DNA from: Niveispirillum cyanobacteriorum
Lineage (GTDB): Bacteria; Pseudomonadota; Alphaproteobacteria; Azospirillales; Azospirillaceae
Assembly: GCF_002868735.1 (NCBI RefSeq)
Contig: NZ_CP025613.1
Coordinates: 868,001 to 932,000, forward strand
DNA: 64,000 nucleotides
Direction: 5' to 3'
Shown: in pieces, positions 1 to 64,000 of the stretch
Layout: every line of letters starts with the position of its first letter
How positions within the stretch are numbered: the first letter of the stretch is position 1
Translations under genes and position numbers: made by a program
The notes under the pieces: generated by a model
The model's input: the letters and a program-made list of their open reading frames with translations, nothing else
Databases searched by the model: none
What the model was told of the DNA's origin: nothing

Positions 1-2252
1 CGCATGGCGATGGCGCCGTCCATGGCATCACGCAGCTGGCGACCCACATTCTCGGTGGTGAAGCCCAGGGCCTCTCCGCGCGGGGTGACCTTGACCACCA
101 GTTCCGGCTTACCGGCGGGCAGGTTGTCGCGCGCCCCGCTGACCCCGCCATAGGTCATGATAACCTTCTTCAGTTCCTCCGACGCGGCCTTCAGCACATA
201 GGGGTCATTATGGACCAGACGAAAGCCGAAGCCGTCGCCGCCAAACCCATCCTGTTCGGTGGAGAAGATCACCTGATCGATACCGGGCAGCAGCTTGGTC
301 TCCGCCTCCCACTTCTTCATGATATCGGGCAGGCGCTGTTCACGGTCGTCGGCTACGGAGAACTCGACTTTCATGGAGCCGATATAATCGCCGACCTGTT
401 CGGGCAGGTTGTTGCCGGTCGTGACGCCCAGCTTACCGAACGTCATCTTGACGATCTCACCCCGTGGCAAGCCATAGGCGGCCTCGACACGGTACAGGGC
501 GGCTTCGGCCTCGTCGATCTGCTTGGCCACCACCTCACGCGGGGTACCGGGGCTGAACAGCAGGTTCAACTGCGCCTGGTTGCCCTCCGGCTGCGGGAAG
601 AAGGCGAACTTCACATGGCCGCCGGCCTGCAACCCGATGGCCAGCGCCATGATCGTGACTGCCGCCGCAACCGTCAGTCCACGGTTATGCGTGGCCCAGG
701 CAATGGCCTGCGTGAAGGGCCCATCACGGAAGCTGATGAATTTTGCATCGAACGCCACGCGCAGCTTTGACGGCGGTGACTTCTGCCCCTTTTCCAGTGC
801 GTGGCGCATGTGGGACGGCAACATCAGGAAGCAGCCCAGAAGAGAGGCGATGATCACCGCGATGGAGATGGCGGGCAGCGGCATTACATATTGCCCTGTC
901 GTCCCGCTCATCATCAGCATCGGGCCGAAGGCGGCAATGGTGGTGATGGCGGCGGCCGTGACGGGCCAGAACATGCGCTGGGCGGCCCGTTCCACGGCCT
1001 TGGCCGGCTCCATGCCCTTATCCATCAGGGTCTGGCCATGTTCGGCCACCACGATGGCATCGTCACAGATGATGCCCGTCATCATGATCAGGGCGAACAG
1101 GCTCATCACATTGATGCTCTGCCCGATCAGCACCATGATGGCGAAGGTGACCAGGAAGCTGACCAGGATGTCGATGGCGATCCAGAAGGTAACCCAGGGC
1201 CGCAGGAACACCACCAGCACAGCCATGACCAGCACCATGCCGCCGACCGCATTATCCATCAGCATGCCGATGCGATCTTCCAGCGCGTCGGAATTGCGGT
1301 CATAGCTTTCGACCGTCACGCCAGGCGGCAGGGTCGGGCGCAGTTTTTCAAGGTACGCATCCACCCGTTCGGTGATGGCGATCAAATTGCCGTTCTTGGA
1401 GGTCTGAAGCGACAGGTTGATGGCGGGATTGCCATTGCGCCGTCCGGTCACGCCCCGGTCGTCAAAGGCATCGCTGACCTGGGCCACCTGCCCCATGGTC
1501 ACGCGCTGGCCCTGCGCGTCGGTGCGCAGCGTCAGTCCGGCGACACCGGCGGCATCATCCTGCCGGCCCATGGACCGCATCTGCTTTTCAATATTGCCCG
1601 ACAGAGTACCCGACGGCACATCGGTCGATGCCTGGGCCAGACGCTGGGCAATCGACCCCAGGGTGGTATCCAGGCGCTGCAGCTCCGCCGCCGGCACCTC
1701 CACCCAGATCTCGGCATTGCGCAGACCGGACATATAGACACGGTCCACACCCTGCGCGGTCACCCCGTCACGCACCTGCTTGGCCAGCGCCCGCAATGCG
1801 GGTTCCGGCAGAGGACCGGAGATCGCCAGTTCCATCAGTTCGTCGGTGATGGTGAAGCGGTTGATCACCGGGCGTTCCGCACTCTGCGGCAGGGTGGTGA
1901 TGTTGTTGATCGCGCTTTCGACCTCCGACAGGGCCTTGGCCATGTCGGTGCCATGCTTGAAATTGATGAACAGTTCGCCGATGCCTTCGCGCGACCGGCC
2001 CGTCACCTCATCAACGCCTTCCAGGAACCGCACTTCGCGTTCCATGGCCTCGATGATGGAGCGGTCGATATCGTCGGCGGACGCGCCCTGCCAGGCTGTC
2101 CCGACATAGATACCCGGCACATCAAAGTCCGGTTCCATCTGCCGTTCCAGCTTGGCCAGCGCCCAGAAGCCGGCGATCATCATCATGATCATCAGGATAT
2201 TGGCCGCCACCTTGTGGCGGATGAAGGTGCGGATCAGGCCGGCGCTGTTCAT
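1..2252 (-). CDS. RND efflux transporter permease (3' end outside window)
   Basis: Inner-membrane proton-driven efflux subunit of the AcrB/HAE1 superfamily. The reverse-strand translation starts MNSAGLIRTFIRHKVAANIL and shows the usual pattern: one N-terminal membrane helix, a porter domain rich in short beta-alpha units, then a block of helices around residues 330-480 (for example GMVLVMAVLVVFLRPW, and a stretch with the family's DDAIVVAE-type motif). Only about 750 of roughly 1,000-1,050 residues lie in the window, so the gene runs off the left edge. Its ATG overlaps the stop of the adaptor gene in an ATGA junction, so the two are translationally coupled. No outer-membrane channel gene is visible here. 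The substrate cannot be read from the sequence. Confidence 0.93.
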   Translation of the reverse strand, partial: MNSAGLIRTFIRHKVAANILMIMMMIAGFWALAKLERQMEPDFDVPGIYVGTAWQGASADDIDRSIIEAMEREVRFLEGVDEVTGRSREGIGELFINFKHGTDMAKALSEVESAINNITTLPQSAERPVINRFTITDELMELAISGPLPEPALRALAKQVRDGVTAQGVDRVYMSGLRNAEIWVEVPAAELQRLDTTLGSIAQRLAQASTDVPSGTLSGNIEKQMRSMGRQDDAAGVAGLTLRTDAQGQRVTMGQVAQVSDAFDDRGVTGRRNGNPAINLSLQTSKNGNLIAITERVDAYLEKLRPTLPPGVTVESYDRNSDALEDRIGMLMDNAVGGMVLVMAVLVVFLRPWVTFWIAIDILVSFLVTFAIMVLIGQSINVMSLFALIMMTGIICDDAIVVAEHGQTLMDKGMEPAKAVERAAQRMFWPVTAAAITTIAAFGPMLMMSGTTGQYVMPLPAISIAVIIASLLGCFLMLPSHMRHALEKGQKSPPSKLRVAFDAKFISFRDGPFTQAIAWATHNRGLTVAAAVTIMALAIGLQAGGHVKFAFFPQPEGNQAQLNLLFSPGTPREVVAKQIDEAEAALYRVEAAYGLPRGEIVKMTFGKLGVTTGNNLPEQVGDYIGSMKVEFSVADDREQRLPDIMKKWEAETKLLPGIDQVIFSTEQDGFGGDGFGFRLVHNDPYVLKAASEELKKVIMTYGGVSGARDNLPAGKPELVVKVTPRGEALGFTTENVGRQLRDAMDGAIAM

Positions 2253-3712
2253 TCGCTCTTCTCCCCGGCCCCAGCCTTATCCTGATTGTCCTTATCCTGG
2301 GTTTCCTTGGGCGGGTTGGTGGCGACCTGGGCGCCGGGGGCCGGCGTCTCGCGGACCGCAACCTTCAGACCGGGTCCGATTTCCTGGAACCGGGTGGTCA
2401 CCACTTTGACGCCATCGCTCAGCCCCTTATCGACGAACACGGCATCGCTGGTGCGGGCCACCACATGCACCTTGGTGCTTTCCAGCCGGCCCTCGGCATT
2501 GGCGATATAGACGGTATCATTGCCATGAACCGCCGTGACGGGCAGACGATGGACCGCAACATAGGCACGGTCGGGCAACGCAACCTCTACAAAGGCGCCG
2601 GGGCGCAGCGGCTGATCCAGGCTTTGTGCCTCAAGTCGTACGAAGATGGTGACGCCGCCCGTGGCGGTGTCAATCCGGTCGATCACCCGTTCCACGGTCG
2701 CCGGATAGGTCAGGCGCTGCTCACCCAGCTTCCAGGTGACCTCCGCCCGGCGGCCCACCACGCCCGCCCCATCGGCAGCCAGTCTTCCATAGGCCTCGGT
2801 CGACAGGGTGACGCGGGCCTCCAGCCCTTCAGTGCCCGACAGGGTGGCGACCTGATCGCCCGCCGATACGCGCATGCCCACCTCCGCCTTGGTCTGGCCG
2901 ACAAAGGCATCGAACGGGGCGGTCAGCTTGGTGCGGGCCAGATCCGTCTCTGCCCGATCCAGCATCGCCTTCAACCGGTCAATGGCCGCTTCCTGCTGCC
3001 GGACGCGGGCGGCCCCGGCCTGCGACCCGTTTTCCATGGCGGCCAGGGTCTGGCGTTCCGCCGCCAGGGCCCCTTGCGTCTGTTCCAGCCGCGCGATGGA
3101 GATGGTGCCCTTTTCATACAGGGACTGGGCGCGTTCCTGCTCGCGCTCCTTGATGCCCAGTTGCTGACGGGCCAGTTCGGCGCGCGACTTCTCCGCCGCC
3201 GCTGTGGCGCGCAGCTCATCCAGCCGCGCCCGGGCCTCGGCAAGTTGCGCCCGCGTCTCCCGTACCGTCAGTTCATAATCCCAGGGGTCGATCTCCAGCA
3301 GCGTTTCTCCCGCCTTGACCAGACCGCCGTCGCGCAGGGCCGGCGACACCGCCTTGACAGTCCCGGCCACCAGGGGCCGCAATTCCGCCGATCGGCCCGC
3401 AACCAGCGTGCCCATCAGACTCATGTCCGGGCGGTGGTCGGCGCGGGCGACGTTCACCGCATCCACAGACCAGACCCGTTCCGGCCGGTCCTCCCGCGCC
3501 ACTTCCGGCTTGCTGGCCACCATCAGGGTGAAACCGCTGACACCCAGAAGCAGGACACCGCCAATGGCCACCACGCGCTTTGACCGCGGCCCCAGGGCCG
3601 CCCATTTCGGCATGCGCAGCCGGTCGCCCCAGCCGCGCAGCGCCCAATGGCGCCCCATCTGTACCGTCCCCACCTTTTCCATGCCGTCCCCCGTCTGCCT
3701 GGCCATCGCCAT
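2249..3712 (-). CDS. RND efflux periplasmic adaptor (membrane fusion protein, HlyD/AcrA type)
   Basis: Links the RND pump to an outer-membrane channel. An N-terminal cytoplasmic stretch of about 45 residues precedes one membrane anchor (VVAIGGVLLLGVSGFTLMVA). A lipoyl-like half (AGTVKAVSPALRDGGLVKAG) follows, then a long Ala/Glu/Arg-rich alpha-hairpin at about residues 130-245, the second lipoyl half (TKLTAPFDAFVGQTKAEVGM), the beta-barrel and a membrane-proximal domain. The C-terminus is Lys/Asp/Pro-rich. The first ATG lacks a clear ribosome site. An ATG ten codons later (near 3682) follows GGGGGA and may be the true start. The gene lies immediately upstream of the pump and overlaps it by four bases. 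Confidence 0.9.
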   Translation of the reverse strand: MAMARQTGDGMEKVGTVQMGRHWALRGWGDRLRMPKWAALGPRSKRVVAIGGVLLLGVSGFTLMVASKPEVAREDRPERVWSVDAVNVARADHRPDMSLMGTLVAGRSAELRPLVAGTVKAVSPALRDGGLVKAGETLLEIDPWDYELTVRETRAQLAEARARLDELRATAAAEKSRAELARQQLGIKEREQERAQSLYEKGTISIARLEQTQGALAAERQTLAAMENGSQAGAARVRQQEAAIDRLKAMLDRAETDLARTKLTAPFDAFVGQTKAEVGMRVSAGDQVATLSGTEGLEARVTLSTEAYGRLAADGAGVVGRRAEVTWKLGEQRLTYPATVERVIDRIDTATGGVTIFVRLEAQSLDQPLRPGAFVEVALPDRAYVAVHRLPVTAVHGNDTVYIANAEGRLESTKVHVVARTSDAVFVDKGLSDGVKVVTTRFQEIGPGLKVAVRETPAPGAQVATNPPKETQDKDNQDKAGAGEKSE

Positions 3713-4001
3713 TGATTGGATGGGCGGGTCACACCTTCCCCGGCACGGCCCTACCCCTGGGACGCCATGATTGCAGCCCGTGTGCCAGCGGCGGAAATGG
3801 CGGAAACCCTGGGTTTTCTGAAAGCACCCGTCCCTGACCGATGGCCGGCAACACCATATTTTCGCCTTATTGGCAAATCATCGCGATTTTCGCCATGGCA
3901 GGAGCTGACACCCTCGGGGGCAGCAGAAGGGGAGTTCGTTGACGGCTAAATAATCTTATTATATTGTTAATGAAAAATTATAACCCTGGGAGGTTTGTGC
4001 C

Positions 4002-4997
4002 ATGGCAAAGAACTGGCTCCATCTGTCAGTCGCATTGTTAGCGCTAACAGTTTTAACCACCTCCCCCACCGTGGCGCAGACGGGATCGAACCCCATCATC
4101 CGCGACAAGTTCACCGCCGATCCCGCCCCGCTGGTGGTGGGTGACCGGCTGTATCTCTATGTCGGGCATGACGAGGCGCAGCGCGACGAGATGTTCAACA
4201 TGAAGGAGTGGCTGGTTTATTCCACCACCGATATGAAATCCTGGACCGGCCATGGCCCCATCATGAAGGTGGCGGATTTCAAATGGGCGAAGAAGGATGC
4301 CTGGGCCTCACAGACGATCCAGCGCAACGGCAAGTTCTGGTTCTATGCCGCCGTCGAACATGACGACACCCATCCCGGCAAGGCCATCGCCGTCGCCGTA
4401 TCGGACAGCCCGACCGGCCCATTTGTGGATGCCAAGGGATCGGCGCTGATCACAAATCAGATGACGCCCAAGGGCACCCATAGCTGGGAAGATATCGACC
4501 CCACCGTCTTCACCGATGATGACGGCACGACCTGGATCGCCTGGGGCAACCGCCAGTGCTACATCGCCAAGCTGAAGCCCAACATGATCGAAATCGACGG
4601 CCCGATCACGGAGATCACGCCCCCGCACTTTGAGGAGGGGCCATGGCTGCATAAGCGTGGTGATCTCTATTACCTGACCTATGCCTCGCTCGACCGCGCC
4701 ACCCACCGGGATGAAAAAGTGTCCTATGCCACGGCCCCGTCGATCCAGGGTCCCTGGACCTATCGTGGCGAACTGACGGGATCGGGCAAATACAGTTTCA
4801 CGATCCATCCCGGCATCGCGCAGTTCAAGGGCAACTGGTACCTGTTCCTGCACAATGCCACCCTGACCATCGGCGACCTGAATGGTGCCCTGGGCCGGCG
4901 CGCCGTTACGGTGGAACATCTTCAATATAATCCCGACGGCACCATGAAACCGGTGATCCAAACGGACGCGGGCGTTACCGCCCCGCCTCCGCGCTAA
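4002..4997 (+). CDS. secreted glycoside hydrolase family 43 protein
   Basis: Predicted exported arabinofuranosidase/xylosidase-type enzyme acting on hemicellulose side chains. A Sec signal peptide ends near VAQ (residue 26). The five-bladed propeller family's three acidic positions are visible: Asp40 in FTADPAP, Asp166 in EDIDPTVFTDDDG and Glu212 in FEEGPW. At 331 residues it is a single-domain GH43 without an obvious binding module. GGGAGG eight bases upstream fixes the start, and the region before it (3945-3985) is AT-rich, fitting a promoter. It is followed after about 45 bases by a secreted esterase, which suggests a two-gene polysaccharide unit. A LacI-type palindrome lies inside its signal-peptide codons. 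The exact substrate is not determinable. Confidence 0.88.
   Translation: MAKNWLHLSVALLALTVLTTSPTVAQTGSNPIIRDKFTADPAPLVVGDRLYLYVGHDEAQRDEMFNMKEWLVYSTTDMKSWTGHGPIMKVADFKWAKKDAWASQTIQRNGKFWFYAAVEHDDTHPGKAIAVAVSDSPTGPFVDAKGSALITNQMTPKGTHSWEDIDPTVFTDDDGTTWIAWGNRQCYIAKLKPNMIEIDGPITEITPPHFEEGPWLHKRGDLYYLTYASLDRATHRDEKVSYATAPSIQGPWTYRGELTGSGKYSFTIHPGIAQFKGNWYLFLHNATLTIGDLNGALGRRAVTVEHLQYNPDGTMKPVIQTDAGVTAPPPR
4036..4049. promoter_or_regulatory. LacI/GalR-type operator candidate (perfect palindrome)
   Basis: TGTTAGCGCTAACA is a perfect 14-base palindrome with the central CG typical of LacI-family operators. It lies within codons 12-16 of the GH43 gene, about 35 bases after the start codon, where a bound repressor could block elongation. 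A related half site, GGATAACAAT, lies between this gene and the esterase near 5010. The match is seen directly; regulator identity is inferred, and no lacI-type gene is in the window. Confidence 0.55.
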
Positions 4998-5042
4998 CCG
5001 CATAACAACGGATAACAATCAATCAAACAGGGAGAAATGACC

Positions 5043-5993
5043 ATGGGGCTGACCAGCACCCTCCGGCACGCCATGACGGTACGGGCAACGTTCAAGGCGA
5101 CCCTGGTCGCCCTGGCGCTGACCCTTCCGGCACAGGCGCAGAATGACAAGATGACGCCCATCGCCATTCCGGCACAGCCGGCGGCAATTGAGCTGGGCAC
5201 AGGCCCCCTGCCCGATGCCAAGGTGCCGGAATCCTGGCACAGCCAGTATGGCAGCCTGTTCGCCCGCAATGTCACGGTCGCCACGCTGACCCCCTTCCTG
5301 CCCGACCCCGCCAAGGCCACGGGGGCGGCAGTGGTGGTGGCGCCCGGCGGTGGCTTCCGCACCCTGTCGATGAGCAATGAAGGCTGGGACGTGGCCAAGG
5401 CCCTGGCCGACAAGGGCGTGGCGGCCTTTGTCCTGAAATACCGGCTGAACCAGACGCCCGCCGACATGCAGGCCTTTGAACAATCGATGCGGGAGATGTT
5501 TTCCGGTGCAGCCCGCCCGGCCCGGCCCAAGCCGGATGACATGATCGCCGCCATCGCCCCACAGATCGCCGATGCCCGCGCGGCCTTCGCGCTGATCCGC
5601 CGGCGCGCGGCCGAATGGAGGGTCGACCCGGACCGGATCGGCATGGTCGGCTTTTCCGCCGGCGCCATGCTGACCATGGCCACCGCCGTGGCCGGGCAGG
5701 ACGCGAAACCTGCCTTCATCGGCAATATCTACGGCCCGCTGGCCGCCATGACAGTGCCCGCCGACGCCCCGCCGCTGTTCGTGGGCCTGGCCGCAGACGA
5801 TCCCCTGTTCGGCAATACCGGCTTCGGCCTGATCGAGAACTGGCGGGCGGCCAAGCGGCCCGTGGAATTTCACCTGTTCGAACAGGGCGGCCATGGCTTT
5901 GGGATGTACCAGAAGGAAACCACCAGCACGGGCTGGTTCGACGCCTTCACCCGCTGGATTGCCATGCACGGCTACCTGAAGCCCAAGGGCTGA
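5043..5993 (+). CDS. secreted alpha/beta hydrolase, carbohydrate acetyl-esterase-like
   Basis: Probable periplasmic or secreted esterase that could remove acetyl groups from xylan-type polymers, given the GH43 gene just upstream. The N-terminus is a signal peptide ending near PAQAQ. The catalytic set is Ser205 in GFSAG, an Asp in LAADDPLF (about 252) and His284 in GGHGFGM. The oxyanion motif is APGGGF rather than HGGG, as in the acetylxylan-esterase-like/BD-FAE group. The second of two close ATGs was chosen because GGGAGA is correctly spaced only for it. The gene ends a few bases before a convergent small gene. Confidence 0.82.
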   Translation: MGLTSTLRHAMTVRATFKATLVALALTLPAQAQNDKMTPIAIPAQPAAIELGTGPLPDAKVPESWHSQYGSLFARNVTVATLTPFLPDPAKATGAAVVVAPGGGFRTLSMSNEGWDVAKALADKGVAAFVLKYRLNQTPADMQAFEQSMREMFSGAARPARPKPDDMIAAIAPQIADARAAFALIRRRAAEWRVDPDRIGMVGFSAGAMLTMATAVAGQDAKPAFIGNIYGPLAAMTVPADAPPLFVGLAADDPLFGNTGFGLIENWRAAKRPVEFHLFEQGGHGFGMYQKETTSTGWFDAFTRWIAMHGYLKPKG

Positions 5994-6001
5994 CCGGTTG
6001 T

Positions 6002-6253
6002 TCAGAAGGCGGGCGCGCCGCATTTCTCCGGCTTGAACACCCGCACCGTGGATGGCGGTGCCCCGGCCCATTTAGCCTGTGCGCGTGTTGGCCGGGGTGA
6101 CAGGGTGCCGCCGCAATTGGGGCAGCGCCCCCGCAGCCGTCCTTCCGCACAATCCCGGCACCATGTGCACTCGAAGGAGCAGATATAGGCCCCCTCCTGA
6201 TCCGCCGGCAAATCCCTGTCGCAGCATTCACAGCCCGGCCGCATCTCCAGCAT
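6002..6253 (-). CDS. DUF1272 domain protein, Cys-rich zinc-ribbon-like
   Basis: Small protein of 83 residues beginning MLEMRPGCECCDRDLPAD. It matches the DUF1272 pattern: CECC, then C-S-F-E-C-T-W-C-x-x-C, then CPNCGG, so eight or more cysteines probably bind zinc or another metal. The start is set by GGAGGG just before ATGCTG; a longer frame upstream lacks support. It is convergent with the esterase gene and separate from the ABC genes that follow. Function in the family is unknown. Confidence 0.85.
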   Translation of the reverse strand: MLEMRPGCECCDRDLPADQEGAYICSFECTWCRDCAEGRLRGRCPNCGGTLSPRPTRAQAKWAGAPPSTVRVFKPEKCGAPAF

Positions 6254-6344
6254 CACACCCTCCATGATCACGCGCGACAGTGAAACGGCAAACCGCGCGG
6301 CGGGCAAGGCTGGGACCGGACAGGCGGCGGACCTTTCCGGCCTT

Positions 6345-7121
6345 TCACCCCTTCGACCCCCACCGCCCCTCCAGCCAGCGTGACAGGCGCGACAGCAGCA
6401 GCAGGATCACCAGATATTCCAGTGCCAGCAGCGTATAAAGCTCCAGAGGGCGATAGGTCTGGGTTTGCAATTCGGTGGCGCGGCGGGTCAGTTCGGCCAG
6501 CCCGATGGCGGATGCCAGCGAACTGTCCTTCACGGTATGGATGAACTGCCCCACCGTGGGCGGCAGCATGCGACGCAGCGCCTGGGGCAACACGATGCGC
6601 CGCAGGGTCAGCCAGCGGCCCATGCCCAGCGATTGCGCCGCCTCCACCTGCCCCCGCGGCACGCCTTCAATCCCAGCCCGAAAAATCTCCGACAGGAACG
6701 CCCCGGCATTCAGCGCCAGTGCGATCACCGCCGCTGTGAAGGGCGTCAGGTCAGTGATCCAGCCCAGAAGCGCGAACCACACCCCGTCCGGGTCCAGCCC
6801 CTGCACCAGAATGGGCAGCGCATAGAAGACCCAAAGCAGCAGCACGAACAGCGGCAGGGTCCGCATCAGCTCGACATAGCCACCGCTGACCATCCGCACG
6901 GCCCGCCACCGGCTGCCCCGCGCGATGGCGGTGACCAGCCCGATGATCATGGCCAGCCCCAGGGCCGCCGCTGACAGGCCCAGGGTGAGCCCCGCGCCGG
7001 CCAGCAGGAAGGACAGGTTGCCCAAACCTTCGTCCGTACGTGGATCAACAATATGCCACCCTTCCCCGCCGCAGCCCGACAGCAGCAGGGGCAGCAGCAG
7101 CAGGGGCAGGCCGAGCCTCAC
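6345..7121 (-). CDS. amino-acid-type ABC transporter permease with lipobox-like N-terminus
   Basis: Inner-membrane permease of the HisM/GlnP group. The EAA loop is clear at about residues 165-190 (EAAQSLGMGRWLTLRRIVLP), followed by the usual QALRRMLPP and SSLASAIGLAEL segments. Around five to six hydrophobic helices are present. The N-terminus is unusual: MRLGLPLLLLPLLLSGCGG is a perfect lipoprotein signal (LSGC, Cys17), followed by about 20 polar residues before the first transporter helix. It overlaps the binding-protein gene by four bases. No ATPase gene lies nearby, so the ATP subunit must be elsewhere or shared. Confidence 0.88.
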   Translation of the reverse strand: MRLGLPLLLLPLLLSGCGGEGWHIVDPRTDEGLGNLSFLLAGAGLTLGLSAAALGLAMIIGLVTAIARGSRWRAVRMVSGGYVELMRTLPLFVLLLWVFYALPILVQGLDPDGVWFALLGWITDLTPFTAAVIALALNAGAFLSEIFRAGIEGVPRGQVEAAQSLGMGRWLTLRRIVLPQALRRMLPPTVGQFIHTVKDSSLASAIGLAELTRRATELQTQTYRPLELYTLLALEYLVILLLLSRLSRWLEGRWGSKG

Positions 7122-7924
7122 CGGGCCGTCCCCGCACCCTCGAACCAGGTCTTGAACAGCCCGTCAAAGAACCCGTCGGCCAGCCGCGCATCGACCCATT
7201 TATTGAGCCACAGCATCCATTCGCCATCGCCCGGCAGGGTCATCATGGCGTTTTCCGTATCGGTACCGGGCCGCGCCCCCTGGGTCAGCATGGTCAGCTG
7301 CGGATATTCCCGTCCGATCTTGGTCAGGAAATAGAGATTGTCGGTAAAGGCCGCCTGCGCCCGGCCCGCCAGCACCTCGGTGAAATCAATGACGGGATCA
7401 GCCACCGACAGGATGCGGGCCTTCGTGAAGACCTTCCTGGCCATGGTCTCTGGTGCCGTCCCCTGCTGCACCGAAATGGTCACGCCCGGCTGGTCCAGAT
7501 CGTCCCAGCTTTTGAAGCGCTCTGCATCCTTGTTCAGGATCAGGGGGATGAAGGTCGGGCGCAGATATGCCTTGGTGAAGGCCACGGCCCTGGCCCGTTC
7601 CGGGGTCACCGTCACGCCGGTGGCGGCGATGTCGTATTTGCGGGCCATCAGGCCGGCGACAAGGGTGGGCCAGGTGGCCTGCACCAATTGCAGCTTCACA
7701 CCCAGATCGGCGGCCAGCCTCTCGGCCACCTGCACCTCATAGCCTTGGAACCCACCCGTCTTCACGTCGCGGAAGGAATAGGGGAAATAATCCCCCGTGG
7801 TGCCCACACGCAGCACGCCCGCCTTGCGCACCTTCTCCAGCAGTGATGCCCCCTGCGCCATAACGGGTCCGGCCAGGGTCGTGGCAAGGGCGGCAAGGAT
7901 CAGGTCGCGGCGATGAAGTGGCAT
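7118..7924 (-). CDS. ABC transporter substrate-binding protein, family 3
   Basis: Periplasmic solute-binding protein with a twin-lobed family 3 fold, 268 residues. The signal peptide MPLHRRDLILAALATTLAGP ends near VMAQG. Family landmarks include VLRVGTTGDYFPYSF, GYEVQVAERLAADLG, KYDIAATGVTVTPERA and VSVQQGTAPE-like segments. Sequence style (DYFPYS, GMTVTPER-type) resembles the PheC/cyclohexadienyl-dehydratase-like branch, so an enzymatic role cannot be excluded, but coupling to the permease favours transport. GGAG lies six bases before the ATG. Ligand unknown, likely an amino acid or small polar compound. Confidence 0.86.
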   Translation of the reverse strand: MPLHRRDLILAALATTLAGPVMAQGASLLEKVRKAGVLRVGTTGDYFPYSFRDVKTGGFQGYEVQVAERLAADLGVKLQLVQATWPTLVAGLMARKYDIAATGVTVTPERARAVAFTKAYLRPTFIPLILNKDAERFKSWDDLDQPGVTISVQQGTAPETMARKVFTKARILSVADPVIDFTEVLAGRAQAAFTDNLYFLTKIGREYPQLTMLTQGARPGTDTENAMMTLPGDGEWMLWLNKWVDARLADGFFDGLFKTWFEGAGTAR

Positions 7925-8010
7925 GGCGGCTCCAGCATGGATGAGACCTCATGGTTGCCGCACTGCGAAACGGGGTCAACAGGGAATACAACGGCCTCTG
8001 AAAGACAATG

Positions 8011-8036
8011 CCCCCGCCCGGTTTCCCGGACGGGGG
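8011..8036 (-). terminator. hairpin terminator after the SCPU-like gene
   Basis: An 11-base stem with one mismatch (CCCCCGCCCGG / CCGGACGGGGG) around a TTTC loop lies about 55 bases downstream of the minus-strand gene at 8090. The following T run on the minus strand is weak. Confidence 0.5.
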
Positions 8037-8089
8037 AGCAGGCTGGAACTGCCCGATGAAGCTGTGAAGAGAGCGGAACCGATCTCTAA

Positions 8090-8551
8090 TTACTTGGCGG
8101 CGATGGTCACGGTGACGGTGTCGGCATAGTCGCCTGCGATGTACTGGTCGGAGGCGGCGATGGTGACCTTCAGGTCGGACTTCTTGCCGAACTGCGCGGT
8201 GGCGCGGTCAACAACCATCTGGCTGGTCAGCGCACCACCCTGGCCGTCATAGTTGACCGAGTAATCGATGGTGAAGTTGCCGGACTTCAGCTTGCCGGCA
8301 TTGGCCGAGGCCAGCGTGATCTTGTAGCCGGAGCCGGAATTGCAGGTCTCGGTGACCGAACCGACCGTCTTGGCGGTTTCGCCGGCCTTCAGGGCCAGCG
8401 ACTGGTTCAGGTCCTGGACGGCGATGGTGCAGGACAGAGCGACATTACCCTTCAACTGGATCGTGCCGGACGCGTTCTGGGCCATGGCGGGGGCGACAAT
8501 GGCAGAAGCGATCAGGGCGGCGGCGGCGGTCTTGGCGAAGAACTTGGTCAT
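8090..8551 (-). CDS. secreted spore-coat-protein-U/pilin-like protein
   Basis: Exported protein of 153 residues. A signal peptide (MTKFFAKTAAAALIASAIVAPAMAQ) is followed by a single beta-rich domain with two cysteines (SCTIAV and TETCNSGSGY) and ends YADTVTVTIAA. The Cys spacing and this C-terminal strand resemble SCPU-domain or fimbrial subunit proteins, which use a donor strand. No chaperone or usher gene is beside it, so assembly is unclear. The start is the ATG preceded by GGAGA; a longer frame upstream has no signal peptide and is AT-rich non-coding in character. Upstream DNA (8690-8760) is AT-rich and may hold the promoter. Confidence 0.65.
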   Translation of the reverse strand: MTKFFAKTAAAALIASAIVAPAMAQNASGTIQLKGNVALSCTIAVQDLNQSLALKAGETAKTVGSVTETCNSGSGYKITLASANAGKLKSGNFTIDYSVNYDGQGGALTSQMVVDRATAQFGKKSDLKVTIAASDQYIAGDYADTVTVTIAAK

Positions 8552-8804
8552 GTCGGTCTCCATCGGTTCGTTGGGGCGAGGCGTTGTTGCCTTCATGCGA
8601 ACCAAGGATTGCAGCCTGCGTGCCAGGCATCGGCACACCCTGACAGTTGAGGGTTTCTGCGGGCCTGGGGCGGCGCTTACCCTCCATTGACATATTGCAA
8701 TCCGCAAAACTGCGAAATGCATGTTGCAATATGCAAATATCATTGCAAAATGAAAGGGGCGTTGCCGCCCCTCTGCAACCTAACCTTTGGGATAGGATAA
8801 TTTA

Positions 8805-8834
8805 GAGCGGTTTTCTGTTACCCGGAAACCGCTC
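8805..8834. repeat. 9-base perfect inverted repeat
   Basis: GAGCGGTTT and AAACCGCTC face each other across 12 bases, immediately before the GC-rich repeat that starts at 8836. It may form a hairpin in transcripts from either strand. Confidence 0.5.
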
Positions 8835-8835
8835 C

Positions 8836-8906
8836 GGCGGCGACTGCCGCCGCGCCGCACGTGCGGCGTGAAGCCAAGCGGCGGATGCCGCGCCGGCGCC
8901 TGAGGA
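8836..8906 (+). repeat. GC-rich multi-hairpin intergenic repeat, copy A
   Basis: One of five copies in the window (others at 17239, 21899, 23820, 60191). Three successive stem-loops can be drawn: GGCGGCGACTGCCGCC, GCCGCACGTGCGGC and GCGGCGGATGCCGC, with the linker AAGCCAA and a conserved end GGCGCCTGAGG. It fills most of the otherwise empty 397-base gap between the SCPU-like gene and the GDP-mannose gene. The rest of that gap holds two inverted repeats and an AT-rich upstream region. Confidence 0.7.
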
Positions 8907-8917
8907 AAACGAAAAGA

Positions 8918-8952
8918 CTAGACATGTTTCCGGTCAGCGGAAACATGTCTAG
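8918..8952 (-). terminator. perfect 14-base inverted repeat spanning a stop codon
   Basis: CTAGACATGTTTCC and its exact complement flank a seven-base loop. The right arm contains the TAG stop (8949-8951) of the minus-strand GDP-mannose gene, so the hairpin forms at the very 3' end of its message. Probable terminator or mRNA-end stabiliser. Confidence 0.65.
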
Positions 8953-10382
8953 GCCCGTCCGTAATGATCCTCGATGCGCAGGATATCGTCGGGGCTGATG
9001 ATGGCACCCGTCTGCACCTCGATCAGGCACAGGTCGGTATCTCCATCATTTTCCAGGCGGTGAGGGATACCGGCGGGAATGAAGACGCTTTCATTAACCC
9101 GCACGATGCGCCGCTCCTCGCCCAGCGTCACCTGGGCCTCCCCCTGCACCACCACCCAATGCTCGGCCCGGTGATCATGCTTTTGCAGGGAAATCTTGTG
9201 GCCGGGGCGGATGGTCAGGCGCAGAACCTGAAAGCCGGGGGCCGCATGCACCAGATGCGAATAGCCCCAAGGTCGGTAGGTGCGGCGGTGGTCCAGCCGT
9301 TCGGTCCGCCCCTCCGCCTTCAACCGGTCGACAACGGCCTTCACATCCTGTACGCGGGCGCGGTCGGCAACCAGGACGGCATCATCGGTGGTGATGACCA
9401 CAAGGTCCTTCACCCCCACCAGCGCCGTCAGCCCAACCTCGCCCCGCACCAGATTATTGCTGGCATCGACCAGGATGGCATCGCCCAGCACGGCATTGCC
9501 ACCGCCATCCTTTTCCGCGATGTCCCACAGCGCGCTCCAGGCACCCACATCGGTCCAGCCGATGTCGCAGGGCACAACGGCCGCACTGTCCGTTTTTTCC
9601 ATGACGGCAAAATCGATGGAGATGTTGGGCGCCCGGGCAAAGGCATCTGTATCCAGGCGCAGGAAATCGAGATCGACCCGCGCCGCCTCGATGGAAGCAT
9701 CCGCCGCCGCCAGCGCGTCGGGGGCGTGGCGTTCCAGTTCGGCCACGAACCGGTCGGCGCGGAACAGGAACATGCCGCTGTTCCACAGGTGCCGCCCGCC
9801 CGCCAGATAGGCTTGCGCCACGTCCAGCTTTGGCTTTTCCGCGAACTGCTTCACGGCAAAGGCGCCATCGGCGCCTGACACCGGCTCACCCTTCTCGATA
9901 TAGCCATAGCCTGTTTCCGGGCTGGTCGGCTGAATGCCGAAGGTCACCAGCTTGCCCTGCTGTGCCGCAACCGCACCCTTGGCCACTGCCACACGAAAGG
10001 CGTTGGGCGACAGGATGGCGTGATCAGCGGGCAGCAGCAGGACCAAGGCCTGCGGATCACGCCGCGCCGCCAGCAGTGCTGCCACAGCCGCCGCCGGGGC
10101 GGTATTGCGCCCGAACGGTTCCAGCACCAGTTCGGTGGGACGGATGCCCACCTCCTGCAGCTGTTCGGCAATGGCGAAGCGGTGTTCCTGATTGCAGATG
10201 ACGATGGGGTCGGCGAAACCGAAATCCCGGCCCACGCGGAGGGCCGTTTCCTGGATCATGGTCCGGTCGCCACACAGGTTCAAAAGCTGCTTGGGAAACC
10301 GCTCCCGCGATACCGGCCACAGGCGGGAACCCGAACCGCCGGACAGAAGAACGGGAATGATGGTGGCGATGCTGTCATTCAT
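8949..10382 (-). CDS. manC: mannose-1-phosphate guanylyltransferase / mannose-6-phosphate isomerase
   Basis: Bifunctional type II enzyme making GDP-mannose for polysaccharide or glycan synthesis. The nucleotidyltransferase domain starts with LLSGGSGSRLWPVSRERFPKQ, followed by LPADH and FAEKP segments. The C-terminal cupin (about residues 340-470) carries RPWGYSHLV and the metal-site region HKISLQKHDHRAEHW, then IPAGIPHRLEN. At 477 residues it is full length. The ATG at 10382 begins MNDSIATIIPVLLSGG, right at the conserved domain; an upstream TTG is less likely. The nearby TPR-methyltransferase genes hint at a surface-glycan context, but no glycosyltransferase is adjacent. Confidence 0.93.
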   Translation of the reverse strand: MNDSIATIIPVLLSGGSGSRLWPVSRERFPKQLLNLCGDRTMIQETALRVGRDFGFADPIVICNQEHRFAIAEQLQEVGIRPTELVLEPFGRNTAPAAAVAALLAARRDPQALVLLLPADHAILSPNAFRVAVAKGAVAAQQGKLVTFGIQPTSPETGYGYIEKGEPVSGADGAFAVKQFAEKPKLDVAQAYLAGGRHLWNSGMFLFRADRFVAELERHAPDALAAADASIEAARVDLDFLRLDTDAFARAPNISIDFAVMEKTDSAAVVPCDIGWTDVGAWSALWDIAEKDGGGNAVLGDAILVDASNNLVRGEVGLTALVGVKDLVVITTDDAVLVADRARVQDVKAVVDRLKAEGRTERLDHRRTYRPWGYSHLVHAAPGFQVLRLTIRPGHKISLQKHDHRAEHWVVVQGEAQVTLGEERRIVRVNESVFIPAGIPHRLENDGDTDLCLIEVQTGAIISPDDILRIEDHYGRA

Positions 10383-10484
10383 CTCTGCACACAGGGCAAT
10401 ATCAGGGGTAGCCACGCCCAAGCACCCGCGCCCCGGCGGTCCCAGGGCGGCGGCTACCCGGCGGTCGGAAAAACAGGCGTTGGT

Positions 10485-11999
10485 TCAGCGGCTGGCGATG
10501 GCCAGAACGCCCTCGACGGCCCGGCCACCCTCATAACGCAGCACCATGGGCATCAGTTCCAGAACCTTCAGCCCCGCCTCATTCAGGCTTTCCTGCAAAT
10601 GGGCCGGATCATGGGCATAGCGTCCGCTTTCCTGCAGGATATAGGGCTTGCCGCCCGATGCCGTTTCCGCCGACACGATCCACAGGCCGCCGGGACGCAG
10701 AGATGCCGCCACCTGCCGGAACAGGTCGCCCACCTCCCCGAAATAGCACAGCACATCACCCGCCACGATCATGTCGAAGCTGGCAGGCCGCGCGATCAGA
10801 TAGGCGCCCAGTTCTGCCTGATCCAACGAGGAATAGAGCCCCCGGCGCAGCGCCTGCTGCAACATGGACAAGGACAGGTCCACACCCGTCAGGGTCTTGG
10901 CATAGGGCGCCAGATGCGGGGCTGCCAGACCAGTGCCGCAGCCGGCATCCAGAATATCCTTGTCCCCCTGGCCCGGCCCCAGATGGCGTTGCAACGCCTG
11001 GCCCACCGCGTCAGGCACAGCATAGCCCAGCGCACCGATCATCTCGTCAAACCGCTTGGCCGACGCATCGAAGGTCTGGGACAGATAGGCATCGCTGGCG
11101 CGCGCCGGGGCCGGCGCCTCGCCCAGGGCCGCCAGCGTATGCTGATACTGTGCTGTCTCCCCGGCCACATCGCGCCAGCCTTCCAGCAGGCTCTTGAGAG
11201 AGGCCTCATCGCCCGTACGGCGCAGATTGGCGGCAACCGACCCCAGTTCGACCTGCGCTTGTGTGCTGTCAGGCGCCAGTTTCAGCGCCTTCAGGGCCGC
11301 ATCAGCCGCCATATCCAGCCGCCCCACCCCGCGCCAGGCCAGAGAGATGTTGATGTGCAGTGACGAACTGTCGGGGTCCATGGCCAACGCCTGTCCGAAA
11401 CAGGCAATGGCCTCGTCATAATGACCGGCCTCGGCCAGGGTCAGACCCAGGTTGGAATGGGTGATAGTCAACTCGGGACGCAGGCGCAGCGCCACACGGA
11501 ACTGCTCAATCGCCTCGTCCTGGCGGCCCAGGCGGCGCAGGACCAGGCCCAGATTGCTGGCGGCCTCCGCATAATCAGGCCGGGCCTTCAGGGCGTTGCC
11601 ATAATGCTCCGCCGCGATCTCGATATGACCGGCATCATAAAACAGGGTGCCCAGGTTGTAATAGGCCTCGGCGAACAGCGGCTCCCGCTCCAGCGTATTC
11701 AGATAATGGTTGGCCGCGTCATGCGGCCGCCCCTGCGCCTGGGCCACGGCCCCCTGGTTGAAATGATAGATGGGGTTGTCCGGCTCCAGCGCGGCGGCCG
11801 CCGCATAGGCCTGCGCGGCACCATCATAATCCTCCAGCGTCTCCAGGGCGACACCCAGGTCGGCGCGCAGCGTGGCATCGCCCGGATCGTCCAGGATCGC
11901 CTCGCGCAGCAGGGCCACAGCCTCGGCATGGTTACCGGCATCCATCGCCATGCGGCCCATATCCGCGGGGCCACCCACGCCAATGGAGATGTCACTCAT
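10485..11999 (-). CDS. TPR repeat protein fused to class I SAM methyltransferase
   Basis: Residues 1-270 are tandem tetratricopeptide repeats (for example AEAYYNLGTLFYDAGHIEIA, AEAASNLGLVLRRLGRQDEA, THSNLGLTLAEAGHYDEA). Residues about 330-500 form a Rossmann methyltransferase with motif I DAGCGTGLAAPHL, an acidic motif LTGVDLSLSML and motif IV-like MIVAGDVLCYFGE. This architecture is found in predicted methyltransferases with a TPR scaffold whose targets are unknown. AGGAA precedes the ATG. It lies about 100 bases upstream of manC on the same strand and may be co-transcribed with it. Confidence 0.85.
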   Translation of the reverse strand: MSDISIGVGGPADMGRMAMDAGNHAEAVALLREAILDDPGDATLRADLGVALETLEDYDGAAQAYAAAAALEPDNPIYHFNQGAVAQAQGRPHDAANHYLNTLEREPLFAEAYYNLGTLFYDAGHIEIAAEHYGNALKARPDYAEAASNLGLVLRRLGRQDEAIEQFRVALRLRPELTITHSNLGLTLAEAGHYDEAIACFGQALAMDPDSSSLHINISLAWRGVGRLDMAADAALKALKLAPDSTQAQVELGSVAANLRRTGDEASLKSLLEGWRDVAGETAQYQHTLAALGEAPAPARASDAYLSQTFDASAKRFDEMIGALGYAVPDAVGQALQRHLGPGQGDKDILDAGCGTGLAAPHLAPYAKTLTGVDLSLSMLQQALRRGLYSSLDQAELGAYLIARPASFDMIVAGDVLCYFGEVGDLFRQVAASLRPGGLWIVSAETASGGKPYILQESGRYAHDPAHLQESLNEAGLKVLELMPMVLRYEGGRAVEGVLAIASR

Positions 12000-12135
12000 G
12001 CCCTGTTCCTTCCTGACCGCCGGTTCCGGGATGTTCGCATGGTCCCGTCTTTTCCGGCGCTCAAGATAACCGCTTGGAATCGCGAAGGATAGGGGTCCTT
12101 CACGTGCCTGCCCATAAAGGTAGGATCAGCCTGCC

Positions 12136-12954
12136 TCAGCACTTGCCGAAGAAGGGCTTGCGCCGCTCCACGAAGGCGGTGATCCCTTCGGCAAATTCGG
12201 GACTGTCGATGGCCGACAGGAAGGTTTCCCGCTCCGCCGCCAACTGCTGCTGGAAATTATGCTCCAGCGACAGATACAGCAGACGCTTGGTCCGTCCCGA
12301 TGCCAGGGCGGCACCGCCGGCCAGCTTGCGCGCCACGCACCGCGTCTCCTCCGCCAGCATCGGGGCCGGGCAGATGCGGTTGACGATGCCCAGTTCCAGG
12401 GCCTCCAGCGCCGTCAGGCGCCGGTCCAGCAGCGCCAGTTCCGCCGCGCGGCGCGACCCGACCAGACGCGGCAAGGCATGGGTGGCGCCCGCCTCCGGCG
12501 TGGTGCCCAGCGGGCCATAGGCCATCTGAAAAATCGCGCGGTCTGACGCCACCACCAGATCGCAGGCCAGCGTAATGCCGATGCCGGGGCCGGCGGCGGT
12601 GCCATGGATGCCGGCGATCACCGGCTTTTCCATGCGACGGAGCGCTGTCACGGCCTGATGGGTGAAATCGATCAGACGGGCAATATGGTCGCGCCGTTCG
12701 GCGGCAGGTGCCGACAGCAGCTTGTGGAACGCCAGGATGTCGCCGCCCGACATGAAGCTGGTACCCCGGCCTGTCAGCACCAGGACCCGCACCTTGGGAT
12801 CATTGGCAGCAGCGGTCGCGGCCTCGGCAAAGGCGGCGGCCATGTCCAGGTTCAGCGCGTTCAGGCAATTGGGCCGGTTGAAGGTGATCTCCGCCACCCC
12901 TTCCCCGCCATGGCGGGTATAGAGCAGGCAATCGCTGGTGGTCACGGTGCTCAT
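12136..12954 (-). CDS. enoyl-CoA hydratase/isomerase family protein
   Basis: Crotonase-fold enzyme of 272 residues. Oxyanion-hole segments GRGTSFMSGGDI and GIHGTAAGPGIGITLACDLV are present, as is the family's RLVGSRRAAELALLDRR and ALEALELGIVN region. The Asp in SGGD replaces the common AGAD pattern. Of the two catalytic glutamates in hydratases, the second region reads GTTPEAGATHALPRLVG, retaining one Glu. It might therefore be a hydratase or an isomerase. GGGGAGAGG precedes the chosen ATG. The neighbours do not define a pathway. Confidence 0.88.
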   Translation of the reverse strand: MSTVTTSDCLLYTRHGGEGVAEITFNRPNCLNALNLDMAAAFAEAATAAANDPKVRVLVLTGRGTSFMSGGDILAFHKLLSAPAAERRDHIARLIDFTHQAVTALRRMEKPVIAGIHGTAAGPGIGITLACDLVVASDRAIFQMAYGPLGTTPEAGATHALPRLVGSRRAAELALLDRRLTALEALELGIVNRICPAPMLAEETRCVARKLAGGAALASGRTKRLLYLSLEHNFQQQLAAERETFLSAIDSPEFAEGITAFVERRKPFFGKC

Positions 12955-13065
12955 GGCGCCTCTCCCCTTTGCCGGCAGCCCCTTCGGGGCCAATGGCGAC
13001 AAGAGTATCAGAGGTTTGGCGGAAGGGGAGAGCGGAAAGGTAATGACCTTCCGCACACTACCGGA

Positions 13066-14352
13066 TCACTCTAAAACTAAGGCCACCTGACCCGTGAAGG
13101 GGCTGATGGCGATATGCCGGAACTGAATGCCGGTACGGGCTGCGAACTCACCGAAGGCCTTGAATTCATGCTCGGCCCAGGTTCGGTTACCGATGAACTC
13201 ATCAAAGACCAGCACCGATCCCGGCACCAACCTGGGTTCCAGCTCGCGCAGCACCGTCACGGTGGAACTGTAGATATCACAGTCAATATTGACGAACCGT
13301 ACCGGCCCCGGATGGGCCGCCAGAAACCCCGGTAGCACATCATCGAACCAGCCCTTGTGCAGGCTGACATTGTCCGGCATGGCGGGCAGGGGGACGGCGT
13401 CGCCATCGCCCAGGCTGAAGGTCCCCGCCATCTCATTGCCCCAGCCCTCGGGCAGGCCTTCGAAACTGTCGAACCCATGGGCATGCTGGCCAGCAGCCGC
13501 CGCAATATGGCGCAGCGATGTTCCCCGCCGCACACCGAATTCCAGCACCAGCCCCGGCACCCTGGCCTGCGACAGGGCGAAACGCAGCAGATCGGCGGAT
13601 ACCCCGAATATCCGGCAATCCGTAGCCATATGCCCCACCAGTGCGCGCGCACCGTCCAGGATCGGCGACGGCGCCGCCCCCGCCGCATCCCCACCCGTCA
13701 GCACCTCATAGGCCGCCAGGAAGCCCGCATATTTGCGGTTGGCCCCCGGACTGGTCACCGCCCGGCGCAGCCGTTCCTTCGCCGCCTCCAGTCCCTGATC
13801 CCCGATGACACAGGCATGGCTGGCGAACCAGGCCGCGCCATGGCCAAGGTCCTCCGCCACGATCACATCGAAATCGGCCAGCGCCCCGGCTGGATCGCCC
13901 AGATAATGGCGCGACAGGGCGCGGTGATAGCGTACGCCCTTGTTCAACCGCCCCGCCGCCGCCTCTGCATCGACCAGCGCGATGGCCTCCTCATAGCGGG
14001 CGTCCCGACGCAAGGCGTTGGCCAGCATTTCTGTGACCCGCGCATCCAACGGGTCAGCATCATGCATCGCCGCCAGTATCGGCACCGCCGCATGCATCAT
14101 GCCCAACCCGTTCAGCGCGCGCGCCAGATCAAACCGCAAGCCCGCATCATCCGGACAGTCCAGCAAGGCGACGCGCAGCAGCGGCAATGCCCGCCCATGC
14201 TCATTCATCCCGATCAGGGCACGGGCCAGCAGCCCCATGCCGGCGGCATCCGCCGGCTCCCCACCCTCTGTCAGCACCCGCCGCGCCACACGGAACCGCC
14301 CCGCCTGCAAAAGCTGGTCGGCCTGCGCCAGGATCTCGGGCGGGGTCTGCAT
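13066..14352 (-). CDS. TPR-containing TylF/MycF-type methyltransferase
   Basis: An N-terminal helical repeat region (about residues 1-190, TPR-like: ALPLLRVALLDCPDDAGLRF, ARYEEAIALVDAEAAAGR) is joined to a C-terminal macrocin-O-methyltransferase-like domain. That domain shows LVLEFGVRRGTSLRHIA (motif I), HGFDSFEGLPEGWG and the metal-site-like VNIDCDIYSSTVTVL plus LVFDEFIG. Bacterial TylF homologues methylate sugar hydroxyls and often sit in glycan clusters. The ATG at 14352 was preferred to a GTG 72 bases upstream. This is the second TPR-methyltransferase fusion within 4 kb. Confidence 0.8.
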   Translation of the reverse strand: MQTPPEILAQADQLLQAGRFRVARRVLTEGGEPADAAGMGLLARALIGMNEHGRALPLLRVALLDCPDDAGLRFDLARALNGLGMMHAAVPILAAMHDADPLDARVTEMLANALRRDARYEEAIALVDAEAAAGRLNKGVRYHRALSRHYLGDPAGALADFDVIVAEDLGHGAAWFASHACVIGDQGLEAAKERLRRAVTSPGANRKYAGFLAAYEVLTGGDAAGAAPSPILDGARALVGHMATDCRIFGVSADLLRFALSQARVPGLVLEFGVRRGTSLRHIAAAAGQHAHGFDSFEGLPEGWGNEMAGTFSLGDGDAVPLPAMPDNVSLHKGWFDDVLPGFLAAHPGPVRFVNIDCDIYSSTVTVLRELEPRLVPGSVLVFDEFIGNRTWAEHEFKAFGEFAARTGIQFRHIAISPFTGQVALVLE

Positions 14353-14475
14353 AAGGGCGGCTTCCGGTCTGTCTCTCGGCCCTTTCTGGTAGAGCCTGCG
14401 GAAGCGGAATGCAATGTCCCGCACCGGCCTGTATATAACGCAAAAGATTTGTGATTAAAAAATGACAAAACCCGA

Positions 14476-14504
14476 TTGACGAAGTGGGGAATTAAATTCA
14501 ATAT
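14476..14504 (+). promoter_or_regulatory. candidate sigma-70-type promoter for the porin leader
   Basis: TTGACG, a 17-base spacer and CAATAT lie in an AT-rich patch. Transcription from here would give a leader of nearly 300 bases containing the palindrome at 14580, the short peptide at 14623 and hairpins near 14662 and 14715. Confidence 0.35.
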
Positions 14505-14579
14505 CCCCATCGGTGGTGTTGAACCCATCCGCGGGCATTTGACCTGACAGCTTGCGCCGCGTCACCAAACGCTAAAGCG

Positions 14580-14595
14580 CCACGAAGCTTCGTGG
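14580..14595. repeat. 16-base perfect palindrome in the porin leader
   Basis: CCACGAAGCTTCGTGG is an exact palindrome 27 bases before the short leader ORF. It may be a protein-binding site or a hairpin without loop in the leader RNA. Confidence 0.5.
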
Positions 14596-14622
14596 TGTCC
14601 TGAACCTTAAAGGAGACACCCG

Positions 14623-14643
14623 ATGACCTGCTGTTGTCCTTGA
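14623..14643 (+). CDS. putative leader peptide MTCCCP (three consecutive Cys codons)
   Basis: A six-codon open frame, ATG ACC TGC TGT TGT CCT TGA, has a strong ribosome site AGGAG seven bases upstream. It lies about 155 bases before the porin start, with GC-rich hairpins between (near 14662-14678 and 14715-14737). A run of identical amino-acid codons followed by alternative stem-loops is the classic layout of a translation-attenuation leader, here sensing charged tRNA-Cys or cysteine status. Expression and function are inferred, not shown. Confidence 0.5.
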   Translation: MTCCCP

Positions 14644-14714
14644 CACGACAGAACGTTGCCCCGGCGGTGCTTACGCCGTAAGGCCCTGATCACGCAAATG
14701 AAACCAAGGCCGGA

Positions 14715-14737
14715 GCCGGCGCCTTCAGGCGACCGGC
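14715..14737 (+). promoter_or_regulatory. stable hairpin in the porin leader
   Basis: GCCGGCGCC pairs with GGCGACCGGC around a TTCA loop, with one bulged A. It sits between the MTCCCP peptide and the porin. It has no T run, so it would act by RNA folding or Rho rather than as an intrinsic terminator. Confidence 0.45.
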
Positions 14738-14799
14738 GCAAGGGTCCTTATGCCCCGCAAAACCCGGCCACAAGAACCAGATCCATGAAGGGAAAGCCT

Positions 14800-16053
14800 A
14801 TGTCCTCCTTCCGTTCCAAGACCGCCGCCCTGCTGCTGACGGGTGCTGCCCTCTCCGCCCTGTCCCTGCCCGCCGCCGCCCAGTCCGCGTCAGAGGTTGA
14901 GGCCCTGCGCGCCCAGGTACAGTCGCTGCTGGCCCGCATCGAAAAGCTGGAGAAGGCCCCCAGCACACCCGCCGGCCCGCCCGCCAGCAAGGACGCCCCC
15001 CTTGTCGTTGCCGATGCCTATAAGGCGCCGCAGGTGGTGCAGTCGGGCAATGGCAAGGTGAAGCTGACCCTGTCGGGACAGATCGGTCGCGCCGTGATCG
15101 TGGCCGATGACGGTTTCGACAGCGACGCCATCCATGGCGACAACGCCACGGCATCGTCACGCCTGCGCCTGTCCAGCCAGGCCAAGCTGGACGATAACTG
15201 GACCGCTGGCACCGATATCGAGCTGGAAACCTCGTCCGCCTCCACTCGCAATACCGGCTTCGGCACCGACAGCGGCACCTTCTCAGTGAATGAGCGCAAG
15301 GTGGAATTCTGGGTGCAGCACAAGGAATTCGGTCGTCTCTGGGTGGGTCAGGGCGATACCGCCACCAACCAGACCTCGGAAGTGGACCTGTCGGGCACCA
15401 GCACCCTGATCAGCCATTCCGATATCGGCGCCACCTTCGGCGGCATCGCCTTCCGCAACAAGGCGACACGCGCCGCTGGCGTCACGGTCAACAACGCGTT
15501 CAACAATTTCGACGGCCTGCACCGTGAGGATCGGGTGCGTTACGACACGCCCACCTTTGGCGGCGGCTTCCAGCTGTCGACCAGCTTCACCGAAGGCGGG
15601 GCCACCGATGGGGCCGTGCGCTACAACGCCAAGATCGGCGATACCGAGGTGGCTGCCGCCATCGCCTATGCCGATAATGACAGCCGCACCGGCTTCGACA
15701 CGCAGACCAACGGCTCCATCTCGGTGAAGTTCGCCAATGGCTTCAACGTCACCGCCGCCGCCGGCACGCGCGACCTGGGCCCCCGCGACAGCGATTTCTG
15801 GTACGGCAAGGTCGGTTATATCGCCAAGCTGACCAGCATCGGCAACAGCGCCTTCGTGGTGGATTACTTCACCCAAGATGATTTCGCGGTGGCCGGTGCC
15901 GATGCCAAGGCTTGGTCGGTCGGCTATGTCCAGACCGTCGATGCCTTTGCGTCCGACTTCTATATCAGCTTCCGCAACCACAGCTACGACACCCGCACGG
16001 CCGACTTTAAGGACGTGTACGGCGTGATCACCGGGGCGCGCGTGCGCTTCTGA
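14800..16053 (+). CDS. outer-membrane porin
   Basis: Exported beta-barrel porin, 417 residues. A signal peptide (MSSFRSKTAALLLTGAALSA) ends near PAAAQ. A short coiled coil follows (SASEVEALRAQVQSLLARIEKLE region, residues about 28-52), then a Pro-rich linker and a barrel of alternating strands, ending in the typical terminal Phe (GVITGARVRF). The N-terminal coiled coil resembles trimeric or peptidoglycan-linked porins of alphaproteobacteria. GGAAAG precedes this ATG; in-frame upstream ATGs lack both a ribosome site and a signal peptide. It is preceded by an unusually long leader with a Cys-run peptide, so it may be sulfur- or cysteine-regulated. Solute unknown. Confidence 0.85.
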   Translation: MSSFRSKTAALLLTGAALSALSLPAAAQSASEVEALRAQVQSLLARIEKLEKAPSTPAGPPASKDAPLVVADAYKAPQVVQSGNGKVKLTLSGQIGRAVIVADDGFDSDAIHGDNATASSRLRLSSQAKLDDNWTAGTDIELETSSASTRNTGFGTDSGTFSVNERKVEFWVQHKEFGRLWVGQGDTATNQTSEVDLSGTSTLISHSDIGATFGGIAFRNKATRAAGVTVNNAFNNFDGLHREDRVRYDTPTFGGGFQLSTSFTEGGATDGAVRYNAKIGDTEVAAAIAYADNDSRTGFDTQTNGSISVKFANGFNVTAAAGTRDLGPRDSDFWYGKVGYIAKLTSIGNSAFVVDYFTQDDFAVAGADAKAWSVGYVQTVDAFASDFYISFRNHSYDTRTADFKDVYGVITGARVRF

Positions 16054-16139
16054 TGATTGCACCGGGGGCGGTGGCCGGCTTCCCCAATGGCTGGTCACCG
16101 CCCCACCCTTACCGCCCACACCGATCCCGGAGACAGACC

Positions 16140-17183
16140 ATGACCGGCACAATCCTGCCCATCGCCCCCGTTCCCCACCGTGCGGCGTCCCTGTGTCTGG
16201 TTCCGGAAAAGCCGGGTTTCACGGTCGGTACCGACCTGTCGCCCGAAGTGGCCGATGTGGTCCGCATCATCGCGGGCAGTGCCACGGGCGATGGCGATCT
16301 GGCGGAAACGCGCCGCATCTTCACCCAGGTGCGCCGCGCCCTGGGGCCGGAGGCGCCGGATATCGCCTCGGTGCGGGAAGAAACCATCATCGGCCCCGGC
16401 GGCCCGCTGCGCCTGCGGCTCTACCGCCCGTCCTTCGGTTTCCGGCCCCTGCCGGCCCTGCTGTTCTTCCATGGTGGCGGCTGGACCGTGGGGGATCTGG
16501 ACAGCCATGACACGCTCTGCCGGCAACTGGCGGTCGCCACGGGCCATGCCATTGTGGCCGTGGATTACCGGCTGGCACCCGAACATCCCTGGCCCGCCGC
16601 CATTGAGGATGGCTGGGCAGCGCTGCGCTGGCTGGCGGCTTACGCGCCCCTGCTCGCCATTGATCCGCTGGCCATCGGCGTGGCGGGTGACAGTGCGGGC
16701 GGCAATATCGCCGCTGTCCTGGCGCTGAAGGCGCGCGATGTCGGCGGGCCGATCCTGAAGACCCAGGTGCTGATCTATCCCGCCGTCGATCTGGCCGCCG
16801 GCCTGCCCAGCCATTTCACCCGTGCCGACGGTTACCTGCTGACCCGTCAGGCCTATGTCGCTTATGTCCGCAACTATCTGGCGGGCCAGGAGGTTGAAGG
16901 CGACTGGCAGGTTTCACCCCTGCGCGCCGACCGTCTGGATGGGCTGCCGCCCACGGTGATCATCACCGCCGGCTTCGATCCGCTGCTGGATGAAGGCCGG
17001 GCCTATGCTGGCCGGCTGGCCGCCGCCGGGGTGCCGGTGCTGCACCGGCTGTACCCCGACATGGTGCATGGTTTCATTACCATGGGCGGTCGCCTGCCCG
17101 CCGCCAATCGCGCTATCGCCGATATCGGTCGCGCCCTGGCCTCTTACGATATATACGCCTTCAGCGACGGGGGCGGGATCTGA
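16140..17183 (+). CDS. HSL-family alpha/beta hydrolase (esterase/lipase)
   Basis: Cytoplasmic carboxylesterase of the hormone-sensitive-lipase family, 347 residues. The oxyanion motif FFHGGGW is at about 120, the nucleophile motif GDSAGGN at about 188, the Asp in TAGFDPLLDEG at about 285 and the His in DMVHGF at about 315. No signal peptide is present. GGAG lies seven bases before the chosen ATG. The stop codon lies in an inverted repeat and is followed by GC-rich repeats; the next gene is convergent. Confidence 0.88.
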   Translation: MTGTILPIAPVPHRAASLCLVPEKPGFTVGTDLSPEVADVVRIIAGSATGDGDLAETRRIFTQVRRALGPEAPDIASVREETIIGPGGPLRLRLYRPSFGFRPLPALLFFHGGGWTVGDLDSHDTLCRQLAVATGHAIVAVDYRLAPEHPWPAAIEDGWAALRWLAAYAPLLAIDPLAIGVAGDSAGGNIAAVLALKARDVGGPILKTQVLIYPAVDLAAGLPSHFTRADGYLLTRQAYVAYVRNYLAGQEVEGDWQVSPLRADRLDGLPPTVIITAGFDPLLDEGRAYAGRLAAAGVPVLHRLYPDMVHGFITMGGRLPAANRAIADIGRALASYDIYAFSDGGGI

Positions 17184-17190
17184 TCCCGCC
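17172..17190. terminator. 9-base inverted repeat spanning a stop codon
   Basis: GGCGGGATC and GATCCCGCC are separated by one base, the T of the TGA stop at 17181-17183. It is the third case in the window of a perfect inverted repeat overlapping a stop beside the GC-rich repeat family. Confidence 0.5.
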
Positions 17191-17206
17191 GCCCGGCTCT
17201 TGAGGG
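17188..17206 (+). repeat. fragment of the GC-rich intergenic repeat (3' end only)
   Basis: GCCGCCCGGCTCTTGAGGG matches the conserved tail of the full repeats, about 100 bases before the full copy B tail. Confidence 0.5.
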
Positions 17207-17238
17207 CAGCTTAAACCCAGCAGCGAAGCTGATGGGAT

Positions 17239-17312
17239 GGCGCGTTGAGCGCCCGCGGGCATGTGCCCGCGCAAGCCAAGGCGGCGGATGCCGCCGCCCG
17301 GCGCTTGAGGGA
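17239..17312 (+). repeat. GC-rich multi-hairpin intergenic repeat, copy B
   Basis: Three stem-loops in a row (GGCGCGTTGAGCGCC, GCGGGCATGTGCCCGC, GGCGGCGGATGCCGCCGCC) joined by GCAAGCCAA and ending CGGCGCTTGAGGGA. The first two stems differ in bases from copies A and C but keep pairing, so structure rather than sequence is conserved. It sits between convergent genes, four bases before the chemoreceptor stop codon. Confidence 0.7.
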
Positions 17313-17316
17313 TTGA

Positions 17317-19323
17317 TTAAGCCGCCTTCACACCTTGCAGGAAGCCTTCCACCACCTTGGTCAGGCGCTGAGACTGATCCTGCACACTGACGGCGGCATT
17401 CAACACCTCGCCCGCCGACTGCCCGGTTTCGCCGGCGGCACCACGCACGCTGTCGATGGTGCTGGTGACATCCTGCGTGCCCACTGCGGCCTGCTGGACA
17501 TTGCGGGCGATCTCCTGCGTGGCGGCCCCCTGTTCCTCAATCGCGGCGGCGATGGCGGCGGCGATCTCATTCACACGGGAAATGGTGCCCGTGATGGACC
17601 GGATGGCCTCCACGGCCTGCTGGGTCGCTGTCTGCACCTGCTGCACCTGCTCGCTGATATCGCCAGTGGCCTTGGCCGTCTGGGTGGCCAGGCTCTTGAC
17701 CTCCGACGCCACGACGGCAAAGCCCTTGCCGGCTTCCCCGGCGCGCGCCGCCTCGATGGTGGCGTTCAGGGCAAGAAGGTTGGTCTGGCCTGCAATATCG
17801 GCGATCAACTGCACCACGGTACCGATGCGCCCCGCCGCTTCGGACAGTGACGTCACCGTCTCATTGGTGCGGCGTGCCTCTTCATGGGCGGTGCGGGTGA
17901 TCTGGGCGCTTTCCGCCACGCGGCGGGTAATCTCGCCCAGCGAGCTGGACAGTTCCTCGGTCGCGGTGGCCACGGCCTGCACATTGGCACTGGCCTGTTC
18001 AGCAGCACTGGCCACATTCATCGATTGCTGCGCCGTCTGTTCGGACAGGGCTGACATGGACTGGGCCGATGCGCGCATCTGCGTGCTGGCACTGCCCAGT
18101 TCGCCGACCAGGGCCTGCATGTCGCGGTCGAAGCGCGACATCAACTGTTCCAGGGCCTGGGCCCGGCGTTCGCGCGCTTCGCGGGCTGCCGCCTGTTCTT
18201 CTTCCAGACGGCGGCGTTCAATGCCATTGGTCTTGAACACTTCGACCGCCCGCGACATGTCACCGATCTCGTCCCGGTTGGTGGTGTAGCCGATATCGAC
18301 GCTGAGATCGCCCTGGGCCAGACGGCCCATGGTACCGGTCAGGTCATTTACCGGCCGCGTGATCGACCGGGCAATAACGATTGATGCACCGACGCCCAGG
18401 ATGATGGCGAAGATCGACAGGCCGATGGCCGTGTAATGGATGGTGTTGATGGTGGAGACGACCTGGGGCCCGATCTGGTTCTGTTGTTCCATCTGCGAAG
18501 CTCGGATATCGCCGGTCAGCTTGCTCATCTTGGCACCGGCCGGATTCAAGCGCCCGGCGACCGTTTTCTCCATTTCGGTGATCAGATCGCGCTTGGTCTT
18601 GGCCCCTTCATGATAGGCGACCAAATGCTGCACAATTTCCGTCACCAAGGCGCGGCGGGGACCGCGTGCCTGTTCGGCAAGGGCCTTGGTGCCCGTCTCC
18701 AATTCTGACAGCGCCTTGGTCAGCCCTTCACGCGTCGCGTCATCATGAAGGTTCTCATAACGCTGCATGTAGAAACGGACCAGAAGCAGGTCCCGCTCGG
18801 CATCAGCAAGGGCGATCGCCCCGCGCGCATCGCCTTCGCTCTCGGCGATCCGCAGCAACTGATCCATTTTCTCCAGTGCCGCCGGTCCATTCTTGTCCAG
18901 GACGTCTGCCGAGACCTTGTCGACCCGTGCATCCAGAGAAACGACCTCGCCAAACGCGGCCTTGTAATCCCCATAGGTCTTGGTCAGGTCGGCCAGCATG
19001 GCGCGGCGGCCTGGATGAATGATCGCCTTGTCGGCATCATCCAACAGACCATCCACGGCCTTGGCCCGCTCCTGAAATCTGTCCGCCAGCGCCTCATCAC
19101 CCGTCAACAGGAAGTCTTTCACGCCAAGGCGCATCTGCGACACGCTTTGATCGACGCCGGAAATCAGGTTGGAGTTGCGGGCGATGCGCCGATAGTCGGA
19201 AAAGCTGCTATCGATGACCGTCAGGCCGATAACCGCCGCCCCCCCAACCAGCAGCAGCAGGAACAGCAAAAGCCCCTGGCCCGTGAAGATTCGATGCGAG
19301 ATTTTCAGCTGATCGATACGCAT
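17317..19323 (-). CDS. methyl-accepting chemotaxis protein
   Basis: Transmembrane chemoreceptor, 668 residues. TM1 spans about residues 15-38 ([20 protein letters not shown]). A large helical periplasmic sensor of about 260 residues follows, resembling a helical-bimodular or 4-helix bundle type. TM2 is near 300-322 ([20 protein letters not shown]), the HAMP domain starts at [10 protein letters not shown], and a long coiled-coil signalling domain contains the conserved tip [36 protein letters not shown]. No C-terminal CheR tether is visible (ends [10 protein letters not shown]). The ligand is unknown. It is encoded alone, without other che genes. Confidence 0.95.
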
Positions 19324-19635
19324 GGCCTGCCCCTTCTTTAATGATGACAGAAATGACCCTGCGCCACGGCAAGGGCCGCGGGCGGATCCATCTGTCTTTT
19401 GGTCTATACCTAGCTATTAGCTATGCCATTCCGCCAATATACAACCGCGCGAAAGGTCAGGGATTCCTCAACCTAACCTTCTGGATATAGCAGCCAGTCC
19501 ATTTATGCCTGATCGACCCCAGGCAAGAGCCTCGATCAGCATTCATCCATACCGCTGCATGCCGACACCACACCGCTTGACGCCACCCCTTCGATACTGT
19601 TTCAGATACAACAATCATAGATGGGAGGCCGGCCC
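19324..19635. other. divergent intergenic region, chemoreceptor / kynureninase
   Basis: About 310 bases without a gene. It contains TAGCTATTAGCTA at 19411-19423, two TAGCTA units around one base, and an 8-base inverted repeat CTGATCGA...TCGATCAG at 19509-19539 about 100 bases before kynU. Either could be a regulator site for the divergent genes. GGAGG lies seven bases before the kynU start. Confidence 0.4.
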
Positions 19636-20871
19636 ATGCCGACACGCGCCGAGATCGAAGCCTTGGACCGTAACGACCCGCTGGCAGGGTTTCGTTCCGA
19701 ATTCACCCTGCCGCCGGGTGTGATCTATCTGAACGGCAACTCACTGGGCCCGATGCCGACCAAGGCGGCGGTGCGCGCGGCAGAGGCGGCGACACAGGAA
19801 TGGGGCGTTGGCCTGATCCGGTCCTGGAATACGGCCGGCTGGTTTGCGGCACCCTATAAGTTGGGCGACCGGCTGGCGCAGTTGCTGGGGGCGGATGCGG
19901 GCGAGATGGTGGTGACCGACGCCACCGGCCTGAACCAGTTCAAGGCCGTGGCAGCCGCCTGCGCCCTGCGCCCCGACCGCCGTGTCATTGTGATGGAAGG
20001 CAGCAACTTCCCCACCAACAATTACATGGTGCAGGGGCTGGCCGCCTTTCTGGGCCAGGGCCATGACATCCGCTTTGTGGAAAAGGATGGCATCCTGGAT
20101 GCCATCACCGACGATGTCGCCGTCGTCGCGCTGACCCATGTCCATTACAAGAGTGCCCATGTCCTGGACATGGCGGCGATCACGGCCAAGGCCCATGCGG
20201 TCGGTGCCCTGACCGTCTGGGACCTGTGCCATTCCGCCGGCGCCATCCCGGTGGACCTGCACGCAGCCCAGGCCGATTTCGCGGTCGGCTGCACCTACAA
20301 ATACCTGAATGGCGGGCCGGGCAGCCCGGCCTTCATCTTCGCGGCCAAGCGTCATCACGCCGCCATGCAGCAACCGCTGTCCGGCTGGTGGGGCCATGCC
20401 GCCCCCTTCGCCTTTGACCGCGATTATCGCCCCGCCGAGGGTATCGGACGCATGCTGACCGGTACGCAGGCCATCATTTCCATGCAGGCCGCCGAACCCG
20501 GCATCGATCTGGCCGTCCGCGCCGACAAGCATCTGGCCTGGGCCAAGGCGCGAACCATGGGTGACCTGTTCATCGCCCAGGTGGAGGAAAAGCTGGGTGT
20601 GGACATGTTCCGCCTGGACAGCCCGCGTGACGGGCATCAACGCGGCGGTCATGTGGCGCTCGCCCATCCCCATGGCTATCCCATCATGAAGGCCTTGATC
20701 GAGGCTGGCGTGATCGGCGATTTCCGCGCGCCCGACACGCTGCGCTTCGGCTTCTCCCCGCTGTACTTGCGTTACACCGACGTGGCCGATGCGGTGGATA
20801 TCCTGACCGACATCATGGCGCGCGACGTCTGGCGGGACGAACGGTTCCAGGCGAAGGACGCCGTTACGTGA
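19636..20871 (+). CDS. kynU: kynureninase
   Basis: PLP-dependent hydrolase that cleaves kynurenine to anthranilate and alanine in tryptophan breakdown. Recognised from YLNGNSLGPMP at residues 30-40, the substrate/PLP region WDLCHSAGAIPVDL, the PLP lysine in CTYKYLNGGPGSP (about residue 222) and LSGWWGH. At 411 residues it is full length. The second ATG was chosen because GGAGG is spaced for it. The pathway partners tryptophan dioxygenase and formamidase are not adjacent; an alpha/beta hydrolase with GHSAGGH at the window's right end could be related but is 43 kb away. Confidence 0.95.
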   Translation: MPTRAEIEALDRNDPLAGFRSEFTLPPGVIYLNGNSLGPMPTKAAVRAAEAATQEWGVGLIRSWNTAGWFAAPYKLGDRLAQLLGADAGEMVVTDATGLNQFKAVAAACALRPDRRVIVMEGSNFPTNNYMVQGLAAFLGQGHDIRFVEKDGILDAITDDVAVVALTHVHYKSAHVLDMAAITAKAHAVGALTVWDLCHSAGAIPVDLHAAQADFAVGCTYKYLNGGPGSPAFIFAAKRHHAAMQQPLSGWWGHAAPFAFDRDYRPAEGIGRMLTGTQAIISMQAAEPGIDLAVRADKHLAWAKARTMGDLFIAQVEEKLGVDMFRLDSPRDGHQRGGHVALAHPHGYPIMKALIEAGVIGDFRAPDTLRFGFSPLYLRYTDVADAVDILTDIMARDVWRDERFQAKDAVT

Positions 20872-20971
20872 TCTGACCAAAACAGCTTCCGCGTGCACAC
20901 ATTGATTGCTCGATCCACCCCATACGGTTATCAGTTATAGCCATAAGGGCTTAACACCGTGGGGGAAGGTC

Positions 20972-21808
20972 ATGTCGCGGATTTGGCTGTGGCGGGCTTG
21001 TGTGGTGGGGATGGCGTTGGCGCTGCCGGTGGCGGGGGCCATGGCGCAGGTGGATAGCAGCGGGGCCGCCACCGGGGCAGCAGCGGTGCCGCAGGTCGCC
21101 ACCATGGCGGGCGGCAGCAATATCTACGACGCCTCCGTCGCGGCCCTGACCAAGCTGGCGATGATCGCGGTGATCCTGGAACAGGCCCTGGCCCTGATTT
21201 TCGACTGGAAGCCGTTCCGGGAGACCTTTGACCGGTCGGCGGTGAAGCCCATTGTCAGCTTTCTGTTCGCCGGCGCCATCGTGCATGAATTCGGCCTGGA
21301 CGTGGTGGCAACCTTGATCAAGGCCTATGGCGGTGATCAGGACGGCATCGGCATCGTGTCGAAACTGGTGACGGCCCTGGTCCTGGCCGGCGGCAGCGGC
21401 GGCATCAACCGCATCCTGCAGCGCATGGGGGTTCGCAGCAATCTGAACCTGAAGGATGACAATGCGCCGCCGCCGACCATGGCCTTTGTCTCGGTAGTGC
21501 CCATGCCGAAATCGGCCAAGTGCGACATTGCCTGCGTCACCGTCGTTGGCATCGACAGCGCGGGCACCAGCCATTCACTGGGCACCGTCGCCGGCCCCAG
21601 CGTGGGCCGTGACCCCACCGGCTGGCGCGCCTTCTTTCTTCAGGAAAAGGGCCGTTTTCCCACCGATGGTGGCTTTGCCCTGACACCCGGCCAATGGTCC
21701 ATCCGCCTGGACGCCACCGACAGCAGCGGCACCGTCAGCAGCAGCACCATCTGGGGGCCCTATCAACTGGATGCCGGCGCCCAGATCGACCTGACAATCA
21801 AGGTTTAG
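20972..21808 (+). CDS. unknown exported membrane protein
   Basis: Protein of 278 residues that I do not recognise. A signal peptide (ACVVGMALALPVAGAMAQ) is followed by a short low-complexity stretch. Two or three hydrophobic helices come next: LAMIAVILEQALALIFDW, IVSFLFAGAIVHEFGLDVV and LVTALVLAGGSGGINRIL. The C-terminal soluble beta-rich domain is about 100 residues (from PTMAFVSVVPMPKSAKC) and contains two close cysteines (KCDIAC). The helix trio plus beta domain could be a membrane platform with a periplasmic domain. GGGGGAAGG precedes the ATG. It stands alone between kynU and a repeat element. Confidence 0.7.
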   Translation: MSRIWLWRACVVGMALALPVAGAMAQVDSSGAATGAAAVPQVATMAGGSNIYDASVAALTKLAMIAVILEQALALIFDWKPFRETFDRSAVKPIVSFLFAGAIVHEFGLDVVATLIKAYGGDQDGIGIVSKLVTALVLAGGSGGINRILQRMGVRSNLNLKDDNAPPPTMAFVSVVPMPKSAKCDIACVTVVGIDSAGTSHSLGTVAGPSVGRDPTGWRAFFLQEKGRFPTDGGFALTPGQWSIRLDATDSSGTVSSSTIWGPYQLDAGAQIDLTIKV

Positions 21809-21898
21809 CAAACGTCCGCCCCCTGTCCGTTTCGGGCCTTGCACCCACATCATGCTTCCGGTCCAATGCAGACAGTAGCGGCGTGAAAGTTTGCGTCG

Positions 21899-21940
21899 CG
21901 CCGCTGCAGGCCGCCGACCGGCGGCCCGGCGTCTGAGGGA
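21899..21940 (+). repeat. GC-rich intergenic repeat, copy E (short)
   Basis: GGCCGCCGACCGGCGGCC forms the last stem and the end CGGCGTCTGAGGGA is conserved. The terminal GAGGGA lies six bases before the ATG of the next gene, so the repeat tail appears to serve as its ribosome binding site. Confidence 0.6.
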
Positions 21941-21945
21941 GCAAA

Positions 21946-22944
21946 ATGAACTCGTGCGATTGCAACCGGCGGGGTTTCTTCGGTCATGCTTTCGGCTGCG
22001 GTGCCTGGGTTGCCGTGGCGCTCGCCGCCGGCACCACACAGGCCCGGCAGGCACAGGCCCGCACCCTTGCCGATCCCGTCACCACCACCCCCTTCGCCCG
22101 GATTGAGAAGATCGCCGATGGCGTCTGGGCGGTGGTCAGCACGCCGTTCGGTGCCGATGGGGCGCGCGGCGATCGCACCACCCTGTCCAATGGCGGCATC
22201 ATCGCGGGCCGGGATGCTGTACTGGTGGTCGAAGGGTTCTTCACCCCCGCCGGCGGTCAATGGCTGTCGGATCAGGCGCTGGCCCTGACCGGCCGCCGCC
22301 CCACCCATGTCGTCGCCACCCATTACCATCTGGACCATGTCGGCGGTCTGGCCGGTTTCCGGCAGGGCGCCGACGGGCCGGAGCTGCTGATGACGGCGCG
22401 CACCGGGGCGCTTTCCGCCGAACGCAACGCCCTAGCCAGACCGGCAGAAGGCAGCCCCTTCCCCAAGGCGCCGCCCATCCTGTTACCCACCCTGGTCCTG
22501 CCGGAGGGGGAGGCGAAGCTGGATCTGGGCGGGCGTACCGTGCGTCTGATCGCCCGCACCGGCCATACCGACAGCGACGTGACGGTGGAACTGGATGATC
22601 CGCGCGTGATTTTCGGCGGCGATCTGCTGTGGAACGGTATCTTCCCCAACTATGTCGATGCCGACCCGCTGAAATTGTCCACGGCCGTCACGGCCCTGCT
22701 CTCCGACCACACCGCCACCATCGTTCCCGGCCACGGCCCTTTGTCCATCGCCGCCGATCTGTCGGGTTACAAGGGCGTCCTGGACGCGGTGGAGGCGGCG
22801 GCGCGGCGGGCCCATCGGGCGGGCTTGGCCGTGGAAGACGCCGCCAAAGCCTTTACCCTGCCGCCCAGCCTGGGCGCCTGGACCCTGTTCAACCCCGGCT
22901 TCTACACCAACGCCTTCAAGGCCTGGTACCGCGTGCTGGGGTAA
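21946..22944 (+). CDS. MBL-fold metallo-hydrolase, exported
   Basis: Metallo-beta-lactamase superfamily hydrolase, 332 residues. The metal motif HYHLDH is at residues 126-131, with further ligands in TGHTDSDV (about 203), GDLLWNG (about 225) and PGHGPL (about 263). The N-terminus MNSCDCNRRGFFGHAFGCGAW contains a twin-arginine-like RRGFF and a hydrophobic segment, suggesting Tat export of a folded metalloenzyme. It resembles the SoxH/quinoprotein-relay group, but no partner supports that. The substrate is unknown. The ribosome site is the tail of the repeat just upstream. Confidence 0.82.
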   Translation: MNSCDCNRRGFFGHAFGCGAWVAVALAAGTTQARQAQARTLADPVTTTPFARIEKIADGVWAVVSTPFGADGARGDRTTLSNGGIIAGRDAVLVVEGFFTPAGGQWLSDQALALTGRRPTHVVATHYHLDHVGGLAGFRQGADGPELLMTARTGALSAERNALARPAEGSPFPKAPPILLPTLVLPEGEAKLDLGGRTVRLIARTGHTDSDVTVELDDPRVIFGGDLLWNGIFPNYVDADPLKLSTAVTALLSDHTATIVPGHGPLSIAADLSGYKGVLDAVEAAARRAHRAGLAVEDAAKAFTLPPSLGAWTLFNPGFYTNAFKAWYRVLG

Positions 22945-23007
22945 AGACAAGTCGCGGCAATATCGCTACACTCCATCCAAACAAGCGTTTGAATGAGTGA
23001 GGGTGCG

Positions 23008-23787
23008 ATGACGCAGAATATGGCGATTGCCGGGGCCGGCGGTGGCGATGCGGCGGTTAAGGATGAGGCAGCGATCCGCCGTGATCTCGCGGCGGCCTAT
23101 CGGCTGACCGCCCTTTACGGCTGGGACGATCTGGTCTTCACCCATATCTCCGCCCGCCTGCCCGGCCCCGACCATCACTTCCTGATCAATCCCTACGGCC
23201 TGCTGTTTGAGGAGATCACCGCCTCCTCCCTGGTCCGCATCGACATGGCCGGGAACAAGCTGGATGACAGCCCCTATCCCGTGAACCCCGCCGGCTTCAC
23301 CATCCATTCGGCGGTGCATGAGGTGCGGGATGATGCCGGCTGCGTCATGCACCTGCACACGCCCGACGGCACCGCCGTCGCCACCCTGGCCCAGGGGCTG
23401 CTGCCCCTGAACCAGACGGCACAACTGGTCCTGGCCGATCTTGCCTATCATGATTATGAAGGGGTGGCCCTGGACCACGCCGAAAAGCCGCGCCTGCAGA
23501 CGGACCTGGGCACCAAATCCACCATGCTGCTGCGCAATCACGGCACCCTGACCGTGGGCGCGACGGTAGCGGAGGCGTTCACCCGCATGTATTTCCTGGA
23601 ACGGGCCTGCACCATGCAGGTGCGCACCCTGTCCATGGCGGGCCGCCCGCTTTATGACACCGAACAAGGCGTGATCGACAAGAACATGGCGCTGGGTCGC
23701 ATGGCCGTGGCACCCGCCGCCAACCACCTGATCTGGCCTGCATTGCTGCGCAAGCTGGACCGGGTGTCGCCGGGGTATCGGGAGTGA
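23008..23787 (+). CDS. class II aldolase/adducin family protein
   Basis: Zn-dependent aldolase-fold protein of about 259 residues. It shows GWDDLVFTHISARLPG near the N-terminus, the paired metal His in VMHLHTPDGTAV and the third in LLRNHGTLTVGATVAEAF. Members without the full catalytic set, often annotated as adducin-like, act on unknown sugars or in methylthioribulose-type reactions. The chosen ATG follows GTGAGGGTGCG; an ATG 15 bases upstream lacks a ribosome site. The stop codon lies in a perfect hairpin. Confidence 0.87.
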   Translation: MTQNMAIAGAGGGDAAVKDEAAIRRDLAAAYRLTALYGWDDLVFTHISARLPGPDHHFLINPYGLLFEEITASSLVRIDMAGNKLDDSPYPVNPAGFTIHSAVHEVRDDAGCVMHLHTPDGTAVATLAQGLLPLNQTAQLVLADLAYHDYEGVALDHAEKPRLQTDLGTKSTMLLRNHGTLTVGATVAEAFTRMYFLERACTMQVRTLSMAGRPLYDTEQGVIDKNMALGRMAVAPAANHLIWPALLRKLDRVSPGYRE

Positions 23788-23819
23788 CACCATGGGTCAA
23801 AACCTTGACCCATGGTGTC
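23786..23819 (+). terminator. perfect 15-base inverted repeat spanning a stop codon
   Basis: GACACCATGGGTCAA and its exact complement surround a four-base loop AACC. The left arm begins inside the TGA stop (23785-23787) of the aldolase gene. It directly abuts the GC-rich repeat at 23820. There is no T run, so it is a hairpin or bidirectional end signal rather than a textbook terminator. Confidence 0.6.
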
Positions 23820-23893
23820 GGCGGCGACTGCCGCCGCGCCGCACATGCGGCGTAAGCCCAGCCGCCGGATGGCGGTGCCCGCCGTTTGAGGGA
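23820..23893 (+). repeat. GC-rich multi-hairpin intergenic repeat, copy C
   Basis: Three stem-loops GGCGGCGACTGCCGCC, GCCGCACATGCGGC and CCGCCGGATGGCGG, linker GTAAGCCCA, and end CGCCGTTTGAGGGA. The last stem differs from copy A by compensating changes. It lies between convergent genes. Confidence 0.7.
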
Positions 23894-23907
23894 GCGCGAA
23901 CAAGCCC

Positions 23908-24279
23908 TCACCACCCCTTGTCGGCCACATCCTCCACATAGACCAGCGCTCGCCCCTCGGCCAGCAGCACCCCGCCCGGCCCATGACAGGTGGTTTCCAG
24001 GTCGACCAGATGCTTATCCGTCCGGATGCGCGTCACGGCCACCCGCGCTGTCAACTCCCCACCCAGCGGCACGGGCTTCAGGAACCGTGTCTGCTGTTTC
24101 AGGTAATTGGTCCCTGGCCCCGGCACCTTGACGCCCAGCAGGTAGGAGAACAAGGCCCCGACCAGCGGTTCCGGCACCTCCCCCTCTGGCATTCCCGCCC
24201 CGCCCAGCGCCCGGTAATCGGCCACATCCTGCGCCGTGAAGGCCCGTTTCACGATGGCTTCATCGCCCAACCGGATCAT
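23908..24279 (-). CDS. MaoC-like dehydratase/hotdog protein (subunit 1)
   Basis: A 123-residue hotdog-fold protein of the MaoC/FAS1-like type. It has the LFSYLLGVKVPGPGTNYLKQQTRFLKPV segment typical of the half that lacks the full hydratase motif, and ends with a Val/Glu-rich strand. Its ATG overlaps the stop of the second MaoC gene in an ATGA junction. A catalytic plus a non-catalytic half-hotdog often form one heterodimeric enoyl-CoA hydratase. The next upstream gene is a CoA ligase. Confidence 0.82.
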   Translation of the reverse strand: MIRLGDEAIVKRAFTAQDVADYRALGGAGMPEGEVPEPLVGALFSYLLGVKVPGPGTNYLKQQTRFLKPVPLGGELTARVAVTRIRTDKHLVDLETTCHGPGGVLLAEGRALVYVEDVADKGW

Positions 24280-24656
24280 GCCGCCGCTCCCATCTCAAAC
24301 ACACCCTCACAGGTGACCACACCATCCGCCACCCGCTGCGCCTTCACGGCCACCTGCGCGATCCCATCGGCCTCCCCCACCAATTCGGCGGTAAAACGCA
24401 TCATTTCCCCCGTATATGTGGGGGCCGGAAAGCGCACATCCTTGGACAATTGCCGCGCACCTGGCCGCACCTGCCCCGCCAGCCCGCGCAGGATGGAGCA
24501 CAGGAACAAGCCATGCGCCACCGTCCGCCCGAACCGGGTACGCGACGAGAAATCGGGATCGACATGGATGGGGTTATCATCACCCGACAGGCGAGCGAAC
24601 AGGTCGAACTCCGCCTGCGTCAGGCTGCGGTCGATGCTGATATGGGTAGGGGGCAT
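24276..24656 (-). CDS. MaoC-family (R)-enoyl-CoA hydratase (subunit 2)
   Basis: A 126-residue hotdog protein with the R-hydratase signature: FARLSGDDNPIHVDPDFS, then FGRTVAHGLF, which supply the catalytic Asp and His. It would hydrate a trans-2-enoyl-CoA, probably together with its overlapping partner. It follows the acyl-CoA synthetase gene by about 10 bases on the same strand, giving an operon tetR-ligase-maoC-maoC. Confidence 0.87.
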   Translation of the reverse strand: MPPTHISIDRSLTQAEFDLFARLSGDDNPIHVDPDFSSRTRFGRTVAHGLFLCSILRGLAGQVRPGARQLSKDVRFPAPTYTGEMMRFTAELVGEADGIAQVAVKAQRVADGVVTCEGVFEMGAAA

Positions 24657-24666
24657 GGAACCTCAA

Positions 24667-26157
24667 TCAATGCTGGAGACGATGTTTCTGCACCTTCCCC
24701 GCCGCCGTGCGTGGGAAGTCGGTGACCGCGACAAAGCTTTTCGGCACCTTGAAGGGCGCCAGCCTTTCGCGGCAGAAAAGGGTCAGCTCGTCCGCCGGCG
24801 GTATTGTCTGGCCAGGGCGGGGCAGGATATGGGCGCACCCGACCTCTCCCCATTTCTCGTCCGGCACGCCCACGACGGCGGCTTCCAGGATGGCGGGGTG
24901 CTGCGACAGCACATTCTCCACCTCCGCCGGATAGACATTCTCCCCGCCGGAAATGAACATCTCCTTGATGCGCCCGACGATGTAATAGAACCCATCCGCG
25001 TCGCAGCGGGCCAGATCGCCGGATTTCAGCCAGCCATCGGCGGAGAAGGCGGCCGCCGTCGCATCAGGCCGGTTCCAGTATCCGGGCGTAATGCCCGGCC
25101 CGCCGAACCACAGTTCGCCCGCCTCGCCCGGCGTCACATCCACCCCGTCTGGCCCCACGATGCGCACGCCGGCCAGGACCTGTGGCTTGCCCACCGACCC
25201 GATTTTTTCGGCCACCCGGTTGGGATCCATGATGAAGGCGGTGGGCCCCGTCTCCGTCATGCCCATGCCGTTACACACGCGCACGCCGCGTTCCAGGAAA
25301 CGCTGCACCAGTTGGTCCGACAGCGGCGCCCCACCACACCCCCAGGACCGCAGCCTTGTCAAATCCACCGACGCGAAACGCGGATGCAGCGACAACATCT
25401 GATAGATGGCGGGCACGCCGAAAATCGCGTCCACCCGCCCTGCCGCCACCAGATCCAGCATCACATCGACGTCAAACCCCGGCATGATCAGCACCCGCCC
25501 GCCGATGATCAGGGTCGGCAGCGTGTGCAGATTGATGCCCGCCGTATGGAAAAGCGGCAGGAAATTCAAGGTCGTATCGCGCGCCGTCAGGCCAATGGGC
25601 TGTGAGATGTTGATATAGTTCACCATGGCCATGGTGAAGGTATAGATCACGGCCTTGGGCGTGCCCGTCGTGCCGGACGTGTACAGCAGGTACCAGATGC
25701 CATCGGCCGGCCAGAGCCGCCGCCCGGCATGGGCCGGTGTCGCGTCCCGCCGCTCCGCGTAATCGGTATCCAGCCCAACCCGTAGGGGCACATCGCCGGA
25801 CAGGTCCGCCGCCACACCCGCATCCTCATCGCCAAAGAACAGCACGCGTGGGGCACTGTCGGCCAGCAGGGGTCGGATTTCCGCAGCCGGCATGCGCCAG
25901 TTCAGCGGCACCAGGATGGCCCCCATCTTGGCGCAGGCGAACAGCATCTCGAAAAACTCGATGCGGTTGCGGCACAGGATGGCGACGCGGTCCCCTTCGC
26001 CAACGCCCAGCGACAGCAGCAGACCCGCCGCCCGTGCCGCGCGCTCGTCCAGCGCCGCGTAGGTCACGGTGCGGCCCGTCGCCACCTCCTCCATGGCAAT
26101 GTCGCTGCCGGCCAGTTCGGCCCGCTTGGCGGTAATGTCGAAGATACAGGGGATCAT
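24667..26157 (-). CDS. acyl-CoA synthetase (ANL superfamily)
   Basis: AMP-forming CoA ligase, 496 residues. The P-loop-like motif YTSGTTGTPKAV is at about 165, the A5 motif NGMGMTETGPTAF at about 300, the hinge region SGDLARCDADGFYYIVGRIKEMF and the C-terminal catalytic Lys in TAAGKVQKHRL. It activates a carboxylic acid to an acyl-CoA; sequence does not say whether fatty, aromatic or terpenoid. Its ATG overlaps the TetR stop, so the regulator and ligase are coupled. Downstream MaoC genes suggest a beta-oxidation-like route. Confidence 0.93.
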   Translation of the reverse strand: MIPCIFDITAKRAELAGSDIAMEEVATGRTVTYAALDERAARAAGLLLSLGVGEGDRVAILCRNRIEFFEMLFACAKMGAILVPLNWRMPAAEIRPLLADSAPRVLFFGDEDAGVAADLSGDVPLRVGLDTDYAERRDATPAHAGRRLWPADGIWYLLYTSGTTGTPKAVIYTFTMAMVNYINISQPIGLTARDTTLNFLPLFHTAGINLHTLPTLIIGGRVLIMPGFDVDVMLDLVAAGRVDAIFGVPAIYQMLSLHPRFASVDLTRLRSWGCGGAPLSDQLVQRFLERGVRVCNGMGMTETGPTAFIMDPNRVAEKIGSVGKPQVLAGVRIVGPDGVDVTPGEAGELWFGGPGITPGYWNRPDATAAAFSADGWLKSGDLARCDADGFYYIVGRIKEMFISGGENVYPAEVENVLSQHPAILEAAVVGVPDEKWGEVGCAHILPRPGQTIPPADELTLFCRERLAPFKVPKSFVAVTDFPRTAAGKVQKHRLQH

Positions 26158-26783
26158 GCGCCACCCCCGCCGCGCGCCAGCGGCGACAGGCCAAAGGTGA
26201 TCAGCTCCGCCGCCGCATCGGCCACTTCCTTGGCCGTCTTGTCGCTGCTCCACACGGCATAGCGCATGCCCAGGAACACACTCATCCCGATCAGGGCCCA
26301 GGCGCGCTCCTCCTCATGCCCCGGCCTGATCTCGCCCTTTTCGGCGGCCTGGGCCAGGTTGCGGGTATAGGCAGCGGCGAAGACCTTGTAATAATTCAGA
26401 TAGGCATCCTCGGCGACGAACTGCGCCTCCATGACGATGCGGTACAGATCCTTGTGCTCGCGCACGAAATCGATGAACGCTTCCAGGCCCAGCCGCTCCG
26501 CCGTCAGACGGTCGACATTGCCCGGCACCCGCTCAGCAATATGCTGGCGGGTCAGGTGGCCCATATCATCGACCAGGGCGCGGAACACCTGCTCCTTGCT
26601 GTCGAAATATGTGTAGAAGGTCCCCAGCGCCGCGCCGGCCCGCTGCGTGATCCCGCTGATCGACGCCTCGTGATACCCGCGCTCCCCGAACTCGGCCGCC
26701 GCCGCGTCCAGCAGCTTGCGCAATGTCCGCTTGCCCCTTTCGGTGCGCGGGGCCTTGGACGTTGCCGTCTCTTCGCCGCCCAT
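26154..26783 (-). CDS. TetR/AcrR-family transcriptional regulator
   Basis: A 209-residue repressor. The N-terminal helix-turn-helix (about residues 22-68) reads LLDAAAAEFGERGYHEASIS and TQRAGAALGTFYTYFDSKEQ, followed by an all-helical ligand domain. GGGAGGAA precedes the ATG. It heads the acyl-CoA synthetase operon and probably senses the acyl-CoA made there. A partial palindrome about 23 bases upstream may be its operator, controlling both this operon and the divergent hydrolase-TonB receptor genes. Confidence 0.92.
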   Translation of the reverse strand: MGGEETATSKAPRTERGKRTLRKLLDAAAAEFGERGYHEASISGITQRAGAALGTFYTYFDSKEQVFRALVDDMGHLTRQHIAERVPGNVDRLTAERLGLEAFIDFVREHKDLYRIVMEAQFVAEDAYLNYYKVFAAAYTRNLAQAAEKGEIRPGHEEERAWALIGMSVFLGMRYAVWSSDKTAKEVADAAAELITFGLSPLARGGGGA

Positions 26784-26805
26784 GATTTCCTCCCTGGCTG
26801 CAACT

Positions 26806-26819
26806 TGAATATTGACTCA
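26806..26819. promoter_or_regulatory. candidate TetR operator (imperfect palindrome)
   Basis: TGAATATTGACTCA has TGAnT and AnTCA half sites symmetrical about its centre, in the AT-rich part of the 190-base divergent region between tetR and the hydrolase gene. Candidate only. Confidence 0.35.
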
Positions 26820-26974
26820 GGTTTCGATTTGCCGCAAGCATGGGGGCAAGCCGGACGGAAGATTGACCCATCAATCTCCATCAACCCCAGCCTTCCACGA
26901 CCAGCGCAATCGGTCCAGGGCGGGATAACGAACACCGGCACGGGATGGAAGCTTCAAGAGGGGTAGACCGGCGC

Positions 26975-27856
26975 ATGCCGTATCTGGTCACCAGCGATCA
27001 GGCGAGAATCGCCTATGATGATGTGGGGCAGGGGCGTCCGCTGCTGCTGGTCCATGGCTGGGCCACGCATGCCGGCTTCTTCCGTCCCCAGGTCGAAGGC
27101 CTGTCGCAAAGCTTCCGCATCATCAGCGTCGATCTGCGCGGCCATGGCCGCTCGCGGGCCGCGGTTGGTGATCTCTCCATCGATCTTCTGGCCCGCGACA
27201 TCGTGGAACTGGCCGACCATCTGGACCTGAACGACCTGCTGGTCGTGGGCTGGTCGATGGGGGCCATGGTGCTGTGGCGCGCCCTGCTGGATGGGCTGTC
27301 GTCGCGTGTGGCCGGCATGATCTCCATCGACATGGCACCCCGCGTCATCAATGGCGATGGCTGGGACTTAGGGCTTCGCGGCAGTTCGGTGGCCAAATCG
27401 GCGCGGCAGACCCAGGCCGCCATGGTCGCCAACTGGGCCGCCGTCGGCCCCCGCGTCGCCGCCCGTATTTTCGCGGAAGGCCTTGATGTGGAACAGGCCA
27501 TCCTGCGCCGCTGGGCAGAGACGGAGGTGGCGGACAGCGACCCCGTTTCCATGGCCCGGCTCTGGACCTCGCTGACGGCGCAGGATTTCCGCCCCCTGCT
27601 GCCCGGCATTTCCGTGCCCGTCCTGGTGACGCATGGAAAATTGTCGCGGCTTTATTCCCAGGATACGGCCCAGGCGCTGGCGTCACTGCTGGCCCATGCC
27701 GTCACCATCGGGTTCGACCGGTCGGGCCATGCCCCGCATCTGGAAGAACCCGACCTGTTCAACAGCACGCTGACCCGTTTCGCCGCCACCCTGCCCCCGG
27801 CGGGTGGTGCGGAAGCAACCGGTGCCGGGCGGGATGAACCCGCCGGCGCTCAATGA
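26975..27856 (+). CDS. alpha/beta hydrolase
   Basis: Cytoplasmic hydrolase of about 293 residues. LLLVHGWATHAGFF is the oxyanion region, DLRGHGRS the family's conserved strand-helix turn, and GWSMGAM the nucleophile elbow. The catalytic His is in DRSGHAPHLEEPDLF. It looks like the haloperoxidase/BioH/3-oxoadipate-lactonase group. It is divergent from the acyl-CoA synthetase operon and followed by a TonB receptor 17 bases later, so it may hydrolyse an imported ester before CoA activation. The start could be an ATG 30 bases upstream; the ribosome site GAGGGG is rather distant. Confidence 0.85.
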   Translation: MPYLVTSDQARIAYDDVGQGRPLLLVHGWATHAGFFRPQVEGLSQSFRIISVDLRGHGRSRAAVGDLSIDLLARDIVELADHLDLNDLLVVGWSMGAMVLWRALLDGLSSRVAGMISIDMAPRVINGDGWDLGLRGSSVAKSARQTQAAMVANWAAVGPRVAARIFAEGLDVEQAILRRWAETEVADSDPVSMARLWTSLTAQDFRPLLPGISVPVLVTHGKLSRLYSQDTAQALASLLAHAVTIGFDRSGHAPHLEEPDLFNSTLTRFAATLPPAGGAEATGAGRDEPAGAQ

Positions 27857-27873
27857 GAATGAAAGGGAGAACC

Positions 27874-30096
27874 ATGAAGACGTCGTTCGGTAAATCCTCC
27901 ATCACCGCCCTGCTCTGCGCCGGCACGGCCCTGACCAGTCTGGCCACCCTGCCCGCCCTGGCGCAGCAGGCCCCGGCCCAGGAAACGGCCAGCGAAAGCA
28001 TTCTGGGAGAGATCGTCGTGACGGCCCGCCGCCGTGCGGAAAGCCTGCAGGACGTGCCCGTCTCCATCTCGGCCTTCACCGCCGAACAGCTGGAAAATGC
28101 CGGCACGCAAGACATCACCTCGCTGACCAAGACCACGCCCAACCTGACCATGCAGGTGGCCCGTGGTTCCAACTCCACGCTGATCGCCTTCATCCGCGGC
28201 GTGGGTCAGCAGGACCCGCTCTGGGGCTTCGAGCCGGGCGTTGGCCTTTATGTCGACGATGTCTACGTGGCGCGCCCGCAGGGTGCTGTGCTGGATATTT
28301 TCGACATCGAGCGGATCGAGGTTCTGCGCGGTCCCCAGGGTACGCTCTATGGCCGCAACACCATCGGCGGTGCCGTCAAGTATGTGACCAAGCGCATCGA
28401 TGACGAGCCGCACATGAAGGCCAAGGTGCAGGTCGGTTCCTACAAGCAGACCGACCTGATCCTGTCCGGTTCCGCGCCGGTGACGGAGAATGTGGGCGTG
28501 TCGGGTGCTGTCGCCCTGTATCGCCGCGACGGTTACGGCAAGAACCTGACCACGGGCCAGGAACATTACGACAAGGACGTGTCCGCCGGCCGCCTGTCGG
28601 TGGAATTCAAGCCGAACGAGGATCTGTTCATCCGCGTCGCCGCCGACAAGACGGTGGATGACAGCAATCCCCGCCATGGCGCCCGCCTGTTCGCCACCCC
28701 GACCGTCCCGGTCCTGGACAGTGTCTATGACACGCGCGCCGGCCTGACGGGCAAGCAGAAGGTCAAGAACCAGGGCGTGTCCGGCACCATCGAGTATAAC
28801 GTCAACGACAGCGTCATGGTGAAGTCCATCACCGCCTATCGCGATGGCCGCTCCGACACTGTTATCGACTTCGACAATCTGCCCGCCAAAATCCTCGACA
28901 TCCCCGCCTATTACGAGGATGACCAGTTCAGCGAGGAACTGCAGCTGGTGTACGAAGGCGACCGCCTGAAGGGCGTTGCCGGCCTTTACTACATGGATGC
29001 CCATGCTGAGGGTGCGTTCGACACGATCCTGGCGCTGGCCAACCTGACCACGCTGACCTCCGGTTCGGTCGATACCAAGTCCTATGCGGCCTTCGCCGAC
29101 TTCACCTATGAACTGACCGATCAGGTCAAGGCCTCGGTCGGCGCGCGCTATACCTCGGACAAGAAGACGGGCACCGTCTACCGCGTGAACTATGCAGGCC
29201 TGACCAGCCCGCTGTTCGGCGGTGCGGCGCGCAACCCGACGCTGATCCGCTCCAACTACACCAACCAGCGCACCTTCGACGAATTCACGCCCCGCGTCAG
29301 CCTGACCTATGAACCGACCCGCGACTTCACGCTCTATGCCTCCTATGGCCGGGGCTTCAAGTCGGGCGGCTTCGACATGCGCGGCGACGTGATCTCCACG
29401 CCGGACACGGCCAACGGCTATGATCCCGAACTGGTGGACACGTACGAGGTCGGGTCAAAGTCCCGCTTCCTGGATGGCCGCGCCACCTTGAACCTGGCCG
29501 CCTTCTATTCCGACTATAAGGGCCAGCAGGTGACGACCCAGGTGCCGTCGGGCGCCACCGTCGTCAGCTTTGTGGACAATGTCGGCTCCTCCACCATCAA
29601 GGGTCTGGAAGCCGAGGGTCTACTGGCCATCACCGATGAACTGACGGCCAATTTCGCCATCGGTTACATCGATGCAGAATTCAACAAGTTCCTGCGCTAC
29701 AACCTGACCAGCCGCGTGTACGAGAATATCGCCAACACGGCCGTGTTCCAGAACACGCCGAAATGGACGGCGAATTTCGGCCTGACCTATGTCCACGACA
29801 TGGGCGAAGGCGGCACCCTGACCCTGACCGGTAATGCCGCCCACCGCAGCGCCTTCTCCCTGTTCGAATTCCGCAACGCGCTGCTGGATCAGGATGGCTA
29901 TACGCTCTATGACCTGTCCGCCGTCTGGACCGCTGCCAGCGACAATTGGTCGGTGGGCCTGCATGGCAAGAACCTGGGCAACAAGAAGTACCGCGTCGGC
30001 GGCTACAACTTCCCCGGCGCCCTGTTTGGTGACAGCATCATCGGCTATTACGGCGCCCCCCGCACCGTGACCGCCACGGTCGAGTACCGGTTCTAA
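27874..30096 (+). CDS. TonB-dependent outer-membrane receptor
   Basis: A 740-residue receptor with a signal peptide ending near PALAQQ. The TonB box region is close to EIVVTARRRAES, the plug domain (about 60-170) contains VPVSISAFTAEQLENAG and RIEVLRGPQGTLYGRNTIGG, and a 22-strand barrel ends VTATVEYRF with terminal Phe. This form (IVVTARRR, LRGPQGTLYGRN) is the type expanded in sphingomonads and Azospirillaceae for plant or aromatic compounds, not classic siderophores. AGGGAGA fixes the start. It probably imports the substrate handled by the adjacent hydrolase, ligase and MFS genes. Confidence 0.92.
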   Translation: MKTSFGKSSITALLCAGTALTSLATLPALAQQAPAQETASESILGEIVVTARRRAESLQDVPVSISAFTAEQLENAGTQDITSLTKTTPNLTMQVARGSNSTLIAFIRGVGQQDPLWGFEPGVGLYVDDVYVARPQGAVLDIFDIERIEVLRGPQGTLYGRNTIGGAVKYVTKRIDDEPHMKAKVQVGSYKQTDLILSGSAPVTENVGVSGAVALYRRDGYGKNLTTGQEHYDKDVSAGRLSVEFKPNEDLFIRVAADKTVDDSNPRHGARLFATPTVPVLDSVYDTRAGLTGKQKVKNQGVSGTIEYNVNDSVMVKSITAYRDGRSDTVIDFDNLPAKILDIPAYYEDDQFSEELQLVYEGDRLKGVAGLYYMDAHAEGAFDTILALANLTTLTSGSVDTKSYAAFADFTYELTDQVKASVGARYTSDKKTGTVYRVNYAGLTSPLFGGAARNPTLIRSNYTNQRTFDEFTPRVSLTYEPTRDFTLYASYGRGFKSGGFDMRGDVISTPDTANGYDPELVDTYEVGSKSRFLDGRATLNLAAFYSDYKGQQVTTQVPSGATVVSFVDNVGSSTIKGLEAEGLLAITDELTANFAIGYIDAEFNKFLRYNLTSRVYENIANTAVFQNTPKWTANFGLTYVHDMGEGGTLTLTGNAAHRSAFSLFEFRNALLDQDGYTLYDLSAVWTAASDNWSVGLHGKNLGNKKYRVGGYNFPGALFGDSIIGYYGAPRTVTATVEYRF

Positions 30097-30104
30097 GTGA
30101 TGGC

Positions 30105-30128
30105 GGGGTGGTGCCACGGCACCACCCC
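30105..30128 (+). terminator. hairpin terminator after the TonB receptor
   Basis: GGGGTGGTGCC and its exact complement are separated by two bases, nine bases after the receptor stop. A second small stem CGCC-TTTG-GGCG and a run of five T follow at 30132-30149. Confidence 0.75.
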
Positions 30129-30233
30129 TCTCGCCTTTGGGCGGTTTTTCATGTGACTATCTCCCTGACTGGTGCCGCGCCTCCTCCGGGGGACGCGGCC
30201 CTTCTTTACCCACACCTCTCATAAGGGATCGTG

Positions 30234-31514
30234 ATGAACAGCGACGCGACCACGGGCCGCCAAGGCGGCAATGCCTATCGCACCTATGTGCTGGTCGTCC
30301 TGATCCTGGTCTATATCTTCAATTTCATCGACCGGCAGATCCTGGGCATCCTGGCGCCGTCGATCAAAGCCGAACTGAACCTTACCGACAGCGATCTGGG
30401 ATGGCTGGGCGGCTGGGCCTTTGCCCTGTTCTACACAGCCATGGGCGTGCCCATCGCCATGCTGGCCGACCGGTTCAGCCGGACCTGGATCATCACCGTC
30501 TCGCTGGCAGTGTGGAGCGGTTTTACCGCCCTGTGCGGTGCCGCCACCAGCTTCTGGCAATTGTTCCTGTGCCGGCTTGGCGTCGGTGTGGGCGAGGCGG
30601 GGGGCGTGGCGCCTGCCTATTCCCTGATCGCCGACTATTTCCCGCCCAAGGAACGGGCCCGCGCCCTGGCGGCCTATAGTTTCGGCATCCCCATCGGCAT
30701 GTCGCTGGGCATCCTGTTCGGCGGCTTGATCGCGCATCAGATCGGCTGGCGTTGGGCCTTCATCATCTGCGGCCTCGCCGGTCTGGCGCTGGCCCCGCTG
30801 CTGAAGCTGACGGTGAAGGAACCGGCGCGCGGCGGCCTTGACGCGGCCCAGGCCAAGCCGCAAGCGGCCAGCCTGAAAGACGTTCTGTCCACCCTGTCAG
30901 GCAAGCTTTCCTTCTGGCTGCTGGCCTTCGGCGCCTCCTTCTCCTCCGTCATGGGCTATGGGCTGGCCTTTTGGCTGCCTTCGTTTTTCCAGCGCAGCCA
31001 CGACATGTCGCTGGTCGACCGCAGCCTGTTCTTCTCGGCCATCGTCTTTATCGGTGGGCTGATCGGGGTGTGGCTGGGCGGGTCGCTGGGCGACCGGCTG
31101 GGGGCCGGGAACAAGGCGAACTATGCGCGCGTCCCCGCCACGGCCTTCCTGATCTCGCTGCCCTTCTTCTTCGGGGCCGTGAATACCGGCTCGCCCGTGC
31201 TGATGTTCTTCCTCTTTGTGGTGCCGCAGGCGCTGGCCCTGATGTGGCTGGGGCCGACCCTGTCGGCGGTACAGCATCTGGTGCCCGCCAACATGCGCGC
31301 CACGGCGTCGGCCATCTTCCTGTTCATCAATAATCTGATCGGGATCGGCTTCGGCACCTGGTTCCTGGGTAAGCTGTCGGACATTCTGCGCGCCGGCTAT
31401 GGCGATGAAAGCCTGCGCTACTCCATCCTCTACTGCCTCAGCTTCTACGCCCTGGCCGCCATCCTGTTCTTCCTGGCGTCGCGCCGGCTGGACCGGGACT
31501 GGCATCGGGAATGA
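30234..31514 (+). CDS. MFS transporter, spinster-like
   Basis: Twelve-helix major facilitator, 426 residues. The N-terminal FNFIDRQILGILAPSIKAEL is typical of spinster-type MFS proteins, motif A-like MLADRFSRTWI follows helix 2, and LGVGVGEAGGVAPAYSLIADYFPPKERARALA marks helix 4-5. It probably moves the TonB-imported compound or its product across the inner membrane. AAGGGA is spaced for this ATG rather than the GTG three bases earlier. It is separated from the receptor by a terminator, so it may have its own promoter. Confidence 0.92.
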   Translation: MNSDATTGRQGGNAYRTYVLVVLILVYIFNFIDRQILGILAPSIKAELNLTDSDLGWLGGWAFALFYTAMGVPIAMLADRFSRTWIITVSLAVWSGFTALCGAATSFWQLFLCRLGVGVGEAGGVAPAYSLIADYFPPKERARALAAYSFGIPIGMSLGILFGGLIAHQIGWRWAFIICGLAGLALAPLLKLTVKEPARGGLDAAQAKPQAASLKDVLSTLSGKLSFWLLAFGASFSSVMGYGLAFWLPSFFQRSHDMSLVDRSLFFSAIVFIGGLIGVWLGGSLGDRLGAGNKANYARVPATAFLISLPFFFGAVNTGSPVLMFFLFVVPQALALMWLGPTLSAVQHLVPANMRATASAIFLFINNLIGIGFGTWFLGKLSDILRAGYGDESLRYSILYCLSFYALAAILFFLASRRLDRDWHRE

Positions 31515-31519
31515 CCGGC

Positions 31520-32152
31520 TTACGGGATGCCGTTCGCCCCGAACTCCCGAAAACCTGACCGCTCGCGCAGCCGCGCCCACCAATCCTCTACCGCTGGCAG
31601 ATGCGGCCGCTCCATCGGCGTCATCTTCCAGCGGTTGGTGGACAGACCCAGAACAATATCGGCCAGCGTAAAGCCCGCCCCTGCCACATAGGCGCCGGTC
31701 TTCGCCAACTGCCCCTCCAGAATGCCCATCTGCCGGTTCCATCCGGACACGCCTGCCGCAATCGCATCGGGATCGGCAAAGGCCGGGCTCTTGCGGACCA
31801 GCGCCATGAAGGCATAACGCCAGGCGGGGTTCAGTTCGGTGGCCTGCCAGTCCATCCACATTTCCACCCGCGCCCGCGCCAACGGCGCCACGGGCAGCAG
31901 GTCAGCGTTGCCCGCCTCTCCCGCCAGAAAGCGGCAGATGCTGTTGCTCTCCCACAGATAGCCATCGGCGACCTGTACCACCGGCACCTGCGCATTGGGG
32001 TTCATGGCGCGGAAGGCGTCGGTATCCACGGGCTGGAAGCCGCTGCCCCAATCCTCCCTCACGAAATCCCGCCCAACCTCCCGGCAGGTCCACAGAACCT
32101 TGCGGACATTGATGGAGGAAGCCTTGCCCAGGATACGCAATGGTTCAGTCAT
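31520..32152 (-). CDS. glutathione S-transferase family protein
   Basis: A 210-residue two-domain protein. The thioredoxin-like N-terminus (LRILGKASSINVRKVLWTC) contains Ser/Asn in the active-site region, VPVVQVADGYLWESNSICRFLA supplies the conserved cis-Pro and the glutathione-gamma-Glu contact (ES), and an alpha-helical C-domain follows with VAGAGFTLADIVLG (the N-capping-box Asp). The role in detoxification is unspecified. It is convergent with the MFS gene, with only five bases between them. Confidence 0.9.
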   Translation of the reverse strand: MTEPLRILGKASSINVRKVLWTCREVGRDFVREDWGSGFQPVDTDAFRAMNPNAQVPVVQVADGYLWESNSICRFLAGEAGNADLLPVAPLARARVEMWMDWQATELNPAWRYAFMALVRKSPAFADPDAIAAGVSGWNRQMGILEGQLAKTGAYVAGAGFTLADIVLGLSTNRWKMTPMERPHLPAVEDWWARLRERSGFREFGANGIP

Positions 32153-32171
32153 TTCGATACCAAATCAATTA

Positions 32172-33065
32172 TCATTCCGGTAACGGAATAAACTCTGTCT
32201 CCCCAGGCACCGTTGGGAACCTACCATTGCGCCAGTCGGATTTCGCATCCTCGATCCGTTCCTTGGAGGAGGAGACGAAGTTCCAATAGATATAGCGCGG
32301 GCCATCCATCGGCTCCCCACCCAGCAGCAGCAGCCGGGTGTTACACTCGGCATGGACCGTCAGGGCATCGCCCTCACGCAGGACCAGCAACTGCCCCTGC
32401 CCGCCCTCTGCGGTAAACACATCACCGGCGATATTGATCCGCCCATCGAACAGGTAGAGCGCACGTTCCGGATGGCTGGCCGGGATTTCCACCTTGGCCC
32501 CGGCATCCAGTAACATCTCCATATAGATGGTCTCAGACAGGGTGCGGACGGGCGACGCCTCCCCGAACAGCTCCCCCGCGATCAGGCGCATCCAGACGCC
32601 ATGGTCGCTGATGATGGGCAGGCCCTCGGCTGGATAATGGCTGAACCCCGGCTCGATCTCCTCAAACCGCTGCGGCAGGGCGATCCAGCTTTGGATACCG
32701 GCCAGATGGTTGCCGTTGGCTCGCAGACCCGCCTCGGTCCGTTCGGAATGCACAATGCCCTTGCCAGCGGTCATCCAGTTGATGGCGCCGGGCCGAATGG
32801 CCTGCACGCTGCCAACGCTGTCGCGGTGCATGATCTCGCCCTCCGTCAGATAGGTGACGGTGGACAGGCCGATATGCGGGTGCGGACGCACATCCAGGCC
32901 GGTGCCGGCGGGGAAGTAACCCGGTCCCATCTGGTCCCAGAAGATGAAGGGGCCGACCATGCGGCGCTTGGCGCTGGGCAGGGCGCGGCGCACCTCAAAC
33001 CCGCCCACATCATGGCTTTTGGGAACGATGATCAGCTCAACCGGGCTGCTGGTCGGCAGGGTCAT
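32172..33065 (-). CDS. pirin family protein
   Basis: Bicupin protein of 297 residues. The N-terminal cupin has the pirin metal motif DVRPHPHIGLSTVTYLTEGE and then HRDSVGS and GKGIVHSER. The C-terminal cupin contains the PERALYLFDG and LLLLGGEP segments. Members can be quercetin dioxygenases or redox regulators; which applies here is unclear. The start is the ATG beginning MTLPTSSPVEL, just five bases after the thioesterase stop, so the two genes are probably co-transcribed. Confidence 0.92.
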   Translation of the reverse strand: MTLPTSSPVELIIVPKSHDVGGFEVRRALPSAKRRMVGPFIFWDQMGPGYFPAGTGLDVRPHPHIGLSTVTYLTEGEIMHRDSVGSVQAIRPGAINWMTAGKGIVHSERTEAGLRANGNHLAGIQSWIALPQRFEEIEPGFSHYPAEGLPIISDHGVWMRLIAGELFGEASPVRTLSETIYMEMLLDAGAKVEIPASHPERALYLFDGRINIAGDVFTAEGGQGQLLVLREGDALTVHAECNTRLLLLGGEPMDGPRYIYWNFVSSSKERIEDAKSDWRNGRFPTVPGETEFIPLPE

Positions 33066-33069
33066 GGCT

Positions 33070-33483
33070 CTACTCCTGGGTATCGGCCGGCGGGATGGCG
33101 CGGGGGCGGCCATTTTCGTCGATGGCGACAAAGGTGAACAGGGCCTCGGTCACCTTGAACCGCGCCTCGTCAAAGCGCGACCGGCGCCAGGCCTCGACAT
33201 GAATTTTCATCGATGTGCGGCCAATATGCTCAATGATGGCGTAAAGGCTGACCTCGTCCCCCACCGATACAGGCCGGTGAAAGACCATGCCGTCAACGGC
33301 GACCGTGGCGCAGCGTCCACGCGCCCGCCGTGCGGCGGCATTGCCGGCGGCCAGATCCATCTGGGCCATCAACCAGCCGCCGAAGATATCGCCCGCCGGG
33401 TTGGTATCGGCCGGCATGGCGATGGTCCGCACCGCCGGTTCGATGGGACAGCCATCGCTGGACCGCATCACCTCATCCCCCAT
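33070..33483 (-). CDS. acyl-CoA thioesterase (YciA/hotdog family)
   Basis: Hotdog-fold thioesterase, 137 residues. The motif MPADTNPAGDIFGGWLMAQMDLAAG has the conserved N-x-x-G-D-I-F-G-G pattern, with the catalytic Asp, followed by FHRPVSVGDEVSLYA and an EALFTFVAID strand. It hydrolyses acyl-CoA to free acid and CoA. GGGGGG lies just before the ATG at 33483; a longer upstream frame is not supported. First gene of a thioesterase-pirin pair, divergent from cysE. Confidence 0.9.
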   Translation of the reverse strand: MGDEVMRSSDGCPIEPAVRTIAMPADTNPAGDIFGGWLMAQMDLAAGNAAARRARGRCATVAVDGMVFHRPVSVGDEVSLYAIIEHIGRTSMKIHVEAWRRSRFDEARFKVTEALFTFVAIDENGRPRAIPPADTQE

Positions 33484-33665
33484 CACGCCCCCCGGAATTT
33501 CTTTTGGAAAACAGGATGATGCACGCCCCGACGCCGCCTGTCGACCACTCCCGCGCGCAGCCCAGCGTACCACCCATGCCGCAAACGCCCCACAATCACC
33601 CTTGCCACGCCCCCCTGCTATGATCAAATAGCCGTTAAGAATTGCCCTTTGTTCCGAGGCAGCCC

Positions 33666-34508
33666 ATGTCTGCGCGCGTCGCCCCCGTCCCTCAGGCCCT
33701 TGCCAATCTGGATCCCATCTGGGCCGCCCTGCGGAATGAGGCGGCGCAGGCCGTGGCGGATGAACCGCTGCTGGCCGCCCTGTTTTATGGCGCCATCCTG
33801 AACCAGCCCTCGCTGGAAATGGCCATCATCCACCGCATCGCCACCCGCCTGGCGCATCAGGATGTGCAGGGTGAGCTGCTGGTGCAGGCCTTCACCGATG
33901 CGCTGAACGCCGAGCCGGAGATGGGTCAGGATTTCCGCGCCGATGTCGCAGCCGTGCTGGACCGCGACCCCGCCTGCCACCGCCATATTGAGCCGGTTTT
34001 GTATTTCAAGGGCTTCCAGGCTCTGGAAACCCACCGCATGGCCCACCGCCTCTGGCATCTGGGCCGCCGCGACATGGCTTTGTACCTGCAAAGCCGGTCT
34101 TCGGTGGTGTTCGGCGTCGATATCCACCCCAATGCCCGTTTCGGGCGCGGCGTGATGATCGACCATGCCACCGGCGTGGTGGTGGGTGAAACCGCCGTGG
34201 TCGGCGACAATGTCTCCATGCTGCACGGGGTGAACCTGGGCGGCAATGGCAAGGATGATGGCGACCGCCATCCCAAGATCGGGTCGGGCGTGCTGCTGGG
34301 TGCCAATGCCAAGGTACTGGGCAATATCCATGTCGGCGACTGCGCCCGCGTCGCCGCCGGCTCTGTCGTCCTGCGCGACGTGCCCCGCGCCGTGACGGTG
34401 GCCGGCGTACCCGCCAAGATCGTGGGCGAAGCCGGCTGCTCCAACCCCGCCCGCGTCATGGACCATGTGTTCGCGGCAGACTACAAGGATCAGGGCGCGG
34501 ATATTTAA
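33666..34508 (+). CDS. cysE: serine O-acetyltransferase
   Basis: Makes O-acetylserine from serine and acetyl-CoA, the acceptor for sulfide in cysteine synthesis. An N-terminal helical SATase domain (DPIWAALRNEAAQAVADEPLL) is followed by left-handed beta-helix hexapeptide repeats with VVFGVDIHPNARFGRGVMIDHATG and GETAVVGDNVSMLHGVNLGG. The typical C-terminal VAGVPAKIVG is present and the tail is long enough to bind cysteine as feedback inhibitor. GAGGCAG precedes the ATG. It is 2.3 kb from the sulfate reduction operon, matching its likely shared function. Confidence 0.95.
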   Translation: MSARVAPVPQALANLDPIWAALRNEAAQAVADEPLLAALFYGAILNQPSLEMAIIHRIATRLAHQDVQGELLVQAFTDALNAEPEMGQDFRADVAAVLDRDPACHRHIEPVLYFKGFQALETHRMAHRLWHLGRRDMALYLQSRSSVVFGVDIHPNARFGRGVMIDHATGVVVGETAVVGDNVSMLHGVNLGGNGKDDGDRHPKIGSGVLLGANAKVLGNIHVGDCARVAAGSVVLRDVPRAVTVAGVPAKIVGEAGCSNPARVMDHVFAADYKDQGADI

Positions 34509-34519
34509 GGGCTACTGCG

Positions 34520-34849
34520 ATGCAGATTGTATCTTCTGATCGCAGTTTCAAGATTGCCGGGTCGGGCAAAAAAATAGAATTATTTATTGACTATGACAGC
34601 ATCACAACCATTGTCGGCTACAAGATCGACCTATTCACGGTCGATCTTGTATGCTGCGATATAGTCTTCATCTCATCAGATCATCAGCTGACTTGGACCG
34701 CCCATGAGGAAATGCCTGGCTTCGAGAAGCTGATGCTGTACCTGGAGAATCTTCCAGGTTTTGACCGTAGCTGGCGGGAAAAAGTCATCCTTCCAGCCTT
34801 CGCAGAGAATCGCACCACGATATTCCGTCGGGACGTGAGGCCGGATTGA
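34520..34849 (+). CDS. hypothetical protein
   Basis: A 109-residue cytoplasmic protein with no signal peptide and no recognised domain. The N-half is predicted beta-rich (SDRSFKIAGSGKKIELFIDY, YKIDLFTVDLVCCDIVFIS). The C-half is amphipathic helix-like and ends with a basic segment (TTIFRRDVRPD). Base composition is clearly more AT-rich than neighbours, and HEEMPGFEKLMLYLENLPGFDRSW has the look of small immunity-like or regulatory proteins, but no partner toxin is seen. It follows cysE by 11 bases and shares its strand, so may be co-transcribed. Confidence 0.6.
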   Translation: MQIVSSDRSFKIAGSGKKIELFIDYDSITTIVGYKIDLFTVDLVCCDIVFISSDHQLTWTAHEEMPGFEKLMLYLENLPGFDRSWREKVILPAFAENRTTIFRRDVRPD

Positions 34850-34865
34850 AGGACCCAAAACCAAA

Positions 34866-34889
34866 CCGGGGCACCCATGGGCGCCCCGG
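34866..34889. terminator. hairpin between convergent genes
   Basis: CCGGGGC and GCCCCGG pair with a nested CCC-AT-GGG. On the minus strand, after the Fpr stop, GGTTTGGTTTTGG follows, giving a T-rich tail. It may serve both genes. Confidence 0.6.
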
Positions 34890-34895
34890 CTTTGC

Positions 34896-35669
34896 TCACC
34901 TTTCCACAAACGCCTTTTCGATCACGTAATTGCCCGGCGTATGCCCGGCCCCTTCCGTGAAGCCGCGTTCCTTCAGCAGTTCCACCGTCTCGGCCAGAAC
35001 GTCCGGCCCGCCGCAGATCATGGCGACGTCGTTGGCGGGGTCCAGCGGGGCGGCCTTGATATCCTCAAACAGCTTGTGGCTGCGGATCAGGTCGGTGATG
35101 CGGCCCTGGTTGCGGAACGGCTCGCGCGTCACCGTGGGGTAATAGGTCAGCTTGGCGGCCACATCCTCGCCCAGGAACTCGTCGTTCGGCAGGTCGTTGG
35201 TGATGTAGTCGTGATAGGCCAGTTCACCCACGGTACGGCAGGTATGGGTCAGGATCAGGCGGTCATACTTGGCATAGACTTCCGGGTCGCGGATGATGCT
35301 CATGAACGGGGCCAGGCCCGTGCCGGTGGAGAACATGTACAGGTTCTTGGCCGGGACGAGGGAGCTGGTCACCAGCGTGCCCACCGACTTCCGGCCATGG
35401 ATGACCGTGTCACCCACCTGAATATGCTGCAACCGGCTGGTCAGGGGGCCGTTGGGCACCTTGATCGACAGGAACTCAAGATGTTCGGCATAGTTGGGCG
35501 AGACGATGGAATAGGCGCGGGTCAGCGGCTTGCCATCCACCGTCAGGCCGATCATCACGAAATGGCCGTTTTCAAAACGAAAGGCGGGCTCGCGTTCGCA
35601 GGTGAAGCTGAACAGCGTGTCTGTCCAGTGATGGACGGACAGCACCTTGCTTTCGATGAACGCGCTCAT
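34896..35669 (-). CDS. fpr: ferredoxin--NADP+ reductase
   Basis: FAD enzyme of 257 residues passing electrons between NADPH and ferredoxin. The FAD-binding motif TRAYSIVSPNYAEHLEFLSIKV is at about 50-72 (R-x-Y-S), the NADP-binding GTGLAPFMSIIRDPEVY at about 113, and a C-terminal aromatic region ends EKAFVER. It matches the bacterial class I FPR subgroup with a short C-terminal tail. The start is the ATG after GAAGGAAG; an upstream TTG is less likely. It is divergent from the sulfite reductase operon, which has no CysJ, so it is the best local candidate electron donor. Confidence 0.9.
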   Translation of the reverse strand: MSAFIESKVLSVHHWTDTLFSFTCEREPAFRFENGHFVMIGLTVDGKPLTRAYSIVSPNYAEHLEFLSIKVPNGPLTSRLQHIQVGDTVIHGRKSVGTLVTSSLVPAKNLYMFSTGTGLAPFMSIIRDPEVYAKYDRLILTHTCRTVGELAYHDYITNDLPNDEFLGEDVAAKLTYYPTVTREPFRNQGRITDLIRSHKLFEDIKAAPLDPANDVAMICGGPDVLAETVELLKERGFTEGAGHTPGNYVIEKAFVER

Positions 35670-36006
35670 ATCCAACTTCCTTCGTCACAGGCGACCGGCA
35701 ACAGAGTCCCGGCCATGATTCCGCATTGCCACGACAGCTAATGTACATAGGCTGCGCGTTCAACCGGGTATTTCACACCCAAGCGCCCCATCGGCGCATG
35801 GCTGCCGTGTACACCCCCGATAAGTGCCTTTAACACCTACTTTACCTATCCACTCATGCCATTGATAAATATCAAAATTTTTCTCGAGATTTAATCCCTA
35901 TATTTAACCTAGGAATATTGGAGAAATAATATTTCACCTCGACACGCCGTAAAAACGGGATCAAATCTCCCTCATTCCGCAGGTGCGGTAGGTGTGGAGC
36001 TGAGCG
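35670..36006. other. divergent regulatory region between fpr and the cys operon
   Basis: About 337 bases without a gene. The section 35830-35940 is markedly AT-rich. TTGATA-AA-TATCAA at 35862-35875 is an inverted repeat suited to a regulator such as a LysR-type cysteine or iron factor. GGAG lies eight bases before cysG. A small CCGCA-GG-TGCGG hairpin is near 35977. No convincing leader peptide was found on the plus strand. Confidence 0.45.
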
Positions 36007-37413
36007 ATGGCTTTGCGTGGATTTCCGGTGTCATTGCCTTTGGAAGGGCAGAAGGTTCTGGTGGTGGGCGGCGGCGAACTGGCTCTGCGCAAGGCGCGGC
36101 TGGTGGCCAAGGCCGGTTGCCGCCTGACCATCATCGCCGGGGAAATCCATCCTGACCTCGCCAAACTGGCCGACAAGGTGGTCCTGCGGGATTTCACACC
36201 AGATGATGTGGAAGATCACCGTATCATCTTCGCCGCCACCGATGTGGAAGAGGTTGACCGCGCCGTGGCCGATGCCGCCAACAAGGCGGGCATCCTGGTC
36301 AATGTCCCGGACAAGCCGGCCTTGTCCAGCTTCATCATGCCGGCCATCATCGACCGGGAGCCGATCACCATCGCCATCTCGTCGGGTGGGGCCAGCCCTG
36401 TGCTGGTCCGGCGTCTGCGTGAGCGGCTGGAAGCAGCGCTGGAACCCGGCCTGGGCCGTCTGACCACCCTGCTGGACAGTTTCCGCACTGCCGTAAAGGC
36501 CACGCGGGAGAATGAAACCGCCCGCCGCCGCTTCTGGGAAGCGGTGATCGACGGCCCCGTGGCCCGTGACTTCCTGGCAGGCCGCGAGCAGTCGGCGCGC
36601 GAGGCCCTGCTGGCCGCGGTCAACAACCCCGACTACGGACAGGCCCGAACTGGCACCGTCGCCCTGGTCGGCGCCGGGCCCGGCGACCCGGACCTTTTGA
36701 CCCTGCGCGCGCTACGCGTTCTGCAGGATGCCGACGTGGTCGTGCATGACAAGCTGGTGGATGAGCGGATCATGGACTATGTCCGCCGCGACGCCCGCCG
36801 CATCTATGTCGGCAAGTCCAAGTCCCACCACACGATGAGCCAGGAAGCCATCAACCAGCTTCTGGTGGCAGAGGCCAAGGCTGGCCACCGCGTGGTCCGC
36901 CTGAAGGGCGGCGACCCGTTCCTGTTCGGGCGTGGTGGCGAAGAGATGCAGGCCCTGCGCTTCGCCAACATCCCGGTGGAGATCGTCCCCGGTATCACGG
37001 CGGCCCTGGGCTGCGGTGCCTCTACCGCCATCCCCGTCACCCACCGCGATCATGCCGCCGGCGTCACCTTCGTGACGGGCCATGGCAAGGATGGGGAGCC
37101 TGATCTGGACTGGCAGGCGTTGGCCCGCCTGCGCCACACGCTGGTGGTCTATATGGGCCTGTCGGCGGCGGAGACCATTGCTCGCCGCCTGACCGAGGCC
37201 GGCATGCCGGCCGACACCCCCGCCGCCCTGATCGAAAAGGGCACGCGGCCGGATCAGAAGCTGATCACGGGCACCCTTGCCACCCTGGCACCGCTGGCGG
37301 CGGCGCACGGGCTGGTGGGGCCGGCGATCATCATCATCGGCGATGTTGTCCGTTTGGCCGACCCCGCCCTTATCACCACGCTGGTGCCCGATCACCTGCG
37401 CGAAGCCGTTTGA
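36007..37413 (+). CDS. cysG: siroheme synthase (methyltransferase, dehydrogenase, ferrochelatase)
   Basis: Trifunctional enzyme making siroheme, the cofactor of sulfite reductase, from uroporphyrinogen III. The N-terminal dehydrogenase/ferrochelatase half has the NAD motif VLVVGGGELALRKARLV and SSGGASPVLVRRLRERLEAAL. The C-terminal SUMT half starts at about residue 217 with LVGAGPGDPDLLTLRALRVL and carries RLKGGDPFLFGRGGEE, VPGITAA and PVTHRDHAA. At 468 residues it is complete. First gene of the sulfur operon. Confidence 0.95.
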   Translation: MALRGFPVSLPLEGQKVLVVGGGELALRKARLVAKAGCRLTIIAGEIHPDLAKLADKVVLRDFTPDDVEDHRIIFAATDVEEVDRAVADAANKAGILVNVPDKPALSSFIMPAIIDREPITIAISSGGASPVLVRRLRERLEAALEPGLGRLTTLLDSFRTAVKATRENETARRRFWEAVIDGPVARDFLAGREQSAREALLAAVNNPDYGQARTGTVALVGAGPGDPDLLTLRALRVLQDADVVVHDKLVDERIMDYVRRDARRIYVGKSKSHHTMSQEAINQLLVAEAKAGHRVVRLKGGDPFLFGRGGEEMQALRFANIPVEIVPGITAALGCGASTAIPVTHRDHAAGVTFVTGHGKDGEPDLDWQALARLRHTLVVYMGLSAAETIARRLTEAGMPADTPAALIEKGTRPDQKLITGTLATLAPLAAAHGLVGPAIIIIGDVVRLADPALITTLVPDHLREAV

Positions 37414-37432
37414 GACAGGGAAGACCGTAGAG

Positions 37433-37756
37433 ATGTTGGTCAAAGCCAAGGGAACCCAGCAATCCGTCGCCGCCAGCCGTCTTCTGGACGGAGAGGCCGT
37501 ATGGCTGGGCACCGGCAACATATGGGTTGAGGACGTGGCCCAGGCCGCCGTGTTTGACGGGGCCGATGCCATTGCCGAAGCGCTCTCCTTCGCCAAGGCC
37601 GAGGAGAAGCGCCAGATCGTGGTCGATGTCTACCCGCTGGATGTGGAGATCACCGAGGCCGGCACCCGCCCCACTCACCTGCGTGAGCGTCTGAAGGGCA
37701 TCGGCCCCACCGTCCGCCGCGACCTGGGCAAGCAGGCCCGCCAGCCCGCCGCCTGA
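37433..37756 (+). CDS. DUF2849 protein of the sulfite reductase operon
   Basis: A small soluble protein of 107 residues matching the DUF2849 family, which is seen almost only beside sulfite reductase in alphaproteobacteria. It begins MLVKAKGTQQSVAASRLLDG with GEAVWLGTGNIWVED, and has a basic C-terminus. No metal or cofactor motif is visible, and its function is unknown; context suggests a role in assembling or supplying the reductase. It lies 19 bases after cysG and 19 bases before the reductase gene. Confidence 0.85.
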   Translation: MLVKAKGTQQSVAASRLLDGEAVWLGTGNIWVEDVAQAAVFDGADAIAEALSFAKAEEKRQIVVDVYPLDVEITEAGTRPTHLRERLKGIGPTVRRDLGKQARQPAA

Positions 37757-37775
37757 CCCCGATTACAAAACAGAG

Positions 37776-39512
37776 ATGACAGGCCAAACCCCCATGCCTG
37801 ATACGCACAGCCCCGCCCTCCGCAGCAATCAGCCGGCCGACGCGCATGCCGCCGTCTATCGCTATGACGAGTTCGACAAGACCTTCATCTTCGAGCGTGT
37901 GGAACAGTTCCGCGCCCAGGTCGAACGCCGCCTGAAGGGTGAGATTACGGAGGAGGAGTTCAAGCCCATCCGGCTGATGAACGGCCTCTACCTTCAGCTT
38001 CACGCCTACATGCTGCGCGTGGCCGTTCCCTACGGCATGCTGTCATCGACCCAGGTCCGGCGTCTGGCCCGCATCGCGCGCGTCTATGACAAAGGCTACG
38101 GCCATTTCACGACGCGCCAGAACATCCAGTTCAACTGGCCCAAGCTGGAGGATGTGCCCACCATCCTGCGCGAACTGGCCGAAGTGGACATGCATGCCAT
38201 CCAGACCAGCGGTAACTGCATCCGCAACGTGACGACGGATCAGTTCTGTGGTGCCGCGGCGGATGAGCTGGTGGACCCCCGCGTCTATGCCGAGATCCTG
38301 CGGCAATGGTCCACCATGCACCCGGAATTCACCTATCTGCCGCGCAAGTTCAAGATCGCCATCACGGGCAGCCCAAACGACCGCGCCGCCGTGCAGGTGC
38401 ATGATATCGGCCTGATCGCCAAAAAGGATGAGGTTACGGGCCGCGTTGGCTTCACCGTCTATGTCGGCGGTGGCCAGGGTCGCACCCCCTATCTGGCCGT
38501 CAAGGCGCGCGACTTCGTGCCGGTGGAAGAGATCATCGGCTATCTGGAAGCGATCCTGCGCGTCTATAACCAGCTGGGCCGGCGCGACAATATCTATAAG
38601 GCGCGCATCAAGATCACCGTGAATGAGATGGGGGCCGACAAGTTCATCGGCCTGATCGAAGAGGAATATGCCCGCCTGCCGCGGCAGAAATTCCATGTCG
38701 ATCCCGCCATCGTGGACGCGATCCAGACCCATTTCGCCCCGCCGCCCTGGGTCGATCTGCCGGCCGTGTCGGACAGCTTCGAGGCCGCCAAGGCTGCCGA
38801 CCCGGCCTTTGCCCGCTGGACCCGCACCAACCTGACCGAACACAAGACACGCGGTTACGCCATCGCCACCATCTCCTTGAAGCCCATCGGCGGCATTCCG
38901 GGTGATGCGGAATCCTCCCAGCTGGAAACCGTCGCCGATCTGGCCGACCTGTATAGCTTTGGCGAAGTGCGCGTGACGCATGAGCAGAATCTGGTTTTGG
39001 CCCATGTGCGCAAGGATGATCTTTACCCGCTGTGGAAGGCGCTGGACGCTGCTGGCCTGGGCACCGCCAATGCCGGGTTGATCAGCGATATCATCGCCTG
39101 CCCCGGCCTGGATTACTGCGCCCTGGCCAATACCCGCGCCATCCCGGTGGCGCAGCGTATCGCCGAGCGGTTCGCCGATCTGGACCGGCAGCATGATCTG
39201 GGTGAGCTGAAGATCAAGATCAGCGGCTGCATCAATGCCTGTGGCCACCACCATGTCGGCCATATCGGCATTCTGGGCGTGGATAAGAAGGGCGAGGAGT
39301 TCTTCCAGATCCTGTTGGGCGGCGATGCCGGCACCAATGCGGCCCTGGGCGAGATCGTCGGCCCCGGCTTCGATTATGACGGCATCATTGATGCGGTCGA
39401 AACCGTGGTGAACACCTTCGTGAATCTGCGCCAGCCCGGCGAGATTTTCATTCAGACGCTGGCCCGTACCGGCCACGCCCCGTTCAAGGAGGCTCTCTAT
39501 GCCCGTGCTTGA
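37776..39512 (+). CDS. cysI: sulfite reductase hemoprotein (nitrite/sulfite reductase)
   Basis: Reduces sulfite to sulfide with siroheme and a [4Fe-4S] cluster. The duplicated nitrite/sulfite reductase fold is clear. Cluster cysteines appear in IIACPGLDYCALANTR and KIKISGCINACGHHHVGHIG, the latter giving the shared siroheme ligand. The N-terminal RQNIQFNWPKLEDVPTIL belongs to the ferredoxin-like half. At 578 residues it resembles ferredoxin- or NADPH-type hemoproteins. No CysJ is adjacent, so Fpr/ferredoxin is the likely donor. It overlaps the next gene by 14 bases. Confidence 0.94.
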   Translation: MTGQTPMPDTHSPALRSNQPADAHAAVYRYDEFDKTFIFERVEQFRAQVERRLKGEITEEEFKPIRLMNGLYLQLHAYMLRVAVPYGMLSSTQVRRLARIARVYDKGYGHFTTRQNIQFNWPKLEDVPTILRELAEVDMHAIQTSGNCIRNVTTDQFCGAAADELVDPRVYAEILRQWSTMHPEFTYLPRKFKIAITGSPNDRAAVQVHDIGLIAKKDEVTGRVGFTVYVGGGQGRTPYLAVKARDFVPVEEIIGYLEAILRVYNQLGRRDNIYKARIKITVNEMGADKFIGLIEEEYARLPRQKFHVDPAIVDAIQTHFAPPPWVDLPAVSDSFEAAKAADPAFARWTRTNLTEHKTRGYAIATISLKPIGGIPGDAESSQLETVADLADLYSFGEVRVTHEQNLVLAHVRKDDLYPLWKALDAAGLGTANAGLISDIIACPGLDYCALANTRAIPVAQRIAERFADLDRQHDLGELKIKISGCINACGHHHVGHIGILGVDKKGEEFFQILLGGDAGTNAALGEIVGPGFDYDGIIDAVETVVNTFVNLRQPGEIFIQTLARTGHAPFKEALYARA

Positions 39513-40008
39513 TCGTGGTCTGCCCATCGACGACCGCTGGACCGACCTTGCCGATGACCAGGACATCCCCGCCGAGGGGGCGATCATCGTCTCCCTGGAA
39601 CGCTGGCGCACCGAACGCGACGCGCTGACCGCCCGGCGCGATGCCGTCGGCGTGCGGCTGAAATCCAATCAGCTGGCCACCGAAATCGCGGATGATCTGG
39701 GTTCCCTATCGCTGGTCGCCCTGGAATTCCCGAAATTCCGCGATGGCCGCGCCTTCTCTGCGGCACGCGAGCTGCGGGAACGGTTCGATTATAAGGGCGA
39801 GATCCGCGCCTTCGGCCATATCATCCCCGACCAGTACCTGTTCCTGACCCGCGTGGGCGTGGATACGGTGGTGGTCCCGGCCGACCGTGTCGGCCCCGCC
39901 TGGGCGCATGCGCTGAAGGAAATCTCGGTGGCGTTCCAGCCGGCCTTGGGCCGGGAGGAAGGCGTCTCCCTGCTGCGCCGTCACCTGAAAGGCACGGTCC
40001 CGGCATGA
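39499..40008 (+). CDS. DUF934 protein of the sulfite reductase operon
   Basis: A 169-residue protein of the DUF934 family, sometimes annotated oxidoreductase-like but with no established activity. It has VGVRLKSNQLATEIADDLG, LVALEFPKFRDGRAFSAAR and HIIPDQYLFLTRVGVDTV. Its start codon is inside the 3' end of cysI and its end overlaps cysH by four bases, so it is translationally coupled to both. The tight coupling implies a needed accessory role, for example in the reductase or reduction step. Confidence 0.85.
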   Translation: MPVLDRGLPIDDRWTDLADDQDIPAEGAIIVSLERWRTERDALTARRDAVGVRLKSNQLATEIADDLGSLSLVALEFPKFRDGRAFSAARELRERFDYKGEIRAFGHIIPDQYLFLTRVGVDTVVVPADRVGPAWAHALKEISVAFQPALGREEGVSLLRRHLKGTVPA

Positions 40009-40730
40009 TCACCGACCTTCAGGCCCGCGCCCGCGACCTGAATGCCCGTTACGGTCATCTGGAAGGTGTAGAACTTCTCCAGCCCCTGATCGAGACGGAG
40101 TTCAAGGGTCAGCTGGCACTGGTCTCCTCCTTCGGCACGGAAAGTGCCGTCCTGCTGCATATGGTGGCACAGATCGACCGCGACCTGCCCATCCTGTTCG
40201 TGAACACGCGCAAGCTGTTTGGTGAAACCCTGCGCTACAAGCGCAAGCTTGTTGAAACGCTGGGCCTGACCGGCCTGCGGGAGCTGTCGCCCACCACCGA
40301 GGCGGAGGCGGCCAACGACAAGGATGGCCTGCTCTGGCGCACCAGCAACACAGCCTGCTGTGATTTCCGCAAGGTGCAGGTGCTGAATGCCGGTCTGGCG
40401 CCCTTCAGTGCATGGATCACGGGGCGCAAGCGTTATCAGGCCACGACCCGCATCGAACTGCCCTTGTTCGAAGCGGCGGATGGCCGGATCAAGATCAACC
40501 CCTTGGCCGGCTATACCCGTGCCGACGTGGAATCCTATCTCGACCGGCACGGTCTGCCGCGTCACCCGCTGGAAGAGGATGGTTACCTCTCCGTGGGCTG
40601 TATGCCCTGTACCGACCGCGTCGCACCGGGCGAAGACATTAGAGCCGGCCGCTGGCGCGGTCAGGAAAAGACGGAATGCGGGATCCACCTGCCGCTTTCG
40701 TCCGCAACAAATCTGGTGGGAGCCTCCTGA
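40005..40730 (+). CDS. cysH: thioredoxin-dependent APS/PAPS reductase
   Basis: Reduces adenylyl sulfate (or its 3'-phosphate form) to sulfite. The adenine-nucleotide alpha-hydrolase loop is at SSFGTESAVLLHM. The cysteine pair CC at 118-119 plus C199 and C202 (GCMPCTD) form the [4Fe-4S] set of APS reductases, and the catalytic Cys is in ECGIHLP near residue 225. This pattern marks the APS-type enzyme, although a kinase domain making PAPS is also encoded downstream. It overlaps the DUF934 gene and shares its stop with the start of cysD. Confidence 0.93.
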   Translation: MITDLQARARDLNARYGHLEGVELLQPLIETEFKGQLALVSSFGTESAVLLHMVAQIDRDLPILFVNTRKLFGETLRYKRKLVETLGLTGLRELSPTTEAEAANDKDGLLWRTSNTACCDFRKVQVLNAGLAPFSAWITGRKRYQATTRIELPLFEAADGRIKINPLAGYTRADVESYLDRHGLPRHPLEEDGYLSVGCMPCTDRVAPGEDIRAGRWRGQEKTECGIHLPLSSATNLVGAS

Positions 40731-41545
40731 TGAGCAGCACCGATCAACATCTCGACCATCTCGACCAACTGGAAGCCCAGAGCATCTATATCCTGCGCGA
40801 GGCGCGCGTGCGCCTGAAGCGTCTGGGTCTGCTCTGGTCACTGGGCAAGGACAGCAACGTCCTGATCTGGCTGTGCCGCAAGGCCTTTATGGGCGAACTG
40901 CCCTTCCCCGTGGCGCACCTGGATACCGGCTTGGAATTCCCGGAATCGTACGAGTTCCGGAACCGCTATGCCGAGGAATGGGGCCTCAACCTGATCAAGG
41001 ATGAATGCCCGCCCATCGAGATGACGGACCCGACCCTGCCACCCGGCACGCGCATCGCCGCCCGCAAGTCGCTAGGTCTGGCCGCAGCACTGGAGAAGTA
41101 TCAGTTTGATGGGCTGATCACCGGCATCCGCCGCGATGAACAGGCCACCCGCGCCAAGGAACGCATCTTCAGCCCGCGCGGCCTGGATGGTGCCTGGCAG
41201 GCCGCCCACCAGCCGCCCGAATTCTGGGACCAGTACACGATTGAGCGTCACCCGGGCACCCATACCCGCGTGCATCCGCTGCTGGCCTGGACCGAGGTTG
41301 ACGTCTGGCGTTACATCAAGCGGGAGGAAATCCCCTTGGTGCCGCTCTATTTCGCCAAGGATGGCAAGCGTTTCCGCTCGCTGGGCGAGATTGGCATCAC
41401 CTTCCCGGTGGACAGCAATGCCAGCACCATCGACGAGATCATCGACGAACTGGAAACCACGCGCACGCCCGAACGCGCCGGCCGGTCCATGGACCATGAG
41501 GCCGAAGACGCGTTCGAACGCCTGCGTGCGACTGGTTACCTCTAA
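40730..41545 (+). CDS. cysD: sulfate adenylyltransferase subunit 2
   Basis: ATP sulfurylase small subunit, 271 residues. The PP-loop reads LLWSLGKDSNVLIWL, then FPVAHLDTGLEFPESYEFRN and the LITGIRRDEQATRAKERIFS block, with the C-terminal EAEDAFERLRATGYL. It forms APS from ATP and sulfate together with the next gene. GGGAG lies before the ATG, and the TGATG junction with cysH suggests coupling. Confidence 0.95.
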   Translation: MSSTDQHLDHLDQLEAQSIYILREARVRLKRLGLLWSLGKDSNVLIWLCRKAFMGELPFPVAHLDTGLEFPESYEFRNRYAEEWGLNLIKDECPPIEMTDPTLPPGTRIAARKSLGLAAALEKYQFDGLITGIRRDEQATRAKERIFSPRGLDGAWQAAHQPPEFWDQYTIERHPGTHTRVHPLLAWTEVDVWRYIKREEIPLVPLYFAKDGKRFRSLGEIGITFPVDSNASTIDEIIDELETTRTPERAGRSMDHEAEDAFERLRATGYL

Positions 41546-41566
41546 GAACACGGGTAGAAGAAGATC

Positions 41567-43498
41567 ATGGCGAACGCCGCTCTCCGGATCGATACGGTCC
41601 CGGCCCCTACACCGTCCCAAGGTGCCACTGTGAAAAAGGCCCCTCTGGCCCCCTATCCCATCGTCATTGTCGGCCATGTCGATCATGGCAAGTCGACCTT
41701 GATCGGCCGCCTTCTGCACGATACGGACAGCCTGCCTGAAGGCCGTCTGGCGGAGCTGAAGAAGGTCTCCGAACAGCGCGGCCTGCATATGGAATGGTCA
41801 TTCCTGCTGGACGCACTGCAGATCGAACGCGATCAGGGCATCACGCTGGACACGACGCGCATCTGGTTCAAGACGGCAAAGCGTCCCTACGTCATCATCG
41901 ACGCGCCGGGCCATCGTGAGTTCCTGCGCAACATGGTCACCGGGGCCGCCGCCGCCGACGCCGCCGTGCTGGTCACCGATGCCGAACGCGGCATCTCCGA
42001 ACAGACGCGCCGCCACGCCTACCTGCTTTCGCTGCTGGGCGTGCGCAAGGTGATCGTGGCCGTCAACAAGATGGATCTGGTCGATCACGCCGAAGACGCC
42101 TGGAAGGGTGTGGCCGGTGATGTCAGCGAGTATCTGCAGAAGCTGGGGATCGAGCCGCTTTACGTCATCCCGCTGTCGGCCCGCCATGGTGACAATATCG
42201 CCGCGCGGTCAGACAAGATGGGCTGGTATCGCGGGCCCACCCTGCTGGAGGCGCTCGACCTGCTGACCCCGACCGCTGCCCGGACGGAAGCGCTGCTGCG
42301 CCTGCCGATCCAGGATGTGTACCGCAAGGGCGACACCCGTCTGGCCGTGGGCCGTATCGAGACGGGCCGCTTGAAGGTCGGCGACAAGGTCGAAATCGCG
42401 CCGACCGGACAGCCGGCTACCGTGGCCAGCATCGATGCCGGCAAGGGTTCGGTCAGTGAGGCGCGGGCCGGCCAGTCGGTCGCCGTTTCCTTCATCGAAG
42501 ACGCGGCGCTGAACCGGGGGCAGATAATCGCGCCTGCCGGCCACATGCCGCACATTGCCACCACCATCCGCGTCCGCGCATTCTGGCTGGACCCGGAAAG
42601 CCTGACGGCGGGCAGCCGCATCACCCTGCGCCTGACCACCTCTGAACACCCGGTGGTAGTGGAGAAGTTTGAGCGTCTGGTGGATGTGGAGAACCTGAGC
42701 GACAGCGAGGGTTCCGAGCTGGGTCAGGGCGGCATCGCAGAGATCGTGCTGCGCTCTTCCGCCCCCATCGCGTTCGACCATGCCGCCGACCTGCCCATCA
42801 CGGGCCGCGCCGGTCTGGCGCGCGGTGGCCGCATTGTCGGCGGCTGTATCCTGCTGGGTGCCGCCAGCAACGTCACCGTTGCCGGCCCCGTCACCGCCGT
42901 CAACAGCTCCGTTGACCGTGACGCGTTTGAGGCGCGCAACGGCCATCGTGGCGGTGTCGTCTGGCTGACGGGCCTGTCGGGTGCTGGCAAGTCCACCCTG
43001 TCCATGGGCACGCAGCGCCGTCTGTTCGATGATGGCTGGCGTGTGGCCGTGCTGGATGGCGATAATCTGCGCAAGGGCCTGAACAAGGACCTGGGCTTCA
43101 CGCCCGCCGAACGGCTGGAGAATGTCCGCCGGGTGGCGGAAGTGGCAAAGCTGATGGCCGAAACCGGTACTGTCGTGCTGGTCAGCCTGATCTCCCCCAC
43201 CACCGAACTGCGCGATCTGGCCCGTTCCATCATCGGTGACGGGTTCCATGAGGTGTGGGTGAAGGCCGATGTCGCCACCTGCGCCGCCCGCGACCCCAAG
43301 GGTCTCTACGCGGCAGCCCAGGCCGGCAAGATCCAGCAATTCACCGGCGTCTCCGCCCCGTTTGAGACCCCGGTGAACCCGGAACTGGTGCTGGACACGT
43401 CCGAAATGGACATCACCACCGGCACCGAACTCCTAATCGCCCATATCCGCCGCCACCTGGCGCTGAGCCAGGCCGACGGCCACGCGGTCGGTATTTGA
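41567..43498 (+). CDS. cysNC: sulfate adenylyltransferase subunit 1 fused to APS kinase
   Basis: Bifunctional 643-residue protein. Residues 1-440 are a GTPase of the EF-Tu fold: GHVDHGKST at 36-44, DAPGH and NKMDLV. It stimulates APS formation by CysD. Residues about 460-643 form the APS kinase CysC, with a second P-loop GLSGAGKST near 470 and the loop [16 protein letters not shown]. This fusion is also known as NodQ in rhizobia. Last gene of the operon, followed at once by a strong terminator. Confidence 0.95.
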
Positions 43499-43511
43499 TC
43501 TGGCTGTGAGT

Positions 43512-43549
43512 AAAAAGGCCCGCACCGGGAAACCGGTGCGGGCCTTTTT
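43512..43549 (+). terminator. strong bidirectional Rho-independent terminator
   Basis: A perfect 17-base stem (AAAAAGGCCCGCACCGG and complement) closed by a GAAA tetraloop, with T runs on both strands, lies 14 bases after the cysNC stop and only four bases before the stop of the convergent gene. It should end both transcripts. Confidence 0.9.
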
Positions 43550-43552
43550 GTT

Positions 43553-44008
43553 TTAATAGCCGACCTTGCCCAAATCCTTCCAGGCCACAACCTCATCCAC
43601 CAGGACAAGGCCGGTGGACATGCCGAAATGACCGTATCCTTCCAGGGGCGGACGGTTCATGTCCTTGGCCTTCCGCGCGATGATCGTAAACTGATAGGCA
43701 TGCCCCCGCGCCGGCACAAAACCCGCCGGCTTCACCGTCTGATCATCCATGCTCAGCCAGACATTGGACCGAACTGCCAGTGCCTTCGTCACATCGTCCA
43801 CACCTTCGTGAAAGACGGACCCTTCGAACTGGTTGATCCAAATGCCGTGCAGCGTTTCCGGCTCCCGCAGGTCAACGCATTTGCGGTCGCCAATATAGAC
43901 CTGGACCCGCGTGGTGCCATGAACCTCCGGCACGAAACAGCTTTCCGGTGCCGCCCATGCCGGCAGGACGGCCATCGACAGGAACAGACCCGATACCAGA
44001 CGCCGCAT
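43553..44008 (-). CDS. hypothetical secreted protein
   Basis: A 151-residue exported protein. The signal peptide MRRLVSGLFLSMAVLPAWA precedes a mature domain with two cysteines (ESCFVPEVH, RKCVDLREPE) that may form a disulfide. It is rich in beta strands and has YGHFGMSTGLVLVDEVVAW near the end. I do not recognise a family. It follows the EAL-like gene by a few bases and may be co-transcribed with it. Confidence 0.65.
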   Translation of the reverse strand: MRRLVSGLFLSMAVLPAWAAPESCFVPEVHGTTRVQVYIGDRKCVDLREPETLHGIWINQFEGSVFHEGVDDVTKALAVRSNVWLSMDDQTVKPAGFVPARGHAYQFTIIARKAKDMNRPPLEGYGHFGMSTGLVLVDEVVAWKDLGKVGY

Positions 44009-44019
44009 CACGCCCTCCC

Positions 44020-45132
44020 TCACCCCACCGGTCGATCCCGCTGTTCCACCAGCACCAGCCCCATCTCCAGGCACGCCCGCAACACCCCGGCATCGCGCGG
44101 ATGGATCGCCACGACCCGCCCCACCCCAAAGGCCCGCATCCAGTCGGGCAGCGGCGGCACCGTCCCCTCCCCGCCGATGCCCATCAGGTCCAGCTTCAGA
44201 TAATCCACCGCCTCCAGCGGCAGGTACCCCGGCTCCTCATGGCGCAGCGACAGATGGTCGATGGCGATCCGGCAATCCCAGAGGCGCAGCGTGTCGATGG
44301 CCTCATTCAGCCCCTCGGCGGTGAGGCCCGCACCGATGGCAGAGATTTCCACGATCAGGTTGCGGCGCTGGTCATAGGTCAGGTCGCGCACGAAATCCAG
44401 GAACAGCGGGTCCAGCACCGACCGCCATTGCAGGTTCATGCTGTGCGGGCTGTAAAGGCGCGACGGCTCATGCTGGAAATGCCGGATGGTGCGGCGGTCC
44501 AGCACCGGCGTCAGTTGCTCCAGCAGCCAGGGATCGCGGCGCAGCGGCGTGCCCACCGCACGCTCCAGATGGTCCAGCGCCACCGTGACCTCTCCAAACT
44601 CCAGACCCCACACACCTGATGGTGCCCGCCGCCAGACCGGGCTTTCCCGGACCAGCGACGACACATCCGCCCCGGCTAGCACCTGCTCGTAAACGGCCAG
44701 CTTCTGCACACCGGCCAGTTGCTGATGCTCCACCGCGCTCAGGGCCGGCGTCTCCTCCACGGCCACCGCAACCCCCGCCGGCACCTGCTTTTTCAGCAGG
44801 GCGGCCAGCCGCCCCGCCTCATGCGGCAGATGGTGGATGGAAAAGCGCGGCGCGCCCATATGCTGCTCGGCGAAATCCGCCGCCACGGCCTTCAGCTTGG
44901 CGATGAAGGGATGGGCGTTGGTGTCGGTGAACAAGAACACCTGCGCATAGCGCCCGACATCCACCACTTCCGGCTGGAACTGCGCCGCGAAATTGTCCAG
45001 CAGATGCACGATGGAATGCCGGAACAGCGGGTTTTCGGCATAGGGAACATCGCGCAGGTCGACCAGAACGGCCGTCCCCCGACTGTCCCCCTCGGCCAGC
45101 AAGCGCAGCAATCCGGCCGTGCCCGTCAGCAT
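44020..45132 (-). CDS. uncharacterised protein with degenerate EAL-like domain
   Basis: A 370-residue soluble protein. The C-terminal third (LIVEISAIGAGLTAEGLNEA, CRIAIDHLSLRHEEPGYL, LEAVDYLKLDLMGIGG) follows the order of EAL phosphodiesterase motifs, but the Glu-Ala-Leu signature and the DDFGTG loop are missing, so it probably does not hydrolyse c-di-GMP. The N-terminal region is unassigned (VLVDLRDVPYAENPLFRHS). It may bind a nucleotide or a protein as a scaffold. GGAGCGG precedes the ATG. Evidence for the fold is by motif order only. Confidence 0.6.
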   Translation of the reverse strand: MLTGTAGLLRLLAEGDSRGTAVLVDLRDVPYAENPLFRHSIVHLLDNFAAQFQPEVVDVGRYAQVFLFTDTNAHPFIAKLKAVAADFAEQHMGAPRFSIHHLPHEAGRLAALLKKQVPAGVAVAVEETPALSAVEHQQLAGVQKLAVYEQVLAGADVSSLVRESPVWRRAPSGVWGLEFGEVTVALDHLERAVGTPLRRDPWLLEQLTPVLDRRTIRHFQHEPSRLYSPHSMNLQWRSVLDPLFLDFVRDLTYDQRRNLIVEISAIGAGLTAEGLNEAIDTLRLWDCRIAIDHLSLRHEEPGYLPLEAVDYLKLDLMGIGGEGTVPPLPDWMRAFGVGRVVAIHPRDAGVLRACLEMGLVLVEQRDRPVG

Positions 45133-45215
45133 TCATCCGCTCCTGATCCCGATCTGGCCTCAACAGTAGCAGATCAGATATTGGCGCGTGTATATGCCGA
45201 AGGTGGCGTTGCCTT

Positions 45216-45998
45216 TTACGATCCTACAGCGAAGGTCAGGGTTGCACTGTGGCTCTTCACCGCCACCGGCCCGTCCGCCGCCTCCACCCGATGCCGGGCC
45301 AGCAGCAGGAAGGTCCCCTCCTGCGGCAGGGCGATGCTGGCCTTGCCATCATTGTCGGTCGTCACCGTCACGGCCTTGGCATCTTCCTCATCGGGCAGTT
45401 TCGGTCCCTGCAGGCTGATCGTCACACCCGCCACCGGCTTGCCATCCAGCAGCAACCGCACGGGCAGCGCTGCCCCGGCATCCAGCCGGTTGGGATGGGC
45501 CAGCGGCACGATCTCCAACCCCACCCCGGCGGGCGTCAGCGCCTTGTCGCTGGCGGGACCCTTGCTGACATAGACATCCGACCGCGTGATGCTCTGCGCA
45601 TCCGCCACCCGCACCCCCGCCGGCGCCCCTTCCCGCTCCCGCACGGCCTCCCACTTGCCATTGACCAGCGCCATCTTGCGCGTGGCCCCGGTGCGCAGGC
45701 CGGTGGAGATGCGATAGGTGCCAGTTTCCGGCAAATCCACCTCAAACACCGCCAGATCCCGCAGATAAGTGACCGCAGGCAGCTTCACCTTCGCCCCCGC
45801 CGGCGTGACGACATGGTAATCATCGGCCTTCATCACGATATCCGGCGTGAACATCTCCTCCGTAAACGACGCCTCTACCGTCACATGATCACGCTGCGGC
45901 GTGTTGAACAGGTTGGGCTTCAGATAGCCGGTATGGGCAGCGGCGGGGCTGGCAAGGGCGATCAGGGCGGCAAGATATCCGGCGGAAAGGATGCGCAT
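45216..45998 (-). CDS. DUF4198 periplasmic protein 1
   Basis: Exported 260-residue beta-rich protein. A signal peptide ends near PAAAHTGYL; family members start their mature form with a His near the N-terminus that may bind metal. The DUF4198 features include GTYRISTGLRTGATRKMALV and VPLAHPNRLDAGAALPVRLLLDGKPVAGVTI. DUF4198 proteins are found with nickel, cobalt or iron uptake genes. The TGAT segment (in LRTGATRK) resembles the core of an ApbE flavinylation motif, though the upstream Asp is missing. Last gene of the cluster and has its own Fur-like box. Confidence 0.8.
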   Translation of the reverse strand: MRILSAGYLAALIALASPAAAHTGYLKPNLFNTPQRDHVTVEASFTEEMFTPDIVMKADDYHVVTPAGAKVKLPAVTYLRDLAVFEVDLPETGTYRISTGLRTGATRKMALVNGKWEAVREREGAPAGVRVADAQSITRSDVYVSKGPASDKALTPAGVGLEIVPLAHPNRLDAGAALPVRLLLDGKPVAGVTISLQGPKLPDEEDAKAVTVTTDNDGKASIALPQEGTFLLLARHRVEAADGPVAVKSHSATLTFAVGS

Positions 45999-46039
45999 CA
46001 CGCTCTCCGGGCAATAGGGTTTAGCTGGAAAGCACAATA

Positions 46040-46062
46040 TGCGATTAAGAATGATTTGCAAA
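46040..46062. promoter_or_regulatory. Fur-box-like site
   Basis: TGCGATTAAGAATGATTTGC, continuing AA, lies 40-65 bases upstream of the DUF4198 gene at 45998. It follows the gAtaATgATtATC style of Fur boxes (GATTAAGAATGATTTGC) and is AT-rich against a GC-rich background. Confidence 0.5.
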
Positions 46063-46082
46063 CAAGATAAAGTGATATTTCC

Positions 46083-47525
46083 TCAATACACATCCCGGCA
46101 ATACCGCCGCGCCGCCGCCAGTTCCTCCAGCGTCTCCGGCCCCAGCAGCTCGGTCAGCACGGCATGCACCCCGCCCGCCATGCCCTCCAGGCTGCCGCAG
46201 ACATAGATCGCAGCCCCATCCGCCACCCACTGCACCACCTGATCCCCGGCTGCGGCCAGAAGGTGCTGCACATAGACGGGCCGGTCGCCATCGCGGGAAA
46301 AGGCGAGGTCCAACCGTTCCAGCACGCCCGCCGCCTGCCAGTCCGAAAGCTCGTCCGCGAACAGGCTGTCATGCGCCGCCGTGCGTTCCCCGAACAGCAG
46401 CCAGTTGCGCCCCCACCCTGCCGCCGCCCGCGCCTTCAGATGCGCACGCAGGCCCGCGATGCCGGTGCCATTGCCGATCAGGATCAGCGGACGATCATCG
46501 GGCGGCGGGTGGAACACGGCATTGCGGCGCAGGCGCAAGCGCACAGGTCCCCCCACGGCCGCATGCCGCGTCAACCAGCCCGACCCCAGGCCCAGCCGCC
46601 CATCCGGCCCCGCCACGCGCCGCACCACAAGGTCCAGCGTGCCGTCGCCGGGCAGGCTGGCAATGGAATATTCGCGATGCGGCAATGGCTCCCGCCCGTC
46701 CGGCAGGATGGTTTCCGACAGCCAGCGTGACAAGGGCCGCGTCACGCCCTCGCGCGTTTCCGCCCGCTCTCCCCCGGCGGCGATCAGGGCGGCGGCCACC
46801 GCGTCGGGCGGGTTGCACGGGCCGATTTCGGCAATGTCACCCGCCTGCCATTGCGCCGGCACACCCGCCGGCGGCGTCAGGCGCAGGTGGAAAACCGGCC
46901 CGCCCGGACTGCCTTGGTTCAGGTGCCGACGCTCACTCAACACCCATTCCTGATAATCCGGTGGGGTCCAGTCGGCCAGATGCACATGGCCGGCGATCTG
47001 GCCCAGATGATGCTGCCAATGGCGCAGCGCGCCGGCATCGCCATCATCCACCTCCACCAGATCGAACAAGGGCTGCGCCCCCTGCCGCCGCAGCCAGCCG
47101 TCAAGCGCGTGCCCAAAGGCGCAGAACCCCGTATAATCCCGGTCGCCCAGCGCCAGCAGCCCATAGCGCAGGCCCGACAGCGCCGCGCCCGCCCCCATCA
47201 CCTTGCGCACGAAACCCGCCGCATGGTCGGGGGCGTCGCCCTCGCCCGTCGTAGAGACAATAAACAACGCGCGGTCCAGACCCGACAGCCGGGCGGCATC
47301 CAGCCGGTCGATGGCTTCCACCCAGGCCTTCTGCCCGGCATCCAGCAGCCCCGCCACCGTCCGCCGGGCCAACTCCTCGGCAAAGCCCGTCTGCGTGGCA
47401 TAGACGACCAGAATGCCCTCCCCCGCCGCCACCGGGCGGTTGCGGGCGGCATGCCGGCGGAAAATGACGGCACAGAACAAGCCATAGGCGGCCAGCACCA
47501 GCCCCGCCAGAAGATAGCGGTCCAT
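46083..47525 (-). CDS. membrane-anchored flavodoxin/ferredoxin reductase-type flavoprotein
   Basis: A 480-residue CysJ/P450-reductase-type protein. One N-terminal membrane helix (YLLAGLVLAAYGLFCAVIF) is followed by a flavodoxin domain (ILVVYATQTGFAEELARRT, STTGEGDAPDHAAGFVRKV, LLALGDRDYTGFCAFGHAL) and an FNR module with PHREYSIASLP (FAD), ILIGNGTGIAGLRAHL (NADP) and the C-terminal CRDVY aromatic. It should pass NADPH electrons to a membrane or exported partner. Because the neighbours are PepSY, ApbE, DUF2271 and DUF4198, a ferric reductase role is more likely than sulfite reduction. Overlaps the ApbE gene stop. Confidence 0.88.
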   Translation of the reverse strand: MDRYLLAGLVLAAYGLFCAVIFRRHAARNRPVAAGEGILVVYATQTGFAEELARRTVAGLLDAGQKAWVEAIDRLDAARLSGLDRALFIVSTTGEGDAPDHAAGFVRKVMGAGAALSGLRYGLLALGDRDYTGFCAFGHALDGWLRRQGAQPLFDLVEVDDGDAGALRHWQHHLGQIAGHVHLADWTPPDYQEWVLSERRHLNQGSPGGPVFHLRLTPPAGVPAQWQAGDIAEIGPCNPPDAVAAALIAAGGERAETREGVTRPLSRWLSETILPDGREPLPHREYSIASLPGDGTLDLVVRRVAGPDGRLGLGSGWLTRHAAVGGPVRLRLRRNAVFHPPPDDRPLILIGNGTGIAGLRAHLKARAAAGWGRNWLLFGERTAAHDSLFADELSDWQAAGVLERLDLAFSRDGDRPVYVQHLLAAAGDQVVQWVADGAAIYVCGSLEGMAGGVHAVLTELLGPETLEELAAARRYCRDVY

Positions 47526-48559
47526 CACCCTTCCTCCGCCAGCGCGGCCAGCGCCGGGGTGATGATCTCCACCACGCCCGCCCCCACCCGCCGCACGAAC
47601 AGAGCCATGATCCCCCGCGCCGCCGCCCAACCGGGGCCGTCCTCCGGCCCCAGCACAGTCAAGGCCGTGGCAAGCGCGTCGGCCATCATGCAGTCTTCAT
47701 GCAGGACCGTGACGGCGGCAAGATCATCGGGCACCGGCCACCCGGTGCGCGGGTCCAGCGAATGCGACAGGCGCCTTCCGTCGGGACCGGTCATGAACCG
47801 GTTGCTGTCCCCGCTGGTCGCGACCGACAATCCGTGCAGGGCGATGCGCGTCAGCATGCCGCCCGGCCTGCCATCGCGGCCCGTCACAGGTTCCAGATCG
47901 ACCCACCAGGGAGTGGCATCATGCTTGATACCCCAGCCCCGCAATTCCCCGCCAATATCAACCAAATAACTAACCACGCCCTGATCCGTCAGATGCCGCG
48001 CCACGCAATCCACGGCATAGCCCTTGGCGATGGAAGACAGGTCCAGACGCAGGCACCCCGGCTGCCACAGCCTGCCTTCTTCCACCCTTATATCGGCCCA
48101 GCGTGGCCCCGACAGCAGGGCCGCGATCCGATCGTCGGGCGGCGGGCACGCCACTGGTCCTGGCGGGCCAAAGCCCCAGGCATCAACCAGCCCGCCGATG
48201 GCCGGGTCATAGGCTCCACCACTGTTCGCCGACAGGTGCAGCGCCGCTGACAGCACCGCACAGAGTGACGGATCAACCGGCACCCAGCCGCGCGGGCTGT
48301 CATTATACCGGCACAGGTCGCTGCTCCGGTCCCAATGGCTCATCACCGCCACCACCCGATCCAGGATGGCAACGATCCCCCGCCGCAGGGCCAGTGGCGC
48401 CGGCCCCTTGGGCGCGATCAGGGCGACCGACCAGTAGGTGCCCATACTGGTCCCCGACAGGCGCACCACGGGCGCTTCCGCCGGCGGCAATGCCGCCTCG
48501 GGTGCATCCATAGGCAGGATCAGGCGCAGAGGGGTGGGCTTATGATGCGGCAGGGGCAT
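47525..48559 (-). CDS. FAD:protein FMN transferase (ApbE-like)
   Basis: Transfers FMN covalently to Thr/Ser of target proteins. Landmarks: GTSMGTYWSVAL, ALHLSANSGGAYDPAIGGLVDAWGFG, LRLDLSSIAKGYAVD, LVDIGGELRGWG and the Mg-site region MMADALATALTVLG. At 344 residues it is full length. Most Gram-negative ApbE proteins have an export signal; none is visible here (starts MPLPHHKPTPLRLIL), so it may act in the cytoplasm or the true start may differ. The ATG overlaps the flavoprotein gene. Flavinylation target in this cluster is not proven. Confidence 0.9.
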   Translation of the reverse strand: MPLPHHKPTPLRLILPMDAPEAALPPAEAPVVRLSGTSMGTYWSVALIAPKGPAPLALRRGIVAILDRVVAVMSHWDRSSDLCRYNDSPRGWVPVDPSLCAVLSAALHLSANSGGAYDPAIGGLVDAWGFGPPGPVACPPPDDRIAALLSGPRWADIRVEEGRLWQPGCLRLDLSSIAKGYAVDCVARHLTDQGVVSYLVDIGGELRGWGIKHDATPWWVDLEPVTGRDGRPGGMLTRIALHGLSVATSGDSNRFMTGPDGRRLSHSLDPRTGWPVPDDLAAVTVLHEDCMMADALATALTVLGPEDGPGWAAARGIMALFVRRVGAGVVEIITPALAALAEEG

Positions 48560-48603
48560 GGCGGGGATGGCGTAGACATGGAACTTGAAGCGGCTAACCC
48601 TTT

Positions 48604-48721
48604 GTCATCCCGGCGCAAGCCGGGACCCAGGGGCCACAAGCTCAAACCTCTGCGCCGCCCGGATCAACACCACGGGGCCGTTGAGCCTGTAAACCTGGGT
48701 CCCGGCTTGCGCCGGGATGAC
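48604..48721. repeat. pair of long inverted repeats (28 bases each)
   Basis: The arms at 48604-48631 and 48694-48721 are exact complements, separated by 62 bases. Each arm contains its own hairpin CCCGGC-GCAA-GCCGGG and begins or ends with GTCATCC / GGATGAC. It fills the gap between DUF4198 copy 2 and ApbE. The motif is of the kind dispersed in alphaproteobacterial genomes as an extragenic palindrome. Confidence 0.75.
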
Positions 48722-48766
48722 GAGGGAGAGTGCGAAGCGGGTGGGAAAGGCGGACGACGCCCCCCC

Positions 48767-49582
48767 TTACTGCGCCAGCACCTCAAACGTCGCCGTATAG
48801 CTGGCGGACCGCTTGTTCGCCTGCGGCACGGTCGTCTTCTTGTCCTCGGTCTGGGCGGTCATCCAATACATGCCCGGCGTCGGCCAGGTGATGGTGAAGG
48901 CGCCGTCCTTGTCGGTCTTCACCTTCATCTCGCCCAGATCGTTGCGGTAACGGATGCCGCCGGGAATGACCGTCACCTCCACCTCCGGCGCCGGCTTGCC
49001 ATCCAGCAGCAGCTTGAAGCTGGCCTTCTCACCCGCAAACAGGTCGTTCGGGTGGGTGACGGGCGACAGTTCCAGACCCTTGCCCGTGGGCTTCAGCACG
49101 GTATCGGTGGGCTTGCCAGACGTCGCGAAAAACTCCAGGCGCCGCGCACCCTCCGTCACCTGCAGCTTTTCAGCATTGGCCGGCACTTCCTTGGCGAAGG
49201 TTTCCGCCGTACCGCGCCAGCGCTTGCGCTGCCCGTTTTCTTCCCAACTGGCCATGATGCCCGCGCTGGCCAGCGCAACCTTGTAAGTGCCGGGTTGGGT
49301 CAGGTGGACATCGAACGTGCTGCGATACTTGCCCGTCGCCTGATTCTCCGCCGTACCGGCGCTGCCATCGGGGTTGGTGACGGCCAAGCCGTCCAGGCGC
49401 AGCGGCACATGCTCGAAGTAGAACAGGTCGTTGGACACGGCGGCATCCACCGTGATCCATGGGTCCTGACCCGACAGAACCGTGGCCGAGGGCAGCATCC
49501 ATTGCCGATGCGCCGCCGCCGGACCGGCGATGGAGATGGCAAGCGTCAGCGCCAGCGTGGCGCGGGTCAGCAGCGACTTCAT
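48767..49582 (-). CDS. DUF4198 periplasmic protein 2
   Basis: Exported 271-residue protein similar in layout to the DUF4198 gene at 45216. The signal peptide ends near PAAAHRQWML, again exposing a mature His. Family segments are QPGTYKVALASAGIMASW and THPNDLFAGEKASFKLLLDGKPAPEVEVTV, then a last domain with TWPTPGMYWMTAQ. GGAG precedes the ATG. It lies downstream of DUF2271 and PepSY genes on the same strand. Two DUF4198 paralogues in one cluster suggest separate metals or steps. Confidence 0.85.
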   Translation of the reverse strand: MKSLLTRATLALTLAISIAGPAAAHRQWMLPSATVLSGQDPWITVDAAVSNDLFYFEHVPLRLDGLAVTNPDGSAGTAENQATGKYRSTFDVHLTQPGTYKVALASAGIMASWEENGQRKRWRGTAETFAKEVPANAEKLQVTEGARRLEFFATSGKPTDTVLKPTGKGLELSPVTHPNDLFAGEKASFKLLLDGKPAPEVEVTVIPGGIRYRNDLGEMKVKTDKDGAFTITWPTPGMYWMTAQTEDKKTTVPQANKRSASYTATFEVLAQ

Positions 49583-49626
49583 GGGGAAAACTCCTTGATC
49601 CATTGATTAAAGAAAACCGGCGGCGT

Positions 49627-50136
49627 TCAGCCCTTGACCTCAACCGCGATGCGGCCCAACTCCGTCTCGCCCTTGGCCTCTGCCTTCACGGGCTTGCCGT
49701 TCCAATCGAACGGCACGCGGATCAGTTCGCGTCCGCCCACCTCGCGCGCGGCCTCCACCACCAGCGCATAGGAACCGGGCTTCAATCCGTTCAAGGGTGC
49801 CTTGGCACCGTCCCAGGACAGGCGGTTTTCGCCCACGGGCAGGGTCGGGGCCGACACGCCATCGACAGGCATGGTCAGATCGCGACCCGACCGGCGCCAC
49901 CATTGGCGCATATCCTTCAGCCACTTGGTCCCCTCATTGTCGCGCATCTTCACGTCGTACCGGACGGTCAGGTTGGCGACGAATTGCTGGTCCGGCGTCT
50001 CGATCCAGGCCGCGACATAGGGGCGGTGATATTCCGCCACCTCCAGCTTGGGGATTTCCACCGTGACGGCCAGCTCCCCAGCAAGCGCGGGGGTGACGGC
50101 CAGACCGGTCATTGACAGCGACAGAAGCGTGCGCAT
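49627..50136 (-). CDS. DUF2271 periplasmic protein
   Basis: Exported 169-residue protein. A signal peptide (MRTLLSLSMTGLAVTPALA) is followed by a beta-sandwich with HRPYVAAWIETPDQQFVANL, LKDMRQWWRRSGRD and SYALVVEAAREVGGRELIRV, typical of DUF2271. Members co-occur with PepSY-associated and DUF4198 proteins in iron-linked operons and are proposed to handle flavin or metal redox in the periplasm. No S/T-G-A-T flavinylation motif is visible here. Confidence 0.87.
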   Translation of the reverse strand: MRTLLSLSMTGLAVTPALAGELAVTVEIPKLEVAEYHRPYVAAWIETPDQQFVANLTVRYDVKMRDNEGTKWLKDMRQWWRRSGRDLTMPVDGVSAPTLPVGENRLSWDGAKAPLNGLKPGSYALVVEAAREVGGRELIRVPFDWNGKPVKAEAKGETELGRIAVEVKG

Positions 50137-50154
50137 GGGTTCAATCCTGAAAGA

Positions 50155-50772
50155 TCAGTGGATAAGAAGGATCAACAGCAGCATGGGTGCGACCAGCCCC
50201 AGCCCGACCAGCGGCCAGGTGCTGGGCCGTTTGCCCGCATGCAGATGCAAAAGGAAAAGCCCGGTGATGCAGAAGATCAGGCAGGCAACCGCGAAGATAT
50301 CCAGGAACCAGGACCAGATCGTCCCCGTCCCCCGCCCCTTGTGCAGATCATTGAGGTAGGAAACCCAGCCCCGGTCCGTCACCTCATGCAGGACGGCGCC
50401 GTCCTCGCGCGCGATGGTGGCCCAGCCATCACCGCCGGGGCGCGGCAGGGCGATATACAGCTCATCATCCGACCATTCCGGCACGCCGGCAGACACATCC
50501 ACGCCCATCTCGGCGGAAAACCAGTCCACAATCGCCGCCGGCACCGCCCCCTGGCCCACCGACAGGGCGGGGCGCAGCGCCTCGGGCAGGGTCGTTTCCT
50601 TGGTCACCGTGGTGGGCTTGGCCTCGACATGTCGGGCATTGTTCAGGGTGATGCCGGTAATGGCGAACAGCAGCATGCCGATCAGGCACAGGGCCGAGCT
50701 GACCCAATGCCATTGATGCAGATGCTTCAACCAGAAGGACCGCCGCCCCTGCTGCTCCACCCCCGCCGCCAT
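50155..50772 (-). CDS. PepSY-associated TM helix protein
   Basis: Inner-membrane protein of 205 residues. The first helix (SSALCLIGMLLFAITGITLN) is preceded by HLHQWHW, a central periplasmic region of about 90 residues resembles PepSY, then come NDLHKGRGTGTIWSWFLDIF and two further helices with LLHLHAGKR. The conserved His residues on both sides of the membrane can ligate haem, as in PepSY ferric-siderophore reductases. First gene of the cluster, with a Fur-like sequence upstream. It would be the membrane electron conduit. Confidence 0.85.
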   Translation of the reverse strand: MAAGVEQQGRRSFWLKHLHQWHWVSSALCLIGMLLFAITGITLNNARHVEAKPTTVTKETTLPEALRPALSVGQGAVPAAIVDWFSAEMGVDVSAGVPEWSDDELYIALPRPGGDGWATIAREDGAVLHEVTDRGWVSYLNDLHKGRGTGTIWSWFLDIFAVACLIFCITGLFLLHLHAGKRPSTWPLVGLGLVAPMLLLILLIH

Positions 50773-50802
50773 GACCCCGTTTCACCCGCGATTGATAACG
50801 GC

Positions 50803-50835
50803 TCGCAAATAAGCACGAGTGCGAGTTATTCGCAA
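50803..50835. promoter_or_regulatory. Fur-box-like palindromic region ahead of the PepSY operon
   Basis: TTGCGAATAACTCGCA (read on the minus strand) and GCTTATTTGCGAG form an imperfect inverted repeat 30-60 bases before the PepSY gene. TGCGA-N5-TCGCA is perfect. It resembles overlapping Fur or other metal-regulator sites. Confidence 0.4.
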
Positions 50836-50980
50836 TAGCGAAGCGGGGTATGGGCTATGCGCTTTTGGGATGAAGGGTTTGGTGGCGTGGGGCGTAGGAC
50901 CATGACGACATTCAACAGGTTGCAGTGACCGCTGAGTGTCGATATATTGAACCGATATCTCTAAAAATTAGGAGTAAGCT

Positions 50981-51766
50981 ATGACTAGTATATTCAGGGT
51001 GGTAAGCGTTTTATTGTTTTTTTCGCTATCGACGATAGCGGTTGGCCAGGAAACACCCGCGCCAACTCCTCAGACTCCAGAGGTCAAGAAAGTTTCTGAA
51101 GTCTCCAACGCCGGAGAAGGTGATTTTGCTAAGTTAATTCAAATACTAAACGAAATTAGTATAAATTCAGTAGAAATGTCCCGCAAGACAATCGAATCTT
51201 ATAATTTAGCAAATGAAATTTGCGATTTTGAAGGTGATATACCCTCCAAGTCCGAAATTTGTTTTAATTTTCTTTCTAATATTAAAAGAAACGTTGAACA
51301 GGAATCAATTTATAACAATAATTCCCTATTAGCCGGAAATCTACTTGGGAGATTAACTTCTCTTGAAATAGAAAAACAAGATATTCGAGATAACTCTATT
51401 AATTCTGAAAACTCATGGGCAGAATCGCACAATAAGGAAGTTTTCAGAAGCCATCACGAAAAATCTAATTTCATTTTCTATTTTGTTATATCTTTGTGCT
51501 CAATCGGAATTTTGTTCTCTTCGATTCATTTCTTTATTGACATAAAAAGGCAGCTATTATCATTGAAAACTGGTGGCGTCGCCAATAAGATTCAACAGAA
51601 TTATAATGGTACCGAGGATAATACGCGCGACTCGCAGGAACAGCATAAAGCGAAATTTGGCTTGTCAGGAATTGAACTTGGTTCTTCTGCGGTCGGAATT
51701 GTAATATTTTTTATAACAATCGCATTTTTCTACCTTTATATAGCTCACGTTTACCCGATAAAATAG
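50981..51766 (+). CDS. AT-rich orphan exported membrane protein, probably foreign
   Basis: A 261-residue protein that I do not recognise. The signal peptide MTSIFRVVSVLLFFSLSTIA precedes a Pro-rich stretch, then a helical coil-like region (about 45-150) with two cysteines, a membrane helix near 165 (FIFYFVISLCSIGILFSSIHF), an Asn/Asp-rich linker and a C-terminal helix near 235 (AVGIVIFFITIAFFYLYIA). The codons are AT-rich throughout, with Lys, Asn and Ile frequent, unlike every neighbour, so recent transfer is likely. Its stop lies two bases from the convergent M20 stop. Gene edges are sharp but no insertion sequence or direct repeat is visible. Confidence 0.75.
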   Translation: MTSIFRVVSVLLFFSLSTIAVGQETPAPTPQTPEVKKVSEVSNAGEGDFAKLIQILNEISINSVEMSRKTIESYNLANEICDFEGDIPSKSEICFNFLSNIKRNVEQESIYNNNSLLAGNLLGRLTSLEIEKQDIRDNSINSENSWAESHNKEVFRSHHEKSNFIFYFVISLCSIGILFSSIHFFIDIKRQLLSLKTGGVANKIQQNYNGTEDNTRDSQEQHKAKFGLSGIELGSSAVGIVIFFITIAFFYLYIAHVYPIK

Positions 51767-51767
51767 T

Positions 51768-52916
51768 TTAAATTGAATTAAACAATTTTTCCACCACCCC
51801 TTCCAGGATCGCCGTCGCCGCCACCAGCTCATCCAGCGGCACATATTCGTTGGCCTTGTGCCCCTGCCAGCCTGCGCCCGGCCCGAAATTGACGATCTCG
51901 ATGCCGTCGTCGGCGAAGTAGCGGCCATCGCTGGCCCCGGTATCTTTCAGGAACCGGGCCGGCGCGCCCGTCACCGCCTCGATGGAGGCGCAGAGCGCGG
52001 AGACCAGCGGCCCGTCATGGGGTGCCCGAAAGCCGTTGGTGCCCGTCAGCAGGCGGCAGGAAAGGTGCTCAGCCTCCGGATGCGCCAACACCAGCGCCTC
52101 AATCTCCGCAAAGGCCTCGACGATCTTCTCCTCGGGCAGCAAGCGGCGGTCGATTTCCACGCGCGCCAGGTTGGGCACGACATTGGTGTTCTCACCGCCG
52201 CGGAAGATGCCAATATTCATGGTCGATTGCTGCTCACCGACCTTTCGGTCTCGCAACCGCTCCGCCATCACCCCGTCAATATGGGTCATCACCCGCATCA
52301 GGCGCAGGATGGCATTATCGCCCGCCGCCGGGTTGCCAGCATGGGCAGACTTCCCCCGCGCGGTCACCTCCACCCACATCACGCCGCGCTCCGCCGTGAT
52401 CAACTGGTTTTCGGTCTGCGTACCGACAACCAGCATGTCGGGCTTCACCGCCCCGATCTCCCGCAGGTAGAAGGCCCCGTCCGGCCCCAGATTCTCCTCA
52501 TCCCCACAGAAGGTGAAGACGATCTTGCCCCGCGCCGGCCCGCCGCGCCGCGCCACCTGCTCGGCCAGCCAGAGTTGTGCCGCCATCGACCCTTTGCAGT
52601 TACCGGCCCCCAGTCCATGCACACGCCCGTCGATGACGGTGGCGACCAGCGGCTCCGTCTCCCACATGGCGCGTTCGCCAATGCCTACCGTGTCGGCATG
52701 GGCGTTGAACATCAAGGTGGGTCCCGGTGCCGCCCCCGCCCACTCCGCCACCACATTCGCGATCTGGGGCCGGTCGCGGTGCAGCACCTGCACCTTGTAG
52801 CCCACTTTTTCCAGCCGGTCGGCGGCATAGGTGCAGATCGCCGCCGTATCGCCGGGCGGAAAGGTGCTGGGAATGGCGATCAGGTCGGACAGGATGGACA
52901 GGACGGGATGGGTCAT
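51768..52916 (-). CDS. M20 family metallopeptidase (ArgE/DapE-like)
   Basis: Di-zinc amidohydrolase, 382 residues. Metal-binding segments: MFNAHADTVG (H, D), GLGAGNCKGSMAAQ and FTFCGDEENLG with the catalytic Glu, plus GTQTENQLITAERG. The dimerisation lid domain carries RGKSAHAGNPAAGDNAILRL. It deacylates an N-acyl amino acid, but the substrate is uncertain (DapE, ArgE or a succinyl/acetyl species). It lies about 45 bases downstream of another M20 gene on the same strand. Confidence 0.9.
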   Translation of the reverse strand: MTHPVLSILSDLIAIPSTFPPGDTAAICTYAADRLEKVGYKVQVLHRDRPQIANVVAEWAGAAPGPTLMFNAHADTVGIGERAMWETEPLVATVIDGRVHGLGAGNCKGSMAAQLWLAEQVARRGGPARGKIVFTFCGDEENLGPDGAFYLREIGAVKPDMLVVGTQTENQLITAERGVMWVEVTARGKSAHAGNPAAGDNAILRLMRVMTHIDGVMAERLRDRKVGEQQSTMNIGIFRGGENTNVVPNLARVEIDRRLLPEEKIVEAFAEIEALVLAHPEAEHLSCRLLTGTNGFRAPHDGPLVSALCASIEAVTGAPARFLKDTGASDGRYFADDGIEIVNFGPGAGWQGHKANEYVPLDELVAATAILEGVVEKLFNSI

Positions 52917-52960
52917 GATGGGGGGCCTAAAGAGCGCGGAGAAGGTTGAAAGTTGGCTGA

Positions 52961-54223
52961 TTAGCCCGCCAACCGCGCCAGCGTTTCCGCCAGCACCGCC
53001 GCCCCCGCATGGCAATGTTCGGGGCTGGCATATTCCAGCTCATTATGGCTGATCCCATCCTTGCACGGGATGAAGATCATGCCCGTGGGACAGCGCGGGG
53101 CCATGAATTTGGCGTCGTGATTGGCACCCGACGGCATGTCGCGGTTGGCATAGCCCAACCCTTCCGCCGCCTCGCGCACCGCATCGACCACCGCCGGATC
53201 GAAATCCACAGGTGCCGTCGTGCTGGTCTCCTTCACCACCACCTCGCACGGTGCCGCCAGCGACTGGATCAGCGGCGCCACCTTATCCCCCCGCTCCTTC
53301 ACCAGTTCCGCGTCGGGATGGCGGAAATCAATGGTGAAGATCACCTTGCCGGGCACGGTGTTGGGCGAACCGGGCAGCACCTCGAACCGGCCAAAGGTGC
53401 AGCGGATGATATCATCCGGGTCATGCATCAGGTCGTTCAGGGCATTGACCATTTTCAGGGCCGTCTGGAACGCATCCTTGCGGGCACCATGGGGCGTGGT
53501 ACCCGCATGCGCCTCCTGGCCCGTCACCTCCACCTGGAACCAGCGGCTACCCTGGATGCCCTGCACCACGCCGATGGTCTTGCCCTCGGCCTCCAGGCGC
53601 GGTCCCTGCTCGATATGCGCCTCGACATAGGCGGCGGCCGGCGATCCGAAATCCCGCACCTGCATCTCCGGGGCAAGCGACAGCGTCTCTGCCAACGCGT
53701 CCCGCACGCTCACCCCCTTCGCATCGGTGCAGGCCAGCACCATTTCCAGATCCATCTTTCCCGCGAACAGGGCCGATCCCATGCAATAGGGCTGGAAGCG
53801 CGACCCTTCCTCATTGGTCCAGGCCACAACCTCAACCGGGTGCCGGGTCACGGCACCGGCATCCTCCAGCGCCTCCAGCACCTCAAACCCCGCCAGCACG
53901 CCATAAACGCCGTCATAGCGTCCGCCCGTCGGCTGGCTATCCAGGTGGCTGCCCGTCATCACGGGCGGCAGGGTCGGGTCGCTGCCTTCGCGGCGCACAT
54001 ACAGGTTGCCGATCCCGTCCGTGGACACCGCGAATCCGCGTGCCGTGGCCCAGCTTGTCAGCAGGGCGCGGGCCAGCCCATCCTCGCGGGACAGCGCCTG
54101 TCGATTGACGCCCCCCTTCTCCGTCGCCCCGATCTTCGCCATATCGGCCAGCCTTTGGGCCAGGCGATCCTGGCTGACATGGGCTGCGATGGAACCGAAG
54201 GACCGGTTGCTGGGATGGGTCAT
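52961..54223 (-). CDS. M20 family Zn-dependent hydrolase (allantoate/N-carbamoyl-amino-acid amidohydrolase type)
   Basis: A 420-residue member of the allantoate amidohydrolase / N-carbamoyl-L-amino-acid hydrolase branch: MTGSHLDSQPTGGRYDGVYG, VVAWTNEEGSRFQPYC, AAYVEAHIEQGPRLEAEGK and MPSGANHDAKFMA. It is beside xdhABC, divergent by 150 bases, so a role in purine/allantoin nitrogen recovery or in hydantoin breakdown is plausible. The start ATG precedes MTHPSNRSFGSIAAH. Confidence 0.88.
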   Translation of the reverse strand: MTHPSNRSFGSIAAHVSQDRLAQRLADMAKIGATEKGGVNRQALSREDGLARALLTSWATARGFAVSTDGIGNLYVRREGSDPTLPPVMTGSHLDSQPTGGRYDGVYGVLAGFEVLEALEDAGAVTRHPVEVVAWTNEEGSRFQPYCMGSALFAGKMDLEMVLACTDAKGVSVRDALAETLSLAPEMQVRDFGSPAAAYVEAHIEQGPRLEAEGKTIGVVQGIQGSRWFQVEVTGQEAHAGTTPHGARKDAFQTALKMVNALNDLMHDPDDIIRCTFGRFEVLPGSPNTVPGKVIFTIDFRHPDAELVKERGDKVAPLIQSLAAPCEVVVKETSTTAPVDFDPAVVDAVREAAEGLGYANRDMPSGANHDAKFMAPRCPTGMIFIPCKDGISHNELEYASPEHCHAGAAVLAETLARLAG

Positions 54224-54373
54224 GCGCGGAAATCCCTGTTCATGTTCGTTTGTTTCACGGGGACGTTTCCGCCCCAGAACAAAATGTTGCACCGCATCAT
54301 TGTTCTGTAAAGCGACTTGACAGGGGGCGTTTCCTGTTCTGCCATGCTTTCTTTTGGAACGAACTGGTAGACC

Positions 54374-55855
54374 ATGGCCGATTGCGTCCGCTTCGTACAC
54401 CGGGGACAGGTTGTCACCCTCTCCGACGTCCCCCCCACCCGCACCGTGCTGGATTACCTGCGCGAGGATCGGGGACGGCGCGGGACCAAGGAAGGCTGTA
54501 ACGAGGGGGATTGCGGCGCCTGCACCATCGTGCTGGGCACGCGGGTCGGCGTGCTGGGCATGGCGGAGGCGGAGAGCATTCAGTACCGGGCCGTCAATGC
54601 CTGCATCCTGTTCGTCACGGCCTTAGACGGCAAGGAACTGGTGACGGTAGAGGATCTGGCCGGGCCCGACGGCACGCTCCACCCCATACAGCAGGCGATG
54701 GTCGACCATCACGGCAGCCAGTGCGGCTTCTGCACCCCCGGCTTCGTGATGTCCCTGTTCGCGCTTTATCACACCGACGCCGAACCCGACCGAACCCGGA
54801 TCGACGCCGCCCTGGCGGGCAATCTCTGCCGCTGCACCGGTTACCGCCCTATCGTCGATGCCGCCCGCGCCATGGGCCGCGCGCCCGATACCTATACCGC
54901 CCAGATGACAGAAACCCTGGCTTTGCTGCGCAGCATAGAGCGCCGCGAAACTCTGTCCCATCCCGGCGGCACGGCGTTTGCCCCCGCCACATCGGATCAG
55001 CTGGCCGAGTTGCTGCTGACCCATCCCGACGCCACCATTGTGGCCGGCGGCACCGATGTCGGCCTGTGGGTGACCAAGCAGATGCGCGACCTGGGCACCA
55101 TCATCCATATTGGCGGCATCCGCGATCTGGCCGGGATCAGCCGCAAGGATGGCTTCATTACCATCGGCGCCACGGCCACCGTCACCGATGCAGCAGAAAT
55201 CCTGGCCCCGCTCTACCCCGATCTCGGCGACCTGTTCCGCCGCTACGGCTCGGAACAGGTGCGCAGTTCCGCGACCCTGGGCGGCAACATCGCCAATGGC
55301 TCCCCCATTGGCGACAGCATGCCTGCCCTGATCGCCCTGGGCAGCACCCTGGTCCTGCGGTGCGGTGGCATGACGCGCGAAATGCCGTTGGAGGATTTCT
55401 TCCTTTCCTATCGCAAGACGGCGTTGCAACCGGGCGAATTCGTGGCCGCCATCCGCGTACCCGAACCCAGCGCCGACCGCCTGTTCGCTTGCTATAAGAT
55501 CTCCAAACGTTTTGATCAGGATATCTCGGCCGTCATGGCCGGCTTCGGCCTGACCTTGCAGGACGGCATCGTCACCGCCGCCCGTCTGGCCTTCGGCGGC
55601 ATGGCCGGCACGCCCAAGCGCGCCACGAACGCGGAGGCCGCGCTGATCGGTCATCCTTTCGATGCCACCGCCGCCAAACAAGCCGCCGCCGCCCTGGCCC
55701 AGGATTTCCAACCCCTGACCGATATGCGCGCCAGCGCCGATTACCGGCTGATCACCGCCGGCAACCTGATCCTCAAATGGCAGATGGAGCAGGCCCTGCC
55801 CCCCACCGCCACCCGCGTGCCCGCCTTCGCCCGCGCCATCGGGGGTGCCGCATGA
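54374..55855 (+). CDS. xdhA: xanthine dehydrogenase small subunit
   Basis: Iron-sulfur/FAD subunit, 493 residues. The first [2Fe-2S] cluster is at GCNEGDCGACTIVLG (about 38-52) and the second at CGFCTPGFV with LCRCTGYRPIVDAARAM (about 118-160). A CO-dehydrogenase-like FAD domain follows with VAGGTDVGLWVTKQM, SSATLGGNIANGSPIGD and the C-terminal FAD-linked domain. It passes electrons from the Mo centre to FAD and NAD. Its stop overlaps the xdhB start in an ATGA junction. Confidence 0.94.
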   Translation: MADCVRFVHRGQVVTLSDVPPTRTVLDYLREDRGRRGTKEGCNEGDCGACTIVLGTRVGVLGMAEAESIQYRAVNACILFVTALDGKELVTVEDLAGPDGTLHPIQQAMVDHHGSQCGFCTPGFVMSLFALYHTDAEPDRTRIDAALAGNLCRCTGYRPIVDAARAMGRAPDTYTAQMTETLALLRSIERRETLSHPGGTAFAPATSDQLAELLLTHPDATIVAGGTDVGLWVTKQMRDLGTIIHIGGIRDLAGISRKDGFITIGATATVTDAAEILAPLYPDLGDLFRRYGSEQVRSSATLGGNIANGSPIGDSMPALIALGSTLVLRCGGMTREMPLEDFFLSYRKTALQPGEFVAAIRVPEPSADRLFACYKISKRFDQDISAVMAGFGLTLQDGIVTAARLAFGGMAGTPKRATNAEAALIGHPFDATAAKQAAAALAQDFQPLTDMRASADYRLITAGNLILKWQMEQALPPTATRVPAFARAIGGAA

Positions 55856-58182
55856 GTGCCCGTCCCCCCCGCAGCCCCACGCCCATCCCCTTCCCCGCCA
55901 CGCATCAACCCATCCGCCATGACAGCGCCCCGCTGCATGTGGCGGGGACGGCGCGTTATGTCGATGACATGCCTGAACCGCCGGGCCTGCTGCATGTGGC
56001 GCTGGGGCAAAGCGCCAAGGCCCATGCCCGTATTCTCTCGATCGACTTGTCCGCCGTGCGGGCCTATCCCGGCGTGGTCGCCGTCCTGACCGCCGCTGAT
56101 ATTCCCGGCCAGAACGATGTCGGCCCCGTCGTGGCCGATGACCCGATCTTTGCCGAAACCCTGGTCGAATATGTCGGGCAAAGCCTGTTCGCCGTGGCCG
56201 CCACCACCCGCATCGCCGCCCGCGCCGCCGCAAGGCTGGCCAAGGTGACCTATGATGAACTGCCGGCGATCATAACCATCGCCGACGCCCGCGCCGCCGA
56301 CAGCCATATATTGCCGCCCAAACGTGTGGAACGCGGGGATCCGCCGGGCGCGCTGGCGACATCACCGCACCGCCTGTCGGGCCATCTCGCCATGGGCGGG
56401 CAGGATCATTTCTACCTGGAAGGCCAGATTTCCATGGCCATTCCGGGGGAGGATGGCGACATGCACGTCCTCTGCTCCACCCAGCACCCGTCAGAGGTAC
56501 AGCATCTGGTGGCCCGCGCCCTGGGCCGGCCTGACAACCATGTCGTGGTGGAGGTACGGCGCATGGGCGGTGGCTTCGGGGGCAAGGAAACCCAGGCCAG
56601 CCTGTTCGCCGCCGCCGCATCCCTGGTCGCCGACCGTACAGGCCGCCCGGCCAAGCTGCGCCTGGACCGCGATGACGACATGGTGATGACGGGCAAGCGC
56701 CATGATTTTGAGGTGGCCTATGATGTCGGCTTCGACGCCGATGGCCGCATCCTGGCGCTCGACCTCACCTTGGAAAGTCGCTGCGGCATGTCGACCGACC
56801 TGTCGGGCGCCATCAATGACCGCGCCATTTTCCACGCCGATAATTGCTATTTCCTGCCAAACGTCCGCATCACCTCCTACCGTTACAAAACGCACACCGT
56901 CTCCAATACGGCCTTTCGCGGCTTTGGCGGACCACAGGGGATGCTGGCGATTGAAGGGGTGGTGGATGATATCGCCCAGCATCTGGGCCTCGACCCGCTC
57001 GCCGTGCGCCGTGCCAATCTTTATGGCGGACCCGACCGCAACATCACGCCCTATGGCATGAAGGTAGAGGATTTCATCGCCGACAGCCTGCTGGACCGTC
57101 TGGAATCCACCTCCTCCTATCAGGCCCGCCGCACGGCCATCGCCGCCTTTAACGCCGCCAGCCCGGTGCTGAAACGCGGCATCGCGCTGACGCCCGTCAA
57201 ATTCGGCATCTCCTTCACCACCTCCTTCCTGAACCAGGCCGGCGCCCTGATCCAGGTTTATAGCGATGGTTCTGTCCTGCTGAACCATGGCGGCACAGAA
57301 ATGGGCCAGGGGCTTTACACCAAGGTGGCGCAGGTGGTGGCCGATGTCTTCGGCATCGGTCTGGACCGGGTGCGCATCACTTCCACCCGCACGGACAAGG
57401 TGCCCAACACGTCGGCCACTGCCGCCTCTGCGGGGGCCGACCTGAACGGCATGGCCAGTTTCAATGCCGCCCGCACCATCCGCGACCGGCTGTCCGCCTT
57501 CATCGCCGCCCGTTGGGGCGTGGAACCCACCACCCTCTCCTTCGCCCATGGCAAGGTTACGGCGGGCGAGCATGCGATTAGCTTTGATGATCTGGTGCGT
57601 CAGGCCTATCTGGCCCGCGTCTCGCTCTCGGCCACCGGCTTCTACGCCACACCCAAGATTGATGTGGATAAAGAGACCCTGATCGGCCGCCCCTTCTATT
57701 ACTTTGCCTACGGTGCCGCCGTGTCCGAAGTCGTCATCGACACGCTGACCGGGGAGACCAAGCTTCTGGCCGTCGATATCCTGCATGATTGCGGTACCTC
57801 GCTGAACCCCGTGCTGGACCGGGGACAGGTGGAAGGCGCCTATGTGCAGGGCATGGGCTGGCTGACCATGGAGGAACTGGTGTTCGATGCGGCGGGCCGC
57901 CTGCGCACCCATGCGCCCAGCACCTACAAGATCCCCGGCTGCGGCGACATCCCCGACCATTTCAAGGTCGATCTGGTGAACCAGCCCAACCGGGAAGAAA
58001 CCATCCACCGGTCAAAGGCCGTGGGCGAACCACCGTTCATGCTGGCCATTTCCGCCTATCACGCCATCAAGGCTGCCGTGGCCGCATCGGGCGGCAGCGG
58101 CCCGGTTAAGCTCGACGCACCCGCCACGCCCGAACGCGTCCTGATGGCCGTCCGCGCGCGCCAATCGGGGACCGGCGCATGA
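55852..58182 (+). CDS. xdhB: xanthine dehydrogenase molybdopterin-binding subunit
   Basis: Catalytic Mo subunit, 776 residues. The Mo-cofactor motifs RMGGGFGGKETQ (about 240) and AFRGFGGPQGM (about 360) are intact, as are LNHGGTEMGQGLYTKVAQV and the catalytic Glu in KAVGEPPFMLAISAYHAIK near the C-terminus. It oxidises hypoxanthine to xanthine and urate. It overlaps xdhA upstream and xdhC downstream by four bases each. Confidence 0.95.
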   Translation: MSARPPRSPTPIPFPATHQPIRHDSAPLHVAGTARYVDDMPEPPGLLHVALGQSAKAHARILSIDLSAVRAYPGVVAVLTAADIPGQNDVGPVVADDPIFAETLVEYVGQSLFAVAATTRIAARAAARLAKVTYDELPAIITIADARAADSHILPPKRVERGDPPGALATSPHRLSGHLAMGGQDHFYLEGQISMAIPGEDGDMHVLCSTQHPSEVQHLVARALGRPDNHVVVEVRRMGGGFGGKETQASLFAAAASLVADRTGRPAKLRLDRDDDMVMTGKRHDFEVAYDVGFDADGRILALDLTLESRCGMSTDLSGAINDRAIFHADNCYFLPNVRITSYRYKTHTVSNTAFRGFGGPQGMLAIEGVVDDIAQHLGLDPLAVRRANLYGGPDRNITPYGMKVEDFIADSLLDRLESTSSYQARRTAIAAFNAASPVLKRGIALTPVKFGISFTTSFLNQAGALIQVYSDGSVLLNHGGTEMGQGLYTKVAQVVADVFGIGLDRVRITSTRTDKVPNTSATAASAGADLNGMASFNAARTIRDRLSAFIAARWGVEPTTLSFAHGKVTAGEHAISFDDLVRQAYLARVSLSATGFYATPKIDVDKETLIGRPFYYFAYGAAVSEVVIDTLTGETKLLAVDILHDCGTSLNPVLDRGQVEGAYVQGMGWLTMEELVFDAAGRLRTHAPSTYKIPGCGDIPDHFKVDLVNQPNREETIHRSKAVGEPPFMLAISAYHAIKAAVAASGGSGPVKLDAPATPERVLMAVRARQSGTGA

Positions 58183-59012
58183 ATACCGACTGGATCACGG
58201 CGCTTGCCGATTGTCAGCGTGATGAACGGCCCAGCATCTTGGTCACTGTGACAGAGGTGGCGGGTTCCGCCCCCCGCGCTGCCGGTACCAAGATGCTGGT
58301 CACCGCCGATGCGCTGCACGGCACGATCGGCGGCGGCGCGCTGGAGTTTACAGCCATTGAAACGGCCCGCGCCCTGCTCGATGGTCATGTAACGGAATTA
58401 CGCACACAATCGTACCCCTTGGGGCCTGCGCTCGGCCAATGCTGCGGTGGGCGGGTCACCCTCCTGTTCGAACCAATGCGGCCGCCGCGCCTGCGCATCG
58501 CCCTGTTCGGGGCCGGCCATGTGGCCAAGGCACTGGTCGCCATCCTGGGCACCCTGCCGGCCCGCGTCACCTGGATCGACAACCGCCCCGACCTTTTCCC
58601 CGACGTAACGCCCGCCAATGTCACGGCCCAGGTGTTGGAGGAGCCGGAGACGGCGCTGACCCAGGGGTACAGCCATATCCTGATAATGACCCATGATCAC
58701 GCCCTGGACTACAGCCTTGTAAAATCAGCCCTCTGCCTGCCCGGCGCCCCCTTCGTAGGGGTCATCGGGTCTGAGACCAAACGCGCGCGATTCGCCTCGC
58801 GGCTGCGCGCAGAGGGTCTGGACCCCGTCCGCCTCACCTGCCCCATCGGCATTGCGGGCCTGACCGGCAAGCATCCAGGCGAGATCGCAGTGGCCGTGGC
58901 GGCACAATTGCTCAGCCTGCCTGCCCCCGCCGCCACCCTGGCACCTCAGGATTTTGTTAGCGATAACAATTGCCTGGGCTGCCCCACGCCCTGTGGCGAA
59001 CAGACGCCATGA
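58179..59012 (+). CDS. xdhC: xanthine dehydrogenase accessory protein
   Basis: Binds molybdenum cofactor and helps insert its sulfurated form into XdhB. It has N-terminal SILVTVTEVAGSAPRAAGTKM, CCGGRVTLLFEPM, then a Rossmann fold with IALFGAGHVAKALVAIL and FVGVIGSETKRARFASRL, ending in a Cys-containing tail CLGCPTPCG. At 277 residues it is typical. The stop is followed by AT-rich DNA and a LacI-like palindrome lies in its last codons. Confidence 0.92.
   Translation: MNTDWITALADCQRDERPSILVTVTEVAGSAPRAAGTKMLVTADALHGTIGGGALEFTAIETARALLDGHVTELRTQSYPLGPALGQCCGGRVTLLFEPMRPPRLRIALFGAGHVAKALVAILGTLPARVTWIDNRPDLFPDVTPANVTAQVLEEPETALTQGYSHILIMTHDHALDYSLVKSALCLPGAPFVGVIGSETKRARFASRLRAEGLDPVRLTCPIGIAGLTGKHPGEIAVAVAAQLLSLPAPAATLAPQDFVSDNNCLGCPTPCGEQTP
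58955..58968. promoter_or_regulatory. LacI-type near-palindrome at the end of xdhC
   Basis: TGTTAGCGATAACA is the same 14-base site as in the GH43 gene except for one base. It extends to a 16-base near-palindrome (TTG...CAA). It precedes the AT-rich upstream region of the small secreted protein at 59207, so could control it. Confidence 0.4.
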
Positions 59013-59140
59013 TAAATTGTTGATTCATAAAATTATCTGCATCATCTCACGCATAGCTAAAAGCCTGTGCGTAGTGAAATTACCGACATATGCTTGATCT
59101 TATAAACGAACCGCCGGCCCACGGGACTGGCGGCACTTTC

Positions 59141-59206
59141 GGGGGAAGCGAACGAACAAGGCAAAAATGACGGCATGTCCTGCCGTCCGGCTTTGTGAGG
59201 ATCGCG
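59141..59206 (+). promoter_or_regulatory. conserved mRNA leader of small secreted protein 1
   Basis: AAGCGAACGAACAAGGC and GCTTTGTGAGGATCGCGATG match the leader of the second gene (59727-59797). Between them GACGGCA-TGTCC-TGCCGTC at 59169-59187 forms a perfect hairpin. GTGAGG is the ribosome site. Confidence 0.5.
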
Positions 59207-59593
59207 ATGAAGAACCTGTTTTCCGCCTTGATCCTTTCCACCCTTGCCCTGGCCCTCACCGGCCCCGCCCTTGCCGATGTCTCGGGCCTGAATGCCGCCT
59301 GTGGCGGCCTGCCCACCGCCCCGTCCGTCACCCAGGGCGACAGCGCCGATGAAACCGCGATGCGCGCTTACGGCGCCGGCATGCGCGATTATACGGCCCG
59401 CCTGATGACCTATCTCACCTGTCTGGACAACCACCCGGCCAGCAGCGCCGACCTAGCATCCGCCAGCTACCGGCGTGAGGTGATCAGCCATCGTCAGCAG
59501 GTGGTCGATCAGCTCGAAAAAAGCGTCAGCCGCTTCAACACCGAACTGAAGACCTTCAAGTCTCGGCAGGCCCAGGTGGCGGCTGTTCCATAA
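59207..59593 (+). CDS. small secreted protein 1 (tandem paralogue)
   Basis: A 128-residue exported protein with signal peptide MKNLFSALILSTLALALTGP ending near ALADVSG. The mature part is helical with two cysteines (NAACGGLP, YLTCLDNHPASS) and ends RFNTELKTFKSRQAQVAAVP. The second protein 205 bases downstream matches in signal start (MK-L-SALILS), the C-x(n)-YL-CLD core, and the C-terminal (N/A)ELk-FK-(R/Q)QAQVA. Function unknown. It is likely periplasmic. Confidence 0.75.
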   Translation: MKNLFSALILSTLALALTGPALADVSGLNAACGGLPTAPSVTQGDSADETAMRAYGAGMRDYTARLMTYLTCLDNHPASSADLASASYRREVISHRQQVVDQLEKSVSRFNTELKTFKSRQAQVAAVP

Positions 59594-59726
59594 TTCCATG
59601 CGCGAAACGCATGACAGACTCCTGTGTCAGCGGTGTCATTAACGATACTTTCCCCCTTTCGCTGCACCGCAACCGCTTTATACTGCACCGCACAAGAACA
59701 CGGTACCGGCCCGATCCGGTCCATTA

Positions 59727-59797
59727 AAGGGAGCGAACGTACAAGGCCCGAAACGTCGGTGGCATCCCGCCCCGGTTCCAGCTTTGTGAGTATCGCT
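59727..59797 (+). promoter_or_regulatory. conserved mRNA leader of small secreted protein 2
   Basis: GGGAGCGAACGTACAAGGC and AGCTTTGTGAGTATCGCTAT repeat the leader seen before gene 1, with the same order and similar spacing. This implies that the leader was duplicated with the gene and kept. Confidence 0.5.
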
Positions 59798-60181
59798 ATG
59801 AAGAAGCTCTATTCCGCTCTGATCCTCTCCGCCCTGGCCCTGCTGGCTGCTGGTCAGTCCCAGGCGGCCCACCCCGCGCTGAAGCGCATCTGTGGTGAGG
59901 CTCCGGCCGCCCCGCAGCTGATCGAAGGCACGACCGCCACCCGCGACAGCATGGTGCAGGTCGCCGGTTCCGTCCGCGGCTTCGCGGACCAGTCGCTGAA
60001 CTACCTGTCCTGCCTGGACAGCCAGCCGGCCTCCACCTCCTACATGGCGCAGCCGTCCTTCCGGGCCCAGCTGTCCGCCTACCGCGATCAGGTGGCCGAC
60101 CGCCTGGAAGCGACCGTGAACGCCTACAACGCCGAACTGCGCGACTTCAAGGCGCAGCAGGCCCAGGTGGCACAGAAGTAA
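59798..60181 (+). CDS. small secreted protein 2 (tandem paralogue)
   Basis: A 127-residue exported protein starting MKKLYSALILSALALLAAGQ, cleaved near SQAAHPA. Two cysteines (KRICGEAP, YLSCLDSQPASTS) and the C-terminal VNAYNAELRDFKAQQAQVAQ match gene 1. Conservation of the Cys pair and tail in both copies argues for a real function. A GC-rich repeat and a strong terminator follow. Annotation beyond exported helical protein is not possible. Confidence 0.78.
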   Translation: MKKLYSALILSALALLAAGQSQAAHPALKRICGEAPAAPQLIEGTTATRDSMVQVAGSVRGFADQSLNYLSCLDSQPASTSYMAQPSFRAQLSAYRDQVADRLEATVNAYNAELRDFKAQQAQVAQK

Positions 60182-60190
60182 GGCCAACCC

Positions 60191-60246
60191 GGCGCCCATG
60201 CGGCGTAAGCCAAGTCCGCGGATGCGGACGCCCGGCGCCTGAGGGA
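60191..60246 (+). repeat. GC-rich intergenic repeat, copy D, flanked by a 10-base direct repeat
   Basis: GGCGCCCATGCGGCGTAAGC and GTCCGCGGATGCGGAC carry two of the stems, and the end CGGCGCCTGAGGGA is intact. AGAAGTAAGG occurs at 60174-60183 and again at 60250-60259, just outside the element. Confidence 0.65.
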
Positions 60247-60284
60247 AAAAGAAGTAAGGACCGGTTTCGACCGTTGGTCCTGAC

Positions 60285-60314
60285 AAAAGGGCGGGTGGCA
60301 ACACCCGCCCTTTT
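60285..60314 (+). terminator. strong Rho-independent terminator
   Basis: AAAAGGGCGGGTG, loop GCAA, and the exact complement CACCCGCCCTTTT followed by further T. It ends the small-protein transcripts and sits between convergent genes. A smaller nested hairpin (GGACC...GGTCC) precedes it at 60258-60280. Confidence 0.88.
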
Positions 60315-60321
60315 TGTTTGT

Positions 60322-61284
60322 TTACACCCCCAACAGAAACCGCAGCGGCACATCCACGCGCTTGCGCCACGCCACCTCATTGTGCGGTTCACCGTCATAA
60401 AGCCGGGTCACCCAGTCCTTGCCCTGAACATAGCCAAGGTCCGGCATGAAGACGTCCACCTTGGCCTGGAACGGCGGATAGACCGAGTCCAGCTCGGCAT
60501 TGCCGAGATCGAAATAGATCCGGTGCTGGCCTGCGCGCGGCAGGTTGGCCTTTACCCAAGCGATGAAGTTATCGGCGATCAGGGTCATTCGTGGATCGCC
60601 GCTTTTGATCCAATCGAAATTGGTGACGCTGGGCCAATGGGTTGAAACACACCCCGCCGCCCCGAACACCGCCGGATAGCGGATCAGACTGTAGAGCGAG
60701 ATCAGGCCACCCATGCTGGACCCCATGATCGACGTGTCCGCCCGACCCGGCTTTGTGCGGTATGTCGCGTCGATGAAGGGCTTCAGCTCCTTCACCAGAA
60801 AATCGACATAGCCATCGGACAGGGCCGGCCCGCCCGATCCCGCCTCATACGCGGCCCGAACCTCCGCCGGCACCTGCTCATAGGGCACCTGCGGCAGATA
60901 TTCCCGGCGGCGATATTGGGTGTTCCACACCCCCACCACAATGGCGGGCTTCACGGCTCCCTCGCCCATCAGGCGCACCATGGCCTCATCCACCCCCCAT
61001 TCCCCGAACGGGGTGGAGGCTGGGTCAAACAGGTTCTGGCCATCATGCATGTAGAGGACACTGAAACTCTGCGTGCCGCCCTCATACCCAGGCGGCAGCC
61101 AGACATCGACACGGCGCGGCTCTGTCAGCGCACTCGGGAACAGGTCGTAACGCCACAGGCTGCCCGCCGGCACCGGCACCGGAACGGGCTTCGGCACAAC
61201 CCCACCGGCGGCCATTACCGGCAGCGGCAGAAGCGGCAGGGTCAGCGCCCCCAGCAGGGCACGGCGGTTCAGGCAAAACATCAT
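60322..61284 (-). CDS. exported esterase (D-type/PF00756-like alpha/beta hydrolase)
   Basis: A 320-residue putative esterase family enzyme. The signal has an RRALLGAL Tat-like motif near the N-terminus (MMFCLNRRALLGALTLPLLP). VDVWLPPGYEG, VLYMHDGQNLFD, the nucleophile in IMGSSMGGLIS (about 190) and the terminal His in YDGEPHNEVAWRKR are typical of the IroE/Fes-like or S-formylglutathione-type group. It is divergent from the GH13 gene across a region with paired palindromes, so may be co-regulated in carbohydrate use. Confidence 0.87.
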   Translation of the reverse strand: MMFCLNRRALLGALTLPLLPLPVMAAGGVVPKPVPVPVPAGSLWRYDLFPSALTEPRRVDVWLPPGYEGGTQSFSVLYMHDGQNLFDPASTPFGEWGVDEAMVRLMGEGAVKPAIVVGVWNTQYRRREYLPQVPYEQVPAEVRAAYEAGSGGPALSDGYVDFLVKELKPFIDATYRTKPGRADTSIMGSSMGGLISLYSLIRYPAVFGAAGCVSTHWPSVTNFDWIKSGDPRMTLIADNFIAWVKANLPRAGQHRIYFDLGNAELDSVYPPFQAKVDVFMPDLGYVQGKDWVTRLYDGEPHNEVAWRKRVDVPLRFLLGV

Positions 61285-61350
61285 GGCGGACCTCCCGGAA
61301 CCTTATCCTTGTCCCCAGGATCACCGCTTTCGGACCCGCGCCAACCGTAA

Positions 61351-61396
61351 ATACGTATGCGTCGCAGCGCAGCATGAAGGCGCATACGTATGCGCC
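61351..61396. promoter_or_regulatory. paired operator-like palindromes between esterase and alpha-glucosidase
   Basis: GGCGCATACGTATGCGCC at 61379-61396 is a perfect 18-base palindrome. A second ATACGTATGCG at 61351-61361 repeats the core. The TACGTA centres are 33 bases apart, about three helical turns, allowing one regulator to bind both on the same face. Confidence 0.6.
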
Positions 61397-61471
61397 CCAT
61401 ACCCGTCCGGCGCTGCCGATTTTACGATAGGGGCAACAGAACAAGCGTTGAGTGCCGGGGGGAGTTCGATC

Positions 61472-63118
61472 ATGAGTTTGACGGCAAGCATGGTTCGCGC
61501 CGACGGAGCGGCGGGGCCTGACCAGGGTGTCGTTCACCCCTGGTGGCGGGGCGCTGTCATCTACCAGATCTATCCGCGCAGCTTCGCCGACAGCAATGGC
61601 GACGGGATTGGCGACCTGAAGGGCCTGCTGGCCCATCTGGACCATGTGGCGTCCTTAGGCGCCGATGCCATCTGGATCTCGCCCTTCTTCAAGTCGCCCA
61701 TGGATGATTTCGGATACGATATATCCGATCATTGCGATGTCGATCCGATTTTCGGGACCATGGCCGACTGTGATGCCGTCATCGCGCGGGCCCATGATCT
61801 GGGCCTGAAAGTCATCATCGATCAGGTCTATTCCCACACCTCCATCGAACATCCCTGGTTTCAGGAAAGCCGGCAGAACCGCACCAATCCCAAGGCCGAC
61901 TGGTTTGTCTGGCAGGATGCAAAGCCCGATGGCACGCCGCCCAACAACTGGCAATCGGTATTCGGCGGCCCGGCCTGGACCTGGGATGCGCGGCGTCGGC
62001 AGTATTACATGCATAATTTCCTGTCCAGCCAGCCGGACCTGAACCTGCATAACCCCGAAGTGCAGGAAGCCATCAAGGGCGTGGCCCGTTTCTGGATGGA
62101 TAAGGGCGTGGACGGATTGCGCGTCGATGCCGCCAACTTCTTCATGCATGACCGGGAATTGCGCGACAATCCCATCAACCTGGAAGCGACCGCACCGAAG
62201 CGCCCCTATGAGTTCCAGCGGCAGGTCCATAATATCTCACAGCCCGAGAATCTGGGCTTTATCGAGGATCTGCGCACCCTGCTGGACAGTTACCCAGACC
62301 GTTTCATGGTGGCGGAGATGGGGGAAGCACCGTTCGACATGGTGGCGGATTACACGCTGCCCGGCAGACGTTGCCATTCCGCCTATAATTTCTCCTTCCT
62401 CTATCACAAGCAGTTAGATGCTGGCGTGCCGCGCCGGGTGATCGGCGGCTGGAATCAGGCATCGGGCGGGGCCTGGCCCTCCTGGACCTTCTCCAACCAT
62501 GACGCACCGCGTGCCGTTTCCCGCTGGGGCGGGGATGTGCCGCCGCCGGCTCTGGCCCGCTGCCTGAACACCCTGCTGGTGTCGCTACCCGGCTCCGTCT
62601 TCCTCTATTACGGGGAGGAACTGGGCCTGCCGCAGGCGCGGGTGGCGTTTGAGGATCTGGTGGACCCCGAAGCCATCGCCAACTGGCCCCACACCTTGGG
62701 CCGCGACGGCGCCCGTACCCCCATGCCCTGGTCCAAGGATGCGCCCAATGCCGGCTTCTCCACGGCCAAGCCCTGGCTGCCCGTAGACCGCAACCACCTG
62801 CCGCTGGCCGTGGATGTGCAGACAGGCGATCCCAACAGCACCCTGTCGGTGACCAGGCGCCTCTTGGCGCGTCGCCGGGCCGAACCGGCCCTGCGCTGGG
62901 GCGACATCCGATTCCGCCCGCCCGCCGATCCCGTGCTGGCCTTTGAGCGCATCCATGCCGATGGCGATGTGTTGGTGGTGATCAACCTCTGCGCCGAACC
63001 CGCCCCGCACGGCCTGATCGATGCGGCCAACTGGGTGCAGGTGGAAAGCGTCAACGGCGCCGACCTGTCATCCGGCACCCTGCCCGCCTATGGCGCAGTG
63101 ATCGCGCGGCGGGGGTAA
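61472..63118 (+). CDS. GH13 alpha-glucosidase
   Basis: Cytoplasmic glycoside hydrolase family 13, 548 residues. The four conserved regions are visible: DQVYSHTS (region I), GLRVDAANFFMH (region II, nucleophile Asp), MVAEMGE (region III acid Glu) and SNHDAPR (region IV). The N-terminal WWRGAVIYQIYPRSFADSNG is typical of oligo-1,6- or alpha-1,4-glucosidases (GH13_23/30-like). It releases glucose from maltose, sucrose or isomaltose type substrates. The ATG after GGGGGGAG at 61472 was used rather than the longer upstream frame. No transporter for the sugar is seen here. Confidence 0.92.
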   Translation: MSLTASMVRADGAAGPDQGVVHPWWRGAVIYQIYPRSFADSNGDGIGDLKGLLAHLDHVASLGADAIWISPFFKSPMDDFGYDISDHCDVDPIFGTMADCDAVIARAHDLGLKVIIDQVYSHTSIEHPWFQESRQNRTNPKADWFVWQDAKPDGTPPNNWQSVFGGPAWTWDARRRQYYMHNFLSSQPDLNLHNPEVQEAIKGVARFWMDKGVDGLRVDAANFFMHDRELRDNPINLEATAPKRPYEFQRQVHNISQPENLGFIEDLRTLLDSYPDRFMVAEMGEAPFDMVADYTLPGRRCHSAYNFSFLYHKQLDAGVPRRVIGGWNQASGGAWPSWTFSNHDAPRAVSRWGGDVPPPALARCLNTLLVSLPGSVFLYYGEELGLPQARVAFEDLVDPEAIANWPHTLGRDGARTPMPWSKDAPNAGFSTAKPWLPVDRNHLPLAVDVQTGDPNSTLSVTRRLLARRRAEPALRWGDIRFRPPADPVLAFERIHADGDVLVVINLCAEPAPHGLIDAANWVQVESVNGADLSSGTLPAYGAVIARRG

Positions 63119-63134
63119 GGGGCATCGCTCCCCC

Positions 63135-64000
63135 CTACCGCCGCAACCGATCCCTGATTTCAGCCTGGATCACGGCCCAAGCGCCTGATTGCGGGTCGAT
63201 CAGTTCGAAATGCCCGGCCCCGTCAATCTCCAGCTCCCGCAACCCCGGCCCCAGCGCCTTGGCGCCATAGGCCTGGGCGAATGTCGGCGGCACGATGATG
63301 TCGCGCGTCCCGGAAATCAGGGTCAGGGACAGGCTTTTTGCGGGCGCCTCACCCGGTGAGGTATCGGCGAAGGCCGCCTCCCCGCGCGTGGCGGCCCCGA
63401 TCAGCTTGTCCACCGTTTCCGGCCCGCCACAGGCCGCCGGCCCCCGCGCCCGGTAATCGCGTAGATCGACAATCCCGGCCAGCGACACCACCCCCGTCAC
63501 GGGCAAGGCATCCGCCTTGTAAAGCGGGCTGCCCTTGGGCAGCAGTGCGCGCCCGGCGGCCCAGACGGCCAGATGCCCGCCCGCTGAATGCCCCGCCACG
63601 GCCACGCGCGTCAGGTCCAGCTTGTGCGGCTCGGCCAGGGCGCGCACCTGCTCCATGGCCGCCGACACATCCTGAAAGGTTCCGGGATAGCCGCCGCCCG
63701 GCTGCCCCAGCCGGCGATATTCGATATTCCACACGGCGATGCCGGCATCCGACAGCGCCTTGGCCATCGGGTTCATCAGCTCAAAGGCCGGCACATCGCC
63801 CAGCCAGCACCCACCATGGATCAGAACCAGCACCGGGTGGGGGCCCGCCCCCGCCGGCAGCCATAGGTCGCCGAACTGCTGCGCATCACTGCCATAGGTG
63901 ACACGAACCCCGCCCGTCACCTTGGGCCGGGCCAGCAGGTCCTTGTATGTGAGGACCGGCGGCGGGTCGGCGGACAGGACGGGGGCTGAGAGCAAGAGGC
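63135..64000 (-). CDS. alpha/beta hydrolase (5' end outside window)
   Basis: Hydrolase with VLIHGGCWLGD (oxyanion), VAGHSAGGHLAVWAAGRA (nucleophile Ser), Asp in LISGTRDIIVPP and His in IDGAGHFELIDP. This pattern is near arylformamidase/BD-FAE carboxylesterases. The only in-window start would be a TTG at 63995, and the preceding residues look like the end of a signal peptide, so the true start is beyond the right edge. Convergent with the GH13 gene by 16 bases. Confidence 0.8.
   Translation of the reverse strand, partial: LLLSAPVLSADPPPVLTYKDLLARPKVTGGVRVTYGSDAQQFGDLWLPAGAGPHPVLVLIHGGCWLGDVPAFELMNPMAKALSDAGIAVWNIEYRRLGQPGGGYPGTFQDVSAAMEQVRALAEPHKLDLTRVAVAGHSAGGHLAVWAAGRALLPKGSPLYKADALPVTGVVSLAGIVDLRDYRARGPAACGGPETVDKLIGAATRGEAAFADTSPGEAPAKSLSLTLISGTRDIIVPPTFAQAYGAKALGPGLRELEIDGAGHFELIDPQSGAWAVIQAEIRDRLRR

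Follow-up and report, generated by a model that had tools for sequence, protein, structure and literature searches.

What controls the expression of the porin gene that, in Niveispirillum cyanobacteriorum, lies behind a six-residue open reading frame with three consecutive cysteine codons? A first-pass annotation of the window, meaning the whole stretch of 64,000 nucleotides that was analysed, had proposed that ribosome stalling on this leader lets the porin respond to cysteine supply. The leader, its AGGAG box, a 16-base palindrome before it and two stems after it, as described there, were all recovered; overlooked, however, was a putative aptamer upstream of the leader. The features of the locus, all on the plus strand, are as follows.

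14476..14504, plus: promoter-like TTGACG, 17 nt, CAATAT, recognised by eye
14527..14585, plus: SAM-II-like aptamer variant (RF00521, 27.3 bits; covariance model R1, 83.2 bits; covariation in P1)
14580..14595, plus: hairpin P3, the perfect 16-base palindrome CCACGAAGCTTCGTGG, with conserved pairing behind the aptamer
14594..14620, plus: possible Shine-Dalgarno-masking pair, GGTGTC (14594-14599) with GACACC (14615-14620), overlapping P3, in six orthologs
14609..14615, plus: Shine-Dalgarno sequence of the leader, AAAGGAG, identified from sequence (AGGAG core at 14611-14615, 7 nt 5' of the ATG)
14623..14643, plus: leader ORF MTCCCP*, ATG ACC TGC TGT TGT CCT TGA (Cys codons at 14629-14637)
14662..14678, plus: hairpin after the leader, two pairs of which change on both sides in some of six orthologs
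14715..14737, plus: second hairpin, G+C-rich, with no T run after it here
14800..16053, plus: porin, a predicted barrel, with an alternative in-frame ATG start at 14785
16140..17183, plus: alpha/beta hydrolase (Pfam Abhydrolase_3)

The porin locus and its upstream RNA

The product of 14800-16053 has no Pfam or NCBIfam match, and its designation as a porin is supported, with moderate confidence, by a barrel prediction. An AlphaFold model computed with 15 homologs gave a many-stranded barrel with N-terminal helices (mean pLDDT 65.4, pTM 0.60), whose best PDB match was the porin Omp32 (E 6.2e-15), with DcaP also among the matches (E 2.2e-10). The alpha/beta hydrolase probably belongs to the same operon, and a homolog of it in another genome, G067, has the aptamer directly upstream (L089). 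The promoter-like sequence was not reported by a consensus scan; ATTGACG and a similar second box recur in the porin orthologs. Sulfate assimilation genes, to which the first-pass annotation had drawn attention, are indeed present in the window (cysG, 36007-37413; CysN/C, 41567-43498), but about 20 kb from the leader. This cluster of cysG, reductase and CysN/C (36007-43498) has no R1 match; in other Alphaproteobacteria cysG carries the variant.

To estimate how readily such a leader arises by chance, we counted ATGNNN(TGY)3 in the same genome and found 24 sites. Among the contexts inspected, only the MTCCCP leader has GGAG 4-10 nt upstream, while two other sites (L011 and L022) show a weaker AGGA-like stretch and ORFs of 16 residues. 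Within the window, 17 short ORFs are led by a Shine-Dalgarno sequence (7 on the plus and 10 on the minus strand), and MTCCCP alone has at least two Cys. Orthologous porins of the genus carry MTCCCP in three genomes and MTTCCP in three, so the expectation that homologous porin leaders keep their Cys codons held for six of seven, with at least two Cys each; the seventh, in G068, reads MAHCRQIA and has a single one. In other leaders of the genus, too, there is just one Cys, at the end.

Upstream regions were inspected at 19 porin loci. Seven (L034-L040) have both the aptamer block and a Shine-Dalgarno-led short ORF, the loci with the leader being the same seven as those with the conserved block, and in the remaining 12, including a paralog in the same genome (L046), neither was present within 420 nt upstream. 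Regulation specific to porins was therefore rejected, given these 12 loci and the occurrence of the element at non-porin genes of the same genome. Among the orthologs, DNA at about 14520-14600 is almost unchanged, and thus more conserved than a leader ORF requires.

At gathering scores, Rfam gave no match anywhere in the window. With the threshold relaxed, 14521-14595 scored 27.3 bits for RF00521 (SAM-II), whose cut-off is 36 (E 0.00029 in 441 bases). Stem P1 pairs 14530-14534 with 14557-14561, and the core consists of AUUUGA (14537-14542), AGCUUG (14549-14554) and GCUAAAGC (14571-14578). None of 33 variant loci scanned reached the 36 bits of RF00521, although the same scan did find SAM_alpha elements upstream in six. 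Membership in SAM-V was tried and rejected, since RF01826 had no match at E<=1 in eight genomes, nor up to E 10 in the window.

A family of cysteine-ending leaders behind the variant

The covariance model R1, built from nine sequences, has matches at E<=0.01 in 75 of the order's 82 genomes, and in 72 of the 82 the best E is below 1e-11. In a sample of the class, R1 matched at E<=1e-8 in 72 of 385 alphaproteobacterial genomes and 48 of 276 genera; here the scores run continuously from 47 down to 38 bits, so that the score gap seen in the order search is not general. In its own genome R1 has only three matches, before the porin, a sulfate-binding protein gene and a small unknown protein. The last of these (G000:C1:1073416-1073476, minus strand; L256/L119) has the leader MAIHIARKINMTSDAYGLMRGC*, with the small-protein gene behind it. 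In other genomes, elements of this sub-threshold RF00521 type precede the sulfate-binding protein gene, the G067 hydrolase and methionine-transport operons. The exact core pattern occurs at no fewer than 120 loci in named genomes, the matches listed including Azospirillum, Niveispirillum, Nitrospirillum, Bosea, Chelatococcus, Methylopila, Inquilinus and Rhodoplanes. One locus (L339, NZ_VCCH02000150.1), titled Mycobacterium sp. KBS0706, has an alphaproteobacterial element with an Inquilinus-like leader, and in our opinion the genome is probably misnamed.

In 13 loci the variant is preceded by a second, weaker match; five of these loci, together with L164, pass the SAM_alpha threshold. Tandem SAM_alpha elements above the Rfam threshold are thus found at L164, L189, L198, L199, L205 and L223, and weak upstream matches below it at L166, L178, L183, L186, L196, L197, L214 and L218. 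Within the family searched, genes for a sulfonate-type binding protein and metN-like genes are preceded by yet another SAM_alpha type (GCGCCGATTTGAGC...GGGCGC...GCTAAAG, about 33-43 bits; L103-L112 and L118). A survey of methionine regulons based on profiles places SAM_alpha in Rhizobiales and Rhodobacterales, mainly before metY (PMC4239095), and such a distribution fits an element that escapes the Rfam profile.

The loci analysed are part of the R1 matches from the order and class searches: 97 plus 61 matches, minus the 13 weak upstream ones and two duplicates (L128 and L245), leave 143 rows, which represent 141 places, as L130 coincides with L038 and L133 with L088. With a start searched 24-62 nt behind the aptamer match, these rows fall into 88 leaders, 26 long ORFs placed directly behind the element and 29 with neither; many of the latter have a long ORF whose start lies outside 24-62 nt or has a weak Shine-Dalgarno sequence, and one (L210) has a Cys-rich short ORF without it. 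Measured from the aptamer match, the start lies at 30-56 nt for short ORFs led by a Shine-Dalgarno sequence and at 34-60 nt for long ORFs. A separate listing of leaders looked up to 380 nt behind the match.

The core motifs of SAM-II, AUUUG, CAGCUUG and GCUAAAG, are kept in 126 of the 143 rows, with near-variants in others; a pattern expression for the core matched 128 rows. Stem P1 is paired in 99.8% of the cells of the fitted alignment, in which the 13 weak upstream matches are included, and four of its five pairs change on both sides; one pair shows 13 GC-to-CG changes, probably supplied by those 13 matches. Covariation of the P2 pseudoknot is invisible because GCUUGC and GCUAAAG hardly vary. 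P3 has five or six of six positions paired in 113 of 114 loci, the partner being the best of about 37 offsets, and it occurs in compensatory versions (CCACGA/TCGTGG, CCACGG/CCGTGG, CCTCGA/TCGAGG and CCGCAA/TTGCGG).

The short ORFs differ widely in length, sequence and N-terminus, and they end rich in Cys, for example MRTCCCRT*, VPCCRCCA*, GLCCRMRNASCRR*, GGTCC*, AACCCRR*, CCCRR*, GLCCR*, GCCCCN*, RCCRR* and MTCCCP*. Thus, the prediction that Cys codons would be conserved among relatives while their flanks vary was borne out in the leader family. Of the 88 leader rows, 52 carry at least two Cys within the last eight residues (17 of 27 genera and 10 of 18 families), and 10 carry none there; the corresponding figure of two or more for Shine-Dalgarno-led control ORFs from flanks and opposite strands is 24 of 733. 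Relatedness was handled in these comparisons by counting per genus; in genus averages, TGY makes up 9.7% of codons in frame versus 4.1% and 2.0% in the other frames. Cys is commonest at the third residue from the stop. Leader Cys codons favour TGT, which is rarer than TGC in long ORFs (TGT:TGC 143:78 in leaders versus 238:612), and the TGT share is higher in leaders in 22 of 25 genera.

A replicate came from another set of loci, selected on the aptamer core alone, whose genera are partly shared with the first. Among the matches listed (at least 120 loci, 121 sites), 79 sites were new by sequence, namely, 71 leaders, six direct, one with none and one near an edge. Of these 71 leaders, 55 have at least two Cys and 70 have at least one, with a TGT:TGC ratio of 111:70 versus 292:818 in long ORFs, again among the matches listed. 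None of 30 canonical SAM-II loci, all from one genus, had a Cys leader. Taken as sequence comparison, these data show the relation to SAM-II, P3, the near-fixed start distance, the in-frame Cys enrichment, the TGT bias and the sulfur gene context. The earlier proposal of a cysteine-responsive leader is thereby strongly supported as far as the Cys leader goes, whereas its specificity for the porin did not stand. Moreover, cysteine is probably not the only input, because the leader sits behind a SAM-II-like aptamer that is found elsewhere without it.

Target genes and a possible two-input mechanism

Protein profiles were obtained for ten direct and ten leader targets. The direct ones comprise MetX, CysG, two O-succinylhomoserine sulfhydrylases, an O-acetylhomoserine sulfhydrylase, MetA, MetF, MetE, a sulfate-binding protein and one with no match at E 1e-60. 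Those behind leaders comprise two MetN-type ATPases with a NIL domain, two MetQ-type lipoproteins, two NMT1-type binding proteins, TauD, a solute-binding protein, a generic ABC ATPase and one unmatched protein, to which the porin studied here is to be added; one of the MetQ-type lipoproteins follows an ORF without Cys, and the 'leader' of L191 has none. No CysS was found among the 20. In these 20 proteins there is thus a tendency for the plain element to sit on synthesis genes and for the leader form to sit on uptake genes; the sulfate-binding protein and the G067 hydrolase, both direct targets, depart from it. In many leader loci the first gene encodes a small protein of no known family. Such proteins, of about 65-105 residues (such as MSTSNAYAIEVQGRSAGIVVAGQGGFTFFVSDW), recur in many genera behind the Cys leader and ahead of MetQ/MetN-type genes (for example at L093, L145, L149, L157, L215, L231 and L256); none of three representatives, of which two were N-terminal pieces, attained a Pfam or NCBIfam cut-off.

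Since a relative of SAM-II precedes a Cys-ending short ORF ahead of sulfur-uptake genes, two sulfur signals may be read on one RNA. Our preferred reading, to which we give a probability of about 0.55, is that a SAM-sensing element gates the translation of a Cys-sensing leader, making the uptake genes responsive to both SAM and Cys-tRNA; what we infer here are the ligand, the direction of the response, the stalling and the final step. The porin mRNA would begin with the aptamer variant of the SAM-II family, followed by the fixed hairpin P3 and then by the Cys-codon leader. Bound SAM would keep the ribosome site behind the aptamer closed, and when SAM is low the leader would be translated. If Cys-tRNA is scarce as well, the ribosome would stall on the Cys codons near the stop and hold the downstream RNA open for transcription or translation of the porin and hydrolase genes. 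With sufficient cysteine, the ribosome would leave at the stop, and the C-rich gap would shut expression down, perhaps via Rho. Leader translation would thus be the first gate and Cys-tRNA the second, the start site having been handed to the Cys ORF, and expression of the uptake genes would require low SAM together with low cysteine.

How the aptamer may close the start site was approached through pairing. The possible masking pair is present without any change in all six MT[CT]CCP porin orthologs. As a general device, masking of the pre-start region by the 3' arm of P3 plus the linker failed (3.69 observed versus 3.68 permuted, 110 distinct sequences), and the linker showed no excess pairing with the start region (4.49 versus 4.59). 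The P3 loop paired with the start region at 4.73 versus 4.16 permuted (sd 0.076; 121 distinct sequences, relatedness not controlled). The minimum free energy of the stretch from the 3' arm of P3 through the linker to the pre-start region is slightly low relative to shuffles, with a mean z of -1.09 for leaders and -0.54 for direct loci. The direct loci suggest control of initiation by the element at the start site that follows P3, in the manner of SAM-V and certain SAM-II riboswitches (PMC6061858, PMC9373788).

Downstream, 156 nt separate the leader stop from the porin start. The hairpins in between show little covariation (3 of 37 predicted pairs), and there is no terminator-like site at 14380-14810. 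Such sites occur elsewhere in 22 of 159 leaders versus 5 of 159 shuffles; intrinsic-terminator attenuation is accordingly unsupported at the porin and rare in other leaders. In 21 of 27 genera the stretch behind the leader has more C than G, and the top C/G ratio in 60-nt windows has a median of 1.81 there versus 1.48 in downstream DNA, a weak comparison because the control is mostly coding DNA. This composition suggests that Rho might act in the gap between leader and gene.

Four other explanations compete with the SAM-gated leader. It is unlikely, in our estimation, that SAM alone is sensed, with the aptamer governing initiation, the short ORF serving as a relay and the Cys codons not being sensors. 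The same element does stand directly before long sulfur genes in 26 of the 143 rows, and control by SAM-II at a distance has been published, with a Shine-Dalgarno sequence inside the riboswitch of Sinorhizobium meliloti metA being required for a start that lies 74 nt downstream (PMC9373788). However, such a relay leaves unexplained both the TGT bias and why unrelated short ORFs in many families should end in Cys codons. The converse is the cysteine attenuator of the first-pass annotation taken by itself, with SAM having no part and the aptamer being a remnant or binding another ligand; it accords with the Cys enrichment in both leader sets and with the variant scoring under the SAM-II threshold, but we consider it quite improbable, given that the core motifs are so widely kept and that methionine-synthesis genes have the element in front of them with no leader.

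Leader peptides that act in trans are known from Alphaproteobacteria, and in many leaders Cys is clustered beside Arg, so the Cys-rich peptide might itself act, either as a metal or redox sensor or in trans. We give this little credence, as the peptides vary so widely, MTCCCP has just six residues and the genes behind are sulfur genes. That the ORF is a chance product of a conserved RNA, the TGY runs reflecting structure rather than coding, would suit a porin leader that is very short and whose own sequence is predicted to fold, but the enrichment is in frame, near the stop and replicated in the second set, which makes chance the least credible explanation. The SAM-gated leader, for its part, has against it the below-threshold Rfam score, the lack of a local terminator, a masking pair that is not general and leaders with one Cys or none. 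A broader formulation, which we hold at even odds, is that an unrecognised branch of the SAM-II/SAM-V superfamily across Alphaproteobacteria controls translation 3' of an added hairpin, and that at uptake operons this site has been passed to a Cys leader, making a two-input device for low SAM plus low Cys-tRNA. Because the same aptamer is found both with a Cys leader and without one, reporter assays should be able to separate the two inputs.

Relation to known riboswitches and cysteine leaders

If true, the SAM-gated leader would reveal how bacteria can weigh SAM and cysteine within a single mRNA leader, in which a sensor of a small molecule precedes a ribosome sensor, and would explain how many Alphaproteobacteria control their uptake of methionine, sulfonate and sulfate. 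For the unannotated porin and the hydrolase it would mean a likely function connected with sulfur, and it would bring in a riboswitch variant as well as a family of peptides that current Rfam thresholds miss.

The variant shares with SAM-II (SAM_alpha, RF00521) the P1 stem, the AUUUG / GCUUG / GCUAAAG core, the occurrence in Alphaproteobacteria and the association with methionine and sulfur genes. It differs in falling under the Rfam threshold and in having the added P3, the near-fixed start distance and the Cys leaders. The canonical GACC/GGUC pairing (distal P2a) is not evident in it, and its gap between GCUUG and GCUAA is 14-17 nt versus 20 in the canonical sequences examined, very few in number because the pattern expression matched only 3 of 30 canonical loci. 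SAM-V is SAM-II-like and translational (PMC6061858), as proposed for the variant. The position behind SAM_alpha at some loci recalls the Pelagibacter SAM-II/SAM-V tandem (PMC11508383). The available text of PMC1273637 mentions neither 'sulfate' nor 'tandem', and PMC2864571 refers to added SAM-II representatives in its supplement.

For cysteine leaders, an alphaproteobacterial candidate is uORFC-8-2, with two tandem Cys codons in a short uORF before cysS in Rhodobacterales, where stalling on these codons has been proposed; as described in the accessible part of PMC8632094, it has a terminator stem with a U run, and that part mentions no SAM-II element, whereas the leader studied here precedes a porin. 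No earlier description of a SAM-II-like aptamer joined to a Cys leader was found in the literature searched, most subscription papers lying outside it, which is not proof of absence. In mycobacteria and other Actinobacteria, short ORFs before sulfur genes act as Cys-codon leader attenuators. The mycobacterial ones are reportedly leaderless, as the title of Canestrari 2020 has it. By contrast, the leaders of the variant are led by a Shine-Dalgarno sequence and lie behind a SAM-II-like aptamer. In the mgtA leader of Salmonella, which contains mgtL, one leader RNA joins an ion or metabolite signal with an ORF read through its amino-acid codons. The leader proposed here would have the same two-part design, with another signal, another amino acid and an unrelated RNA.
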